From IMG/VR virus record IMGVR_UViG_3300022842_000016, positions 1 through 49,744 of that record: 49,744 nucleotides of DNA; one strand, 5' to 3'. The notes beneath the pieces were generated by a model. It was not told the DNA's origin and made no database searches. It worked only from the letters and a program-made list of their open reading frames with translations. The position numbers and the translations under genes are program-made. This DNA comes from a virus. Positions 1 to 49,744 of the stretch are shown here, piece by piece (the first letter of the stretch is position 1; each line of letters starts with the position of its first letter).

Positions 1-90
1 TGTAACTGATAAAGTTACAGGCACTCTCACACTCATATGATGACCATAATTCTCTATCATATTTTGAAATTCTTCCCTTGTAATTTGCAT
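1..90 (-). CDS. Partial CDS running off the left edge
   Basis: The first 30 codons of a leftward gene are open, beginning MQITREEFQNMIENYGHH, and the frame continues past the window edge. The ATG lies just downstream of a repeated leader element (92-180) that also precedes two other leftward genes, which supports this start. I do not recognise the product from the visible N-terminus. The short length makes this provisional. Confidence 0.5.
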   Translation of the reverse strand, partial: MQITREEFQNMIENYGHHMSVRVPVTLSVT

Positions 91-91
91 G

Positions 92-180
92 GTTTTGATT
101 GTTTAAGTATGAAACAATATTAAGGAGAAACGAGGTAGTAAAGAAACGCTTTTACACAAGCGGTAAAATGAAAGGATAAG
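92..180 (-). repeat. Repeated leader element, copy 1
   Basis: This non-coding stretch lies immediately upstream of the leftward gene that starts at 90. About 75 bp of it (92-167) recur at 952-1026 with only scattered differences, again directly upstream of a start codon. Its distal 36 bp (145-180) recur exactly at 1358-1393. The distal part holds a small palindrome with arms CGCTT and AAGCG. The position before separate genes suggests a duplicated promoter or regulatory leader. I see no clear match to the Bacteroidota -33/-7 promoter consensus. Confidence 0.6.
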
Positions 181-200
181 AGGTTTTTTGTTTGGTGTAA

Positions 201-231
201 GAAAAAGCCAAGCCCTCCGAAGAGAGCCTGG
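201..231 (-). terminator. Intrinsic terminator with UUCG tetraloop
   Basis: Read leftward, a 10-bp stem (CCAGGCTCTC pairing with GAGGGCTTGG, two G-U pairs) closes a UUCG tetraloop and is followed by CTTTTTC. It lies ten bases beyond the stop of the 138-aa gene, so it probably ends that transcript. Confidence 0.75.
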
Positions 232-241
232 GCAAATATTA

Positions 242-658
242 TTAACAGCAGACTTTAAAAAAATAATTTAATTCTTTGGCGAATAGTGGTTCGCCTTTGT
301 ACTGCACTAAATTCCCTCCTTTATGGTTGTGGGGAATATACTCACCTACATAGGCAAGTAACTTCCCGTTACTATATTCCCCCATTGGAAGATATTTTAT
401 CTGTCTTAAAATATGTAGTGGCAAAGTTGCCACATCTACATATTTTTTTGGTAGACCACCTGATTTTTTGACAAATGTGTCGCCCTCTGAGAGCTTAACA
501 CTTTGTTCGAATCCTGTTTTAATGTAGCAGTCGAAGCTGCCTAATACATCAGATTTCTCTTTTATTTTTATTATTAAGGAAAGTGTTCTTAATGCACACT
601 CTTCAAAATGCATCCGACCTTCAAATGTGGTCGGATCTAATCTTTTCTTGTTATACAT
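242..658 (-). CDS. Hypothetical protein, 138 aa
   Basis: This is a leftward gene of unknown function. The protein is soluble and mixed in charge, begins MYNKKRLDPTTFEGRMHFEE, and has no membrane segment or motif I can name. It ends in a Cys-Cys pair. It is followed by a strong terminator at 201-231 and separated from the next upstream gene by another terminator (689-723), so it appears to be transcribed alone, like its neighbours to about 1.3 kb. The overlapping rightward frame at 286-471 is a shadow. Confidence 0.7.
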   Translation of the reverse strand: MYNKKRLDPTTFEGRMHFEECALRTLSLIIKIKEKSDVLGSFDCYIKTGFEQSVKLSEGDTFVKKSGGLPKKYVDVATLPLHILRQIKYLPMGEYSNGKLLAYVGEYIPHNHKGGNLVQYKGEPLFAKELNYFFKVCC

Positions 659-688
659 AATGTTTATAGTTTAATTTGTTGATAGATT

Positions 689-723
689 AAAAAGAAAACA
701 GGGAAGAATTATCCTCCTCCCTG
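689..723 (-). terminator. Intrinsic terminator
   Basis: Read leftward, CAGGGAGG pairs with CTTCCCTG (one G-U pair) across a 9-nt loop and is followed by TTTTCTTTTT. It lies 16 bases past the stop of the 70-aa gene at 739-951. Confidence 0.7.
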
Positions 724-738
724 CAATTAAATAATGCC

Positions 739-951
739 TCATTCTTTTATTATAAACAAAGGAGCGTGTACCGCCCAAATTTCGGCATTGTTTTCTATTG
801 CAATGCCCAAAATTGTTTCCTTAACTTTCTTCAGAAATGCCACTGGCATCTCTGCCTCAGGTTTGGGATCGTAGTCCCAATCACTTATTCTGCCACTGTC
901 AATTTTGACAGTGATATTGTAATTATCGTTTATTTTTTTTGTAACTACCAT
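739..951 (-). CDS. Hypothetical protein, 70 aa
   Basis: A small leftward gene between a repeated leader element upstream (952-1026) and a terminator downstream (689-723), so probably a single-gene transcript. The protein begins MVVTKKINDNYNITVKIDSG, with alternating polar and hydrophobic residues suggesting beta strands, followed by a probable helix around residues 36-55. No family is recognised. The rightward frame over the same DNA has no comparable context. Confidence 0.65.
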   Translation of the reverse strand: MVVTKKINDNYNITVKIDSGRISDWDYDPKPEAEMPVAFLKKVKETILGIAIENNAEIWAVHAPLFIIKE

Positions 952-1026
952 GGTTTTCTTTGTTTAGTATGAAACAATATTAAGGAGAAACAAGATAGCA
1001 AAGAAACGTTTTTACACCAGCGGTCT
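952..1026 (-). repeat. Repeated leader element, copy 2
   Basis: Near-copy of the leader at 92-167. The core GTATGAAACAATATTAAGG is identical in both, and the distal ACACNAGCGGT segment is also shared. As in copy 1 it ends directly at the ATG of a leftward gene (951). Conservation of non-coding sequence at the same distance from two unrelated genes argues for a regulatory role. Confidence 0.6.
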
Positions 1027-1055
1027 TAAAAAGTGATGAGCGGTAAGCCAGGGAA

Positions 1056-1292
1056 TTAGGCATAAAAAAAGTAAATTCTACCTTCTTTATTTGTATGGAT
1101 TTCGGCATACTCGATGCCTTTTAACCCATATGTAATGTATCTTGATAGCTCACTTGAGCTATGAAAATAGTGGAAGCAGTTTTCCTGCTCTCCATCTTTC
1201 TGGAGTTGCCAGCCAACGCAGACAACTCCAGAATCTTTTATCTCCTCTGTAGCAGCGGAGATAAACATTCGGAATGTTTTGAATTTTTTCAT
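1056..1292 (-). CDS. Hypothetical protein, 78 aa
   Basis: A small leftward gene beginning MKKFKTFRMFISAATEEI. A short beta-rich segment (GVVCVGWQLQ) and a helix (SSELSRYITYGLKGIEYAEI) are visible, with an aromatic C-terminus (IYFFYA). No family is recognised. The third leader-type repeat (1358-1393) lies about 65 bases upstream. No clear terminator follows before the next gene. Confidence 0.65.
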   Translation of the reverse strand: MKKFKTFRMFISAATEEIKDSGVVCVGWQLQKDGEQENCFHYFHSSSELSRYITYGLKGIEYAEIHTNKEGRIYFFYA

Positions 1293-1357
1293 TTCGTTTA
1301 TAACTTTAGTTTTTTAAATGATTTAAACAAATATGGCAGGATGAAAAGTAAGGAACT

Positions 1358-1393
1358 AACGCTTTTACACAAGCGGTAAAATGAAAGGATAAG
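1358..1393 (-). repeat. Repeated leader element, copy 3 (distal 36 bp)
   Basis: An exact 36-bp copy of positions 145-180, including the CGCTT/AAGCG palindrome. It lies upstream of the 78-aa gene, while the gene-proximal half of the leader is not shared here. A shorter echo (GATAAGCGGTAAA) occurs directly after it and again at about 2319-2331. Confidence 0.65.
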
Positions 1394-1458
1394 CGGTAAA
1401 CTATGCCCGAAAACCCTTACCTCCACCTCACATACCAAGTCAGGCCAAATATTAAGAG

Positions 1459-1809
1459 TTAGAAAGATCTATTAAGTAGAGAAGATAAACGGGACTTAAG
1501 CAAAAGACCTTCTTTTGTTAATGTGATGTAGGATCTTGAAAAGTATTGAGGGTTTTTAGTTTTAACTATGAATCCCTCTGATTCTAACCGGTTAATGTGT
1601 CTTTGAGTTGTTGATTTAGATAAAGCTTTATTCAAGCTAGTATTAAGTAGTGTTACATCATATTGACTAACTACACTGTTATGCTCTGAAATAGCTATAA
1701 TAGCCCCAAATACGATCAATTGAGGGAGTTTTAATCCAGGATAGGTAGATAGTAATTCTTTAATAGCGCTAAAAGTATTGTAGTAGATTAGATATTTATT
1801 GATTTTCAT
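1459..1809 (-). CDS. Winged-helix (MarR-like) DNA-binding regulator, 116 aa
   Basis: The pattern fits a winged helix-turn-helix of the MarR type: helices around residues 14-50 (YPGLKLPQLIVFGAIIAIS), a helix-turn-helix near 62-85 (ALSKSTTQRHINRLESEGFI), then a wing with alternating strands and a final helix (TLTKEGLLLKSRLSSLLN). MarR-type proteins are usually about 140 aa, so this is a short form. It is probably a transcription regulator of the leftward arm, perhaps autoregulatory, since palindromes lie in the 250-bp upstream gap. No CI-like repressor is visible in the window, so a role in the lysis-lysogeny choice is possible but unproven. Confidence 0.65.
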   Translation of the reverse strand: MKINKYLIYYNTFSAIKELLSTYPGLKLPQLIVFGAIIAISEHNSVVSQYDVTLLNTSLNKALSKSTTQRHINRLESEGFIVKTKNPQYFSRSYITLTKEGLLLKSRLSSLLNRSF

Positions 1810-2060
1810 AAAACCTAAATTAATAAAAAAAGAATAGGAATATTGGGGTGGTTATGCCATCATCGTATAAATATAGCTTAACATTTTAAACATTCCCAAT
1901 AATTAGCGATTGCATTATTTATAGAATTATTCAGCCTTATTAAAATAAAGATCTGTTTTTGTCTCCAATATTACCAGGGAAACACTTTAATAATCGATAA
2001 TATTATCTATAATTTGCATTTTGATAAGATTGCGATTAAACCCTTAGTTATTTTAGACAT
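1810..2060. promoter_or_regulatory. AT-rich intergenic region upstream of the MarR-like gene
   Basis: This 250-bp gap between the regulator gene and the terminator at 2061-2084 shows no credible ORF. It contains a perfect 12-bp palindrome GATAATATTATC at 1996-2007 and strongly AT-rich flanks. It is the likely promoter and operator region of the regulator gene; the exact promoter boxes are not clear. Confidence 0.4.
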
Positions 2061-2084
2061 AAAAAAAGGGCTAATTAAAGCCCT
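2061..2084 (-). terminator. Intrinsic terminator
   Basis: Read leftward, AGGGCT pairs with AGCCCT around a 6-nt loop and is followed by a run of seven T. It ends the transcript of the 45-aa gene, whose stop lies about 20 bases upstream. Confidence 0.85.
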
Positions 2085-2103
2085 GAATTAGTGTTTTGGT
2101 CAT

Positions 2104-2241
2104 TTAAAGCCTTATCACCCCTACTACATCTTTACCCTTTGTATCAAAGCCATAAGATACTACACAGCTTCTTTTTGAGATTATCTCCCTAACTACAAGT
2201 ATTCTCCCGTCTTTACTCTTAATTGTTTTCCCTATATACAT
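2104..2241 (-). CDS. Small hypothetical protein, 45 aa
   Basis: An ATG at 2241 opens a 45-codon frame (beginning MYIGKTIKSKDGRILVVREI) that stops at 2104, just before a strong terminator. The beta-strand-like alternation and the KSKDGR turn suggest a small folded domain, but no family is recognised. The terminator after it and the palindrome-rich region before it support a real, separately regulated gene. Confidence 0.6.
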   Translation of the reverse strand: MYIGKTIKSKDGRILVVREIISKRSCVVSYGFDTKGKDVVGVIRL

Positions 2242-2612
2242 TTTCTTTTCATTTAAGTAAGCCCAAAGAATGAAAGATTTAAACCAGTAACCAAAGTTAC
2301 ATGAACGGTATAATAAACTGATAAGCGGTAAATGCTATGGCTCTCAATACAGCGTTTCTCTTTTACAATATGTAACGTATTGACTGATAGCGTAATGTAA
2401 TTATTACCCCAATAATTACATAGATCAAACGGTATTTACTGGCTTGATATGTTATCAATCAAACGTTTAACCGCTTGAAAACCAAAACCAAAACCGAAAA
2501 AAGAAAATCGGAACCCACCCGGTCAGCAGATTTTCGTTTTCTTTTTAGTTTCAATTTGTGTAAAACCCTTTATAACCCCAAGCTATCGTTTATACATAAT
2601 TTTTCCGGTAGT
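2242..2612. promoter_or_regulatory. Palindrome-rich control region
   Basis: No credible gene lies in these 370 bases. They hold several inverted repeats: GTAAC/GTTAC around 2287-2300, a near-palindrome centred on GTAACG around 2368-2382, and a perfect pair of 11-bp arms, ATGTAATTATT (2395-2405) and AATAATTACAT (2411-2421), with 5 bases between. A weaker hairpin spans 2496-2541 (GAAAATC and GATTTTC as inner arms). The region probably holds operators for the leftward genes that flank it. A rightward ORF that begins here overlaps the PAPS-reductase remnant and is a shadow. Confidence 0.45.
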
Positions 2613-3002
2613 TCATTGCAAATTGTCTTTAGGAAAATTTATCTCATCCTCAGTCTCGTTCTTTTTACCGAACAGATTAGTTCCACAAAATCCATTACAA
2701 TCAGTTAATGGTTTAGGTTCTCTCCCTTTCATTATTGAGATGTCTTTTATTTCTGGATAATCAGGGTGTGGTTTTAAGAATACCAATCCACCGCCTTTGC
2801 TTTGATCTTTCAGCATTGTCACTGGTTCCCCTTTATCGTCGGTTAGCTCGTGTTCTAAATCAGCCATGGCATTAAATTTACTTGGGTCATCCCTGCCTAC
2901 TTTTTGCCAATACCCAATACCACCTTTAATACACATGGTTTGAAGACAGTTATTATTAGAATACCCTAATTTATAAGCTCTTGGTATTTCTATTCCGGCT
3001 TC
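2613..3002 (-). pseudogene. C-terminal remnant of a PAPS-reductase-like protein
   Basis: The frame is open from just after a stop at 3003-3005 to 2613. It reads a GYSNNNC segment, then CIKGGIGYWQKVGRDDPSKF and a conserved tail with CNGFCGT near the end. This matches what I know of the C-terminal half of phage phosphoadenosine-phosphosulfate reductase family proteins (GYxNNNC...GGxGYW...NGFCGT). The N-terminal half with the nucleotide-binding loop is missing; a truncated methyltransferase gene lies directly upstream instead. The longest frame with ATG begins at 2936 (107 aa), which would cut the NNNC motif. It is most simply a deletion remnant, though a short stand-alone product cannot be excluded. 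Confidence 0.7.
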
Positions 3003-3013
3003 TTAAACTATTT

Positions 3014-3505
3014 TTATACACTCCTAGGGTATCTGGAGGTACTATCGTAAGAGGTGGCTTTATGATCCCCGTAGTTTGTGGTTTTCTTGCTATTCCTTTT
3101 ATGTATCGCTGATGATACCTTTCTTTGGTGCCCGTGGGTCATTTGGGGATTATAGGTTGGTAAAGACCTGTAGAATACCATTATATCTTCATGGCACCTC
3201 ATAGGCATCTTTTTAGCATTGAAGGGGTTTGTTACTGTGGTCTTTTCCCATATAATATTATATCGATGATTAGGGTCGCTCAGCATCATCATTGCCGAAA
3301 ACTTATCCTGTCCAAAAAATAATACGGCTGCGTTTGGTTTGGCCACCCTCCACACTTCTACCCAAAGCTTGACTGGATCTATAACGACGTCCCATTTATT
3401 TTTTGTTTTCCCATACGGTAGATCTGAGAACACTAAGTCTATACTTCCGTCTGGGATCATTTTCATCTTTTCCAAGCAATCACCGAGTATTAGTTTATTT
3501 GTCAT
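3014..3505 (-). pseudogene. Truncated adenine/cytosine-N4 DNA methyltransferase (beta-type), 163 aa
   Basis: The N-terminal half of a beta-class amino-methyltransferase is clear: ILGDCLEKMKMIPDGSIDLV, then catalytic motif IV as SDLPYGKT at residues 27-33, and an IIWEKTT segment. The frame stops right after STSRYPRSV, where full-length enzymes go on to the HPTQKP and FxGSGTT (AdoMet-binding) motifs. These are absent, so the product should be inactive. The gene runs straight into the PAPS-reductase remnant, as if one deletion removed the end of one gene and the beginning of the next. Its start overlaps the stop of a 27-codon ORF by an ATGA. Confidence 0.75.
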
Positions 3506-3585
3506 AATCCTTTTGGAGCTAGCATGTCTACTTTAATTGATTTGTCGGAAGTATAACCTTTTAACTTGAAGAGATGCGCTTCCAT
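3502..3585 (-). CDS. Possible small ORF, 27 aa, coupled to the truncated methyltransferase
   Basis: An ATG at 3585 opens 27 codons (MEAHLFKLKGYTSDKSIKVD...) whose TGA overlaps the ATG of the methyltransferase remnant in the ATGA arrangement common in this leftward arm. It may be a real leader peptide or the remnant of a larger gene. Length alone gives little support. Confidence 0.3.
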   Translation of the reverse strand: MEAHLFKLKGYTSDKSIKVDMLAPKGL

Positions 3586-3643
3586 TATAGTTTCTTATTG
3601 GTAAGTAATATCTATTTTTGCCATGGTTGTTATTTGTTATTTG

Positions 3644-4261
3644 TTATGAATTTAAAGTCCATTGAGAAGCCATTGCTTCTGCGATTCCTTGGTAAGTTTT
3701 GCTTCTAAGTTTTGCTCTGTCTTTTATGTTTGGGAGTAAATGAATTCTTGGATACCTACCATCCACTATATTGGTAGGCTCTAATATTGGTAAGTTTTTA
3801 AGCCATAAACAGGTTGCTTTAGTTTCCCCATGACCAAACATCCATGGCTGCAATACCTGATCCGGCTTTCTAAACCTAGAACTCATTACTCCTATCGGGT
3901 TTTCTATAGCTATTTTAGGTATTTTTGAATTATACAACCTTAAAAAGAACTCAATAGCCTTTTCTCTCGCTTCTCTCCTTTTTGCCCCGACCAAAACACC
4001 GCTTTTTCTGGGTGGCATGTCTTTATACCATTTATTGGCGCTTATGGTTAGGTAGGTGCAATCAGGGAAGAATATCCCTATATCCCACTCTTTTAACTCT
4101 ATAGCCTTAAGCACATCCATTTTTAAGTGCCATTCAGGACGTCCTCCACTACAGTTTTGTAAGTCACAAGAATACGCTTCGTGTCCACGTTTTCTAAGCT
4201 CTACCGTTACCGCTTGACTTTCTTCGCATCCTACCAGTATTTTTAAGCTCAGTACCTTCAT
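3644..4261 (-). CDS. Phage cytosine-C5 methyltransferase-like protein, 205 aa
   Basis: This belongs to the small phage Dcm-like proteins that open with an AdoMet-type loop (LVGCEESQAV, residues 9-18), followed by GHEAYSCDLQNCSGG. A cysteine lies in FPDCTYL (C68), equivalent to the catalytic PC motif, and AIENP (residues 118-122) corresponds to motif VI. Family members usually read PPCTYL, so the D before the cysteine is unusual. The target-recognition part is short. It overlaps the upstream 102-aa gene by 4 nt. It probably methylates phage DNA against host restriction, but lack of activity is possible. Confidence 0.7.
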   Translation of the reverse strand: MKVLSLKILVGCEESQAVTVELRKRGHEAYSCDLQNCSGGRPEWHLKMDVLKAIELKEWDIGIFFPDCTYLTISANKWYKDMPPRKSGVLVGAKRREAREKAIEFFLRLYNSKIPKIAIENPIGVMSSRFRKPDQVLQPWMFGHGETKATCLWLKNLPILEPTNIVDGRYPRIHLLPNIKDRAKLRSKTYQGIAEAMASQWTLNS

Positions 4262-4566
4262 CCTTTATTATTTTTAGAGTTGTTTTTAGTGAAAATCTCC
4301 TGATACTTTTTAATAGCCGCCCCTGCTACGAATAAAGCTTGCTTGTGTAGTATTCTCTTCTCTGACTCACAGAACATTTTAAACCTTTTCTTCTGCTGGG
4401 GGGTGAAATCGTCCCAATCTTCCTTCGTTACCCCCTCCATTCTATCGGTCTCGGTTTCCATCAGGGCATCAATCCTGCCTGTTTCAATGTCCCAAGAAGT
4501 GTAACAAGTGGCTTTCATTGCTGCCACTATTTCAATTCCTAATTCTAATTTTTGGTCGTCGCTCAT
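4258..4566 (-). CDS. Hypothetical protein, 102 aa
   Basis: A mostly helical, charged protein beginning MSDDQKLELGIEIVAAMKA, with an acidic middle (TKEDWDDFTPQQKKRFKMF) and a lysine- and asparagine-rich tail. No membrane segment or known domain is recognised. It ends inside the start of the methyltransferase-like gene (ATGA overlap) and begins 8 bases after the 116-aa membrane protein, so it sits in a leftward operon of small genes. Confidence 0.7.
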   Translation of the reverse strand: MSDDQKLELGIEIVAAMKATCYTSWDIETGRIDALMETETDRMEGVTKEDWDDFTPQQKKRFKMFCESEKRILHKQALFVAGAAIKKYQEIFTKNNSKNNKG

Positions 4567-4574
4567 AGTTAATT

Positions 4575-4925
4575 CTATCTAAACCTCCCTGTGTTCTTTA
4601 TTATTCCCAATTTCTTAGCGCTGTCTAGCCATGCCTCTTTATTCCTAATAAATACTTCCTTGTTATGAACATTCTCCATTGTTTTTGGACCAAGAATATA
4701 TGTTTCTCCACTACCCATGCAATCAGGGCAAACATTCATTTCATTATAATACCATAACTGCCCATCGCCTTTACATTTTAGGCATTGATTAGATATAATG
4801 CATGTTTTTTCCTCTTCATCACCAGTTACAGCGTATTTGATCATTAGAAAAATAATAAGTAATCCAGTGCCTACACCGAATCCGAATACCACTACGATTA
4901 TTTGAAATATTGTTGTTACTTCCAT
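4575..4925 (-). CDS. Membrane protein with DnaJ-like zinc finger, 116 aa
   Basis: A hydrophobic segment spans residues 5-30, followed by an acidic stretch (DEEEK). Then come two CxxCxGxG-type repeats, CLKCKGDG (48-55) and CPDCMGSG (66-73), the zinc-binding pattern of DnaJ cysteine-rich domains and related small zinc ribbons. The tail is basic. This suggests a membrane-anchored protein with a cytoplasmic zinc knuckle, perhaps for protein contacts. It has no J domain. It lies 3 bases after the lipoprotein-like gene. Confidence 0.7.
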   Translation of the reverse strand: MEVTTIFQIIVVVFGFGVGTGLLIIFLMIKYAVTGDEEEKTCIISNQCLKCKGDGQLWYYNEMNVCPDCMGSGETYILGPKTMENVHNKEVFIRNKEAWLDSAKKLGIIKNTGRFR

Positions 4926-4928
4926 GGG

Positions 4929-5177
4929 TTATTTGCGTTTAAATATTATCTCAGCTCCATCACCAACCTGAACGGAATCGCCTACCAGAAAGTAGTCGTA
5001 CGAATAACTTTTTCCGTTCGTTGTCTTGAATAGGATTGTTGCCCTATTACATTGTTTTTCAATTACCTCACCAGTCAAATTTAATGTGGTTATCCGTGGG
5101 CTACAAGACAGGCACCAGAACAATACCCAAAAAAGGATTAGTAAATATATTGTGATTGTTTTGTTTGTCGTTTTCAT
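4929..5177 (-). CDS. Small lipoprotein-like or membrane-anchored protein, 82 aa
   Basis: I take the start at 5177 (MKTTNKTIT...) because it overlaps the stop of the upstream 51-aa gene in an ATGA; an in-frame ATG nine codons earlier is less likely. A hydrophobic stretch (IYLLILFWVLFWCLSC) ends in a cysteine followed by SPR, like a lipoprotein signal, although the residue at -3 (Cys) is atypical. The rest is a small beta-rich domain (GEVIEK..ATILFKTTNG..YDYFLVGDSVQVGDGAEIIF). It probably acts in the envelope, perhaps in lysis or superinfection exclusion; neither is shown by the sequence. Confidence 0.65.
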   Translation of the reverse strand: MKTTNKTITIYLLILFWVLFWCLSCSPRITTLNLTGEVIEKQCNRATILFKTTNGKSYSYDYFLVGDSVQVGDGAEIIFKRK

Positions 5178-5329
5178 CTCCCCTTGATTAAATGTGAATT
5201 CCAATGTTTTTGATAAGCTTTAGCCGGGCTCACCCCGTAACCAATCTTATAATTCTCAGTCCTGTAATGTCGTGAACCGATACAAGAGTTTAAAATTAGC
5301 AATGCGAGTATTAATAGTAGATTTTTCAT
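5174..5329 (-). CDS. Small lipoprotein, 51 aa
   Basis: A short gene with a clear signal: MKNLLLILALLILNSC, with lipobox LNSC at residues 13-16. About 35 mostly polar residues follow (IGSRHYRTENYKIGYGVSPA...). Its TGA overlaps the ATG of the next lipoprotein-like gene. Two tiny envelope proteins in tandem recall outer-membrane spanin subunits or exclusion lipoproteins, but the main lysis genes lie far away at 40.6-41.6 kb. Confidence 0.65.
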   Translation of the reverse strand: MKNLLLILALLILNSCIGSRHYRTENYKIGYGVSPAKAYQKHWNSHLIKGR

Positions 5330-5408
5330 GGTTTGTTGATTTATTATTTGGTTTCTTTTCTTATTCTATCCTGTCTCTCTTTCTATTTTGTTCACGACTC
5401 ATGTTTGG

Positions 5409-5708
5409 CTAACCGCTCGGTGGGAATAATGTGGGAGAAATAAGCATCCAAAAATATTTAACTGTTTGATCAAATTCCCTAGTTACATAAAAAGAATCTT
5501 CTGACAGTTCTATTTCCAGGTCATCATCCCCTTCTCTATACTTGAAATTAAGTGATTTAACATACTGTGTGTAGTCGTCTCTTTTTATTTCCGCCTCACA
5601 GCATCCGGTATCTTCGTTCCACTCCCACCTATAAGAAAGGTCGTAATCACAACACTCTGAGGATAAGAATTCTTCGATTCTTTTTGAAAAATTATCTGTC
5701 ATACTCAT
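5409..5708 (-). CDS. Hypothetical acidic protein, 99 aa
   Basis: The start is placed at 5708 (MSMTDNFSKRIEEFLSS) because it forms an ATGA overlap with the stop of the 48-aa gene; a longer version from 5729 would read back into that gene. The protein is acidic and aromatic, with two Cys-Cys pairs (SSECCDYD and DTGCCEAE), and ends in a hydrophobic and proline-rich tail. No family is recognised. Confidence 0.65.
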   Translation of the reverse strand: MSMTDNFSKRIEEFLSSECCDYDLSYRWEWNEDTGCCEAEIKRDDYTQYVKSLNFKYREGDDDLEIELSEDSFYVTREFDQTVKYFWMLISPTLFPPSG

Positions 5709-5851
5709 GATTCTTTTTCTTTTTTCCACCTACAGACAGATTCCAAAGCTTGAAGCGATTCATTTATAGATTCTATTTTTGCCCGAATATCTTTAATGAT
5801 TACGGGTATCTCAAGTAAATCCCTTTCGATTCTGTATTTTGTCGTTTTCAT
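5705..5851 (-). CDS. Small helical protein, 48 aa
   Basis: Forty-eight codons from ATG 5851, almost entirely helix- or coiled-coil-like (RDLLEIPVIIKDIRAKIESI), with a lysine- and glutamate-rich end. The TGA overlaps the next ATG. It starts 2 bases after the end of the frameshifted gene. The function is unknown; it may be an adaptor or small regulator. Confidence 0.6.
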   Translation of the reverse strand: MKTTKYRIERDLLEIPVIIKDIRAKIESINESLQALESVCRWKKEKES

Positions 5852-5853
5852 AG

Positions 5854-6262
5854 TTATTTAATTTCTAGTTCTCCTCCGGTTAATGCGAAGTATAGGGTTT
5901 GCCACTCATGTAATTTTATAGATCTTTTTTTTGTGTCATTATTCCATAAGGTAACTACATCGTCTTCAAAAGATTTTCCATTGTCGTTTTCCTCTCTTAA
6001 AAATACATAATCACCACTGAACAGTACGACTTTATTGTGATCAATTCTATACTCAAAATTATTGAATCCGTTTTTTTTTTGCGCCAAACTTATTATACCA
6101 TTCCTCTGTGACCGGAATACCAAACAGATTATATCCAAGTGTTAATAACCCTCTTTGTTCCTCGACTAAAATATCATCTGTATTATCAAGCCTTAAAACG
6201 GTGAATATCTCACCATTATCCTTTTGCAATTTATTCCCAATCCTTAATTCCTTAGCTTCCAT
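5854..6262 (-). CDS. Conserved phage protein split by a frameshift at an A10 run
   Basis: Two overlapping frames make one typical phage protein. The front (from 6262) reads MEAKELRIGNKLQKDNGEIF, ending at PVTEEWYNKFGAKKK. The back reads KNGFNNFEYRIDHNKVVLF to LHEWQTLYFALTGGELEIK. In the family as I know it, these parts (start ELRIGN, middle TEEWL.KFGF, end LQNLYFALTGEEL) form one chain. The join lies at a run of ten T on the + strand (6071-6080, A10 in the mRNA). Nine A would keep one frame, so this is a one-base insertion, a sequencing error, or a slippage site that restores the frame. Function unknown. Confidence 0.7.
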
Positions 6263-6530
6263 ACCACCACCTTACCACTCCACCTAAAAACACACCTAAA
6301 ATACCACCAGCAATCGTAAAGAAGAAGTCTAAAACGTTCTCAATGTTGCTATACTTGTTCCTGGCAATGTCTCCGGTTTCTTTTCCGGCAGCAAGGCCAA
6401 TGATTAGTCCGTAGCCTAATTCATCCTTATTTGCTATGGCTGCTAAAAACCCAACTACCATAGCCAATACAAAATGAAGCAGATACCCGTTCTTCGGGAA
6501 TTTTGACATGATGAATTCTAATATTTGCAT
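6252..6530 (-). CDS. Multi-pass membrane protein (YfiM/VanZ-like pattern), 92 aa
   Basis: Hydrophobic segments lie at about residues 17-35, 38-52 and 66-88. The spacing of HF...G...AAGKETGD...S..N..D...T..GG recalls the YfiM/VanZ-like fold, in which a Lys-Glu and an Asp sit between helices. It lies two bases after a second membrane protein and overlaps the next gene by 11 nt, suggesting an envelope-related operon. A holin-type role is possible, but the cassette is far from the endolysin. Confidence 0.6.
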   Translation of the reverse strand: MQILEFIMSKFPKNGYLLHFVLAMVVGFLAAIANKDELGYGLIIGLAAGKETGDIARNKYSNIENVLDFFFTIAGGILGVFLGGVVRWWYGS

Positions 6531-6532
6531 GG

Positions 6533-6898
6533 TTACCTTAATCTACCCATTATATAATCAAATGCCCAAAATTCAGGATGAAAGAAGCCGTTGATAATGT
6601 TAGGAATAGATGATATTGCCCCAATTGAGCATATAAAAAAAGCACCAATAATCACAACCATACCTATAGCAAGCGCAAGATTATCTTCGTACCGATTGTC
6701 ATATTCAAACTCTTCTTTTCCACTCATATACACATGAGCTTTGAATGCATAATATCCTGCAACAGCAACAATAGCCATGAAAATAAGGTCAGATATTGCG
6801 CTAATCATCGCTTGCTTCATTAATATTCCCCAAAGATATTCTGTGGTAGTGCCTAGATTTTCTGCTAATTTTTCGAGTAATGGCGTTAATTCATTCAT
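6533..6898 (-). CDS. Membrane protein with two transmembrane helices, 121 aa
   Basis: The N-terminus is a soluble helix (MNELTPLLEKLAENLGTTTE), followed by transmembrane helices around residues 35-52 and 76-97, separated by a short acidic loop (GKEEFEYDNRYEDN). The tail is aromatic. I have seen this start and topology in Bacteroidota phage proteins of unknown function. It overlaps the 54-aa gene by 8 nt. Confidence 0.65.
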   Translation of the reverse strand: MNELTPLLEKLAENLGTTTEYLWGILMKQAMISAISDLIFMAIVAVAGYYAFKAHVYMSGKEEFEYDNRYEDNLALAIGMVVIIGAFFICSIGAISSIPNIINGFFHPEFWAFDYIMGRLR

Positions 6899-7055
6899 AG
6901 TTTTCTAGTTTTTTGTATTTGTTTATCCAATATCGGATCATTCCGCTTTTATTCTTTTGCCCTAGCACTTTCTTTGAGATTTTTTCCAATTCTTTGATCT
7001 CAGATGGAGTTGCGGAGGCATTAAAGTGAACTACTTTTTCTTCTTCCTTTTCCAT
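6891..7055 (-). CDS. Small basic helical protein, 54 aa
   Basis: The start is ATG 7055; the TGA lies inside the beginning of the 121-aa gene. After an acidic-basic N-terminus it reads VVHFNASATPSEIKELEKIS and ends with GMIRYWINKYKKL. A strand followed by two helices could be a ribbon-helix-helix or a small DNA-binding domain, which is inference only. Confidence 0.6.
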   Translation of the reverse strand: MEKEEEKVVHFNASATPSEIKELEKISKKVLGQKNKSGMIRYWINKYKKLENYE

Positions 7056-7144
7056 GTTTACATTCCTAAACTTTAAAGTTAAAATAATTACTACACCGTA
7101 ACCTTCCTTACAAATGTAGTAATTATTTCTTAAAGAACAAATAA

Positions 7145-7366
7145 TTATTGATTTATTTTTCTATCTTTAATTTGAATCCAGTATTTGGCATGTATAGTCT
7201 TCCCATCACTTCCAATTATCATTGATGTCTTTACCTTTACACCCTGATTCCTTATCCTGTTTATTGTAGAGGATAACCTATAAACTCCGTACAAATCTAT
7301 AGCTAATAATCCTGTTATAGGCTGTCCTGAAAGCAAATGAGCTTTAATTTCTGATTGTTTGCTCAT
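7145..7366 (-). CDS. Helix-turn-helix protein of the HTH_39 type, 73 aa
   Basis: The order matches small phage HTH_39 domains: SEIKAHLLSGQPITGLLAID, then LYGVYRLSSTINRIRNQGV, a recognition helix, then a beta wing (KVKTSMIIGSDGK). In this family the GxIT...A...G..RL..RI..LR..G pattern defines the fold. It is probably a small DNA-binding regulator. It lies 3 bases after the highly basic 107-aa gene. Confidence 0.75.
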   Translation of the reverse strand: MSKQSEIKAHLLSGQPITGLLAIDLYGVYRLSSTINRIRNQGVKVKTSMIIGSDGKTIHAKYWIQIKDRKINQ

Positions 7367-7369
7367 GAC

Positions 7370-7693
7370 TTACCGATTAAACCTACTTTTACCTCTTCTG
7401 CCTTTTTGTTTAGCTTTAACATTTTTCCTCATTGCCTTTTCCGCTTTAGGCCTACTTGAAAACTGAACTTTTCGATTGCTTGGCCTCTTTACTTTTTTAG
7501 CAGTAGATTTTGGCGCCGCCTTTTTAATAGGAGTAGCGGTTCCTTTTTTAGCCAACTTATAAATACCGTCCCTGGTAGGAAGAACATCTTTCACACTGTT
7601 CGTTTTACCTGATGGGGATTTGTTAGGCTTAGCCTTTGGCGTTGGCCTTGCTTTTTCAAATACATACTTCGGATCACTCTTTTTCTTTACCAT
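7370..7693 (-). CDS. Highly basic, disordered protein, 107 aa
   Basis: Extremely rich in Lys, Arg, Pro and Ser (KPNKSPSGKTNSV, KKAAPKSTAKKVKRPSNRK, KQKGRRGKSRFNR), with almost no hydrophobic core. This composition resembles histone tails or nucleic-acid condensing proteins. Its place next to a small HTH gene and upstream of nothing structural suggests binding to phage DNA or RNA early in infection. No family is named. Confidence 0.65.
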   Translation of the reverse strand: MVKKKSDPKYVFEKARPTPKAKPNKSPSGKTNSVKDVLPTRDGIYKLAKKGTATPIKKAAPKSTAKKVKRPSNRKVQFSSRPKAEKAMRKNVKAKQKGRRGKSRFNR

Positions 7694-7725
7694 AATGTTT
7701 ATGTTTATGTTTATATGCTAATTTA

Positions 7726-7950
7726 CTAAATAAATTCAAATTCAGAGCCAATATGAAGTACGTGTTCGGGTTTAAATATTAAAACCCCTGATTTGACATA
7801 CATTACTGTGGTTTCTATACCACCAATACTTGTTGGGTAAATCATAATCCAATCATTACTTAATTGAGAAAATAATTCAATAGGGTCTTTTACCTCAATA
7901 GTGGCGTCCGTTAATTCAGATTCTTTTTTAAAGGTTATTTTTAATTTCAT
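7726..7950 (-). CDS. Hypothetical protein, 74 aa
   Basis: I place the start at ATG 7950 (MKLKITFKKESELTDATIEV), because the longer frame would read back into the end of the helicase gene. The protein is beta-rich: KDPIELFSQLSNDWIMIYP, then TTVMYVKSGVLIFKPEHVLH. Small single-domain proteins of this look are common beside replication genes in Bacteroidota phages. The function is unknown. Confidence 0.6.
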   Translation of the reverse strand: MKLKITFKKESELTDATIEVKDPIELFSQLSNDWIMIYPTSIGGIETTVMYVKSGVLIFKPEHVLHIGSEFEFI

Positions 7951-7966
7951 AGTTTTATTGTTTTGT

Positions 7967-9385
7967 TTAAAATTTAGGCTCATCAAAATCATTCTGCCCA
8001 GAAGAGGTGAATTTGTCTGGGTTGTATTTGGGGTGGTCTTCTGTGTTTTCTCCAATGCTATAAATCTTCCCAATTGACGGGAGATACCTCGTTGGAATAC
8101 TTCCTAATTCACCATCTCTATGTTTTGCGAATATAAGTTCCATTATGTTAATAGTGGAATTGCCGTCTTCATCTTGGGTTATACCATATTTCTCAGCTCT
8201 ATATGGGAATATAACCAAATTCGCATCGTTTTCAATGGCCCCTGACTCTCTCAAATCAGCTAGTATTGGCCTTTTATCTCCACCTCTATTTTCTACCGCT
8301 CTTGATAATTGAGACAGCGCTATAAGCGGAACTTTAATATCTCCAGCAACAACCTTACATGCTCTGCTTATCTCAGTTACTTCATTCTCCCTATTGCCTC
8401 CTTTTTTAACGCCGGACATGAGCTGTAAGTAATCCAGAACCACCATATCAATCCCATGCTTTAGCTTTAAATTCTTGCATATTCCACGAAGCTGACTCGT
8501 TGTCAATGAGTGATCATCCTGGATGATTATATTATCAAGCACTTCTGTCCTCATTTTCATTATCTGAGACCAATCCTCCGGCGTTAGGTTCCCTCTTTTT
8601 ATTTTATTCTTATATAACTCAGTAGTTATTGATATTATTCGCTTGACCAGTTCGGTGTCTGACATCTCTAAGCTGAATAAGGCCACTTTTTTACCTGTTA
8701 TAGCTGCATTAACCGTGAGGTTGATAGCTAGATCACTTTTACCTATACTCGGCCTAGCCGCTATTATAATTAGGTTAGTATCTTGCCATCCTCCCGTAAG
8801 TTGATTAACTAAAGGGTATCCGGTATCAATACCCGTCAGGTTATTATCATCTTCAGAAGCCTTTTTAATAGCTTCTATAACTGAAGGAATAATACTTCTT
8901 ACTGTTTTGGATTTAGTTTCGTTTACAGATGAACTAATATTTAAAACATCGGAAGATATTTTATCTATCAATTCAAATACGTCTTCTTCTTCGGAGTAGG
9001 CAGATGCTTGAGCTTTTGATGCCATGGATATTATCATCCTTCTCATTGACTGCTCGGCAATTATCCTGGAATGATATTCAATGTTTTCAGCAGAAGAAAC
9101 CTTTGAGGTTAATTCGGTTATATAGATTACACCACCAGCGATTTCTAACTCTCCGTTTTTTCTCAATTTATTGACAACGGTTAGTAAGTCAATCGGTTCT
9201 CCAGCTGTAAATAATTGCATTATAGATTTGTAAATAATGCAATGGGCATCTTTATAGAACTTTTCTGGAGCTAAAATACTCAAAACTGGAACTATGGCGT
9301 CTTTATCTAGCATCAAGGCTGCCAATACAGCCTCTTCCATCTCGACTGACTGCGGAGGTATTTTACCTAACTGGTTATTACTCAT
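7967..9385 (-). CDS. dnaB: Replicative DNA helicase, DnaB family, 472 aa
   Basis: The full-length helicase unwinds DNA at the phage replication fork. The N-terminal DnaB domain opens with PPQSVEMEEAVLAALMLDKD (residues 10-29), and the linker spans about 150-180. The RecA-like core carries Walker A as ARPSIGKSD (210-218), Walker B as VVLDYLQLM (315-323) and the RAVENRGGDKRPILADLRES region. The length is normal for the family. It overlaps the initiator gene by 8 nt, so helicase and loader/initiator are translated together, as in many temperate phages. Confidence 0.93.
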   Translation of the reverse strand: MSNNQLGKIPPQSVEMEEAVLAALMLDKDAIVPVLSILAPEKFYKDAHCIIYKSIMQLFTAGEPIDLLTVVNKLRKNGELEIAGGVIYITELTSKVSSAENIEYHSRIIAEQSMRRMIISMASKAQASAYSEEEDVFELIDKISSDVLNISSSVNETKSKTVRSIIPSVIEAIKKASEDDNNLTGIDTGYPLVNQLTGGWQDTNLIIIAARPSIGKSDLAINLTVNAAITGKKVALFSLEMSDTELVKRIISITTELYKNKIKRGNLTPEDWSQIMKMRTEVLDNIIIQDDHSLTTSQLRGICKNLKLKHGIDMVVLDYLQLMSGVKKGGNRENEVTEISRACKVVAGDIKVPLIALSQLSRAVENRGGDKRPILADLRESGAIENDANLVIFPYRAEKYGITQDEDGNSTINIMELIFAKHRDGELGSIPTRYLPSIGKIYSIGENTEDHPKYNPDKFTSSGQNDFDEPKF

Positions 9386-10100
9386 TGTTATTTCCTTTAA
9401 ATATTACTCTTTTAGTTACCGATGAGATAGGGCTTACTTTCTCTGTCCAATTAACAAAGTGTGATTTGGCGTCCTTTTCTGTCTTTTTGTAATCCCCTTT
9501 ATCAATACAATCCCTTCTAAATACATCTACGTGTGCTTGAACCTCTTTTACATTCTTTTTCCACCTCATAGAGAGCGATTCTATCCACATCTGACTGGAG
9601 AACATTGACCTGAAAATGTCATTGTGCTTCTCTTTTTCAATTTCTTCCAAAGATTTCTCATTAGAAATTTGCTTTATATCATTATTAATATTAATATCTT
9701 TAATATAGGGTAAACTTTCTTTACCGATAATCGGTAAACTTTCTTTACCACCTCGGTTAAGTTTCTTTACCGATTGCTGGTTAACTTTCTTTACCGAGTC
9801 TTTTAAATCAGGTAATCCATAACATTCATTCCATTTGGAAGTAGTTTTTAAAAACTTAGTGTCAGGGTCTTTGTAAACTAGCCCTTTTTCTTCCGATCTA
9901 GAAATCATTCCTATGGTAGCCACCTTTGACACTCCCATTTCATCTGCCATCCTCTGTCGGGACATATAGCACCATCCTGGATGTTTTGAGTTTGGATGTC
10001 TTGAAAGAAAATAAATCATGTCACACAACACATATTCGTTGCATGAAATATTGTTCTCTTTTCTGTAATCGTGGTTTATTGTACTGAATTTTAAAGCCAT
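9378..10100 (-). CDS. Replication initiator / helicase loader-like protein with N-terminal winged helix, 240 aa
   Basis: The N-terminal 95 residues look like a winged helix of phage replication initiators: NEYVLCDMIYFLSRHPNSKH, CYMSRQRMADEMGVSKVATI (helix-turn-helix), then GLVYKD. Residues about 95-150 are low complexity, and the C-terminus (IFRSMFSSQMWIESLSMRWK...VQAHVDVFRRD...HFVNW) resembles the DnaD/DUF7833-like ends that contact helicase. The low-complexity middle is encoded by four 17-bp iterons, as in lambda O, so the gene probably carries its own origin. It lies immediately upstream of DnaB. Confidence 0.75.
   Translation of the reverse strand: MALKFSTINHDYRKENNISCNEYVLCDMIYFLSRHPNSKHPGWCYMSRQRMADEMGVSKVATIGMISRSEEKGLVYKDPDTKFLKTTSKWNECYGLPDLKDSVKKVNQQSVKKLNRGGKESLPIIGKESLPYIKDININNDIKQISNEKSLEEIEKEKHNDIFRSMFSSQMWIESLSMRWKKNVKEVQAHVDVFRRDCIDKGDYKKTEKDAKSHFVNWTEKVSPISSVTKRVIFKGNNNE
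9661..9795. other. Candidate replication origin: four iterons and an AT-rich tract
   Basis: Four 17-bp repeats lie at 9709-9725, 9733-9749, 9755-9771 and 9779-9795. The first two are GGTAAACTTTCTTTACC exactly; the third and fourth differ at two and one positions. Each is a near-palindrome (GGTAAA and TTTACC arms around CTTTC). Start-to-start distances are 24, 22 and 24 bp, about two helical turns. Directly beside them, 9661-9708 is almost all A and T, a likely unwinding element. The block lies inside the initiator gene, as in lambda ori. Confidence 0.75.
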
Positions 10101-10160
10101 CTGGTTTTTCTATTGAATTTAAGATTTGATTTTTTGATGTGTTGAATTGTGTAATGCGTT

Positions 10161-10295
10161 TATAAACGAGTTAGCAACAATTATGTGGCTTTAGGGTGTT
10201 CCCATTTTTCACGTCCGCATTTACATTTAGTTGCACTGCTTGTACTAAGGTCAGCGTCAAAAGAGCCACACAACATAACGCTAACACGTTGTATA
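10161..10295 (-). repeat. Palindromic cassette-end-like element, long form 1
   Basis: On the leftward strand an outer box ATACAAC, then GT, then GTTAGC, face GCTAAC, TC and GTTTATA at the other end about 120 bp away, with a second pair of arms (TGTGGC and GCCACA) inside. The far end, 10151-10172, matches 44951-44972 at 20 of 22 positions, and the near end GTATAGTTAATGCT recurs at 45085. The element covers the coding tail of the 82-aa gene. The architecture resembles integron attC sites; the boxes match the published consensus only partly. Confidence 0.5.
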
Positions 10296-10429
10296 GTTAA
10301 TGCTCTATATCCTGCTATCAATTCAAATACGGCTTTTGCTGTACCGCTTGAATCAAACTTAAATTTCTCTTCCAAATGTTCAATGTACTGTTCCATTGTA
10401 AGTTTATTCCAATCTGTCATTCCTTTCAT
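10181..10429 (-). CDS. Hypothetical protein with C-terminal Cys cluster, 82 aa
   Basis: The N-terminal half is helical (DWNKLTMEQYIEHLEEKFKF, then TAKAVFELIAGYRALTI). The C-terminus, encoded inside the palindromic element, is polar and carries CKCGREKWEHPK, a possible half zinc knuckle. It shares layout, though little sequence, with the 103-aa protein at 44897: short MK- start, a helical body, an LTI-V segment at the element border, then a Cys-rich tail. The frame on the other strand is a shadow. It lies between the methyltransferase and the initiator gene. Confidence 0.55.
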   Translation of the reverse strand: MKGMTDWNKLTMEQYIEHLEEKFKFDSSGTAKAVFELIAGYRALTIQRVSVMLCGSFDADLSTSSATKCKCGREKWEHPKAT

Positions 10430-10485
10430 AATATTTATTTTAATTAAGTCGCACTAACCATACACCCAGCAGTTACCTGCAAGTG

Positions 10486-11661
10486 CTAAGTTTGTGCTAA
10501 ACTTGAAGGTTCGTGTTTATCAGCCCGTAATAATATTTTTTTTCTCCCTTCTTTTGCTTCCGTTGCCATAAGAGCTTTAAAGATTTGATATGCAACTTGC
10601 GGTACTATTGCGTTTCCATATCCTTTAATTGATTCTTGTCGCCATTTAGGAAAGGTAATTCCGTCCAGTTGGTTGGAAAACCCATCATTTCGGCCACAAA
10701 TTGGGGATTGAGTTGGCCATTGCTCCCAGTCTGTAATTTGATGGCGTTCGGTAGCTGATCCTGATGGCTGTTCCCTTTGCTTTTTGGCTTTCTTGTCAAG
10801 TGTTCCATCGAGTTTCCTCCTTTGTAATCTCTCATTGCAGGTGTCGGTAACATTTTCCTGTTTGCCATTTCGCCAATCGTCATTCCAAAGCCGTTCCCGT
10901 TTATCCCCTTTGCTTTTGCTCTCTCTCTTCGTTTGTCTATTTTCTCCAGGTCTCCGCAATTTGTGTCCATTACTACTGGGGTTGGAAGTAAGTTGTAAAA
11001 CATTGCTGCATCTATTATGCTGTTCGGTCTGTTTTCTCCCGCAGCTCTGCTCATCATTGTTTTTGCTCCAGTCGCTTTCAGTTTTTCCACTCGTTCGGGA
11101 TGGTCCTGTTGTACGCTCGTTGGCGTAGGCCACAAACCAAACTCTATCTCTTCTATGGGGAGCGTTGACGGCAGCAGCTGGAAGAATACACGGTTGTACT
11201 TTGTACCCTTCATTTTCCAAGTCAGTTTGCACCTCGTTGAAAACCAATCCTCCATTCCAATTAGTGAGTCCATAAACGTTTTCTCCCACGATATACCTGG
11301 GCTGAATCTCTCGAATTGCTCTAAGCATTTGCGGCCAGAGATGTCTATCGTCTTCCTTACCAAGTCTTTTACCTGCTGATGAATAAGGTTGGCAGGGGAA
11401 ACCTCCTGTAAGGATGTCGATTTTTCCTCTATGAATAGAGAAGTCTGTTTTGGTAATGTCTTCATAAGATATTGCTTTAGGCCAGTAATGTTTTAGTATT
11501 TTTTGACCAAACTCGTTCCATTCGCAATGGAAGATATTCTCCCATCCCATCCATTGAGCTGCTAAATCAAAACCACCTATTCCAGAGAAAAGAGATCCGT
11601 GTTTTAGGCTATGGCCTAATTTGCCATCGCTCAAAAAAATATTATTACTAAGTTTCGTCAT
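10486..11661 (-). CDS. dcm: DNA (cytosine-5-)-methyltransferase, 391 aa
   Basis: All core motifs are present: motif I FSGIGG (residues 25-30), motif IV GGFPCQPYS with catalytic C90, motif VI GENVYG (126-131), motif VIII APHRRDRVWFVA (167-178), and the C-terminal motif GNAIVPQVAYQI (349-360). It transfers a methyl group from AdoMet to cytosine C5, probably protecting phage DNA. Residues about 180-320, the target-recognition region, are unusually polar (Ser, Asn, Lys, Arg, Glu) with little hydrophobic core. The reason may be that the same DNA encodes a second protein of 286 aa in the +1 frame (10605-11465). Confidence 0.93.
   Translation of the reverse strand: MTKLSNNIFLSDGKLGHSLKHGSLFSGIGGFDLAAQWMGWENIFHCEWNEFGQKILKHYWPKAISYEDITKTDFSIHRGKIDILTGGFPCQPYSSAGKRLGKEDDRHLWPQMLRAIREIQPRYIVGENVYGLTNWNGGLVFNEVQTDLENEGYKVQPCILPAAAVNAPHRRDRVWFVAYANERTTGPSRTSGKTESDWSKNNDEQSCGRKQTEQHNRCSNVLQLTSNPSSNGHKLRRPGENRQTKRESKSKGDKRERLWNDDWRNGKQENVTDTCNERLQRRKLDGTLDKKAKKQREQPSGSATERHQITDWEQWPTQSPICGRNDGFSNQLDGITFPKWRQESIKGYGNAIVPQVAYQIFKALMATEAKEGRKKILLRADKHEPSSLAQT
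10605..11465 (-). CDS. 286-aa protein overprinted on the methyltransferase gene
   Basis: This frame lies entirely within the methyltransferase gene (its codons ~66-352), shifted by +1. It looks like a real protein: MKTLPKQTSLFIEEKSTSLQ at the start, then ISWEKTFMDSLIG...STRCKLTWKMKGTKYNR, three (L/W)PTP motifs (LWPTPTS at 111, LLPTPVV at 159, MLPTPAM at 205, the last followed by RDYKGG), and LNPQFVAEMMGFPTNWTELP at residues 252-271. I recognise this C-terminal motif (LNPxxVExxMGFPxGWT) from phage proteins encoded beside or annotated as methyltransferases. The function is unknown; it may partner the methyltransferase. Confidence 0.7.
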   Translation of the reverse strand: MKTLPKQTSLFIEEKSTSLQEVSPANLIHQQVKDLVRKTIDISGRKCLEQFERFSPGISWEKTFMDSLIGMEDWFSTRCKLTWKMKGTKYNRVFFQLLPSTLPIEEIEFGLWPTPTSVQQDHPERVEKLKATGAKTMMSRAAGENRPNSIIDAAMFYNLLPTPVVMDTNCGDLEKIDKRRERAKAKGINGNGFGMTIGEMANRKMLPTPAMRDYKGGNSMEHLTRKPKSKGNSHQDQLPNAIKLQTGSNGQLNPQFVAEMMGFPTNWTELPFLNGDKNQLKDMETQ

Positions 11662-11698
11662 TGTTCAAAGTTTTGTTATTATCAATACCGCACCAGCA

Positions 11699-11753
11699 GG
11701 TAACACGCTATAAAAGCCATTGAAAAAACGGCTCTTATAGCTATTCGTTAGCC
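11699..11753 (-). repeat. Palindromic cassette-end-like element, short form 1
   Basis: The + strand reads GGTAAC, then GCTATAAAAGCC, a loop ATTGAAAAAAC, then GGCTCTTATAGC, five spacer bases and GTTAGCC. The inner arms match at 11 of 12 positions and the outer boxes pair as well. The stop codon of the 91-aa gene lies inside the GTTAGCC box. The core AAAAGCCATTGAAA is repeated in the element at 43922-43970, which has the same build. The paired outer boxes with spacers resemble attC sites of integron cassettes. Confidence 0.55.
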
Positions 11754-12023
11754 ATTATTTAAGTAACGTCTAGCATATTCAACGCCCATTTGAAAAGAGT
11801 CTGTTAATTTTCTTCTTTCGAGCCATTTAGAGTTACAAGGGTCTATTACTATTTCACGAGCGTAATTTAATGCAGCCAATCTTTCACCTCTTATATCTGT
11901 TGGCTTAAAATGTGTAGTTCCATCTCTATCATTTCCAAGGCTAAAATCAAACTCATAGGTTTTTCTTTCAAATGGTCTATAGTCGGTTATGTGTTCCCAT
12001 TCAGGTATTTTTTTTCGCTTCAT
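11748..12023 (-). CDS. Hypothetical protein, 91 aa
   Basis: A soluble protein beginning MKRKKIPEWEHITDYRPFER, with a middle DGTTHFKPTDIRGERLAALN and a helical end (SFQMGVEYARRYLNNG). It has charged and aromatic residues and no known motif. A perfect 16-bp palindrome lies just upstream. The stop codon sits inside a palindromic element at 11699-11753, as in gene cassettes. Orientation and spacing differ from the tightly packed operon genes nearby. Confidence 0.65.
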   Translation of the reverse strand: MKRKKIPEWEHITDYRPFERKTYEFDFSLGNDRDGTTHFKPTDIRGERLAALNYAREIVIDPCNSKWLERRKLTDSFQMGVEYARRYLNNG

Positions 12024-12035
12024 ATTTATTTACTG

Positions 12036-12051
12036 GTTTAAAATTTTAAAC
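12036..12051. promoter_or_regulatory. Perfect 16-bp palindrome, possible operator
   Basis: GTTTAAAATTTTAAAC is fully self-complementary and lies in the 45-bp gap between the HTH gene (12069-12224) and the start of the 91-aa gene. A regulator binding here could control that gene. AT-rich palindromes also occur by chance. Confidence 0.35.
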
Positions 12052-12068
12052 AATTTAATTAAAAAAAA

Positions 12069-12224
12069 TTACTCTCTTACCATTACAGGATACCCTTCGG
12101 TCCTTTTACTTTCGTAGGAACCTCTTTTTATTGCCTGATAGACAGCTTGAATAGTCACTTCCTTCTTTTTAGCGAATAGTTTTACAGGCATCCATCCGCT
12201 TTTGTTTTCAGTTTCGATGCTCAT
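12069..12224 (-). CDS. Small helix-turn-helix protein, 51 aa
   Basis: The start is taken at 12224 (MSIETENKSGWMPVKLFAKK), where ATG overlaps the stop of the upstream 64-aa gene; an earlier in-frame ATG would lie inside that gene. The sequence VKLFAKKKEVTIQAVYQAIK, followed by RGSYESKRTEGYPVM, resembles a short excisionase or MerR-like helix-turn-helix with a wing. It may control the nearby divergent promoter region or act as a directionality factor. Confidence 0.6.
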   Translation of the reverse strand: MSIETENKSGWMPVKLFAKKKEVTIQAVYQAIKRGSYESKRTEGYPVMVRE

Positions 12225-12415
12225 GATGTAGCTATTGTGTAGTTTCCGTTGAACAGATTCCATTCCTCTCCCTTTTCGTCCACGACAGTAATCATGGATG
12301 AGTATTCTTTAGTAACAAGAAGGGACTTATCTTTAATGTAGGAATTAAAATGCGATTCGGAACAGCCAAACTGGCTAGGTAGGATTTTAACCCTTGCTCG
12401 TTTTTCTTTATTCAT
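12221..12415 (-). CDS. Small DNA-binding-like protein, 64 aa
   Basis: First gene of the leftward arm from the divergent control region. It begins MNKEKRARVKILPSQFGCSE, then SHFNSYIKDKSLLVTKEY: a possible helix-turn-helix (PSQFGCSESHFNSYIKD) followed by beta strands (SSMITVVDEKGEEWNLF). It overlaps the next HTH-like gene by ATGA, so two small putative regulators are made together. No family is named with certainty. Confidence 0.55.
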   Translation of the reverse strand: MNKEKRARVKILPSQFGCSESHFNSYIKDKSLLVTKEYSSMITVVDEKGEEWNLFNGNYTIATS

Positions 12416-12518
12416 CTGATTTCTGATTTTGTGGTTTTTAGGATAAAGAGCGAAGAGGAAAACCAGAAAACCTCTTCGCTTTACTATAGAGTTCTTAATT
12501 GAAAAAGAGCCTATAAGA

Positions 12519-12526
12519 CAAATATA
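12519..12526 (-). promoter_or_regulatory. Leftward -7 box TATATTTG
   Basis: The reverse strand reads TATATTTG, an exact match to the Bacteroidota -7 consensus TAnnTTTG. No good -33 TTTG lies at the usual distance. A start near 12512 would place the hairpin at 12449-12480 in the 5' leader of the leftward operon. Confidence 0.4.
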
Positions 12527-12549
12527 ATTATAATTCTAAACATTCCTAC

Positions 12550-12557
12550 TATATTTG
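12550..12557 (+). promoter_or_regulatory. Rightward -7 box TATATTTG
   Basis: An exact match to TAnnTTTG upstream of the terminase gene. The distance to the ATG at 12575 leaves a leader of only about ten bases, and the -33 box is poor, so the real late promoter could lie elsewhere. Confidence 0.35.
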
Positions 12558-12574
12558 TAGAAAGCAGTAGGTAT

Positions 12575-14611
12575 ATGTATAGAAAACATCCAGACGCAAC
12601 ACCCATAGATCTTCAAGAAGGATTAGCAGGGTGGGTTCCCCCAGAGGGAGTCGTGTGGGATCATTTTACTGAAAAATGGGTAAAGACGGGTGTTTTTTCA
12701 AGGTCAAGAAGCAAGAAAGACCAGTATTGGGAGCCAGAAAAAGAACCCGAATGGTATAAAAAGAAAAGAAGGGAAGAAGAGAGGGTTATTTTAAATACTG
12801 AGAACCCTGATTTTATCATAGAGGAATGCGAGTCCTATAGGCAAGAGCAATGGTTTAAAAGGCTAAATGGATTCTGGTTCATGAATAATGGGGTAGCCAC
12901 TTATATAACGGGGCTTCATTGGTTTTACCTGACACATTGGAGAATAGATGTTGGTTTACCAAGTTATTTTAACTTTGATAGGAATAGATTCTACCATATA
13001 AAATATGTGGTGGATGATCCATGTTGTTTTGGAAGAGTAGAGGTTGGGCCTCGTAGAAGCGGGAAAACTTACGTCGGAGGAATATGCGTTTACGATCCAA
13101 TAAGCAGAATGAAAAATGCTTTTGGAACAATACAGAGCAAGACAGGTGCCGACGCTAAAAAGGTTTTTTCAAAAGGGGTTGTGTCGTGTTTCAGAAAGGT
13201 TCCTCATTTTTTCAGGCCGGTATTCGATACGAGTTCAGGAACTATACCAAAATCAGAAATAAGATTCTATCACACCTCTAGGAAAGGTAAAAATATAAAC
13301 GTAGAAGATTTTGAGGAAGAATTAGAGTCTAGCATTGATTACCGGAACTCTGGAGTTTACGCAGTCGATGGAGAAAAAGTACAGGCTATTTTGATTGATG
13401 AAGCATTCAAAACCGAAGAGGTAAATATCTACGACAGGCACAAAGTAGTCAGAGAGTGTCTTGTGGATAACATGACCGGAAGGATAATAGGTAAAGAATT
13501 TTGTACTTCTACCGTGGAGGAAGTAGCTAAAGAATTAGAAACTTATGAGAAGTTCTGGAAAGACTCAGACCCAGCAAATAGAGACGGAAACGGGCACACA
13601 ACTACCGGGCTGTACAGGTATTTCATTAGCGCAGCAGATACAAGAAGTCTTGATAAATACGGAAATGCTGACCGGGCGAAAAACATTCAAACTATTCAAA
13701 ATACTATTGATGGTTTTAAAGACAATCAAAAAGACGTATCGGATTACAAGAGGAAGTACCCATTATCTATTAAAGACGCCTTCAGGCCAAAGTCTACAGA
13801 TTGCCAGTATGATGTAGAGAAGCTAGAGAACAGGTATGATGTTCTTTCTATTTTAGACCCTAAGTATGTAGTTGGAGACCTTAGATGGATAGACCCTGAT
13901 GATATTAAGCAGGGGGTTAAGTTTGTCCCCACTAAGAACGGGAATTTTAAACTACACAAAGATGTAGATTACAATAGCGGTGAATGGAATAATGTAGAGG
14001 TCGCTGGAAGCAAGCCTGTACCCAGAAATAAAGCCAAGTTCATAGGCGGTAATGACCCTTTCGATAATAAAACAACGGTTGATAATCGAAAGTCTAATGG
14101 ATCAACAGTACTTTTCTATAAGTTTGATGCAATGAATCCAAATAAATCGGACAAATTTGTACTGGTTTATTGCTTCAGGCCAAAAAAGCCATCAATATTT
14201 TATGAGGACACTCTAAAAATAGCGTGGTTCTTCGGGTGCCAAATACTAATGGAGGATAATAAAAAAGGGATCATTCAATATTTCGAGTGGTCAAACCCAT
14301 TTCGGTTAAATCTATCTAACTTTATGGTCCATCTTCCTGACAGAAAAGAACCTGGAATACCTACTACTGATCAGACTCACGATTCGATAGTTAATCACAC
14401 GAGAGAATACATCGAAGATTGTATAGATCAAGTAGATTTCCCTGAGCTTGTGACTGATTGGTTGAAATTTGATATAACGAACACTACAAAGTTCGATTTA
14501 TCCATGAGTTCCGGCATTTGTTTGATAGCGGCAGATAGAATAAGGAAACAAAAAGTTGCAAATAAAGAGGAAATTACGGAAATTTCTGAAATATTCCCCA
14601 TGTATCAATGA
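12575..14611 (+). CDS. terL: Terminase large subunit, 678 aa
   Basis: The ATP-driven motor that packages DNA into the prohead and cuts it. The ATPase shows a Walker A variant GPRRSGKT (residues 158-165) and Walker B ILIDEA (272-277). The C-terminal nuclease begins around FIGGNDPFDNK, with later acidic residues (LMEDN and DQTHDSIVNH). The length is at the upper end, as in crAss-like and other large Bacteroidota podovirus terminases. It is the first late gene and overlaps the portal gene by 4 nt. I see no separate small terminase gene next to it. Confidence 0.88.
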   Translation: MYRKHPDATPIDLQEGLAGWVPPEGVVWDHFTEKWVKTGVFSRSRSKKDQYWEPEKEPEWYKKKRREEERVILNTENPDFIIEECESYRQEQWFKRLNGFWFMNNGVATYITGLHWFYLTHWRIDVGLPSYFNFDRNRFYHIKYVVDDPCCFGRVEVGPRRSGKTYVGGICVYDPISRMKNAFGTIQSKTGADAKKVFSKGVVSCFRKVPHFFRPVFDTSSGTIPKSEIRFYHTSRKGKNINVEDFEEELESSIDYRNSGVYAVDGEKVQAILIDEAFKTEEVNIYDRHKVVRECLVDNMTGRIIGKEFCTSTVEEVAKELETYEKFWKDSDPANRDGNGHTTTGLYRYFISAADTRSLDKYGNADRAKNIQTIQNTIDGFKDNQKDVSDYKRKYPLSIKDAFRPKSTDCQYDVEKLENRYDVLSILDPKYVVGDLRWIDPDDIKQGVKFVPTKNGNFKLHKDVDYNSGEWNNVEVAGSKPVPRNKAKFIGGNDPFDNKTTVDNRKSNGSTVLFYKFDAMNPNKSDKFVLVYCFRPKKPSIFYEDTLKIAWFFGCQILMEDNKKGIIQYFEWSNPFRLNLSNFMVHLPDRKEPGIPTTDQTHDSIVNHTREYIEDCIDQVDFPELVTDWLKFDITNTTKFDLSMSSGICLIAADRIRKQKVANKEEITEISEIFPMYQ

Positions 14612-16851
14612 TAAATTTTCCAAAAGACGAAATAGATCCTAGAAAAAAAGACAAGGAATGGCACTTGCTTACGGCAAAAGCTATATGGGGGAGTAGTAAG
14701 ACTTTTTCATCAAAAATCTTTTATCATGGTAATCAAAAGTTCAGAGAGTACAGGAATTACGCCAACGGTAGGCAGTCCGAAGAGAAGTATAGAAACTTAG
14801 TTGATCCGTTAGACGCAAACGGCCATCGAGCAGATAGTACTCAACCGCTAGATTACACCATCCTTCCAATTATCCCTAAGTTCAAAAAAATTGCACTAGG
14901 AAAGATCAATAAAATTGGGTTTAACATTGTTGCCACCGCTATAGATGCAATAGCTAGGGATGATGAAGAGGATTACTTTGCCGAGCAGAAAGCAAAAATC
15001 AGGATGCTTGAAGAGTTATCTGACGTTCCGAATATCGAATCAATGATCGATCTGAAAGACGACGATCCACGAACATTAGAAGAGGTTAAAATAAAGCAAG
15101 AGTATTCCTACAAGCATGTAGCAGCAGTCGAGGCAGAGAAGGGAATTAACATGGTCTTCTCAAACAACAAATACGACCAAATACTTAATAGGGTAAAATC
15201 TGATCTTTTTGATTTTGGCGTAGGCGGTGTCCGTGAATATTTTGACGAGAACAACAGGATACGAATTCGCCATGTAAATATGGAAGAGTTCATTTGCGAT
15301 TACAGCGAGGAGTTTGATTTCTCCGATGCTACGTACATGGGGGAGGTGAGAGCATATAGCATTGAAGATATTAGATCTTCTAGCGAGTTCGATGAGGAGG
15401 AGATCGAGGAGATATTAAAGCAAAAGGGTGGAGCAAGAAGATATGCAGCGAATGGAGAGAGGGTAAATGACGATAATAAAATACTTGTTCTTGAGTTTGA
15501 AAAAAAGAGTTTTGACGAAACCGCCTACGAAAAAAGGGTCAATAGTCATGGGAATAAAAAAATCAATAAAACAGACTACAATAGAAAAACCGACAAAAAA
15601 AGTGAGATAGTCAGAGATGGCCGAAAAACCCTATACAAAGGCAAGTGGATAATTGACACTGATTTTATCTTTGAATATGGGCGGTGCACTAATATTAAAA
15701 GGTCGAAAAACAACCCAAAAGACACAACATTTTCTTGGCATTTGATAGCTCCTGAGCAGGATAGGATGAATTTCTTCGGAGTCATAGAATCAATGATCCC
15801 GGTAGCTGACCAAATACAAATTGCGTGGCTAAAAATAATGAACCTACTTCTTAATTCCGTTCCTCCTGGGATAGCCTTCGATTTATCCGCTTTGGAAAAT
15901 CTTAATCTGGGGCACAATGGAGAAAAATGGGTACCAAGAAAAGCCCTTGAGATGTATAAAAGGAGAGGGGACATGGCTTATAGATCCAAGAGAGAAGACG
16001 GAGAGCCTATGGGTGGACCACCAATTACACAGCTCCGAAGCGAGGTAGCTTCAGAGATTGCGAACTTTGTCGGAATCGTGAATGGTTTTATGGGGATACT
16101 CAGGGATAATATAGGATTCAATGAGGTAACAGACGGAAGCACTCCTGATCCAAGAACACTAAACGGGGTCGCTAATCTAGCCTATCAAGCGACAACCAAC
16201 GCCTTGAATCACTTAGTTCAGGGCACCAAATTCCTAAATGAAAATATAGCGGACAGTCTAGTAATTAGGCTTCAAGATGCATTCGAGGCAGGGGAGAAAG
16301 TGTATAGAAAAGCGCTAGGGATAAACAGTGAACGCTTCTGGAAAACTCTAGGGGATATAACCGCTCATGAACTATCTCTTAAATTTGAAGACAAGCCTAG
16401 TGATGAAGAGAAAGCGGTACTCAATAGAAGGATAGAATTAGCTGAATCTTCTGGGCAAATAACAGTGGCAGACAGCACCTACATTGACACTATTGATAAT
16501 ATAAAAGAAAAAGCCATGGTCTTGGCCTTCCTGGTCAAAAAGAATATAGGTGAGAAGCAAGCCAGGGACATGCAGAATATTGAAGCTAATTCAAAAGAGC
16601 AACAGAAGAGTGCCGCTATGACTGCTGAAATGGAGAGGGAAAATATCAAACTGGAATACAGCCTTAAATCACAGCTACAAAGAGAAGAAAAACAGGCTGA
16701 CTTTATGATCGAAAGACTAAAATCCTCCACAAGAATAAATGAAGCAGATATAAAAGAAGCTGGCAGAGCATTTACAAAAGAACTAGAAAATGAGGGTAAA
16801 AAAGCAGTAAAAGCAATGGAGAATAGTAAGGATAACAACAAATCAAAATAA
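14608..16851 (+). CDS. Portal protein, 747 aa
   Basis: Identified by its place between terminase and scaffold/capsid genes, by its length, and by features of large podovirus portals: an N-terminal TAKAIWGSSKTFSSKIFYHG region, a central YRNLVDPLDANGH segment, a VTDGSTPDPRTLNGVANLAY stem-like region, and a long charged coiled-coil C-terminus (residues about 640-747) rich in Glu and Lys. It forms the dodecameric vertex through which DNA passes. The crAss-like group has portals of similar size. Start overlaps the terminase stop (ATGA). Confidence 0.75.
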   Translation: MINFPKDEIDPRKKDKEWHLLTAKAIWGSSKTFSSKIFYHGNQKFREYRNYANGRQSEEKYRNLVDPLDANGHRADSTQPLDYTILPIIPKFKKIALGKINKIGFNIVATAIDAIARDDEEDYFAEQKAKIRMLEELSDVPNIESMIDLKDDDPRTLEEVKIKQEYSYKHVAAVEAEKGINMVFSNNKYDQILNRVKSDLFDFGVGGVREYFDENNRIRIRHVNMEEFICDYSEEFDFSDATYMGEVRAYSIEDIRSSSEFDEEEIEEILKQKGGARRYAANGERVNDDNKILVLEFEKKSFDETAYEKRVNSHGNKKINKTDYNRKTDKKSEIVRDGRKTLYKGKWIIDTDFIFEYGRCTNIKRSKNNPKDTTFSWHLIAPEQDRMNFFGVIESMIPVADQIQIAWLKIMNLLLNSVPPGIAFDLSALENLNLGHNGEKWVPRKALEMYKRRGDMAYRSKREDGEPMGGPPITQLRSEVASEIANFVGIVNGFMGILRDNIGFNEVTDGSTPDPRTLNGVANLAYQATTNALNHLVQGTKFLNENIADSLVIRLQDAFEAGEKVYRKALGINSERFWKTLGDITAHELSLKFEDKPSDEEKAVLNRRIELAESSGQITVADSTYIDTIDNIKEKAMVLAFLVKKNIGEKQARDMQNIEANSKEQQKSAAMTAEMERENIKLEYSLKSQLQREEKQADFMIERLKSSTRINEADIKEAGRAFTKELENEGKKAVKAMENSKDNNKSK

Positions 16852-16880
16852 AATCATTAATTTAGTAAAAAAAATACAGC

Positions 16881-17939
16881 ATGAGTATTGACTTAGATAA
16901 AGTACTGAAGGAACACGGGGTTGTAAAGGAGGCGGAGGCTATTGCTCCCGAAGCCCAAGAGACACCAGAGGCTGTTCTGGTAGACCAGCCTGTAGATCCA
17001 GTAGAAACGGACGATGATCCAGTAGTGAATAACGATCCCCAAAAAGTGGAGGACCCGATTGATCCGGCGTCTCCTGTGGTTGATGAATTCCCTTCTGATA
17101 AATTTAAAGGTAAATTCAAAAGTTGGGATGAGGTTACTGAGCAGCTAAGTGAATTTGAAAAACTTAAATCAGCAGAGCCAGAAAGCCAGTTTAAGGATGA
17201 CTTCATCAAGAAAGTTGTCGATATTTATAATGAAAAAGGAAACCTGAGTGACTTCTTTAAAGCCCACTCTGTTGACTGGAAAGAAATGCCGTCGGAAGAT
17301 GTTCTGAAAGAAAGCTTCAAAGAGAAAAACAAAAAGCTTGACAAGAAATTTGTTGATAAGCTTTGGGAAAAAGAGAAATCAAAGTATTCCTTAGATTCAG
17401 AAGATGATGAGGAGGCTGAGTTAGGTAGAGCGTTAATGGAAAGGGATGCCGATGAAGTTCGGAATCAAAGAATAAAGGACCAAGAGGGGTATTTGCAAGT
17501 GGAGCCAAAAGAGGCACCGCCAAAATACACCCCTTATCAAATAAAAGAAGCTGTAAAAAAGCTTCCAGAAGTAGAAATGCTTCTAAAGAATAAGAATATA
17601 ACTCACAAGATAGGCGATAGCGATTTTAATTTAGAGGTGACAGACCCTAGTTTTATTGTTGAAGCACTAGCGAATGACAGAGTTCTTATTGATAAGTTTA
17701 TTAAAAAAGATGGGAACCATGATGTTCAGGGTTTTATTGATGTAGTTAATTACGCCAGCAATCCAGAAGCAATGCGACAGGCATATGTGGATTACGGGAG
17801 AACCCTCGGTAAGACGGAGGTGATTGACGGAGATTATAAAAACTCAACACTGAAAGGAAAAACATCTACCGAAACAAATGCAAAAGTACCTTTTTCAAAA
17901 GGGTTAGCAATGGCTTTTGCGGAAAAGTATAACAAATAG
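16881..17939 (+). CDS. Probable scaffolding protein, 352 aa
   Basis: It lies directly before the capsid gene. The N-terminal 80 residues are acidic and Pro/Val-rich, predicted disordered (EAQETPEAVLVDQPVDPVET). The rest is mostly charged helix (KKLDKKFVDKLWEKEKSKYS, EDDEEAELGRALMERDADEV), with a Lys-containing C-terminus (PFSKGLAMAFAEKYNK). Acidic, helical, capsid-adjacent proteins of this size are typically scaffolds for prohead assembly. A minor capsid or protease role cannot be ruled out; no protease catalytic signature is visible. Confidence 0.6.
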   Translation: MSIDLDKVLKEHGVVKEAEAIAPEAQETPEAVLVDQPVDPVETDDDPVVNNDPQKVEDPIDPASPVVDEFPSDKFKGKFKSWDEVTEQLSEFEKLKSAEPESQFKDDFIKKVVDIYNEKGNLSDFFKAHSVDWKEMPSEDVLKESFKEKNKKLDKKFVDKLWEKEKSKYSLDSEDDEEAELGRALMERDADEVRNQRIKDQEGYLQVEPKEAPPKYTPYQIKEAVKKLPEVEMLLKNKNITHKIGDSDFNLEVTDPSFIVEALANDRVLIDKFIKKDGNHDVQGFIDVVNYASNPEAMRQAYVDYGRTLGKTEVIDGDYKNSTLKGKTSTETNAKVPFSKGLAMAFAEKYNK

Positions 17940-17944
17940 GAAAT

Positions 17945-19276
17945 ATGCAACAAGGAACTTTAAATAGAGCTTTCGTTTCCCCTTTGGCCTTTATGGACCA
18001 GAGAGAAATACTAGGAAGCGTATTGGATATCTATGATGAAATGAACCAATTGGTTGACATCATGGAAATGACGGGTAAATATGTACCCACGGCAACGGAT
18101 GAATACCATCTACATGTAAATACTAGACTCAGCGAAACCGCAGAAGTAGACGGCGTAGAAGCCCTTCCGACTGTAGGTGTGGCTACTAATATTGTTTTAA
18201 AAACAGGATCAGTAATGCCTAGGGTTGGAGACTTGATGCTTACCCCGGGTAGATATCGGGCATATGTTGACAGTGTTACCGGAACGACTATTTCAGTAAA
18301 ACCTGCAAACGTGCTTAATCCTGCCCACGAAGCATTTGCTGGCGGGGAGTTAGTAACATTCTTCTCTAACGGTTATGGGGAAGCTACTGGCGCAGAAGAT
18401 GGGTTTGTTTACCCTACCTCTACTCAGTCAAATAACATCCAAATCATAAAAGGAAAGTTCAGCGTATCTGATTTGGAAGCCACTACAAAAGTAGAGGTTG
18501 AGTTTGATGGAAAGCCTTACTACATGATTAAAGGCGCTGCTGACGCATTCAACAGGTATAGGATGGATGTTGCGTTTGCATGGCTTTACGGAGAGAGGTC
18601 TTCTGGACTTACAAACACAGCGAGCGGTAAAAACATCCCCCTTACACATGGATTGGAAAAATCCGTCAGGGAGCACGGAACTGTTTTGCCTTTGGTAATG
18701 ACGGGTACTATGGCGGCTTTTGAGGATGATTTTTACGACGTTAATAGGGCTATTGATCAAGCTCGTGGGCCAAAAGAATACTGGCAATGGAACGGTGCTG
18801 ATGTGAACAACTTCTTTGATGATTGGTTAGCCACTAAAGAAGGGCTTAAAGACGGCGGTATCGTGTATAACTCCTTTAATGGTAAAGACGGAAAAGAGAG
18901 GTCTGTACAGTGGGGATTTGACTCATTTAAAATCTGGGGTAGAACATGGCATAAGAAGCCTATCGATGCGTTTGATAACATTAAAGTATCGGCGGCTACG
19001 GGGCATAGTTATCCAACCACGTCGATCATGATACCTATGAACAAGGTAATGACTGATCATAATAAAGACAAAGTTGATAGATTCAGGATCAGGTACAAAG
19101 AAGCGCCTAAAGGAGCTAGATTAGGCTTGAATAACACGAAAGAATACTACGAAGTGGTAACTGGCGGTTTATCAGAAAACCAAACAGACGACGTGATGAA
19201 AATGGAGGTGACCTGGAACACTTGGCAAGGGGCTGAGTTTACAGGATTGGAACATTTCGCAATAAATACATTTTAG
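17945..19276 (+). CDS. Major capsid protein, 443 aa
   Basis: It lies six bases after the scaffold-like gene and before a strong terminator, as expected for a highly expressed capsid gene. The N-terminus (LNRAFVSPLAFMDQREILGS, then DIYDEMNQLVDIMEMTGKYV) and a regular alpha/beta composition with many Gly, Asp and Asn fit an HK97-fold capsid. The length fits crAss-like and related podovirus capsid proteins (about 430-500 aa). I rely on position and composition, not on a diagnostic motif. Confidence 0.75.
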   Translation: MQQGTLNRAFVSPLAFMDQREILGSVLDIYDEMNQLVDIMEMTGKYVPTATDEYHLHVNTRLSETAEVDGVEALPTVGVATNIVLKTGSVMPRVGDLMLTPGRYRAYVDSVTGTTISVKPANVLNPAHEAFAGGELVTFFSNGYGEATGAEDGFVYPTSTQSNNIQIIKGKFSVSDLEATTKVEVEFDGKPYYMIKGAADAFNRYRMDVAFAWLYGERSSGLTNTASGKNIPLTHGLEKSVREHGTVLPLVMTGTMAAFEDDFYDVNRAIDQARGPKEYWQWNGADVNNFFDDWLATKEGLKDGGIVYNSFNGKDGKERSVQWGFDSFKIWGRTWHKKPIDAFDNIKVSAATGHSYPTTSIMIPMNKVMTDHNKDKVDRFRIRYKEAPKGARLGLNNTKEYYEVVTGGLSENQTDDVMKMEVTWNTWQGAEFTGLEHFAINTF

Positions 19277-19282
19277 ACCCAC

Positions 19283-19314
19283 AGGAAGCGAGTCTTCGGG
19301 TTCGCTTCCTTTTT
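19283..19314 (+). terminator. Intrinsic terminator after the capsid gene
   Basis: AGGAAGCGA (19283-19291) pairs perfectly with TCGCTTCCT (19302-19310) and is followed by more T. It lies seven bases after the capsid stop, so it would lower transcription into the fibre genes or stabilise the capsid mRNA end. Confidence 0.85.
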
Positions 19315-19330
19315 AAATTAAAAAATCAAT

Positions 19331-20215
19331 ATGAATGAGTATCCAGAATCTTATTCCTCAGAAGGAAAGAAGGAATGGTCAACAAGACCAAGGCAGCTAT
19401 CTAGGGGAGAAAAAGTAGAGTACAGGCTGGTAGGTATTAAACCTAGTCCTCTGGACCGCACAGGAAAAACATTAGGTACTCCATTTATTACAGGGATACC
19501 AAAAAGGGATACGGTGTTTATACCATTCCCTGACGATGCAAAAAAAGCATTAATAAAAGAAGGAGACAACAGAGAGGGCGAATTCATAGATATTGGCTAC
19601 GCTGTAGGTAATAGAATGGACACTATTCACTTCCTTAAATCTAGGGCTGGAGTCTTATCCCTGACTGGTGGGAACGCCAAAAATCAAGATCTTTTTGAGT
19701 TCCTTGAATCCTGCAACGCTAATGGGTCGAATCCAAATAGGGACACTTCAAAAGAGCCTAAGTTCCAGAAGATCAACGTAAAAGAAGAAGCTAAAGTATT
19801 AAGGCAAGCAAGAAAAGACAAAAGGGCCGCCGAAGATAAAGCTGAGAAATTGACTCGAAACGAATTGCTTAGAGTAGCTATTGGGCTAGGGTATAACAAC
19901 CCAGAATCACAAGAAGAAGAGTCTTTGAGAGATTCGATAGAGTCCTACGCTGGGCTTAATCCGATAAACTTCCTTGTATTAGTGGAGAATCCTGATTTGG
20001 TTATCCAGGAGATAGCTGTATCGGCTGAATCCAAAGGATTTATCTCTGTGAATCTTCAAAAAAGGTCTATCATGGGCAACAATGGAGAGACGTTATATAC
20101 ATGGTCGCCAGAAAAAGACGCAAAATGGGCAGAGAAATTTGTTGATTTTGTAAAATCTAAAGAGGGTAGCAAGTTCTATTCTTCTTTGAAAGAACAAATG
20201 AAAATCAGTAACTAG
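19331..20215 (+). CDS. Hypothetical structural-region protein, 294 aa
   Basis: First gene after the capsid terminator. It is soluble; the first 110 residues look beta-rich (GEKVEYRLVGIKPSPLDRTG, then DTVFIPFPDDAKK), followed by a basic helical stretch (KEEAKVLRQARKDKRAAEDK) and a mixed C-terminus ending in KFYSSLKEQMK. It may be a head-associated protein or a head decoration, judged only by position. It abuts the next gene directly. Confidence 0.6.
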   Translation: MNEYPESYSSEGKKEWSTRPRQLSRGEKVEYRLVGIKPSPLDRTGKTLGTPFITGIPKRDTVFIPFPDDAKKALIKEGDNREGEFIDIGYAVGNRMDTIHFLKSRAGVLSLTGGNAKNQDLFEFLESCNANGSNPNRDTSKEPKFQKINVKEEAKVLRQARKDKRAAEDKAEKLTRNELLRVAIGLGYNNPESQEEESLRDSIESYAGLNPINFLVLVENPDLVIQEIAVSAESKGFISVNLQKRSIMGNNGETLYTWSPEKDAKWAEKFVDFVKSKEGSKFYSSLKEQMKISN

Positions 20216-21256
20216 ATGCCAGGATTTAAAAGGAAAAAACTACCTCTATGGGGGGTTGAAGATATCTTGTACGCCAACTTATCAGATACGCCGTCTACTT
20301 GGGCCGAGCTCGGACTAGGGGGGTCTTTTCCTTTTATAAGTTACACCGAAGCACAATCCTTAACAGATCCCCAAAAGGCACAAGCCATGAGTAATATTGG
20401 CGCTACAGGATCTTCTCACGACGCAATAACTTTAGGGTCTAGTCAAAACGGACTATCTCTATCTGGGCAAGAATTATCTTTAGCTTTAGCGACAACTGAA
20501 GCAAGCGGAGCAATGTCGATCACGGATAAAGCAAAGCTTTCAGGCGGTAATGTTTCCGCAAGTGATGGCGTATCTCTTACTGGAACAGGAGCTGGAAGGC
20601 TTTTGTCATCTGGGAATATCGCTTTCAAGGTTGATTCTACAGTGCTAAGGACTAGTGGCGAACAGATAGATATAGGACTAAAAAGAGTCAGAAGATTTGG
20701 GGCAAATGATGGCAGTACTATTGGGGTAGTAAGAAGGTATGAAATAGATGCAGGAACCTTACACGGCTTAGAATTGTGTAACACTCAAAATGTAGACTAT
20801 ACAAACGGGGAAGTTCAATGGTTTTATAGGTACACTTCAAACACTGGATTTGGGGCCTCCAAAACAAGAGATATGATAGGTTTTGCAAGAGGGGCTGTGA
20901 CTATTTTAGGTGGTAGAAAAATGCCATCTACTTACTATGCTACTATTGCCACGGATGAATTAACTAATGCAGGAACACCGAGCTACAGATACCCTTTAAG
21001 GCAGTACGCTTATGGCATGTCTCAATTTGAAACAGGTATCATTGTTGGCACCGATGAAAACAGAGTTTCTAAAATAGATTCTGACACTAAATTATTTGTT
21101 GAAGGAGGTATAAAGACTACCCATCCATCTGGAGGAACTGAAGCCACGGTATTAATGGGTGATTACACGGTAGTTGCTGATTCAGCTTCAGACATTAGGT
21201 GGAGAGTAAAAGTAGGAGACAAAGTAATTGATCTTTTAGGTGTAGAAGTAATATGA
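20216..21256 (+). CDS. Tail fibre or appendage protein, 346 aa
   Basis: The N-terminus (GFKRKKLPLWGVEDILYANL) is followed by repeats typical of Bacteroidota phage fibres: SSHDAITLGSSQNGLSLSGQ, then ELSLALATTEASGAMSITDK. This pattern forms trimeric beta structures. The C-terminal half is beta-rich (GANDGSTIGVVRRYEIDAGT, then HPSGGTEATVLMGDYTV) and may hold a receptor-binding tip. No gap to the gene before; ATGA overlap with the 52-aa gene after. Confidence 0.7.
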   Translation: MPGFKRKKLPLWGVEDILYANLSDTPSTWAELGLGGSFPFISYTEAQSLTDPQKAQAMSNIGATGSSHDAITLGSSQNGLSLSGQELSLALATTEASGAMSITDKAKLSGGNVSASDGVSLTGTGAGRLLSSGNIAFKVDSTVLRTSGEQIDIGLKRVRRFGANDGSTIGVVRRYEIDAGTLHGLELCNTQNVDYTNGEVQWFYRYTSNTGFGASKTRDMIGFARGAVTILGGRKMPSTYYATIATDELTNAGTPSYRYPLRQYAYGMSQFETGIIVGTDENRVSKIDSDTKLFVEGGIKTTHPSGGTEATVLMGDYTVVADSASDIRWRVKVGDKVIDLLGVEVI

Positions 21257-21411
21257 GAGAATTAAACGTACTTATTGATTTAGTAAACAAGCTGCTATCC
21301 CTTGGATACATGAACGAGGCTGAAAAGTATTCGGCTGATATTTCTATTACGAAGTTAAGAGCTGAATTGGAAGAGGATAAAGCCGAAGAGGAAGAAGAAC
21401 CTAACCCATAA
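21253..21411 (+). CDS. Small acidic protein, 52 aa
   Basis: Fifty-two codons from ATG 21253, overlapping the fibre stop by ATGA. A leucine-rich helix ([20 protein letters not shown]) is followed by an acidic tail ([12 protein letters not shown]). Such small acidic helical proteins between fibre genes may act as fibre assembly chaperones, which is inference. It ends five bases before the GTG start of the next fibre gene. Confidence 0.6.
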
Positions 21412-21415
21412 AAAT

Positions 21416-22963
21416 GTGACTCCACAATTTAGTATAAAATTCCTAATCGATAGAGTTAGTAACGAGTTAAGTCTTGTGTTGACAGACACTTCTAATTATT
21501 CTGGTGTAACTACTTATTACGGACAGTATAGAATAATCTACCCTGATGGGGTTGTTGTTGAAAATACTGATGAAAATAACCCAGATTTTAGCAATGGAAA
21601 CGCAATAACTTCTATTCCTTTGAGGTTGAGACAAGGAATAATCCAGGGTGAATATTCAATTACTCAAAAAACATACACGAATATAGGGGATTATGAGTTA
21701 GAAAAGGTGTTCACTCTTTCATTCTCTGAGCCGTCACTCGCCATGAGTGATAATTCTAATTTAGCAACTCCGAGCATATCATTCTTAGATGTTACTAAGT
21801 ATATTAATGAGGGGTATAACCCTAGCGTAACAAGGGAGGTAGAATGCTCTTTTCCGGAATCATCAGGAGTTACAGAGGTAATATCCACTACGTCCAACGA
21901 GATATTTATGCTTTCAGGAGGTAAATCCTACGAGGGCGTCTACCTGCCTGAATTAACCTCTACAGTATTATTTACAGCATCAGACCATAGTGTAGAGTGG
22001 ATTCAATCAAAGTCTTTTAGCTTTGATGTTAGAGCTTTTATTTCGGTTTCTGAGTTAGTTAATTTAATTAATGACGTAAAAGACAAGCTAAGTAATTCTA
22101 AAGGTAATCAGAGGGAGTTAATGGACGACTACTTCATGGTAACGTCTTTATACACTCAGCTAACAGCAAATTGGGGAGGGGGAGTGCTAAGCGAAGCTTC
22201 TGCGGTAAAAAAAGAAATAGATGAAATATATGTATTAATCACAGAATTAGATTTAGAGGCCATTAATTCAGCAATCTCGGCAGACGCAAGCGCAACTACC
22301 GCTTCAAATTCAGCATCTACCGCCACAACGCAAGCTGGGATAGCGACAACGCAAGCAGGTGAGGCGGATACTAGCGCAACAACAGCTACTACTCAGGCAG
22401 GGATAGCGACAACAAAAGCAGGGGAGGCTTCAACAAGTGCTTCAAATGCTTCAACTTCTGAAACTAACGCTGGTACAAGTGCATCCACAGCCACAACTCA
22501 GGCAGGGATAGCGACAACAAAAGCAGGGGAGGCTTCAACAAGTGCTTCAAATGCTTCAACTTCTGAAACTAACGCTGGCACAAGTGCATCCACAGCCACA
22601 ACTCAGGCAGGGATAGCGACAACAAAGGCAAGTGAAGCAGAGGCAAGTGCATTAATAGCTATACGAGAGCCAGATAACAGAGAAAGCTCAGTAGTATTAT
22701 TTGATGTTGATTACATTTCGGGGATAGACACAACAGCAATAACAGGCAATATAACCTTTGACTTTACGGATGCAAAAAGAGGAACCACTACTTATATGAA
22801 ACACATAGATGCCTGTGCTTTTACATTTGGTTCAGAAGCGGTTTTAATGTTTAATCCTGTCAATATTAGCACAACAGTACCTAATTTCTTTTGCTTCATC
22901 CTATTGGATAAAACAGTAGGTGAAGAAATAGTTCATGTATCATTAGAACAAGAAGGGGTATGA
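21416..22963 (+). CDS. Fibre protein with Ala/Thr/Ser tandem repeats, 515 aa
   Basis: The start is GTG (21416), read in a frame where the overlapping ATG at 21414 is followed at once by TGA. The N-terminus ([20 protein letters not shown], then [17 protein letters not shown]) looks like a beta-rich anchor domain. Residues about 290-415 are a rod of Ala, Thr, Ser and Gly repeats ([20 protein letters not shown]), encoded partly by exact 105-bp repeats. The C-terminus is a beta domain ([11 protein letters not shown]...[14 protein letters not shown]). It probably forms a trimeric fibre shaft with a tip. Confidence 0.75.
22391..22628 (+). repeat. Tandem 105-bp repeats in the fibre shaft
   Basis: The motif ACTCAGGCAGGGATAGCG begins at 22391, 22496 and 22601, so the period is 105 bp (35 codons). 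The first two units are complete and almost identical, and the third is partial. More diverged copies lie just upstream from about 22320. The reading frame is kept, so recombination could change the length of the shaft. Confidence 0.85.
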
Positions 22964-24171
22964 TAAGGACGTACAGAAGATTAATGAGAAGTAACAATTC
23001 AGGGATTAGCAGTAGATTATACAGCTCATTTTTGGATCGTGTTAATCAATCAGGAGGAACAATCCCTCAAGCAGTAAAAACAATATCTAATCCATTAGTT
23101 ACATCTTACAGGGATTTCGATTTTCTTTCTATACCACAATTTAATGTAGCTGATGAGGTTTGGTCAGTGAAAGGGCAGAATATGTTTGTTACAGGTGGTG
23201 GTAATGGTAGTCGATTTGATGAAAATGGATTATTAGTAACAGGATTACCTAATAATAGGCCTCGATTGACATTTGATCCTTTGACAGTTGATTATGATGG
23301 GATTTTGGTTGAGAGAGAAAGTACAAATCTTGAAATATACAGTAACGCTTTTGAAGCAAATCCTTCGCATTGGACAATAGGACAGGATTTTGTAGTTGAT
23401 AATTACACAACTTCTCCCGAAGGATTGAATAACGCTGCGAAAATAACAGAAGGTTCATCAGGTACTTTTAGGGCAATTAGGGCAATCTATTCTAGTAATA
23501 TACCCGTTATTCAAAACCAACAATATACAGTTTCTGTATTAGCAAAAAAGGGAGATGGTTCAACCTCGCCTGATTTCATTCAAATAGTAGGTAATAATAT
23601 TGTTAATCCCGGTTCATTATCAAATTTTGACCTTGTAAATGGAATAGTTACAGCTTCTTTTGGTTTAGAAAATAAAATAAAAAAAATAAATAACGGATTC
23701 TTTGAAATAAGCATTTCACCAATCCCAAATAACGATTTAATAAGTGCTGGTTGTAACGTCGTTTTCATCAACAATGATCCCTTAGCACCTAGAATTCCTC
23801 AATATAGTGGATTAACAACATCTAACACGTTTTTATATGGATTTCAATTTGAAATAGGCTTAAAAACTAGCTTAATCAAAACAAATGGGTCAGAACTAAC
23901 CCGTCCAGCCGACATCTACACAGCTAACTGCCTAATCAATACAACGGCAAATCATCTTAAATTTTACATCAAAAACGGCATCAAATACGCTGAATACTAT
24001 GACCACAGCGCAGGAACGCTAAAGACTTATGAAGCTGGTATTCTTATAAGTACAGAAGGTTCTTATACACCCACAGCAGACTGGGTAATAAGCAGCGAAG
24101 GAAGTGATACTTACCTATTATTCGCCTACCGTGAAGGCACATTTTCAGAAACATATATTCAGAACCTATGA
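22960..24171 (+). CDS. Putative receptor-binding or head-spike protein, 403 aa
   Basis: After a basic N-terminus it contains [20 protein letters not shown], then [14 protein letters not shown] and PSHWTI, the pattern (LLVE..RTNL..YS..F....W) I know from phage spike and fibre proteins with carbohydrate-binding beta-sandwich folds. The C-terminal domain from about residue 320 ([20 protein letters not shown] to [14 protein letters not shown]) is paralogous to the 111-aa protein at 25466. It overlaps its neighbours by 4 nt on both sides, so the whole adhesin set is one operon. Confidence 0.65.
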
Positions 24172-24893
24172 AAGCCAATATAAACGAAATATCACTAACA
24201 GAATATCCTTCTATCCCTGCTTATTGGGATGGTAGGCAAAATCAAATTCATTACGACAAATTACCTAGTCAAGATCATATTGATGATGGGTGGAGGGATA
24301 TTATCAATCCACCATATAACCCATCTACACAAAGACTAGGATCAGCCATCAAAGACGGTGATCAGGTGACAAGGCAAATAATAGAAATACCAATTCAAGA
24401 GCAAGAGCAGGTTAAGATTGATCAGGTAAATTCTGCAAGGGAAGAGAAGATATCCGTGGAATCAAAAAAAGTTATAGAGAAGCAAGTAATGGATAACTTC
24501 CAAGCCCTGGAGGATGACACAGAAGCAGCTAATAATCAAAGTATCTACCCGCTATGGGAAGATATTAAAGATGGGTTTCCCTTCCCTAAGCCGTATAAAG
24601 TGCAGGCCTATGATAGCAACCAATTAAAGCTATTTAAGATCATACAACCGCACGCCAAGCAGTCTGACTGGCATCCTAATATCACCCCTGCCCTTTGGTC
24701 TAAAAATGAGATCAATCAGGGAGGTATTGAGATATGGAAACAGCCCAAGGGTGGGGATGGAAAGTATCCTAATATTAACCCTGATACAGGATCAGTTTAT
24801 ATAGTAGAGCGTAATGGTCAATTATGGGAAAACGCCCATACAGGGGGGTTTAATGTATGGCCTCCGGGTGTCTTTGGCTGGAAACAAATATAG
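24168..24893 (+). CDS. Fibre-tip or adhesin protein with C-terminal carbohydrate-binding-like module, 241 aa
   Basis: The central part (IKDGFPFPKPYKVQAYDSNQ, then LFKIIQPHAKQSDWHPNITP) is known to me from phage tail proteins. The C-terminus (WKQPKGGDGKYPNINPDTGS, then VYIVERNGQLWENAHTGGFN and VWPPGVFGWKQI) resembles small chitin-type binding modules (CBM5/12-like: NG.LWE....NVWPPGVYGW). It probably contacts surface glycans of the host. The first half contains a charged helix (QEQEQVKIDQVNSAREEKIS). Confidence 0.65.
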   Translation: MKANINEISLTEYPSIPAYWDGRQNQIHYDKLPSQDHIDDGWRDIINPPYNPSTQRLGSAIKDGDQVTRQIIEIPIQEQEQVKIDQVNSAREEKISVESKKVIEKQVMDNFQALEDDTEAANNQSIYPLWEDIKDGFPFPKPYKVQAYDSNQLKLFKIIQPHAKQSDWHPNITPALWSKNEINQGGIEIWKQPKGGDGKYPNINPDTGSVYIVERNGQLWENAHTGGFNVWPPGVFGWKQI

Positions 24894-24947
24894 AGAAAAT
24901 GAAACAAATCCAACAGAAAATCGGAGCAATTTTAGTATAAGACAAAA

Positions 24948-25472
24948 ATGGAATCATCTAGCCAATTATCCTCTGAAATAAAGAAAATAGCAGACAAGAA
25001 CGGATGCTACCCAGAGGGGTATATATACTCCACTGACCCTATAAATTCGGAAGAAGGAATCAATGGGTACCCGTATATTGATCAGGTTATTTACAGGGAA
25101 TGGAGTGAGGGAATAACATTTAAAAGCACATCAACAGTATTCGAGAGAGTAGGAGGCGAAATTAAATGGTTCAAAAGTAAAGTCGATAGCAATAAGGGGA
25201 ACCCTATATTTATAAGTGGAGAAATAGATGATAATTTCTGGGAACCCATAAACAACTCTGAGGAGGCTAATATTTTTGTCAAGGAGTTCGTTTATAGCAG
25301 CGGTGCACAGACGTTTGTTTTAGACGCTACACCCTCTAGTGTTTTATTTGTCTCTTTAAATGGCTCTGTACTAAAAAAGATAGATTTTTCTATCTCTTCA
25401 AGTATACTGACTATTTTACCTCCCAACGTTTTAGATGCTGGGTCTGAGATAACGGTAGTTGGGATATGGTAA
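24948..25472 (+). CDS. Tail appendage protein, 174 aa
   Basis: The front part is polar (CYPEGYIYSTDPINSEEGIN). The C-terminal 65 residues form a beta module: EFVYSSGAQTFVLDATPSSV, then LFVSLNGSVLKKIDFSISS and ILTILPPNVLDAGSEITVVG. This strand pattern (F.y..G..tf.Ld..p..vl.v.lNG..l...d) is common in phage and adhesin appendages. It overlaps the 111-aa gene by 7 nt. Confidence 0.6.
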   Translation: MESSSQLSSEIKKIADKNGCYPEGYIYSTDPINSEEGINGYPYIDQVIYREWSEGITFKSTSTVFERVGGEIKWFKSKVDSNKGNPIFISGEIDDNFWEPINNSEEANIFVKEFVYSSGAQTFVLDATPSSVLFVSLNGSVLKKIDFSISSSILTILPPNVLDAGSEITVVGIW

Positions 25473-25801
25473 ACGTTCCTTTTTGTAGTCTAACAGATCA
25501 GGTTTATAGCTTAATTGGGACAGATTTAACCCTAACAGGCACTATTTACACAGCAACAGCATTAATTAATATTGCAACACCTTATTCCTTATTTGAAATT
25601 AGAAACGGGGAAAACATTCTAAAGTATGTTGAACCGGGTCCCGGGACATTAAAAACTTATATTGATGGTGCTTATATTGGATCAGAGTCTTTCACTCCTG
25701 TTACAGATTATGAGGCAGACGAGGGTGCTGACACAGTTACAGCCATGGCGTATTATAGCGGAACATTAACCGAACAACAAAGAATTGACAGAACAAGTTA
25801 A
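25466..25801 (+). CDS. Small tail-appendage module, 111 aa
   Basis: Its residues about 27-105 (TATALINIATPYSLFEIRNG, then GPGTLKTYIDGAYIGSESFT and ADTVTAMAYYSGTLTE) match the C-terminal domain of the 403-aa protein at 22960 in order and in key positions (TA..LIN.., AGTLKTYxxG, S.TP..D). The domain exists here as a separate gene, so it may be a swappable tip or a subunit that replaces it. Confidence 0.6.
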   Translation: MVNVPFCSLTDQVYSLIGTDLTLTGTIYTATALINIATPYSLFEIRNGENILKYVEPGPGTLKTYIDGAYIGSESFTPVTDYEADEGADTVTAMAYYSGTLTEQQRIDRTS

Positions 25802-25866
25802 AAAACACTATCTTTACTAAAGAAATAATGAAACCAAAAGAATACGACTAACATTAATTTCAAAAA

Positions 25867-26100
25867 ATGGAATCAGTTGAAATATTAAAATTTCTTATCT
25901 CCCAAGGTGTACTAGGTGTTATAACCTATATTCTTTACAAAAGGTATGATAAATGCGACAATGAAAAGAACGAACTTGCTAAACAGGTGATTTCTGTTAT
26001 ATTGAAGTATGAGTTTCAGTCTGACCAAGACAAAAACAACAACACGGAAATAAAAAAAACCTTACAAGAAATAAAAGACATGTTAAATGGAGTTAATTAA
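25867..26100 (+). CDS. Holin-like small membrane protein, 77 aa
   Basis: The N-terminus is one transmembrane helix (ILKFLISQGVLGVITYILYK, residues 6-25), followed by a charged coiled coil (NEKNELAKQVISVILKYEFQ...IKKTLQEIKDMLNGV). One helix plus a coil is the layout of many small phage holins and BhlA-like proteins. The endolysin is 15 kb downstream in the same arm, so this is a candidate only. Confidence 0.5.
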   Translation: MESVEILKFLISQGVLGVITYILYKRYDKCDNEKNELAKQVISVILKYEFQSDQDKNNNTEIKKTLQEIKDMLNGVN

Positions 26101-26497
26101 TCTCATATATAGTAAACCAAACCCAATATTTCTAGCAGCTAATGACCTTATTTTCCAATTTAGGAATAAGATAGATAATCCGGAAAAGGAAATATCTTTA
26201 GTTATCCATGAAGGTGTTTGGGCTCCAATTATCAAAGGGGATAAAAAAAGCCCTTTAATTCAATGTCACTTAAATGGTAGGTTAGTATGTATTAGGTTTC
26301 CAAAGGGATCGACTCCTTATTCGGACAAGCTAACGCAGAAAGTGAAGAATTGCATAGTTTATGGAGGGTCAATATTTGATGAAAATAACCCAGAGACCGA
26401 ATATAAACCAGGGGAATCTTTCAAGATGTACCCGTGGCAAGATGTAAGGCCATACACAAAAGATGAAGAAGTTTTTGCAGTAATTAATTTGGAATAA
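26087..26497 (+). CDS. Hypothetical protein, 136 aa
   Basis: A globular protein, mixed alpha/beta (IFLAANDLIFQFRNKIDNPE, then LVIHEGVWAPIIKGDKK; the end is YPWQDVRPYTKDEEVFAVIN). It overlaps the holin-like gene by 14 nt and lies 4 bases before the first ring-protein gene. The order suggests a head-tail joining role. No family is recognised. Confidence 0.6.
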   Translation: MELINLIYSKPNPIFLAANDLIFQFRNKIDNPEKEISLVIHEGVWAPIIKGDKKSPLIQCHLNGRLVCIRFPKGSTPYSDKLTQKVKNCIVYGGSIFDENNPETEYKPGESFKMYPWQDVRPYTKDEEVFAVINLE

Positions 26498-26501
26498 TCC
26501 C

Positions 26502-27146
26502 ATGCTAATAGAGAAGGCTCATAAATTAATAAGAGGAACAATACGAAAGTCTCAGGGGTCTTATGTGTCTCCAGAAGACATAGACATGAACCTGAACAGG
26601 TCTATCAACGACCATGTCCTTTTCCTGCTTAGCCCTAAAGGAAACGCTAATAATCAGCCTTTGTCTAGGTATATCTCAAGACAATCATACAGTAATCCTT
26701 CGTCTAATGAGTACGGGTTGCCTCCAAACTTTCTTAAAGAGATAAATATTTACTCTTTAGCAGACGGCAACACCTATGAAGGGGATATTCTCAAAGAGCA
26801 AGAATTTACAGACAGGAGAAATAGCTATATTACACCTCCCGACACAATTCATCCAATAGCAAGATTGCTAGGGACATCGGAGACCTATCCTAATGGCGTA
26901 ATTGAGATACTCCCGTCTCAGGGAAATTTCATTTTTAGCTATTACAGGACGGTAAATAACTGCCTATTCTCATACAACTCCCCAGATAATCGGAGTATAG
27001 TTTTTGACGAAGAAAATTCCGTAGAGGTAGATTGCAATGAAGGAGTGTTGAGTGAGATAGTGTCTCGGGCACTTGTTTATTTTGGTGTATCTTTAGAGGC
27101 GCAGAACTTACTTTCAGAAGAAGCGATAAAAAATGGTAACTCTTAA
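26502..27146 (+). CDS. Head-tail connector or ring protein candidate, 214 aa
   Basis: The N-terminal helical part (KAHKLIRGTIRKSQGSYVSP, then DIDMNLNRSINDHVLFLL) is followed by a beta-rich body with YGLPPNFLKEINIYSLADG and EILPSQGNFIFSYYRTVNN, then a helical end (EIVSRALVYFGVSLEAQNLL). This alpha-beta-alpha layout occurs in the ring and connector proteins of crAss-like and P22-like phages. The first of three such genes before the muzzle-like gene. It overlaps the next gene by 14 nt. Confidence 0.6.
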   Translation: MLIEKAHKLIRGTIRKSQGSYVSPEDIDMNLNRSINDHVLFLLSPKGNANNQPLSRYISRQSYSNPSSNEYGLPPNFLKEINIYSLADGNTYEGDILKEQEFTDRRNSYITPPDTIHPIARLLGTSETYPNGVIEILPSQGNFIFSYYRTVNNCLFSYNSPDNRSIVFDEENSVEVDCNEGVLSEIVSRALVYFGVSLEAQNLLSEEAIKNGNS

Positions 27147-27741
27147 TATACTAACAGAACAAATAAACAGGCTTTATTCTAGGTTCTTGGATAAGGATAA
27201 TAAAAAGCTTGATGATCGTGAGGTAAAGCTTCATATATCACAGGTGATTAATACACTGTTCAAGATGGAGTACGCTAACGGTATAGACGCAGATGCCGCT
27301 ATAGGGTCTTACCTAATGACTAGGGCAAAAGATGATACGTACTATGTGGATATGCCGATTTACCCCATAGCTTTACCTAACGGAAGAGGGGTGCATAGGG
27401 TGTATGCTGAGGGGTGCCCATTAAAACCATACGTACCTATCCGGACTGGGGATTTTGATATTATACAAGGAACGTTTACGGAGTTTTTAGAGGGTCAAGT
27501 AGGGTATTATGTAGAGGGATTAAAAATTCGATTTACAAAAAAAGTCCCCGATAATATTGTAGCAAAACTAATCGTTAACGACCCAAATAAAGTTTCTGGA
27601 GATCAGCCATTGCCAGTGCCTAGAGATATGGAGGTTAGGGTAATTGAAGGAGTTTTTAACCTATTAGGAATGGGAACATTGTCCCAGGCAGAATTGAATT
27701 CTAAAAATGAAAAGACAATAACCAATGAGCGAGAGAGATAA
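27133..27741 (+). CDS. Ring or tail-connector protein candidate, 202 aa
   Basis: The layout matches its neighbours: N-terminal helices (ILTEQINRLYSRFLDKDNKK, then LHISQVINTLFKMEYANG), a beta body (YYVDMPIYPIALPNGRGVHR, then IRFTKKVPDNIVAKLIV) and C-terminal helices with DMEVRVIEGVFNLLG. In crAss-like tails several such rings stack below the portal. Function by context. It overlaps the 47-aa gene by 17 nt. Confidence 0.6.
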   Translation: MVTLNILTEQINRLYSRFLDKDNKKLDDREVKLHISQVINTLFKMEYANGIDADAAIGSYLMTRAKDDTYYVDMPIYPIALPNGRGVHRVYAEGCPLKPYVPIRTGDFDIIQGTFTEFLEGQVGYYVEGLKIRFTKKVPDNIVAKLIVNDPNKVSGDQPLPVPRDMEVRVIEGVFNLLGMGTLSQAELNSKNEKTITNERER

Positions 27742-27868
27742 AATAATTGAAAGGCTACTAACGGAAGGCGGTATCTCTATTGATGAGGCGGATTCTTTAT
27801 CATCAACCAGATCTAACGGATATATTGCTTTCATTAGCCATCCTGGGTTTTATATAACGATATCATGA
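27725..27868 (+). CDS. Small protein between ring genes, 47 aa
   Basis: Forty-seven codons from ATG 27725, starting within the end of the ring gene and ending in an ATGA with the next gene. The sequence (MSERDKIIERLLTEGGISID, then EADSLSSTRSNGYIAFI) suggests one helix followed by a strand pair. Position links it to tail assembly. Function unknown. Confidence 0.55.
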   Translation: MSERDKIIERLLTEGGISIDEADSLSSTRSNGYIAFISHPGFYITIS

Positions 27869-28602
27869 CAGATATAAGCGCTAATAATAACAGTTTACTC
27901 ACGGTAGATTCTTTAATCAGAATGTACCTCCACGAGAGAGGTATGGTTTGGCATGACTATGTGAGAGTGTTGTCTGTTGCGCTGTCCGGTGTCCGTGATT
28001 TAGCGAAAGAAATAAATATCGGATCGAATTACAAGGCTTTAGAGATAACTGTCGATGAAACTAATTCTGTGTATCTACCAAATGGGTGTATAAAAGTCAA
28101 CAAAGTATGTATTGAATCGGGCGATATGATACTCCCAATGGCTAATGTCGACAACATGAACCCTCTTCAAAAGTTCGTTAACGGAGATGCTGTAAAAAGA
28201 AACCCTAGGCCAACAACAGAATACTATGACATAGGGTATCACTACAATTACGTAACGAGATCATTTGGGAAGCCTGTTTCACAGCCGTACAATTATCAAG
28301 TTATAGGAAATAGAATTCAGCTAGACTCAAGGGTAGATATAGGCTGCATACTCGTGTTATACACAACCAACGGAACCAGTATGTCTGATGTGAATATGAT
28401 TCATCCATGGGCAGAGGAGGCGCTTAAGTTGTGGATAGACTGGAAATTCCCAGACATGAACAGAGGTATTTATGAGAAGCGATCTGGTAGAAAAGATTAT
28501 TATGACGCAAAGGCGGCCTTATACGGGGCTATACACGGATTTAGTTATGAAGACTATATGGAGATAGTTAGGAAAAACAATGTCCTTACATATAAAAATT
28601 AA
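27865..28602 (+). CDS. Ring / tail-tubular protein candidate, 245 aa
   Basis: The protein opens with helices (LLTVDSLIRMYLHERGMVWH, then YVRVLSVALSGVRDLAKEIN). The beta body begins LEITVDETNSVYLPNGCIKV. The helical end (HPWAEEALKLWIDWKFPDM) is followed by AKAALYGAIHGFSYEDYMEI. This is the order of P22 gp4-like and crAss-like tail ring proteins, and it sits immediately before the muzzle-like gene (1-nt overlap), as in crAss-like genomes. Confidence 0.65.
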   Translation: MTDISANNNSLLTVDSLIRMYLHERGMVWHDYVRVLSVALSGVRDLAKEINIGSNYKALEITVDETNSVYLPNGCIKVNKVCIESGDMILPMANVDNMNPLQKFVNGDAVKRNPRPTTEYYDIGYHYNYVTRSFGKPVSQPYNYQVIGNRIQLDSRVDIGCILVLYTTNGTSMSDVNMIHPWAEEALKLWIDWKFPDMNRGIYEKRSGRKDYYDAKAALYGAIHGFSYEDYMEIVRKNNVLTYKN

Positions 28603-31600
28603 TGAGAAAGGTATTTTCAGGCCAACTAAATACGGACGCACACCCTAAGTCTCTTCAGGAAGGGGATTATTCTGGTGCTAAAAACATCTACATCAACACT
28701 TCAAAGACCGGAGATGCTGGATTATTAAGGAGGTACGATGGATTTGACCGTATAGGAGAAATACAAAACCAAACAACCGTTGGTGCTATAGAAGATAAGG
28801 CAAGTAGAAAAGTCTACTACTTCAATAAGGCAGAGATAGACCAAATATGGGTTTACAATCTATCCACAAATGAAAAATCAATGCTTTTAGAGTACGATTT
28901 TCAGTTTGGAGAGTGGGTAAATGGGGGAATAATTGAAAATCTACTTTATTTCACTGATAATGTAAATAATATTAGATGTATTGACGTAAACAGGGAATAC
29001 ACATCGACATCTGACGAGGATGTTAATTTAGCAAAGCCAGCTCCGTTATTTTCTTTATTAACCACAAGTAATAAAGAGTCTATAGACTTTTCTAATTTGT
29101 CAGGGAAAGGTTTTTACTTCTCTTATAGGTACGTTTATTTAAACAATCAAGTTAGTGTAATAGCCTCTTATACCAAGGCCGTGTACTGCTCTAGTCAAAG
29201 CCCTTTTACAACATCTATAAAAATAAACATTGACAATAGGGAGAGTGTCCCTTCCTATGTTCAGAGAGTAGAAATACTCGCCAGGAGCAACGAGGAATTA
29301 TCATGGAGAATAGTTAAATCATTTACACGGGAAGATTTTGAATCTGAAAGCTTCGTGTTTAAAGGACTGACGGGGAGAGCTATTAGCGAGAGGGAATATG
29401 GGAAACCTTTTGAAAACATCCCTTTAACATCAAAATCATTATCAGTCAGTAACGACAGGGTGTTCTTGGCCAACAATTCAGAAGGGTATGATCAGTATGA
29501 TGTTCATGGGTTAAAAGCATCACTAAGCACTGAGGACGTCACGCCTGAACCTGAGTACGCACAAGTATGGAAGTGGATTGGAGATGTTTCCGATCAGACC
29601 GGAACCGAGGAGTTCCCTATATTGATTAGAACGGTAACTGAAAAATATTACGTAAAAACGGGCACAAATTATTATTTTCTTTGTGATGGAGATATAACCA
29701 CCTATGTAAATGGTGTGGTACATAGTTTTACACCGTCCGAATACACTGGCACCGAGACTGATTTATCTATACTTCAGTCTGATTTCCTAACAATTAACGA
29801 CCTTGCATATTTAGACCCTACAGATGAAGAAAATTACGATAACGGAGATATAGACAGGGCTGAGCCTGATCATTATTTAATCCTTACGTTAGAATACTCC
29901 CCATCGGTAGGTAATAGAAAGTTTAAATTTAAGTCTCAATACCAAATAGGGATTGTATTTTATGATGGTATATTGAGAAATCAAGGGGTGTATACTAATA
30001 ATAATTGTATTGTTACCATTGGTGATGATTTTAGGAACAATGAGATACAATATCTTCGGTGGGAACTGTCACCAAGTGACCCCATCCCTGTGTGGGCGAA
30101 AACCTTCCAAATAGTACGGACAGATAATTTATCCATCATTTCTTTCTTACAAGGGCGAACCTCTGATGTGTATTGGGGATATATGGATAATGGCGAAGAG
30201 AAATTTTCAAGAGTTTATACTCCAAACTCTGAATTCATAGAGATAGACATATCTGGAAGTATAAAGTCTGGTGAGAGGTATAATTTCACTCAAGGGGATT
30301 TTATTGATATGGAAACAATACATGGGGTAATATCGTTGCCTATAATATCATCAGTGGGGTCGAAAATAAGAGCTCAATCCATTAATAATATAGCTATACA
30401 AGGTGGTTCTGAGCCTTATCCAAAAAGGTTTTTTTATGAAATATATAGAAACAGAACAGAGCAACCTTCAGCGGTTGTAAATGGAGAAGAAGTCAGTGGT
30501 AACATATTCTATGAAGTCTCGGAGGAATTCTTGATTTTAAATCCATCTACCGATGGCAGGGCGTTTGAAACTACTAGCGGGTTTTTAGATGGGGATGTTA
30601 CGGTTATAGAAACTGAAACATATGATTACCCAGACAGTAGGAATGTGACTCTAGGTGTTTTTGACACTAACGAGATAGAATCTACCCCTATAGTAATATC
30701 GATAGAAGCCACTAATGTTGATAATTCAGAGTGGGTTAAAGATTTAGGGAGGCCAAACGCTGTTTTAGGAGTAGGTAAAACGGAAAAGAAAAACTTTATA
30801 CGCTGGTCGAACAAGTATATTCAAGGAACGCTCATAAATGGAACGTCTAGCTTTGACTATGGAGACGAGGCTCAGATACCTATTGAAAATGGTCCTGTAA
30901 ACATTATAAGGCAAATATCAAAAACAAGCGGAGAGGGGTCTATACTATTAGCGGTGTGTGAGCATGAGGCACTATCCCTTTACGTGAATGAAAGGATGAT
31001 AACCGATAATGCTGGAACTGAAATTCTAAGTCAGTCCTCAGATGTAATAGGCACTATAAATCCACTGAGAGGAGGGTTTGGAACTAAGCACCCATGGACG
31101 TTCCAAACCCACGAAGGGAGAGCGTGGTGGTGGGATGAAAGCTCTAAAAAGATGGTCAGGTATGATTTTAATGGAGTAAGACCTATTAGTGATCTGGGGA
31201 ATAAAGCCCTATTCTTTGGTAAGAATAACCCCCGGACATGTTATGACCCATGGCATGAAATGCTATTTGTCGGATTTACCGACTCATCTATTGGGATAAA
31301 TGAAGAGTCAGGACAATGGAGAGGTGAGTACGAGTTTATCCCAGAATCCTCATCTATAATAGATGAGTACATGATAACCTTTTATCAAGGGACGCCATAT
31401 AGATCTAACGGGAACGGACACTCTTATTACGGAGCAGAATACAGCGCTGAAATATCATTCCCTATAACATATCCGTCAAAATCCCTCCTGAATAATATGG
31501 CAATATTCATGACAGAGGACACTTTTGAGTGGGAATTTAGCAAGCAAAAAATAAGAGAATCCCTATCAGTCGTCATAACAAATCCAGAAGGACAAATGAC

Positions 31601-31793
31601 CACTTTAGAATCTGGGGATTTTGATGTTCTTGAATCTGTGGCTTATGCTCACATAATGAGAGATGAGAATTCAGAGGGTGGGTTACTCAACGGTTATGAA
31701 ATACGTTCAGATATTCATAACTTTAGAGTAATATTTAAAACTGGAATTGAATACATAAACATAAACGAAACCTTAAGCCTAGGACAAAAATGA
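28602..31793 (+). CDS. Muzzle/stabilisation-like tail protein, 1063 aa
   Basis: The N-terminus FSGQLNTDAHPKSLQEGDYS and GAKNIYINTSKTGDAGLLRR, followed by GFDRIG, is the pattern (GGxNxDxxPxxLxxGDYxxAxNI) of crAss-like and P22-gp10-like tail proteins. Many strand-rich segments follow, among them AIEDKASRKVYYFNKAEI and FQTHEGRAWWWDESSKKMVR, consistent with a beta-propeller tail nozzle. The size agrees with known crAss-like muzzle proteins of about 1000 aa. It closes the tail below the rings and opens at ejection. Confidence 0.75.
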   Translation: MRKVFSGQLNTDAHPKSLQEGDYSGAKNIYINTSKTGDAGLLRRYDGFDRIGEIQNQTTVGAIEDKASRKVYYFNKAEIDQIWVYNLSTNEKSMLLEYDFQFGEWVNGGIIENLLYFTDNVNNIRCIDVNREYTSTSDEDVNLAKPAPLFSLLTTSNKESIDFSNLSGKGFYFSYRYVYLNNQVSVIASYTKAVYCSSQSPFTTSIKINIDNRESVPSYVQRVEILARSNEELSWRIVKSFTREDFESESFVFKGLTGRAISEREYGKPFENIPLTSKSLSVSNDRVFLANNSEGYDQYDVHGLKASLSTEDVTPEPEYAQVWKWIGDVSDQTGTEEFPILIRTVTEKYYVKTGTNYYFLCDGDITTYVNGVVHSFTPSEYTGTETDLSILQSDFLTINDLAYLDPTDEENYDNGDIDRAEPDHYLILTLEYSPSVGNRKFKFKSQYQIGIVFYDGILRNQGVYTNNNCIVTIGDDFRNNEIQYLRWELSPSDPIPVWAKTFQIVRTDNLSIISFLQGRTSDVYWGYMDNGEEKFSRVYTPNSEFIEIDISGSIKSGERYNFTQGDFIDMETIHGVISLPIISSVGSKIRAQSINNIAIQGGSEPYPKRFFYEIYRNRTEQPSAVVNGEEVSGNIFYEVSEEFLILNPSTDGRAFETTSGFLDGDVTVIETETYDYPDSRNVTLGVFDTNEIESTPIVISIEATNVDNSEWVKDLGRPNAVLGVGKTEKKNFIRWSNKYIQGTLINGTSSFDYGDEAQIPIENGPVNIIRQISKTSGEGSILLAVCEHEALSLYVNERMITDNAGTEILSQSSDVIGTINPLRGGFGTKHPWTFQTHEGRAWWWDESSKKMVRYDFNGVRPISDLGNKALFFGKNNPRTCYDPWHEMLFVGFTDSSIGINEESGQWRGEYEFIPESSSIIDEYMITFYQGTPYRSNGNGHSYYGAEYSAEISFPITYPSKSLLNNMAIFMTEDTFEWEFSKQKIRESLSVVITNPEGQMTTLESGDFDVLESVAYAHIMRDENSEGGLLNGYEIRSDIHNFRVIFKTGIEYININETLSLGQK

Positions 31794-32467
31794 GATATTT
31801 AATATTACTTGGATACATAGTCTTTTTTGGATGCCTTCCAGAGCTAATTGGCTATGACTATGATATAGCCTTTATAGGGAGCCTTATTTCGGCTATCGGT
31901 ACCAGCAAGGACGCTAAAGGATTGCAGCGAAAAGCAGACTCCATAAATGCGGTCAGGCCAAATTATAACATGCCTCCCGAGGTTAAGGCATACTTAGAGA
32001 ATGCTCAAAACATGGCTCAGGGGGATGCCCCTGGGTATGACAGATCCATAGACCAAGCATACGGTAATACTGCTTCTATGGTGGACTCAGCAAGAAGCGT
32101 AGGGTCAGGATCAGCCTTACTCCAAGCAATAGCTCAGGGAGGCGTTAATCAATCTAAGAATATTAACGAGATCAATAACCAAAACGACCAATTCAAACAG
32201 AGTCAATTTGGGTCGTTCCAAAGCGCACTTATGGATATGGCCGGATATAAAGACCAAGAATTCGACACAAACAAAATGCAACCATATCTCCAAAAGGAAT
32301 CAGACAAAAGACAATACGAGGCTGCCGCAAGAGAGACAAAGCAAGCGTCAAGAGACTCGTGGGCTGCGTTCGGTGATGGAATAGTTAGTACCGCAACGTC
32401 AATAATGGGAGCGCCTACCGGAGCTTCTGGACAATCTATTTTTGGAAAAATATTCCAGAAGTCCTAA
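31790..32467 (+). CDS. Internal virion protein candidate with N-terminal hydrophobic segment, 225 aa
   Basis: It begins MRYLILLGYIVFFGCLPEL, a signal- or membrane-type stretch. A polar, Gln-, Ser- and Asn-rich helical body follows (GDAPGYDRSIDQAYGNTASM, ALLQAIAQGGVNQSKNINEI, ALMDMAGYKDQEFDTNK). The end is flexible (APTGASGQSIFGKIFQKS). Small Gln/Ser-rich proteins before the giant ejected protein occur in many podoviruses and may form part of the ejected channel. Overlaps the muzzle-like gene by 4 nt. Confidence 0.6.
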   Translation: MRYLILLGYIVFFGCLPELIGYDYDIAFIGSLISAIGTSKDAKGLQRKADSINAVRPNYNMPPEVKAYLENAQNMAQGDAPGYDRSIDQAYGNTASMVDSARSVGSGSALLQAIAQGGVNQSKNINEINNQNDQFKQSQFGSFQSALMDMAGYKDQEFDTNKMQPYLQKESDKRQYEAAARETKQASRDSWAAFGDGIVSTATSIMGAPTGASGQSIFGKIFQKS

Positions 32468-32490
32468 CGCCCGAAGATTAAATTAAAATT

Positions 32491-34047
32491 ATGGCTATTT
32501 CAAATAAGATTTTTGACGCACCTATAGGGAGGATATCTAACCCGTCAGACCAAATAAGAGAAACGATGTCTTCTATTGGTGACGGTGTTGCTAAGATGAT
32601 GACTAATGAGTCTGACAGGCTTAGGCAGGAGCAGACTAATTTCTCTGAGATGTATGCTAACCTTGGAGAAATGGATTCCGAGTTGCAGGAGAATTACGCA
32701 GGAATAATGCAGGAGGCTGTAACTTCTACTAGAGATTGGATTAAGGATCAGTATAAATCAGGGGTTAACTCAAATGATCCTGAATTTGCACAAGGATTAT
32801 CTCAGAGAATTGGTAGAATAAAAGCGGGGATGGGAAATGCCGACATGAGAAGGGAAGAGTTAAAAACAGGAGCCGATTTTATAAAAGACAACCAAAACAT
32901 ACCCGATAAAAACGAAGCGTTAAAATACATGTACGGGATGGCTAATAACCCCGACTTTTTGATCAGTAAAAACTCTACATCATTAATAGACCATGTTGTT
33001 GAGAATTTTGAGAGTCCATTAGCTATAATGCAAAATTATGGCAAGGCAGTACCTAGTGATGGAACGGATAATATTCAATTCACAGGAAAAGATGGGAGCC
33101 TTAAAAATAGGGAGATTGTATATAATAGGTACATACGTAGAGATAATCCCTTATTAGAAGATGGGTCCCCAAATATACAAGTGTCCATGGAAGATGTTAA
33201 AGAGTTAATGTCAGGATCACTCGGACAAGGGCTTCTTAGGTATGTGTCTAAAGTTAAAGAAGAGAGATACCCTAATGACCCTACAGATATAGGATATCAG
33301 AAAGCTATGAAAGACGCTCTAAGGCTCTCTTTCGGAAACAATGTAAAAACATCAACAATCAGATCTGCTTACGACATAAATCAAGATCAAATTAAAAATC
33401 AAGCGGATCAGCAAAGATTAAATATTTCAGCATCAAGAGAGGAGAGATACGCAAATAAAAATAGTGGCGAAACTGAGGAAACAACGGATGACAGGTATTC
33501 GAAATTCAAAAGCGACTATGATAGCGGAAGAGGTGTTATACTGAGTGATTTTGAAACACCAGGAGGAAATCTTAGAAATATTGAATGGGTAAAAAATCCA
33601 GCTATAAAAGACATGTCTAGCCTTGAGAATTGGAAGTCTCTGACTGATGAAAAGAAAAAAGAATACATGGAAGGATTAGAGGTTCCTATTGATAGCGCTC
33701 CAAATAAAGACTGGAAGGGGATTAATCCACTTACCTGGGGAAATCCTTGGAAAAAAGACCTTGAATCCGAAGAGGTATATAATATTGTAAAATCTAAGTT
33801 TGCTGAACAGGAAAATGTGCCTGATATCACAGGTATTAAATACCAAGTGAAAGGAGGAAATGATGATGGGTCGACTATATGGGAAGACGATGGAATGGAC
33901 ATAGATACAAGTGAGAATGATGATGATTTAATTAAAATATATAAGCAATTAGAGAACACTAGAGTATCTGGACAATCCAAAAGTCCAGTTTCACCTGTTA
34001 CAGAACCACTCGAAAAGGCGTCTGATAGAATAAATAAATTACCGTAA
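32491..34047 (+). CDS. Internal virion protein candidate, 518 aa
   Basis: Mostly helical and charged, without membrane segments: DGVAKMMTNESDRLRQEQTN, then FSEMYANLGEMDSELQENYA, AGIMQEAVTSTRDWIKDQY and KDALRLSFGNNVKTSTIR. The C-terminus turns acidic and Gly/Pro-rich. It lies between two probable cargo proteins and is likely packaged and ejected with the DNA, as in T7 gp15/gp16 or crAss-like cargo proteins. The family is not recognised. Confidence 0.6.
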   Translation: MAISNKIFDAPIGRISNPSDQIRETMSSIGDGVAKMMTNESDRLRQEQTNFSEMYANLGEMDSELQENYAGIMQEAVTSTRDWIKDQYKSGVNSNDPEFAQGLSQRIGRIKAGMGNADMRREELKTGADFIKDNQNIPDKNEALKYMYGMANNPDFLISKNSTSLIDHVVENFESPLAIMQNYGKAVPSDGTDNIQFTGKDGSLKNREIVYNRYIRRDNPLLEDGSPNIQVSMEDVKELMSGSLGQGLLRYVSKVKEERYPNDPTDIGYQKAMKDALRLSFGNNVKTSTIRSAYDINQDQIKNQADQQRLNISASREERYANKNSGETEETTDDRYSKFKSDYDSGRGVILSDFETPGGNLRNIEWVKNPAIKDMSSLENWKSLTDEKKKEYMEGLEVPIDSAPNKDWKGINPLTWGNPWKKDLESEEVYNIVKSKFAEQENVPDITGIKYQVKGGNDDGSTIWEDDGMDIDTSENDDDLIKIYKQLENTRVSGQSKSPVSPVTEPLEKASDRINKLP

Positions 34048-34052
34048 ATAAA

Positions 34053-37000
34053 ATGGAAGAACAAGACCAGTTAATAATTGATATGTACAAGAAATATGCT
34101 GACAAAGGTATTTCTCGATCTGATATTTCTACTGTAAAAGAACTTTATGGAGAGGATATTGACGCAATGATTAATGATATACACTTAAAATACAAGGGTA
34201 AACCATTAAATACAGGTGATATTGAAAAAATAAAAGGGTTATATGATTTATCTACGAATAATACTCAATCCCAGTCTAGTATTAAGGAACCTGATATTAT
34301 ATCTCCAGAGCCAACATCCCCAACCGCTCAGACAGTAAATCCTTTTCTTTCAGGAGAAATTGACCAGCAAGCGCAACCAAGAATAGAAGAGCCTCCTACG
34401 TATGGATATCAAGGGGCGCAGATTGATCGTGACAAAGCTATGGATATTGTGTCCAACGCAAGCGAGACGGGGCAAATGGAAGGCCTTAATGTTTCAAACG
34501 ATCCTGAAGTATTAGATGGCATGAAGCGAAAACTTGCTGAATTAAAAGGTGAGACAGAAACGATTGACCCCACAGAAGAAAAGGTAAAAGTAAATCCAGT
34601 AATGTCTTTCCTTAACATCTTCTCAAAAACAATAGCGAATACTCCAGCAGACATATTAGAAGCGTGGGCTATCGCTAGTGCTTTTACAGAGAGACAATTA
34701 GCTAATGTTCCTGTTATTGGAAAACCTGCAAATAAAGAGCTGAAAGCGTCTGATATAGGAACGTTTAAAATAGCGGACGATTGGAGGAAGTTTACAGAAG
34801 AGCTTTACCCTGTAAATGAAGGGGATGAACAGACTTTTGGAGGCGGGGTAGTTGCCGGATTAGGGCAAATAGTACCAATGGTTTTAACCGGAGGGCAATC
34901 GGGCACCGCTCAATTAGTAAAAACAGCTCTAATTAAAGGTACAAAACTAACTCCTTATATAAAAGCAGGAAAAGAAGTATTGAGCAGAGTAGGTTCTAAA
35001 CAGGGGTTGATAGGCGGTTCTCAAATGGCTGCACCAATGTATAAAGAGGCTATTGAATCAGGGGCCACAGAAGACGAGGCTCTTCAATATGCCATAGAAA
35101 ACTTTATCGTAGGATCTGTAATGGAGTCTCTTCCAGTTCAAAGTATGTTCTCTAGGATCAAGAAAATAGAACCCGGGGCCAAAATATTAAGCGTAGTCAA
35201 GGATGGAGCTGTAGGGTTTACGGAGGAAGCGGTTACTGAGATGTGGCAAGCAACCTTTGCTAATATGTCAGCTCAAAGAATTTATGATTTCAACAGGGAA
35301 ATACTTGATGGCGTAGGTGAGGAAGGCGCTATAGGCGGAACGGTAGGCTTCTTGATGAATACCGCTATGAGCGCACTAACAAAAAGAAGAGGGAATTTCT
35401 CTGGCGCCAATAAGGATATTATAGACAAGTCTATAAAAGAGCTCGAGTCAAAAATAAAATCCATTGATCAGAATAATGAATCATTAAAAGAGAGCGTAGA
35501 AAACTTAGAGAATACCAGTGTTATAACACTACAAGTAAATGAGTCCGAAATGGACTTTATAGAAATGCCTGATGGGACTATTGAGGCAGTAGAGGAAGGG
35601 ATGAGTGAAGCAGAAGCTAACTCTAAGGTGGATGCATTGTCTGAAAAATACCCTAACATGGAGTTTTCGATAGTTGACAACACAAACAAATCTGACCCAT
35701 ACGCTGAGACTGGCTACTTTGTTGTCGCAAAGAAAAAAGAAGCTAAAAAAGAGAGCGTAGAAAACTTAGAGAATACCAGTGTTAAAAAACTACAAGTAAA
35801 TGAGTCTGAAATGGACTTTATTGAAAACCCTGACGGGACTATTGAGGCAGTAGAGGAAGGGATGAGTGAAGCAGAAGCTAACTCTAAGGTGGATGCATTG
35901 TCTGAGAAATACCCTAACATGGAGTTTTCGATAGTTGACAACACAAACAAATCTGACCCATACGCTGAAACTGACTACTCGGTTGTCGCAAAGAAAAAAG
36001 AAATCACTAAAGAAGATGAACCAATCATTGAACCCGAGAATGAAGCAAAACCAGCAGATAGCCAAGACGGTGAAGGAAAGGAACTTCCTGTTAATGAAAA
36101 TGGTGGAGAAAAATCCGATGTTGAAGGAGTTAGTGAACAAGTTCAGGTAGACAAACCATCAGATGAACAGCAGTATGAGGAAGCTATAAATGGAGATCTT
36201 GTAACATTCACCTATAATAAAGAGGATGAAATCCCTGATGTTTTCAAAGATAGGGTATCATCAAGGGGGACAAATGATAAGGGAGAAGAAATAATAAGGG
36301 TGACTGTGCCGAAATCATTAGCTGATTACGAATTAAAGAACCAAGAGAAGCAAGAAGTTAAACAGTCGAAACAGTCTAAAGATGAGCAAATACCAGAGCC
36401 AGAAGTTCCTCAAAAAGAACCCAAGGAAAAGGTTAAAATAGAGATTATTCCTGAAAAAACAGAGGAAGTAATCCCCGAAGAAACTAAAATTGAAAAGGAA
36501 GACGCCAGGCCAAAAATAGGATTTACTTTATTCGGGGAATTCATAGAAGGTAGGCTTAATGAAGATGGGTCTGTAGAATCACCAGACAGAGGAAGATATC
36601 CTGCTGCAATGGTTGATAATATTGTAGAGTTGACTGACAGTAAAAACACTAAAACAGAAAAAACACAGCCAAAAAAGAAAGATCTATCAAAAAAATCAAA
36701 AGAAATTAAAGAAGAAATAACTAATCTATTTAGTGATTTTTTTGATGCTGGAAAAAATAATCTTACGTCTGGTGGCGTTTCTCCTGATCAATTAGCTATA
36801 GCTGGTAAAATAATAGTTAAAGCAGGTAAACTTGGAATTAATACATTTGAGCAATTAGTAGAATGGATAAGAGATAACATAGGGTCAGAGAAACTTATAG
36901 AAAACTTTGATGCTATAAAGTCATCTTACATATATAACTTGTCAAAAAGCAATCCAAATAATGAATCTATAGAAGGTATTAGCAAATTTAGATTGTCAGA

Positions 37001-40000
37001 AACTAAAAAGGATACCAAAGGAATACCCCTTAAATCCAGAAAAAAAGAAGCAAAGCCGTTATCTATCAAGCAGCAGATAAAGGAATCCACTGAGGGAAAG
37101 CCATCAAAAGAAAAAGACACATCTGTAAATGAGTATAACGAGATGAAAAAAGATCTCAGGAGCAGGGTTAAAGCAGCAAAAGAAGGTTTTAAAGAGGGAG
37201 TAAAAGTTGCTAGTAAAAAAGCCAAGGACAAATCAGATAAGGTTCAGGCAATGAAAAATATTGTAACCAAATTTGTGAAAGATGATATAAAAGACACTCC
37301 TCTTGATGATTTTACTAAGTCCGAAATAAACAAAATAGTTACTGAATTAAACAAAGCCAAAACAGAAAGATCAGTCAATAAGGCTATTGATGCTATTTTT
37401 GACGTAATAGCTAAGTCTGGAACAAGAAAGAGGTTAAAAGGAGCTAGATCTAAGATTGCTACAGCTAAAAATAATGTTAAAAAAGGTAGAATTGGAACAT
37501 TATCTCCAAATAGCCCACTGGACAGAATGCTTAAATTAAACCCAAAAATAGTGCCTAATGAGGTGTTTAATGAGTATGAATCAATCTTAAATGAAATAGG
37601 AGAAAGAAAGTCCAATTTAAATTTGTCTGAAAAAGCCTTATTGAACACAAGAGTCAATAAAGTCATGGATGCTATTTCTGACCAAAACTCAAGAGTATCA
37701 GACTTAGCTCTTACTTATGAAGGGTTCGACAACAAGCAATACACTAAATCCGGTAAGGAATCATTTGAAAAAACAGTAGACCAAATGGTTAAGGATGGGG
37801 AAATAGACCAAGAGGATGCTGATTTCATGAAGCTGATGAAGGACGATATATTCTCACCGGAAGTAAGTAGTACTCCCGATCAAGATATTGCAGAAGCGAG
37901 AAGAGAAACTTTGAGCAAGAAAAATGCCTTAGATGTAAAGGGCTCTAATCAATACGAATATTCTATTATAAAATTCTTGAAATCAATAACACCGAGCGAT
38001 TTAGACTCTCTTTCTTACAGGGAGATTCAGCACTTAGGGCAGATAATCGACAATGTTTCCAACGGTTTCTATACTCATTCGGCTGAGAATATGAGGCAAA
38101 AAGTCGAAGGTGTCAGGTCTGGTAAAAAAATAAAAGACGTTATTTTTGATGCTAAAAGTAGGTGGATGGATTTTATATCGGCTACAAAGGCGGGTATAAA
38201 AAATGCAATATCCCCTGGGTCTACTAGCACGATAAAGGAGAAGGTGAAAAGGAATCCCACCCCATACATTGATCAGACTATAGGCAACTTCAAAAACACC
38301 TCTGTTTACAGGAGCACTTTCAGAAAAATAGGTAGGGCGTTTAGCTCATTTGAGCAGGAGGTTAATACCATTACTGAGAGGTTGATAAAAGCAGAATCAT
38401 TAATCCCTGAGTCAAAACAATTTGAAGTAAGGGCTAAATTAATGATGATTGCCGTTCAAAGGGAGTTCATGTCAACCCCTGATGGTAAAACTCACTCCGC
38501 AAAAGAATGGATGGATGCCACAGTAGAAGATAAAGATTCCATATACACAAAGGAATCGAAAGATAAGATAGAGAGTATTTTTAATGAAAGCGCAACCGAA
38601 GGGGAGTTTGACCTAAAAAAGGCTATAGCCAGCCTAAGTCAGGACGAAAAAAAGGTACTGAAAATCTTAGAGGGTGTTAATAATGGATTAAAGCCAAAAG
38701 CAGACCATACCGCTACTATCATAAGAGGTAATAGAGTTCCTATATACGAGAACTATATCCACGTACCGTTAGCGGTAAAAGGAGGATTAAGAGAAGGTCC
38801 AGATATAAAGGAATTAAACAGAACAGGGGTCAGGGTTTCCACTAAAGGCGGAAGCTTAATTGAAAGATCGGGGAAGGCTCACGCTATATCTTTTGATATC
38901 TTTGATAATGTAATATCCGGGGCAAGAAAGACACTGTTAGATTACCATATGACTCCCGCTGACAGAGAAGTCAAAAAAACTATGTCTTACCTAAAAAAAG
39001 AAGCGTCAACAGAATCAGAGATTGACAACGTAGCGTCTATCAACGGGGTTTATAATGAGGTAATGGAGAGTGTTTTTGCGGATATACTAGGTAACAAGCA
39101 TTTGTTGGATCAGATATCTGAAGAAGCTATAAGGAAGGGGTATCAATCAATGCTCGGAGGATTAGGTAGATCTGCGTCTGAAATGACCTCTAACGCAGTG
39201 TTTGCTATGATATATAAGGGCGACGAAACAATGAGGGGTATAGAAATGGCGGGAGAGATGAGCTTGTCCGACATGTCTAAGGCTGCCACAAATCTAGGCA
39301 CCACTCAGTCTACTAGATTATTTGATTATACGGGGATGAGTGGTAAGCATATTGACTTCTCTGGATCATCTATGAAAGAAATCAATAAAGTCACATCATA
39401 CAATGAGACCATTAAAGAGCTTTTATCTAAGTTAAAAAACGACCCAACGTACAAGCTATCTGATAATATAGGTCCCATACTTCAGAAAAAGGCGGGGCAG
39501 GCTTTTAAAGGGGTGAAAGACAACGCAGTCTATAAAACGGTTGACAATATACAGTCCTTTCTTTTATCTAAGCCAGACCAACTGATTGCTAGACCTATGT
39601 GGTTTGGGTCTTTTTCTACAGAATTTGAGAAGATAACAGGAAAAAAGCCAGACATGGATAAGATAGCAAATAATGATCTGGATTATATGAATGATAATTC
39701 AGATGCGTTAAACGAATCTGTAGCCGTAGCGGATGATGTTATGATTGAGGCTGTGGCCTCTTCCAATCCATTCGACGGAATACCTAGGAATCATATCGGG
39801 AGGTCAAAGAATTGGATAACCCCTTTTTATAAAGCGTTTAATGGATTTATGACTAAATTCCCTACTTATGAATATAATTCAGCTCTAAGAGCCACTTACA
39901 GCTTAGTGGATAACGGTATGCTATCAAAACCTGACGCTATAAAACTGTTGGCAGCGTTAAGCGCTAGGCTTGTAACTTACTCAGTAATGACAGGAACGCT

Positions 40001-40604
40001 TCTTAATTTTGCATACAGAGGAATAGTCTCCGTTCTAGGGTATGAGATGGAAGACGAAGAAGAGCAGAGCTTGGCTTCCAAAGAGTACTGGACTAAACAA
40101 GCGTTAACTATTGTGGCTATGCTATCTGTAAATAGGAATTTAGGTAATTTCTCAAAAGTCCCTATAAATTACGCAGTTGAGAAGCTGAATAAGAAATATG
40201 GAGAGGGAATTACATATGAAGGTGATTACGATGGGTTCGGTGATAATATAGTTTATCCTCTGATTCCAATAGAGCAAACATCAAGCAAATCAGTGTTCCA
40301 AGCATCTTTAGAAAATGCATCTGGGCCATTATCCCCGTTAGTAAAGACAGTGGCACGGGCGGGAACGGCTATAAAAAGAGCTACTGATGAAAAATCGAAA
40401 GAGACTACCAGAGAGAAGTATAGAAACGAATTATTGCATAGAACCCCATTGGAAGTATTTGGAAACATGGGCTACATCCCGTTCTATAAAGATATCAGAG
40501 CAATTCAGCTTAAAATAATGTACGAAACAATGGAAAAGGCTGACAAAGTATCAAAAGACGCATATACTCCATCAATTAACATTGGAACCAAGAAAAAAGA
40601 ATGA
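34053..40604 (+). CDS. Giant ejected virion protein (polyvalent-type), 2183 aa
   Basis: By far the largest gene. It starts with two short helical repeats (MYKKYADKGISRSDISTVKE, then LKYKGKPLNTGDIEKIKGLY), has hydrophobic or amphipathic segments near residues 205-420 (AGLGQIVPMVLTGGQSGTAQ), a disordered acidic and Lys-rich middle (about 470-1000) with an 87-aa tandem duplication, and a helical C-terminal half with VNNGLKPKADHTATIIRG and a hydrophobic part near residue 1970. Large proteins like this are packaged and injected in T7-like and crAss-like phages. No polymerase or protease motif is visible to me, so the enzyme content is unknown. Confidence 0.7.
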   Translation: MEEQDQLIIDMYKKYADKGISRSDISTVKELYGEDIDAMINDIHLKYKGKPLNTGDIEKIKGLYDLSTNNTQSQSSIKEPDIISPEPTSPTAQTVNPFLSGEIDQQAQPRIEEPPTYGYQGAQIDRDKAMDIVSNASETGQMEGLNVSNDPEVLDGMKRKLAELKGETETIDPTEEKVKVNPVMSFLNIFSKTIANTPADILEAWAIASAFTERQLANVPVIGKPANKELKASDIGTFKIADDWRKFTEELYPVNEGDEQTFGGGVVAGLGQIVPMVLTGGQSGTAQLVKTALIKGTKLTPYIKAGKEVLSRVGSKQGLIGGSQMAAPMYKEAIESGATEDEALQYAIENFIVGSVMESLPVQSMFSRIKKIEPGAKILSVVKDGAVGFTEEAVTEMWQATFANMSAQRIYDFNREILDGVGEEGAIGGTVGFLMNTAMSALTKRRGNFSGANKDIIDKSIKELESKIKSIDQNNESLKESVENLENTSVITLQVNESEMDFIEMPDGTIEAVEEGMSEAEANSKVDALSEKYPNMEFSIVDNTNKSDPYAETGYFVVAKKKEAKKESVENLENTSVKKLQVNESEMDFIENPDGTIEAVEEGMSEAEANSKVDALSEKYPNMEFSIVDNTNKSDPYAETDYSVVAKKKEITKEDEPIIEPENEAKPADSQDGEGKELPVNENGGEKSDVEGVSEQVQVDKPSDEQQYEEAINGDLVTFTYNKEDEIPDVFKDRVSSRGTNDKGEEIIRVTVPKSLADYELKNQEKQEVKQSKQSKDEQIPEPEVPQKEPKEKVKIEIIPEKTEEVIPEETKIEKEDARPKIGFTLFGEFIEGRLNEDGSVESPDRGRYPAAMVDNIVELTDSKNTKTEKTQPKKKDLSKKSKEIKEEITNLFSDFFDAGKNNLTSGGVSPDQLAIAGKIIVKAGKLGINTFEQLVEWIRDNIGSEKLIENFDAIKSSYIYNLSKSNPNNESIEGISKFRLSETKKDTKGIPLKSRKKEAKPLSIKQQIKESTEGKPSKEKDTSVNEYNEMKKDLRSRVKAAKEGFKEGVKVASKKAKDKSDKVQAMKNIVTKFVKDDIKDTPLDDFTKSEINKIVTELNKAKTERSVNKAIDAIFDVIAKSGTRKRLKGARSKIATAKNNVKKGRIGTLSPNSPLDRMLKLNPKIVPNEVFNEYESILNEIGERKSNLNLSEKALLNTRVNKVMDAISDQNSRVSDLALTYEGFDNKQYTKSGKESFEKTVDQMVKDGEIDQEDADFMKLMKDDIFSPEVSSTPDQDIAEARRETLSKKNALDVKGSNQYEYSIIKFLKSITPSDLDSLSYREIQHLGQIIDNVSNGFYTHSAENMRQKVEGVRSGKKIKDVIFDAKSRWMDFISATKAGIKNAISPGSTSTIKEKVKRNPTPYIDQTIGNFKNTSVYRSTFRKIGRAFSSFEQEVNTITERLIKAESLIPESKQFEVRAKLMMIAVQREFMSTPDGKTHSAKEWMDATVEDKDSIYTKESKDKIESIFNESATEGEFDLKKAIASLSQDEKKVLKILEGVNNGLKPKADHTATIIRGNRVPIYENYIHVPLAVKGGLREGPDIKELNRTGVRVSTKGGSLIERSGKAHAISFDIFDNVISGARKTLLDYHMTPADREVKKTMSYLKKEASTESEIDNVASINGVYNEVMESVFADILGNKHLLDQISEEAIRKGYQSMLGGLGRSASEMTSNAVFAMIYKGDETMRGIEMAGEMSLSDMSKAATNLGTTQSTRLFDYTGMSGKHIDFSGSSMKEINKVTSYNETIKELLSKLKNDPTYKLSDNIGPILQKKAGQAFKGVKDNAVYKTVDNIQSFLLSKPDQLIARPMWFGSFSTEFEKITGKKPDMDKIANNDLDYMNDNSDALNESVAVADDVMIEAVASSNPFDGIPRNHIGRSKNWITPFYKAFNGFMTKFPTYEYNSALRATYSLVDNGMLSKPDAIKLLAALSARLVTYSVMTGTLLNFAYRGIVSVLGYEMEDEEEQSLASKEYWTKQALTIVAMLSVNRNLGNFSKVPINYAVEKLNKKYGEGITYEGDYDGFGDNIVYPLIPIEQTSSKSVFQASLENASGPLSPLVKTVARAGTAIKRATDEKSKETTREKYRNELLHRTPLEVFGNMGYIPFYKDIRAIQLKIMYETMEKADKVSKDAYTPSINIGTKKKE
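35490..36005 (+). repeat. Tandem 261-bp duplication in the giant gene
   Basis: The sequence GAGAGCGTAGAAAACTTAG begins at 35490 and again at 35751, so the period is 261 bp (87 codons). The two units differ at few positions over about 255 bp and encode segments such as SEAEANSKVDALSEKYPNME. The frame is kept. The close identity points to a recent duplication in a disordered part of the protein. Confidence 0.9.
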
Positions 40605-41008
40605 GAAATATAACACACATAGTAATCCACTGCACCGGAGCAAGGCAAGATCAATCTGTAGACTCCATTCTTAGATACTGGAAAGAAATTAAAAAATGGA
40701 AACAGGTCGGGTATCACAGGTTAATAGAATCAAGCGGTAAAATTAATAAATTGGCAGATTTTGAACAGGTAACAAATGGGGTTGGGGGACATAATTCTAA
40801 TTCAATCCATATTTGCTACATTGGAGGCGAATTTTCTGACGATAGAACGCCTGAACAAAAAGCAGCAATACTTACATGTATAAAAGAGGCTGTAGAGTGG
40901 ATTGAGAATCCAAAGGATGTAATAATACAAGGGCATCGTGATTTCCCTGGAGTTGCAAAATCATGCCCTCAATTTGATTGTTCTGAATATTCATGGATAA
41001 CCGCATAA
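40601..41008 (+). CDS. Endolysin: N-acetylmuramoyl-L-alanine amidase (T7 lysozyme type), 135 aa
   Basis: This Amidase_2 enzyme cleaves the bond between muramic acid and L-alanine in peptidoglycan. The zinc ligands and catalytic residues of T7 lysozyme can be matched: H10 (HIVIHCTG), Y38 (VGYH), H112 (GHRDFPG), K120 and C122 (AKSCPQFD). The substrate loop NSNSIHICYIGG is also present. At 135 aa it is a minimal single-domain enzyme, close to T7 gp3.5 (151 aa), without a signal peptide, so it needs a holin. It overlaps the giant gene by 4 nt. Confidence 0.9.
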   Translation: MRNITHIVIHCTGARQDQSVDSILRYWKEIKKWKQVGYHRLIESSGKINKLADFEQVTNGVGGHNSNSIHICYIGGEFSDDRTPEQKAAILTCIKEAVEWIENPKDVIIQGHRDFPGVAKSCPQFDCSEYSWITA

Positions 41009-41571
41009 TTTTTGGAGTAATAGGAGTGGCTATAGGAATGTTTCTAATGAAATTCTTCTTCTGGCCAGAAGTGACCGTTATAGAAAATGAGACTATAGTC
41101 ATTGATTCTACCTACGTAGAGTACAAGGAAAAGTACGATTCTATTTCCTTGGAAAGGATAAGCTTGTCAGATTCTATAGAATTTTACAAAGATCTGTACG
41201 ATATTCCGGCAAATGTAATATTAGTTCATGATACTGTATCCCAAAACAAACCATTCGAGGCACCTTTGAAGCGTTTCTCAGGGTCGCAACCGTTCTTATA
41301 TGGTAACACTACCTACGACGCTATAGTAGCAGGAGAGATGCTGAATATATCCATTGAGAATGATTTTAAAATACCTCACATAACAAATACAATCACAAAG
41401 GAGACTACAAAAATAATCCACCCAAAAGGATTGTATTTGGGTGGATCTGTTTCGGATAAAATATACTTCTCAGTAGGAGCCACATACCTTGATAATAATT
41501 GGATGTTTGGGTATGACTACAGCGTGACAATGAAATCACATTCGATAGGAATTAAGAGAAAGGTTTTTTAA
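40993..41571 (+). CDS. Membrane-anchored protein next to the endolysin, spanin-like, 192 aa
   Basis: One N-terminal transmembrane helix (RIIFGVIGVAIGMFLMKFFF, residues 4-23) is followed by a periplasmic charged helical part (VIDSTYVEYKEKYDSISLER...) and a beta-rich C-terminus (GLYLGGSVSDKIYFSVGATY, then GYDYSVTMKSHSIGIKRK). Proteins with this layout follow the endolysin in Bacteroidota phages and may span the periplasm during outer-membrane disruption. The spanin role is inferred from place and topology. It overlaps the endolysin by 16 nt. Confidence 0.55.
   Translation: MDNRIIFGVIGVAIGMFLMKFFFWPEVTVIENETIVIDSTYVEYKEKYDSISLERISLSDSIEFYKDLYDIPANVILVHDTVSQNKPFEAPLKRFSGSQPFLYGNTTYDAIVAGEMLNISIENDFKIPHITNTITKETTKIIHPKGLYLGGSVSDKIYFSVGATYLDNNWMFGYDYSVTMKSHSIGIKRKVF
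41416..41446 (+). repeat. Perfect 11-bp inverted repeat inside the spanin-like gene
   Basis: ATCCACCCAAA (41416-41426) and TTTGGGTGGAT (41436-41446) form an 11-bp stem with a 9-nt loop, about 125 bases before the end of the late arm. No T-run follows, so it is not a typical intrinsic terminator, but it could slow transcription or protect the mRNA end where the two arms collide. Confidence 0.5.
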
Positions 41572-42059
41572 AAAGGGTTTTTAAAGCTGATCACGGTTTT
41601 TCCATTAAGGAGGGAGATGTCTATTCCGTCATTATTTATGTGGTATTCCTGATTGATTCTATTTAGTATCTTTTCAAGAAGGTGTCTAGGTGAGGGTTTT
41701 GATTTAAGATGGTGAGGGTGATCTTCGAGTATTACCATTTCCCCTTTAAACATCATATCAATGGTATTGTTTACGCATCTAGTAGTATTTCCATCCCGCC
41801 TCCTAGTGGTAATAGCGTGCTCTATCCCGTACATGCAGCTTTTAGGTTCTTTGCTATGGCTTAAATCTACGTCTCTAATATACTTAATTTCTACACCCGT
41901 AAACGAAATATTTTTGAACCCATTAGCGTCTTTATGGGGAGGACGATGAAACACCTCTGAAATTTCACTATCGATAGCTTTATACACATCGTCAGGACAG
42001 ACAATAATTAAATTAGACCCAGGTTCAATTCCTTTGCATATTTTTTTTAACGTCTCCAT
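41568..42059 (-). CDS. Hypothetical protein, 163 aa
   Basis: Last gene of the leftward arm, overlapping the last late gene tail to tail by 4 bp. It has an alpha/beta look (GSNLIIVCPDDVYKAIDSEI, then VEIKYIRDVDLS), a basic middle (AITTRRRDGNTTRCVNNTID), a His-rich segment (EDHPHHLKSKPSPRHLLEKI) and a beta end (ISLLNGKTVISFKNPF). The EDHPHHLKSKPSPRH segment could bind metal. No family is named. Confidence 0.6.
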   Translation of the reverse strand: METLKKICKGIEPGSNLIIVCPDDVYKAIDSEISEVFHRPPHKDANGFKNISFTGVEIKYIRDVDLSHSKEPKSCMYGIEHAITTRRRDGNTTRCVNNTIDMMFKGEMVILEDHPHHLKSKPSPRHLLEKILNRINQEYHINNDGIDISLLNGKTVISFKNPF

Positions 42060-42073
42060 AATTACTCTTTTAG

Positions 42074-42433
42074 TTAAGCCTTCCTCTTTCTTAATGTCAC
42101 TACGTAATTGAAGAATGATCCTCTTGGTTTTAATTTGGTTCTTATCGTCCAGTTTTTTATTTTCAAAACATAGCCAAATAGGGCAATGTACAGGTTTTCT
42201 ATGTTATACCGGATCATTAGTCTACCAAGTCTATAAGTAGTCGTAGGCACTGCTTTTGGGCCAGTAATTCGGATGTAGCCAATCCACATCTTTTTATACT
42301 CATTTACTTCTTCCATCCCATTAGGAAACCCTATAGAATCAAGCCTTTTCTGAATTCTTCCCTTTTTTAAAAGTGACTTTTTACATACCTTTTTAGCCCT
42401 GGTGTTTATCGATCTTCTCTGTTTCCTGTTCAT
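42074..42433 (-). CDS. Basic hypothetical protein, 119 aa
   Basis: A highly basic protein starting MNRKQRRSINTRAKKVCKKS, with a second cluster at the end (TLRKRKA). The middle is mixed (GFPNGMEEVNEYKKMWIGYI, then YRLGRLMIRYNIENLYIALF). The NRKQRR start recalls other small phage proteins of unknown role, and the charge suggests nucleic-acid binding. It overlaps the 215-aa gene by 4 nt. Confidence 0.6.
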   Translation of the reverse strand: MNRKQRRSINTRAKKVCKKSLLKKGRIQKRLDSIGFPNGMEEVNEYKKMWIGYIRITGPKAVPTTTYRLGRLMIRYNIENLYIALFGYVLKIKNWTIRTKLKPRGSFFNYVVTLRKRKA

Positions 42434-43077
42434 TTCTTATTCATTTTTGATATTCCTTCTGGAGTAAATCTCATTTTTTTCTCAGCAACCGCCTGAAGGC
42501 TAGTGTCTCCATTGTAGAATCGATTCTTAGTCTCTTTTAGCGCTTCGGTTACTTTCATATACTCTTCTAGGGTAACTTTCTTGGCATTAGTGGCAGCTAC
42601 CAGGTCTTTATCGTTCTTCACATTACTAATCCCTTTCATTAGGATGGTTGAATACTCAAGGAATAGACTCTCGAATATACAAATATTTGCCCAATCTATA
42701 TCCCCTTGGTACATCAGGAAGTCAAGGATCATTTTAATTACCTTGTCAAATATTTTCTTCATAGGATTTTCGATTTCCCCACCTGGATCTACAGTCATTA
42801 ATTGCATACATTCCGCTAATTCGCCTGATAATCCCGACTCTTTAATGGCTTCTTCTCGTCTTTTCCCTAGATCACCGCTGAATTTCTTCACTATCGGGCT
42901 GTCTTCTTGGTACATGAAGAGGATATACAGCATTATTTCATTAAACTGCTTATTGTTCGGGTAGTCTTTCCATGATTTAATATCCTCAATCCGTTTATCT
43001 GATAATCGGAAATCCCTGTGCTCACCGTCAATATTAAATAGCCATTTGTGAGCTTTTAAATTCGTTGCTAAATCCAT
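42430..43077 (-). CDS. Helical hypothetical protein, 215 aa
   Basis: Almost all helix by pattern: FNEIMLYILFMYQEDSPIVK, KIFDKVIKMILDFLMYQGDI, then ICIFESLFLEYSTILMKGIS. It ends with a Lys-rich tail (FTPEGISKMNKK). It may act in virion assembly or be an early host-directed protein; the sequence does not decide. It overlaps both neighbours (10 nt and 4 nt) and shares their transcript. Confidence 0.6.
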   Translation of the reverse strand: MDLATNLKAHKWLFNIDGEHRDFRLSDKRIEDIKSWKDYPNNKQFNEIMLYILFMYQEDSPIVKKFSGDLGKRREEAIKESGLSGELAECMQLMTVDPGGEIENPMKKIFDKVIKMILDFLMYQGDIDWANICIFESLFLEYSTILMKGISNVKNDKDLVAATNAKKVTLEEYMKVTEALKETKNRFYNGDTSLQAVAEKKMRFTPEGISKMNKK

Positions 43078-43343
43078 TTTTCTCTATTTGTAAAATGCCA
43101 ATCCGCTTCACATAAAGACCGGAAGCACTCGTTTATATTTTTTTTAACCCATTCATCGGGCACTTGCTCTATTTTAGGGAGCCTAATAACCTTGCCTCCT
43201 GTAAAATTATCCTCAAAAAACATCATTCTCAACCTATTCTTCACCGTGCTATTGGAGTTAAATCTAGCCCCCTTTTTCATTTCAGGAGGGTAAGGTAAAA
43301 CGTAGGCGATTCTTTGGTTGTTTATGTATTCATCTATTACCAT
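43068..43343 (-). CDS. Hypothetical protein, 91 aa
   Basis: It starts MVIDEYINNQRIAYVLPYPP, continues with a basic part (NSNSTVKNRLRMMFFEDNF) and ends in an aromatic stretch (CFRSLCEADWHFTNREKWI). The start lies 2 bases after the 66-aa gene. No family is recognised. The overlap with the helical 215-aa gene suggests coupled translation. Confidence 0.6.
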   Translation of the reverse strand: MVIDEYINNQRIAYVLPYPPEMKKGARFNSNSTVKNRLRMMFFEDNFTGGKVIRLPKIEQVPDEWVKKNINECFRSLCEADWHFTNREKWI

Positions 43344-43345
43344 AA

Positions 43346-43546
43346 TTAACTACGTTTAAATGGGCTGTTAGCTGTTTTGGTTAAAGAAATTGATTGTGTG
43401 CCATAATCAAGTGTGTCAATCATTGCATCATCATCAGTATCAGAATAACTAAATCCCCATTTATCTTCAATTTTTCTATCTAATTCAAAATTGACTTTAT
43501 TCAGTTGTTTTATTAATTTTTTCTTCTTTTCAAACAGCGTTTTCAT
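43346..43546 (-). CDS. Small hypothetical protein, 66 aa
   Basis: I prefer ATG 43546 (MKTLFEKKKKLIKQLNKVNF): an earlier in-frame ATG at 43570 lies within the arm of a terminator hairpin. The N-terminal half is a basic helix, the C-terminal half acidic (GFSYSDTDDDAMIDTLDY). The terminator's T-run ends one or two bases before this ATG, so the gene may depend on read-through or on a promoter hidden in that stretch. Confidence 0.55.
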   Translation of the reverse strand: MKTLFEKKKKLIKQLNKVNFELDRKIEDKWGFSYSDTDDDAMIDTLDYGTQSISLTKTANSPFKRS

Positions 43547-43548
43547 AT

Positions 43549-43598
43549 AAAAAAAAACGCACCCTAACAATGTATAAAAACAAAAGCCTGTTAAGGTG
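43549..43598 (-). terminator. Intrinsic terminator directly before a start codon
   Basis: Read leftward, CACCTTAACA (from 43598) pairs with TGTTAGGGTG (to 43560) with one G-U pair around a 19-nt loop, followed by CG and nine T. It would end transcripts of the 56-aa gene (43728-43898). Its T-run abuts the ATG of the next gene, which could make it an attenuator. Confidence 0.65.
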
Positions 43599-43727
43599 CT
43601 TAATTTAAAAGCCTTTGTCTGTTAATTAACTTATTTTTTAACTCAATCTTACTGCCTTTTTACGGCTTCAATTTTTATACTCAACGTTGTAGTGCATTAG
43701 CCACCACACAGCCTTTGCAATTCATCC

Positions 43728-43898
43728 TCATAAATCCAACTTTTCGCTTTCTTCAAGTAACAAGGCTTTTACGGCCTCCTTTTCAGTCTTTCCGTACCCT
43801 ATTAAATCACCCTCATCATAATTAGCCCTTACTGCTTCCCAATCGTAATCCCTTACCGGAATAGGTGGATTAATGTGTGTTGTTAATATCTTTTCCAT
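43728..43898 (-). CDS. Small conserved phage protein, 56 aa
   Basis: The sequence (ILTTHINPPIPVRDYDWEAV, then DEGDLIGYGKTEKEAVKALL) matches a small family I know from many phages and mobile elements (VxTxxIyPPIPxRxxDWxA...GxGxTxxEAI.DL). The role of the family is unknown. It is complete, with a start about 15 bases from the nearest A-rich stretch and a terminator behind it. It lies just downstream of a palindromic element (43922-43970). Confidence 0.75.
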   Translation of the reverse strand: MEKILTTHINPPIPVRDYDWEAVRANYDEGDLIGYGKTEKEAVKALLLEESEKLDL

Positions 43899-43921
43899 TG
43901 TTTTTATTTAAGTTGAATATT

Positions 43922-43970
43922 TATAACAGTTGATAAAAGCCATTGAAACGGATTTTATCTTTGTGTTACC
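43922..43970 (-). repeat. Palindromic cassette-end-like element, short form 2
   Basis: On the + strand: TATAAC, four bases, GATAAAAGCC, loop ATTGAAAC, GGATTTTATC, five bases, GTTACC. The inner arms match at 9 of 10 positions. Build and core (AAAAGCCATTGAAA) equal those of 11699-11753. The stop codon of the 194-aa gene lies inside the GTTACC box (43966-43968), again as in the other element. Confidence 0.55.
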
Positions 43971-44550
43971 ATTTTGAATACTTACCTACAATATCCCTCT
44001 CTGGAATAGGAAACATATCCCTACCTTCGATTTTATAGAATTGGTCACTACTTTTTCTCATTATAACCACATCATCCGGATTAAGCCCTAATGTGTTATC
44101 ATCACAGTGAAGAACTCTCGTAAGGTTCTTACTGTGCTCGATGTCTATTTTTTCGACTAAACCAGACTTCCCAACGAATGCAGTTATCTCTTTTCCGTCC
44201 ACGTCTATTTTTTGAGTGTTTTCAGGATAGGCAGGAACAGTTAAAACAAAATCATTATACGTGTGAATAACCCCGTCTCTCACATAGCAGAATACTTTCA
44301 AAGCGTCGACAAATAGCATTCCATCCATCATATTGTCTTCGTCAGCCTCTAGGTAATGGAAATAAATGGTATCTCCTTTTTTTAAATCCTTGTGCTTCTT
44401 AGATACTGGACTGTGAATCACTTTTCCATGAAGAATAAGCTTCCATTCCGGCTTGATGTCTTTAAAATCGTGAAGAACTAACGTTCCGTGCCTGATTTTA
44501 TCATCCTGGAGCATCGGGTAATCTATTGTGAATTTATTTATTGATCTCAT
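43966..44550 (-). CDS. GroES-like co-chaperonin candidate, 194 aa
   Basis: The pattern fits two GroES-type beta barrels or one large one: LHGKVIHSPVSKKHKDLKKG, then DTIYFHY (the family pattern GxVixxg......vkxGDxVxf), and MMDGMLFVDALKVFCYVRDG, VHCDD-like VLHCDDNTLGLNPDD, then VVIMRKSSDQFYKIEGRDMF and PIPERDIVGKY. Phage GroES homologues (T4 gp31 type) assist host GroEL in folding the capsid protein. The match is by pattern only. The stop codon lies inside a palindromic element. Confidence 0.5.
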   Translation of the reverse strand: MRSINKFTIDYPMLQDDKIRHGTLVLHDFKDIKPEWKLILHGKVIHSPVSKKHKDLKKGDTIYFHYLEADEDNMMDGMLFVDALKVFCYVRDGVIHTYNDFVLTVPAYPENTQKIDVDGKEITAFVGKSGLVEKIDIEHSKNLTRVLHCDDNTLGLNPDDVVIMRKSSDQFYKIEGRDMFPIPERDIVGKYSKW

Positions 44551-44728
44551 CGAGTATTTTATTTTTAAATGGTTCGTTAATATCTGAATCCTTCACCATA
44601 TTGATGAAGTCTGGTTTCCATATTTTGTTCTCTAAAATACCGCTTAGTATAGCGAACGGAAAATGATCAGAGTCTTTCACTCTACTTACTGTGTGTTTTA
44701 CAACTTCTAATAATTTCTCTTTTGTCAT
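44534..44728 (-). CDS. Hypothetical helical protein, 64 aa
   Basis: A small helical protein beginning MTKEKLLEVVKHTVSRVKDS, with DHFPFAILSGILENKIWKPD and a charged end (INEPFKNKILDEINK). It overlaps the GroES-like gene by 17 nt and begins one base after the 56-aa gene. No family is recognised. Confidence 0.65.
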   Translation of the reverse strand: MTKEKLLEVVKHTVSRVKDSDHFPFAILSGILENKIWKPDFINMVKDSDINEPFKNKILDEINK

Positions 44729-44729
44729 G

Positions 44730-44900
44730 TCAATATCCTCTATTTCTGATTTTTTTTATTGGGAAATACCCGTCTTTAAAAACGATTAATACATTCCCAT
44801 GGTCGGCTGTCACATTTAAAATATCTCCTTCATAGCACAATATTATAGGTTTTTTCGTCTTCCTTTTTATTGTTTGGGTCACTTTAGATCGTACTATCAT
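44730..44900 (-). CDS. Small basic protein, 56 aa
   Basis: An ATG at 44900 opens 56 codons: a Lys/Arg-rich start (VRSKVTQTIKRKTKKPIIL), then a beta-rich part (CYEGDILNVTADHGNVLIVF, KDGYFPIKKI). This resembles a small SH3- or OB-like barrel. The start overlaps the upstream gene's stop (ATGA). Its leader, 44901-44960, resembles the leader of the initiator gene at 10101-10160, hinting at a duplicated promoter segment. Confidence 0.6.
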   Translation of the reverse strand: MIVRSKVTQTIKRKTKKPIILCYEGDILNVTADHGNVLIVFKDGYFPIKKIRNRGY

Positions 44901-45208
44901 TGATATTTTCTATTGAAATTTAAAAATGATTTTTTTAGGTGTGAAAAAGCGTAATACGTTAATAAACGAGTTGTAAAACATAGCCAATATACAGGGCATC
45001 GCTTACTATAACACTTTTCGCCATCCGTTGGTAAGTTGCATACTATGCAAAAGTTATCCTGTGGCAACGATTTCACAACAACGGGTATAGTTAATTGCTT
45101 TATTAGTGCTTCCCAAATAAGTTCAGGGCTATTAAATTCTGCTCTAAATTCATCTTCAAAAGTATCTTCAATCTTACTTACTATTTTTATAAATTCTGCT
45201 TTTTTCAT
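44897..45208 (-). CDS. Hypothetical protein with Cys-rich C-terminus, 103 aa
   Basis: The first half is helical and acidic (KIVSKIEDTFEDEFRAEFNS, then PELIWEALIKQLTIPVVV). The second half has a zinc-ribbon look (CIVCNLPTDGEKCYSKRCPVYWLC) and a basic, aromatic tail. The Cys region and tail are encoded inside the palindromic element 44961-45090, which shares ends with 10161-10295. The layout matches the 82-aa protein at 10181, whose tail is also encoded in such an element. Confidence 0.55.
   Translation of the reverse strand: MKKAEFIKIVSKIEDTFEDEFRAEFNSPELIWEALIKQLTIPVVVKSLPQDNFCIVCNLPTDGEKCYSKRCPVYWLCFTTRLLTYYAFSHLKKSFLNFNRKYQ
44961..45090 (-). repeat. Palindromic cassette-end-like element, long form 2
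   Basis: The + strand starts AATAAAC, GA, GTTGT and ends ACAAC, GG, GTATAG, about 130 bp apart. The left end and flank (44951-44972) match 10151-10172 at 20 of 22 positions, and the right end GTATAGTTAATTGCT matches 10291-10304 with one inserted T. The interior is unrelated to the other element apart from encoding a Cys-rich tail. Confidence 0.45.
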
Positions 45209-45282
45209 TTCGTTTATTTATTAAATCCTGTTATCATTCAACGCAACTAACCATACCCACGAGCGTTTAGTAGCAATAAAAA

Positions 45283-45522
45283 TTACTGACTTGTCGTTAT
45301 AACAAACCTATCACTCTTTTTATTAAGGTATGTCCATATCATATATTCTTTATCTTCAATCGTTATTCCTGTTCCATAGCAATACTGCTTATTATCATTG
45401 CTAATCCTACCTTGATTAATCACTTTGCCAACTAAAGTAACTACATTAATATCTGATAATTCTGTGCGGTTATCTATTATAAGTTTGTTCATTTTATCCG
45501 TAATTTTAAAAGAGTACAACAT
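45283..45522 (-). CDS. Hypothetical protein, 79 aa
   Basis: A beta-rich protein (ELSDINVVTLVGKVINQGRI, then YGTGITIEDKEYMIWTYLNK). The start is 45522 or the internal ATG ten codons later (MNKLIIDNRTELSD); neither has a clear ribosome site. It is followed by a spacer with GTATGGTTAGTTGCG, similar to the one after the methyltransferase gene at 10486. No family is recognised. Confidence 0.55.
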   Translation of the reverse strand: MLYSFKITDKMNKLIIDNRTELSDINVVTLVGKVINQGRISNDNKQYCYGTGITIEDKEYMIWTYLNKKSDRFVITTSQ

Positions 45523-45662
45523 TGTATAAAGTTAATACGCTATGATGGTCAGTACTTTAATTTAAACGTTTGTGCAAAGCGTACTAACCTTATACTTTGC
45601 TGTTATAAATAAATTAAAATAACTCTTCAATTAAAAAAGCACATAACAACGTATAACAAAAA
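45523..45662. other. Spacer with hairpin between two 79-aa genes
   Basis: No gene is visible. On the leftward strand it holds AGCAAAG...CTTTGC, a 6-bp hairpin around AAGGTTAGTACG. This GGTTAGT-GCG motif also occurs upstream of the 103-aa gene (about 45240-45255) and of the 82-aa gene (about 10447-10462). The left end contains the inner part of an 18-bp inverted repeat (45650-45667). Confidence 0.4.
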
Positions 45663-45924
45663 TTAAGCATAGTGCCTTTTAATTTGTTCCGTTCTGTGTT
45701 TTACCAATAAATCTATTTTATCCAGCATTTCAACTTCATTTTCGTCAAGTATCGCAGTTGCAGTATTTGTTTCTTTATTGACCAAGTATTTAGGGGTAAG
45801 CCTGTTTAATAGTTTGGTTTTTTGTTCAAGAAGCATTTTAATTTCTGCATCCTCTAAAATAGATTTATTTAGTTCTCGCATTTTATCAAAGTTTGTTTTC
45901 ATATCTCTTAACTTTTGTTATACA
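45650..45924. repeat. Inverted repeats flanking a 79-aa gene
   Basis: CGTATAACAAAAATTAAG (45650-45667) and CTTAACTTTTGTTATACA (45907-45924) are inverted copies matching at 16 of 18 positions. They enclose the 79-aa gene at 45663-45902, whose stop codon lies inside the left copy. The right copy lies 11 bases from the integrase stop. They could be ends of a small mobile segment, recombinase sites or part of an attachment site. Confidence 0.5.
45663..45902 (-). CDS. Hypothetical helical protein, 79 aa
   Basis: Helical and charged: FDKMRELNKSILEDAEIKML, then LLEQKTKLLNRLTPKYLVNK and EVEMLDKIDLLVKHRTEQIK. Possibly a coiled-coil dimer. It lies directly downstream of the integrase gene and is enclosed by 18-bp inverted repeats. 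A directionality or regulatory factor would fit the place, but the sequence does not show DNA-binding features. Confidence 0.6.
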   Translation of the reverse strand: MKTNFDKMRELNKSILEDAEIKMLLEQKTKLLNRLTPKYLVNKETNTATAILDENEVEMLDKIDLLVKHRTEQIKRHYA

Positions 45925-45935
45925 ATCCGTTATTT

Positions 45936-46868
45936 TTAACTATACCCCTGCATCCCGCTCATAAACCCCCTATATTTATCCTCCAAATGTGAGTGGTCTA
46001 AGTCAACATACCTCTTGAACGATTTAGAATCCATTGAATGCCCAGAGAATGACTTTACTTCTGTCTCGGTCATTCCATTTTGAAGCATTCCGGTTATAGC
46101 CGATGCTCTGAGCCTGTGAAGCCCCATTAATTCCCACTCTTGATTTTTTACGAACACCTTCTCGCTCCCAACTTCTCTCTCTCGTATCACGTCTCTGGTA
46201 AATCCAGACAATCTAAATATAGATTTCACCTCTTTTAATAGGGTGGTGTAAGGTATTCCAGGGAGTAAGTTCGTTTGCCCGAAATCAAACAATGGGAGCA
46301 CGGGTATTTTAATGAGTTTACCACCTGTCTTTTTTGGAATATAAACCAAATGATTTCCTACGATATTCCTCTCATGAGTCCATGATTTCATGTCCGAGTA
46401 CCTAGCACCAGTAAAAGCAGCGACTTTTATGTATTTGAATGCTTTTTCTTGCAGATCGGACACAGGTTTAAAGGATTTAATCATACCTATCACACGAGAA
46501 TACTCAGGGACTATCATTTGGTGATCATCAGGAAGCTTAGACCATGCTGACCCTTTAGTAGCTACATTTACATCAAGAACGTCTGAGGCTTTGTTTATAG
46601 CCCATTTCAGGCACGATATGTAAGTGTTTTCTGTGACAGATTCATTGCCCTTATCTCTCAACTGACTCCGAATATCATTTACCCACGCATCAATATCTTT
46701 TTTAGATGCTGAATCAGTGTCAAAATCGCCCATTATAACCAACAGAGAGGACAGGATAATATTGTAACAAGAAACTGTCCTAACTGAATACTTGGTTCCA
46801 TTGGTTTTTGTTAGCTCGTTATTCACTAATTTTCTCCTTATTTCGTTTACTAGCTCTTTGATGGACAT
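45936..46868 (-). CDS. int: Tyrosine recombinase, phage integrase, 310 aa
   Basis: The catalytic set is complete: R156 (FTGARYSDM), K179/K180 (YIPKKTGGKL), H251-x-x-R254 (GLHRLRASAITGML), H277 (FSGHSMDSK) and Y287 (FKRYVDLDH). The N-terminal core-binding (SAM-like) domain spans about 1-110. It integrates and excises phage DNA by site-specific recombination, so this phage is temperate. The spacing resembles phage integrases; I do not see the extra insertion typical of integron IntI. The attachment site is not identified, but should lie close to the gene. Confidence 0.92.
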   Translation of the reverse strand: MSIKELVNEIRRKLVNNELTKTNGTKYSVRTVSCYNIILSSLLVIMGDFDTDSASKKDIDAWVNDIRSQLRDKGNESVTENTYISCLKWAINKASDVLDVNVATKGSAWSKLPDDHQMIVPEYSRVIGMIKSFKPVSDLQEKAFKYIKVAAFTGARYSDMKSWTHERNIVGNHLVYIPKKTGGKLIKIPVLPLFDFGQTNLLPGIPYTTLLKEVKSIFRLSGFTRDVIREREVGSEKVFVKNQEWELMGLHRLRASAITGMLQNGMTETEVKSFSGHSMDSKSFKRYVDLDHSHLEDKYRGFMSGMQGYS

Positions 46869-46891
46869 GGTTTTTGGTTTTAATTTAGATT

Positions 46892-47077
46892 TTAACGGTC
46901 ATCCTCACATTGTTCTAGTATCTCCCACCATACATCAGAGGGTATTTCTACATCACCGTGCCACCCTTCTCCATCCCATAAATCTCTTTCAATTAGGGCA
47001 ATGTGCCAATCTGCTTGACTGCCCTTGTAGTCTTCTGGCGGTATTGCGGGAGTCATTTCTGTTTTGTTTTTCGACAT
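46892..47077 (-). CDS. Hypothetical acidic protein, 61 aa
   Basis: A small acidic, Trp-rich protein beginning MSKNKTEMTPAIPPEDYKGS, then QADWHIALIERDLWDGEGWH and DVEIPSDVWWEILEQCEDD. Six tryptophans in 61 residues suggest a compact fold or a protein-protein contact. It lies 23 bases before the integrase start. No family is recognised. Confidence 0.65.
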   Translation of the reverse strand: MSKNKTEMTPAIPPEDYKGSQADWHIALIERDLWDGEGWHGDVEIPSDVWWEILEQCEDDR

Positions 47078-47111
47078 GGTTTCTGTGGTTTTTAAATATG
47101 GAATGGCTTTG

Positions 47112-47282
47112 TTAAAAAACTCTTCCGTATATGAAACATGAGTATATTTTAATACCTGAGTATATTATGAGAAGCAATTGAGCCCAAGAGTTTATTCCTA
47201 ATAATATTCTAAATGTCCGGCTATAAGTCGTGCATTTCCTAAATGCTAGTAGGTTTATTATTTCATCTATATGCTCTTTCAT
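47112..47282 (-). CDS. Possible small protein, 56 aa
   Basis: An open frame from ATG 47282: MKEHIDEIINLLAFRKCTTY, then FRILLGINSWAQLLLIIYSG, ending GRVF. A hydrophobic stretch around residues 26-45 could be a membrane helix. It lies 14 bases after the zinc-finger gene and fills the only larger gap in this operon. Coding support is limited to length and place. Confidence 0.4.
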   Translation of the reverse strand: MKEHIDEIINLLAFRKCTTYSRTFRILLGINSWAQLLLIIYSGIKIYSCFIYGRVF

Positions 47283-47295
47283 AACTGGTTTATTG

Positions 47296-47652
47296 TTATG
47301 AGGAAAAATAACTGTGTTCTTTATGAAAAGCGCACTCTCTAGGCATTACAATATTCTTCTTTTCCATCTCAAATGCATTTCCTTTTGCCGCAACCGACGG
47401 GGGGTGTATAAAAGAATCTACCTTGTCGCAAAACAGAACTCTAACAACTCTTTCAGCCTCTTCTCCGTGCTCGTCGTCATACCCAGCACAAATGGTCTCG
47501 TCCACCCTTTTTAAATGAACACAAGAATGGCATGGGCGTATATAGTCAGGGCGTTTTTTACAAGATTCTTCATGCTTGATGCAAAAACGCTTCAACTGGT
47601 AAAGCCTATTGCAATACTCACACTTGTATATTTCTTTCGTTTCGGTTTTCAT
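47296..47652 (-). CDS. Zinc-finger-like protein, 118 aa
   Basis: An N-terminal finger reads YKCEYCNRLYQLKRFCIKHE, then ESCKK: C-x2-C...H-x4-C spacing, close to a C2H2-type finger. More Cys and His follow (RPCHSCVHLKRVDETICAGY, LFCDKVD, PRECAFHKEH), enough for a second metal site. It may bind DNA, RNA or protein. It lies 8 bases after the exonuclease gene in the recombination operon. Confidence 0.65.
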   Translation of the reverse strand: MKTETKEIYKCEYCNRLYQLKRFCIKHEESCKKRPDYIRPCHSCVHLKRVDETICAGYDDEHGEEAERVVRVLFCDKVDSFIHPPSVAAKGNAFEMEKKNIVMPRECAFHKEHSYFSS

Positions 47653-47659
47653 GATTAGG

Positions 47660-48535
47660 TTATTTTAATGATTTCAAGTATTCCCTGCCAACAACAACCC
47701 TTTCTTCCATTTCTTTTACGTATTCATCGTTTCTGATTGAGGTAAAGGAAACAACTCTATCTTCTTCTGGGATATCGTAAGTCCAATCTTCTGTATCCCA
47801 ATTAAACATAGGGTAGGCATCATCGAAACGTTTCTTATCGAAGATCATTTTCTTTTCAATTTCCTTGCAGATTCCTATATAGATTGGATCTTCTAAATCT
47901 GGCTGCCCTAGCGCATAATAGAATTTTTGCTTCTCATTATAAACCATTTGATCGGTGGCATTCACTAAGCAGTAAACGGTGTCCCATCTGTCACAATCCC
48001 AAAGATTCATGTAAACCTGATTTTGAGACTCATAAACCGGATCAAGAGGGTCGCCATCGTAAGGAAAAGTGCCTAATTCCCATGATGACTTTACGTCTAT
48101 TCCGTGCTTGATAATCTTAGGAGTAAGATCTGGTAATCCAGTAAAGAATTTATTCTCTCTTCTCTCTTCGTTTTTAAATAGAGGAACACCTAAATGATTC
48201 GATAGTAGCGTTATACTTTCATCTTCTTGAAGTATTCCCTTTTGGGTGTACTTATTTGTAAACAGGAAGATTCGATCATACTTCATTTCCCTATGTTCAG
48301 CCCTTAAATAGGATTGTGCGGTTTTGGGAAGACTCCTATCGGCTTTAGAACACAAGAGCTTATTGTATTCAATTTCCTGTAGGGGAGTGAGGGGTTTTCC
48401 TGATGCAATTTTATCCTCTAGCTTTTGAAGGGTTGCTTCTTGATTGCTAGTTATCCCCAGGGTTCCGGTCATTAATTTCGATGACTGCGATGCTCGGCAT
48501 AGCCATTTGCTAAAGTCTAAAATCTTACTACTCAT
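47660..48535 (-). CDS. PD-(D/E)XK exonuclease (YqaJ/lambda-exo-like), 291 aa
   Basis: The nuclease core can be traced: an N-terminal helical part (SYLRAEHREMKYDRI), then TGLPDLTP (residues 132-139) with D136, IDVKSS (146-151) with D147 and K149, and the conserved glutamine in ESQNQVYMNLW (169-179). This is the order D...D-x-K...Q of YqaJ and related viral recombinases. It probably resects double-stranded ends for the partner encoded just upstream, with which it overlaps by 8 nt. Confidence 0.75.
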   Translation of the reverse strand: MSSKILDFSKWLCRASQSSKLMTGTLGITSNQEATLQKLEDKIASGKPLTPLQEIEYNKLLCSKADRSLPKTAQSYLRAEHREMKYDRIFLFTNKYTQKGILQEDESITLLSNHLGVPLFKNEERRENKFFTGLPDLTPKIIKHGIDVKSSWELGTFPYDGDPLDPVYESQNQVYMNLWDCDRWDTVYCLVNATDQMVYNEKQKFYYALGQPDLEDPIYIGICKEIEKKMIFDKKRFDDAYPMFNWDTEDWTYDIPEEDRVVSFTSIRNDEYVKEMEERVVVGREYLKSLK

Positions 48536-49421
48536 TTTCCCCTCCCAATTTTATCCATTTAGCCTTCCATGCAAGTTCAGTCTCAGGAGTAAGGTTGTCT
48601 TTTAGCATTTCAAGGTCATCTAAAGTTTTCGCTTTACCAATAAAGCCAGACACCCTCTCGGCCTCTAGGTCTTTTTTCGGAGAAACACTTTTCTTAGGTC
48701 GGAAAGTATCTTCTACTGTAGTGTCCCCGTCCTTTATTGCTTGAGCTACACCTATAAGGGTTACAAGATCGTCAGCGTCAATATTCTCCCTTTTGCCCTT
48801 CCCTAGCAAAGCTAAAACTTCCGCTTCTGAAACATTAAGTTTACCGTCAAACATTTCAAGGACATTGTTCCTTTTCTTGACCATCTTCACTTCATCTGAA
48901 ACATCTCCGGTAATAAGTGATTTGGCTGCGTTGTACACTTTATCTACAACAGCTTTTGGGATTACAGACAAAATAGCGTTTCTCATAGCTATAGCATTGG
49001 CGGCGTTTCCAGTAACAGTGATCATATCATCCTTCATCCTGCCGTTTTTAGTCATGATAGACCTCTTTACTTCAATCTTAATCGCTAAGTTCTTTTGTAA
49101 ATCAAACGCTACAGCTTGCGAAGTTATGGTTCCGCTATCTATTGCGGATATTTTTGCTTCAACCCTCATATTCCCCCATGTTTGGGCAAGTATTTTGGCC
49201 AAATGAACACTCGGGCCCGAAATAGTCTTACCCCCTCTAGGTAGGGAGTAGTTACATGTTTGCGCTGTCTCGACATCCATAGTAACAGTAGCTATAGCAT
49301 CGTTTAGAGCCCCCTTAATGTTTCTGGGGTACGCATGAGCAGTTGCTACCTGGGCATTTATAGCGCCCTCTTCTTGACTGATAGATATTTGCTCTACACT
49401 GAAATCTTCTTGATCTTCCAT
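48528..49421 (-). CDS. Probable single-strand annealing recombination protein, 297 aa
   Basis: The start is taken at 49421 (MEDQEDFSVEQISISQEEGA), one base after the upstream stop. Conserved features include NAQVATAHAYPRNIKGALND, NYSLPRGGKTISGPSVHLAK (residues about 56-75), then ILAQTWGNMRVEAKI and NAIAMRNAILSVIPKAVVDK. I know this pattern (YPRGG..isGPSv.lAe..a..WGN) from phage proteins paired with exonucleases and thought to act like RecT or Erf. The C-terminal third is Lys/Glu-rich. Pairing with the nuclease gene supports the call. Confidence 0.65.
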   Translation of the reverse strand: MEDQEDFSVEQISISQEEGAINAQVATAHAYPRNIKGALNDAIATVTMDVETAQTCNYSLPRGGKTISGPSVHLAKILAQTWGNMRVEAKISAIDSGTITSQAVAFDLQKNLAIKIEVKRSIMTKNGRMKDDMITVTGNAANAIAMRNAILSVIPKAVVDKVYNAAKSLITGDVSDEVKMVKKRNNVLEMFDGKLNVSEAEVLALLGKGKRENIDADDLVTLIGVAQAIKDGDTTVEDTFRPKKSVSPKKDLEAERVSGFIGKAKTLDDLEMLKDNLTPETELAWKAKWIKLGGENE

Positions 49422-49422
49422 T

Positions 49423-49713
49423 TTATTTATATTTTGATGTTTTGATTTTATTGACAAACAGCACTAATTCCTTACCGGACAATTTCAATGACTTTTCTAC
49501 TGATTCAAGATCAGACCCTAGTATTTTCCCGTGAAGCTTTGATACGTGGTCTTCGTAGTCATTATTGGATAATGTTTGCTTAGGAGAGAATACGCTTTTG
49601 ATCACCTCTTTACTCAATAATCTGACTCTCTTTACTGCTTTACTTATTAAAATGTAAGATTTTAGCTCTCCTCTTTTAGGATAGTCAATTCTGGGTATTT
49701 TTTGCGACGTCAT
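49423..49713 (-). CDS. Hypothetical basic protein, 96 aa
   Basis: A basic helical protein beginning MTSQKIPRIDYPKRGELKSY, with SKAVKRVRLLSKEVIKSVF and LESVEKSLKLSGKELVLFVN. It is the first complete gene of the recombination operon and ends one base before the annealing protein. Upstream, a frame ending in TGA overlaps its ATG, so another gene probably continues past the right window edge. Function unknown. Confidence 0.6.
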   Translation of the reverse strand: MTSQKIPRIDYPKRGELKSYILISKAVKRVRLLSKEVIKSVFSPKQTLSNNDYEDHVSKLHGKILGSDLESVEKSLKLSGKELVLFVNKIKTSKYK

Positions 49714-49744
49714 ACGATATGTCTTTTATTATGGTTTCTTTTTC

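Follow-up and report, generated by a model that had tools for sequence, protein, structure and literature searches.

M.EcoHK31I (YGGCCR; Lee, Kam and Shaw 1995) is described as a two-polypeptide methyltransferase with motifs I-VIII and X in the large subunit and motif IX in the small subunit, and both polypeptides are needed in vitro (PMC3404938). The introduction of the same paper places the predicted target-recognition domain (TRD) of M.EcoHK31I in the large subunit. M.AquI, which also consists of subunits alpha and beta, is split in order, with motifs I-VIII in the first subunit and IX-X in the second. The small subunit of M.EcoHK31I is reportedly read from an alternative frame within the gene of the large subunit. 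The multispecific C5-methyltransferases of the Bacillus phages SPR, phi3T, rho11 and H2 are described as carrying tandem TRDs in a variable region (PMC8936443, citing Wilke 1988).

We analysed a virus record of 49,744 bases, and this whole stretch of DNA is called the window. Terminase, portal and DnaB-like helicase genes are present in it. Among the structural genes, a 2183-aa ORF at 34053-40604 on the plus strand has a sole match to phrog_32588, a PHROG of unknown function. The initial annotation had placed a 286-aa ORF in the +1 frame inside a cytosine methyltransferase gene, and the ORF listing bears out these coordinates. We refer to the methyltransferase frame as alpha and to the inner frame as beta. 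The beta ORF is 861 bp long with its stop, starts with ATG and spans alpha codons 66-352. Very probably, the two overlapping frames of a single message specify the two subunits of one DNA (cytosine-5) methyltransferase, alpha contributing motifs I-VIII and X, and beta the TRD and motif IX. The features, with their evidence in brackets, are as follows.

10486..11661, minus strand: alpha, C5 cytosine methyltransferase large subunit, 391 aa, with motifs I-VIII and X and without IX (ORF; PF00145; phrog_363)
10605..11465, minus strand: beta, overlapping gene in frame +1 of alpha, 286 aa, proposed target-recognition and motif IX subunit (ORF; phrog_1008; relatives; constraint)
11463..11465, minus strand: ATG start codon of beta (position kept in relatives; +1 stops depleted from here on)
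11122..11601, minus strand: alpha residues 21-180, catalytic domain from the motif I region to VIII (AF2 core; Foldseek; alpha dN/dS 0.11-0.18)
11389-11397, minus strand: alpha PCQ (motif IV)
11275-11283, minus strand: alpha ENV (motif VI)
11137-11157, minus strand: alpha HRRDRVW
11253..11465, minus strand: beta residues 1-71, over alpha motifs IV-VI, probable passenger N-terminus (stop-free; little or no protein constraint)
11136..11252, minus strand: beta residues 72-110 (DWFSTRCKLTWKMKGTKYNR...), over alpha motifs VI-VIII (both frames constrained)
10992..11132, minus strand: beta cassette 1 (WPTPTSVQQDHPERVEKLKATGAKTMMSRAAGENRPNSIIDAAMFYN) (cassette clustering)
10854..10988, minus strand: beta cassette 2 (LPTPVVMDTNCGDLEKIDKRRERAKAKGINGNGFGMTIGEMANRK) (cassette clustering)
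10722..10850, minus strand: terminal LPTP segment of beta, preceding motif IX
10656..10712, minus strand: motif IX-like LNPQFVAEMMGFPTNWTEL of beta (invariance in A2; alignment to canonical IX joined to alpha X; Pfam control set)
10657..11115, minus strand: alpha residues 183-335, apparent polar linker in the alpha frame (dN/dS; stop counts; AF2 pLDDT)
10570..10632, minus strand: alpha motif X (SIKGYGNAIVPQVAYQIFKAL) (conserved in A3; confident in AF2)

The division of motifs I-VIII and X from motif IX, seen here with Pfam and with a motif IX-X model, is that of M.EcoHK31I as published. This locus and its relatives do encode the small subunit in a different frame within the large-subunit gene. 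However, the TRD of M.EcoHK31I is assigned to the large subunit, whereas the TRD-like cassettes described below lie in the small-subunit frame. Unlike in M.AquI, motif X stays with the catalytic subunit here, and nearly all of beta is nested within alpha. The cassettes occupy a place similar to that of the tandem TRDs of SPR, phi3T, rho11 and H2, and the TRDs of such multispecific Bacillus-phage enzymes are similar to them in size. Those enzymes are single chains read in one frame, whereas the cassettes belong to a second frame and a second subunit.

Alpha matches PF00145 (E 3.7e-49; Pfam) and phrog_363 ('DNA methyltransferase', E 3.6e-74). The motif I region, PCQ (IV), ENV (VI), VIII and X are present, and the PCQ, ENV and motif VIII that mark the catalytic domain of PF00145 were found in alpha by profile, in the invariant columns of A3 and by Foldseek. 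Foldseek aligns motifs I-VIII with M.HhaI and with M.HaeIII across some 165 columns; the best solved-structure matches end at motif VIII (M.HhaI, alpha residues 18-182). The C-terminal 181 aa of alpha gave no Pfam match. AF2 predicted I-VIII and X with confidence and the intervening part as disordered, with pLDDT below 50 at residues 188-276 and 295-326.

A motif IX-X model was applied in a comparison of 41 genomes, where L181, L213, L248 and L250 were partial and uninformative. Canonical methyltransferases, which have IX-X in frame, scored 46-89 bits on this model. Members of the alpha family reached about 30 bits at most, from X alone. No overlapping beta was found at the canonical methyltransferases of these genomes; it was found in +1 at the alpha-family members without IX. 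The methyltransferase had been credited initially with every core motif, and this must be corrected for motif IX, which is missing from alpha by structure match, Pfam and the IX-X model. PF00145 has TRD and motif IX in one chain, and alpha does not have both. Because motif IX lies in the beta frame, it takes the pair to make a complete member of the family, and alpha on its own is not one.

The motif IX that alpha lacks is found in beta. The C-terminal end of beta, LNPQFVAEMMGFPTNW, fits motif IX, and MMGFP..WT is invariant in A2 (beta). Beta alone has no Pfam match. It matches phrog_1008 ('DNA methyltransferase') with E 4.5e-23 at profile positions 41-281 of 329, which is most of the length. 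We made a DNA-collinear splice in which beta, from the first cassette to motif IX, is followed by alpha from motif X, with the joins at alpha nucleotides 531/532 and 1039/1038. The C-terminal 181 residues of the splice match PF00145 (E 2.3e-5; 24.5 bits, cut-off 22 bits). In the same search, the C-terminal half of alpha, the C-terminal half of beta and the shuffled splice each matched nothing. When 129 loci were scored on a motif IX-X model built from 32 canonical enzymes, the splice came out ahead of the alpha frame in 118 and ahead of the shuffled control in 126. At whole length the Pfam score of the splice was just 1.4 bits above that of alpha, so that the support for the splice comes from the C-terminal tests. 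Beta gave no match to solved structures by sequence, profile search included. An AF2 model of beta alone (47 relatives) was poor (pLDDT 54, pTM 0.28) and for this reason was not used for a fold search. Given this model and the lack of a solved-structure match, the TRD fold of beta is putative.

We compared selection on the two frames in 27 disjoint pairs, using alignments made on alpha, which if anything favour alpha. The alpha dN/dS was 0.11-0.12 in the non-overlapping ends and 0.14-0.18 over motifs IV-VIII. In the cassette region it was 0.86 (bootstrap 0.77-1.02), and that of beta was 0.44 (0.33-0.54). Beta had a value of 0.25 in the motif IX region. Both frames were constrained over beta 72-110 (alpha 0.18, beta 0.33). 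Over beta 1-71 the dNN/dNS ratio was 0.81 vs. 0.55-0.64 in non-overlapping controls; measured against this control ratio, protein constraint is absent or slight in beta 1-71 and present in 72-110. An independent repeat in proteobacterial phages gave 0.84 for alpha and 0.29 for beta over the modules. The comparison of synonymous and non-synonymous change in both frames, which the initial annotation had put forward as a check, therefore came out with beta constrained over the modules. Along the DNA, the constrained frame changes from alpha to beta and back to alpha, in the canonical order I-VIII, TRD, IX, X.

Only 5 alpha-frame stops were observed in the modules of 135 loci, compared to 769 expected, and the alpha frame was open through the modules in 130 of these loci, compared to 0.9 expected. 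A stretch of alpha that is unconstrained in amino acids but stop-free indicates that alpha must be read through to motif X. From the substitution rates and the AF2 model, alpha 183-335 appears to be a linker and not a target-recognition domain. A polar TRD in alpha had earlier been viewed as the cost or result of overprinting. The stretch is indeed polar, but it is an unconstrained, stop-free linker and recognition apparently lies in the beta frame.

These rates bear on a reading in which the enzyme is split but the TRD is in alpha, as predicted for M.EcoHK31I, and beta carries motif IX only. Such a reading agrees with the M.EcoHK31I assignment as given in the introduction of the published paper (PMC3404938), and alpha does have a long insert at the right place. 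However, alpha dN/dS in the insert is 0.84-0.90 vs. 0.29-0.44 for beta on the same DNA, the insert is disordered in the AF2 prediction, and the conserved cassette pattern belongs to beta, not alpha. We consider a TRD in alpha very improbable. The literature assignment for M.EcoHK31I disagrees with the selection pattern at this locus.

The overlap was then followed among relatives. A set of 164 loci was collected from IMG/VR and bacterial genomes, mostly with beta as the query, and alpha overlaps in the same relative frame in 163 of them. In the exception (L061), the N-terminal part of alpha and the C-terminal part of beta share one ORF, a layout that a single-base indel would produce, be it a sequencing error or a partial fusion that arose naturally. 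Since this set is biased towards beta, alpha alone was used as a second query. All 80 further viral loci found in this way have beta in +1, with a median longest open run of 266 in +1 and 38 in +2. With the alpha of an Escherichia phage as query, beta was kept in 80 of 81 distant proteobacterial-phage loci. In the remaining one (L423) beta is stopped and alpha is intact, and LNPAHSRWLMGLPRAW, the motif IX end, is still read in +1 behind the stop. The pair was also found in Paenibacillus (gp54/gp55 of phage Tadhana), Lacticaseibacillus, Synechococcus and marine phages, and of 5426 complete E. coli genomes 66 carry a related sequence. Nearly all relatives examined, in phages and in bacterial genomes of several phyla, share the overlap. 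The initial annotation had reasoned that methyltransferase homologues with a broken second frame, and the absence of any homologue of the second protein, would speak against overprinting. Instead, nearly all homologues keep the +1 frame, and relatives of the second protein number in the hundreds.

Beta might be an independent protein that overprints the methyltransferase without any part in catalysis, acting for example in anti-restriction or regulation. Small accessory proteins do occur in phages, and the failure of beta alone to match Pfam or a solved structure would fit this. On the other hand, wherever beta was seen alpha accompanied it in the same frame relation, in the 41 genomes compared beta was found only where alpha is without motif IX, and the beta C-terminus together with alpha motif X completes PF00145. 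An independent protein is highly improbable on these grounds. It had been suggested at the outset that the second protein might tune specificity or have a separate role; the former is close to the best reading, and the latter is not supported.

The statistics of the +1 frame indicate that the beta ORF is a real gene and more than a product of chance. The longest stop-free run in alpha is 295 codons in +1 and 36 in +2. A +1 run of 295 codons was reached by none of 5000 synonymous shuffles of alpha (maximum 264) and by none of 5000 codon-order permutations (maximum 228). Among 138 relatives, 13 stops in +1 were observed in beta 1-71 vs. 378 expected, and 0 vs. 132 expected in beta 72-110. In the alpha-only flanks of the same relatives +1 stops were enriched (401 and 240 vs. 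283 and 143 expected, respectively), and the +2 frame showed no comparable stop depletion. Of the 138 relatives, 74 have the beta ATG at the same codon and a further 26 have it one codon downstream. In a Paenibacillus phage relative, a Shine-Dalgarno-like GGGAGGTG is found upstream of this ATG.

The near-absent constraint in beta 1-71 is unexpected for a separate protein unless this part is a passenger leader, which it probably is. Programmed +1 frameshifting from alpha, which would yield an alpha-beta fusion and not a separate subunit, could also account for first residues that are barely constrained as protein, and functional constraint does change frame along the gene. However, constraint on beta starts at residue 72. 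This point lies upstream of alpha motif VIII, and that motif is under constraint in its own frame. One shifted chain cannot hold both beta 72-110 and alpha motif VIII, and a frameshift fusion is disfavoured for this reason. The depletion of +1 stops from the conserved beta ATG on, in a stretch otherwise unconstrained in beta, and the Shine-Dalgarno-like sequence of the Paenibacillus relative also argue against frameshifting, to which we give very little chance. That the +1 openness is a by-product of alpha composition, no second protein being made, can be practically discounted: the alpha insert is polar and of low complexity, and biased genes can have long +1 frames, but shuffles of neither kind match the run, the stop depletion is limited to beta, the beta start codon is conserved, and the constraint on the beta frame in two distant groups already contradicts it.

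The three (L/W)PTP motifs of beta had been noted to be the same DNA as VAYANE, LTSNPS and VTDTCN of alpha, and we confirm this coincidence. We surveyed the region preceding motif IX in 220 distinct betas. Each contains 1-5 LPTP-type segments with a median length of 40 aa. The segments fall into 106 clusters, and 20 clusters (at least 3 members) are represented at two or more positions among different phages. The cluster of cassette 1 has 20 members at three positions in different betas, and that of cassette 2 has 63 members at two positions. The cassettes look like target-recognition domains shuffled between phages. Their distribution suggests that they are exchangeable, perhaps with multiple specificities, and each cassette may read one site. 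More tentatively, these phages may hold a large and ancient class of C5-methyltransferases whose DNA-reading domain is an exchangeable array of ~40-aa cassettes in a second frame. There would then be one methylated sequence per cassette, the cassettes would be selected to be stop-free in both frames, and specificity would be reprogrammed by swapping such dual-open modules. We regard this wider proposal as possible, if somewhat doubtful.

For the split methyltransferase, we propose that alpha would provide AdoMet binding and catalysis (motifs I-VIII) as well as motif X. Beta would have its translation start at an internal ATG that lies 196 nt downstream of the alpha start, and would supply the target-recognition modules and motif IX, corresponding to the small domain of an M.HhaI-type enzyme. 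Association of alpha and beta would be needed for a sequence-specific enzyme, in which the LPTP cassettes would most likely determine which site or sites are methylated. A likely use in the phage would be to shield its own DNA from host restriction. As to origin, the TRD-IX segment of a single-chain ancestor most likely slipped one base relative to both flanks and was rescued by internal initiation, alpha still being read through as a linker to X. The canonical motif order along the DNA makes such a frame slip likelier than the invention of an additional protein on top of an existing gene. Simple overprinting of the latter kind does not fit, because the beta frame carries motif IX, a part of the ancestral enzyme. 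Of the long same-strand overprinting put forward initially, the overlap and the real second protein hold, and the simple overprinting origin does not.

Both proteins already have entries in the PHROG catalogue, beta by its match to phrog_1008 and alpha by that to phrog_363. They are listed as separate families, and their relation as an overlapping pair is not stated there. Our literature search, confined largely to openly accessible papers, found none in which the overlap is presented as the common feature of a family. What seems to be new is how broad the family is, the functional frame switch along the gene and the shuffled ~40-aa LPTP cassettes of beta. If the split-enzyme reading is correct, a long same-strand overlap would prove to be the way in which a large family of phage enzymes is generally built, and not a curiosity of M.EcoHK31I. 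Many 'DNA cytosine methyltransferase' annotations would then be without their specificity subunit, and consequently the prediction of specificity from alpha, or the cloning of alpha alone, would fail. The locus shows directly how two frames can partition functional constraint. It would also offer a naturally modular, split methyltransferase whose specificity is open to study by cassette exchange.

Annotation of the pair varies among records, and one of the two genes is often missed. Both ORFs are annotated in some phage records. In E. coli 40EC (L441), whose chromosome was inspected in full, alpha alone is annotated, and +1 is open with the LPTP pattern. In E. coli 914033 (L445) an open alpha is annotated as two 'incomplete' pseudogenes. 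Synechococcus phage Sc-Yong805-2 (L442) has beta alone annotated, as a hypothetical protein, and alpha is missed.

Six loci in Bacteroides genomes (L125, L128, L132, L134, L150 and L156) have 2-3 in-frame TGA codons in alpha. Nearly all are at positions where relatives have Trp (LAAE-W-MGW, DFRE-W-RGK, GDNP-W-N and FSR-W-RQ), and they are without frameshifts. At the same loci beta is fully open and the neighbouring ORFs are normal. The TGA codons may reflect recoding, readthrough control or decay. In the proteobacterial-phage alphas L083, L361, L376, L392 and L425, ENV of motif VI is replaced by EQS or EQV (FGEQSAS, FGEQVAS), which is unusual for a catalytic motif.
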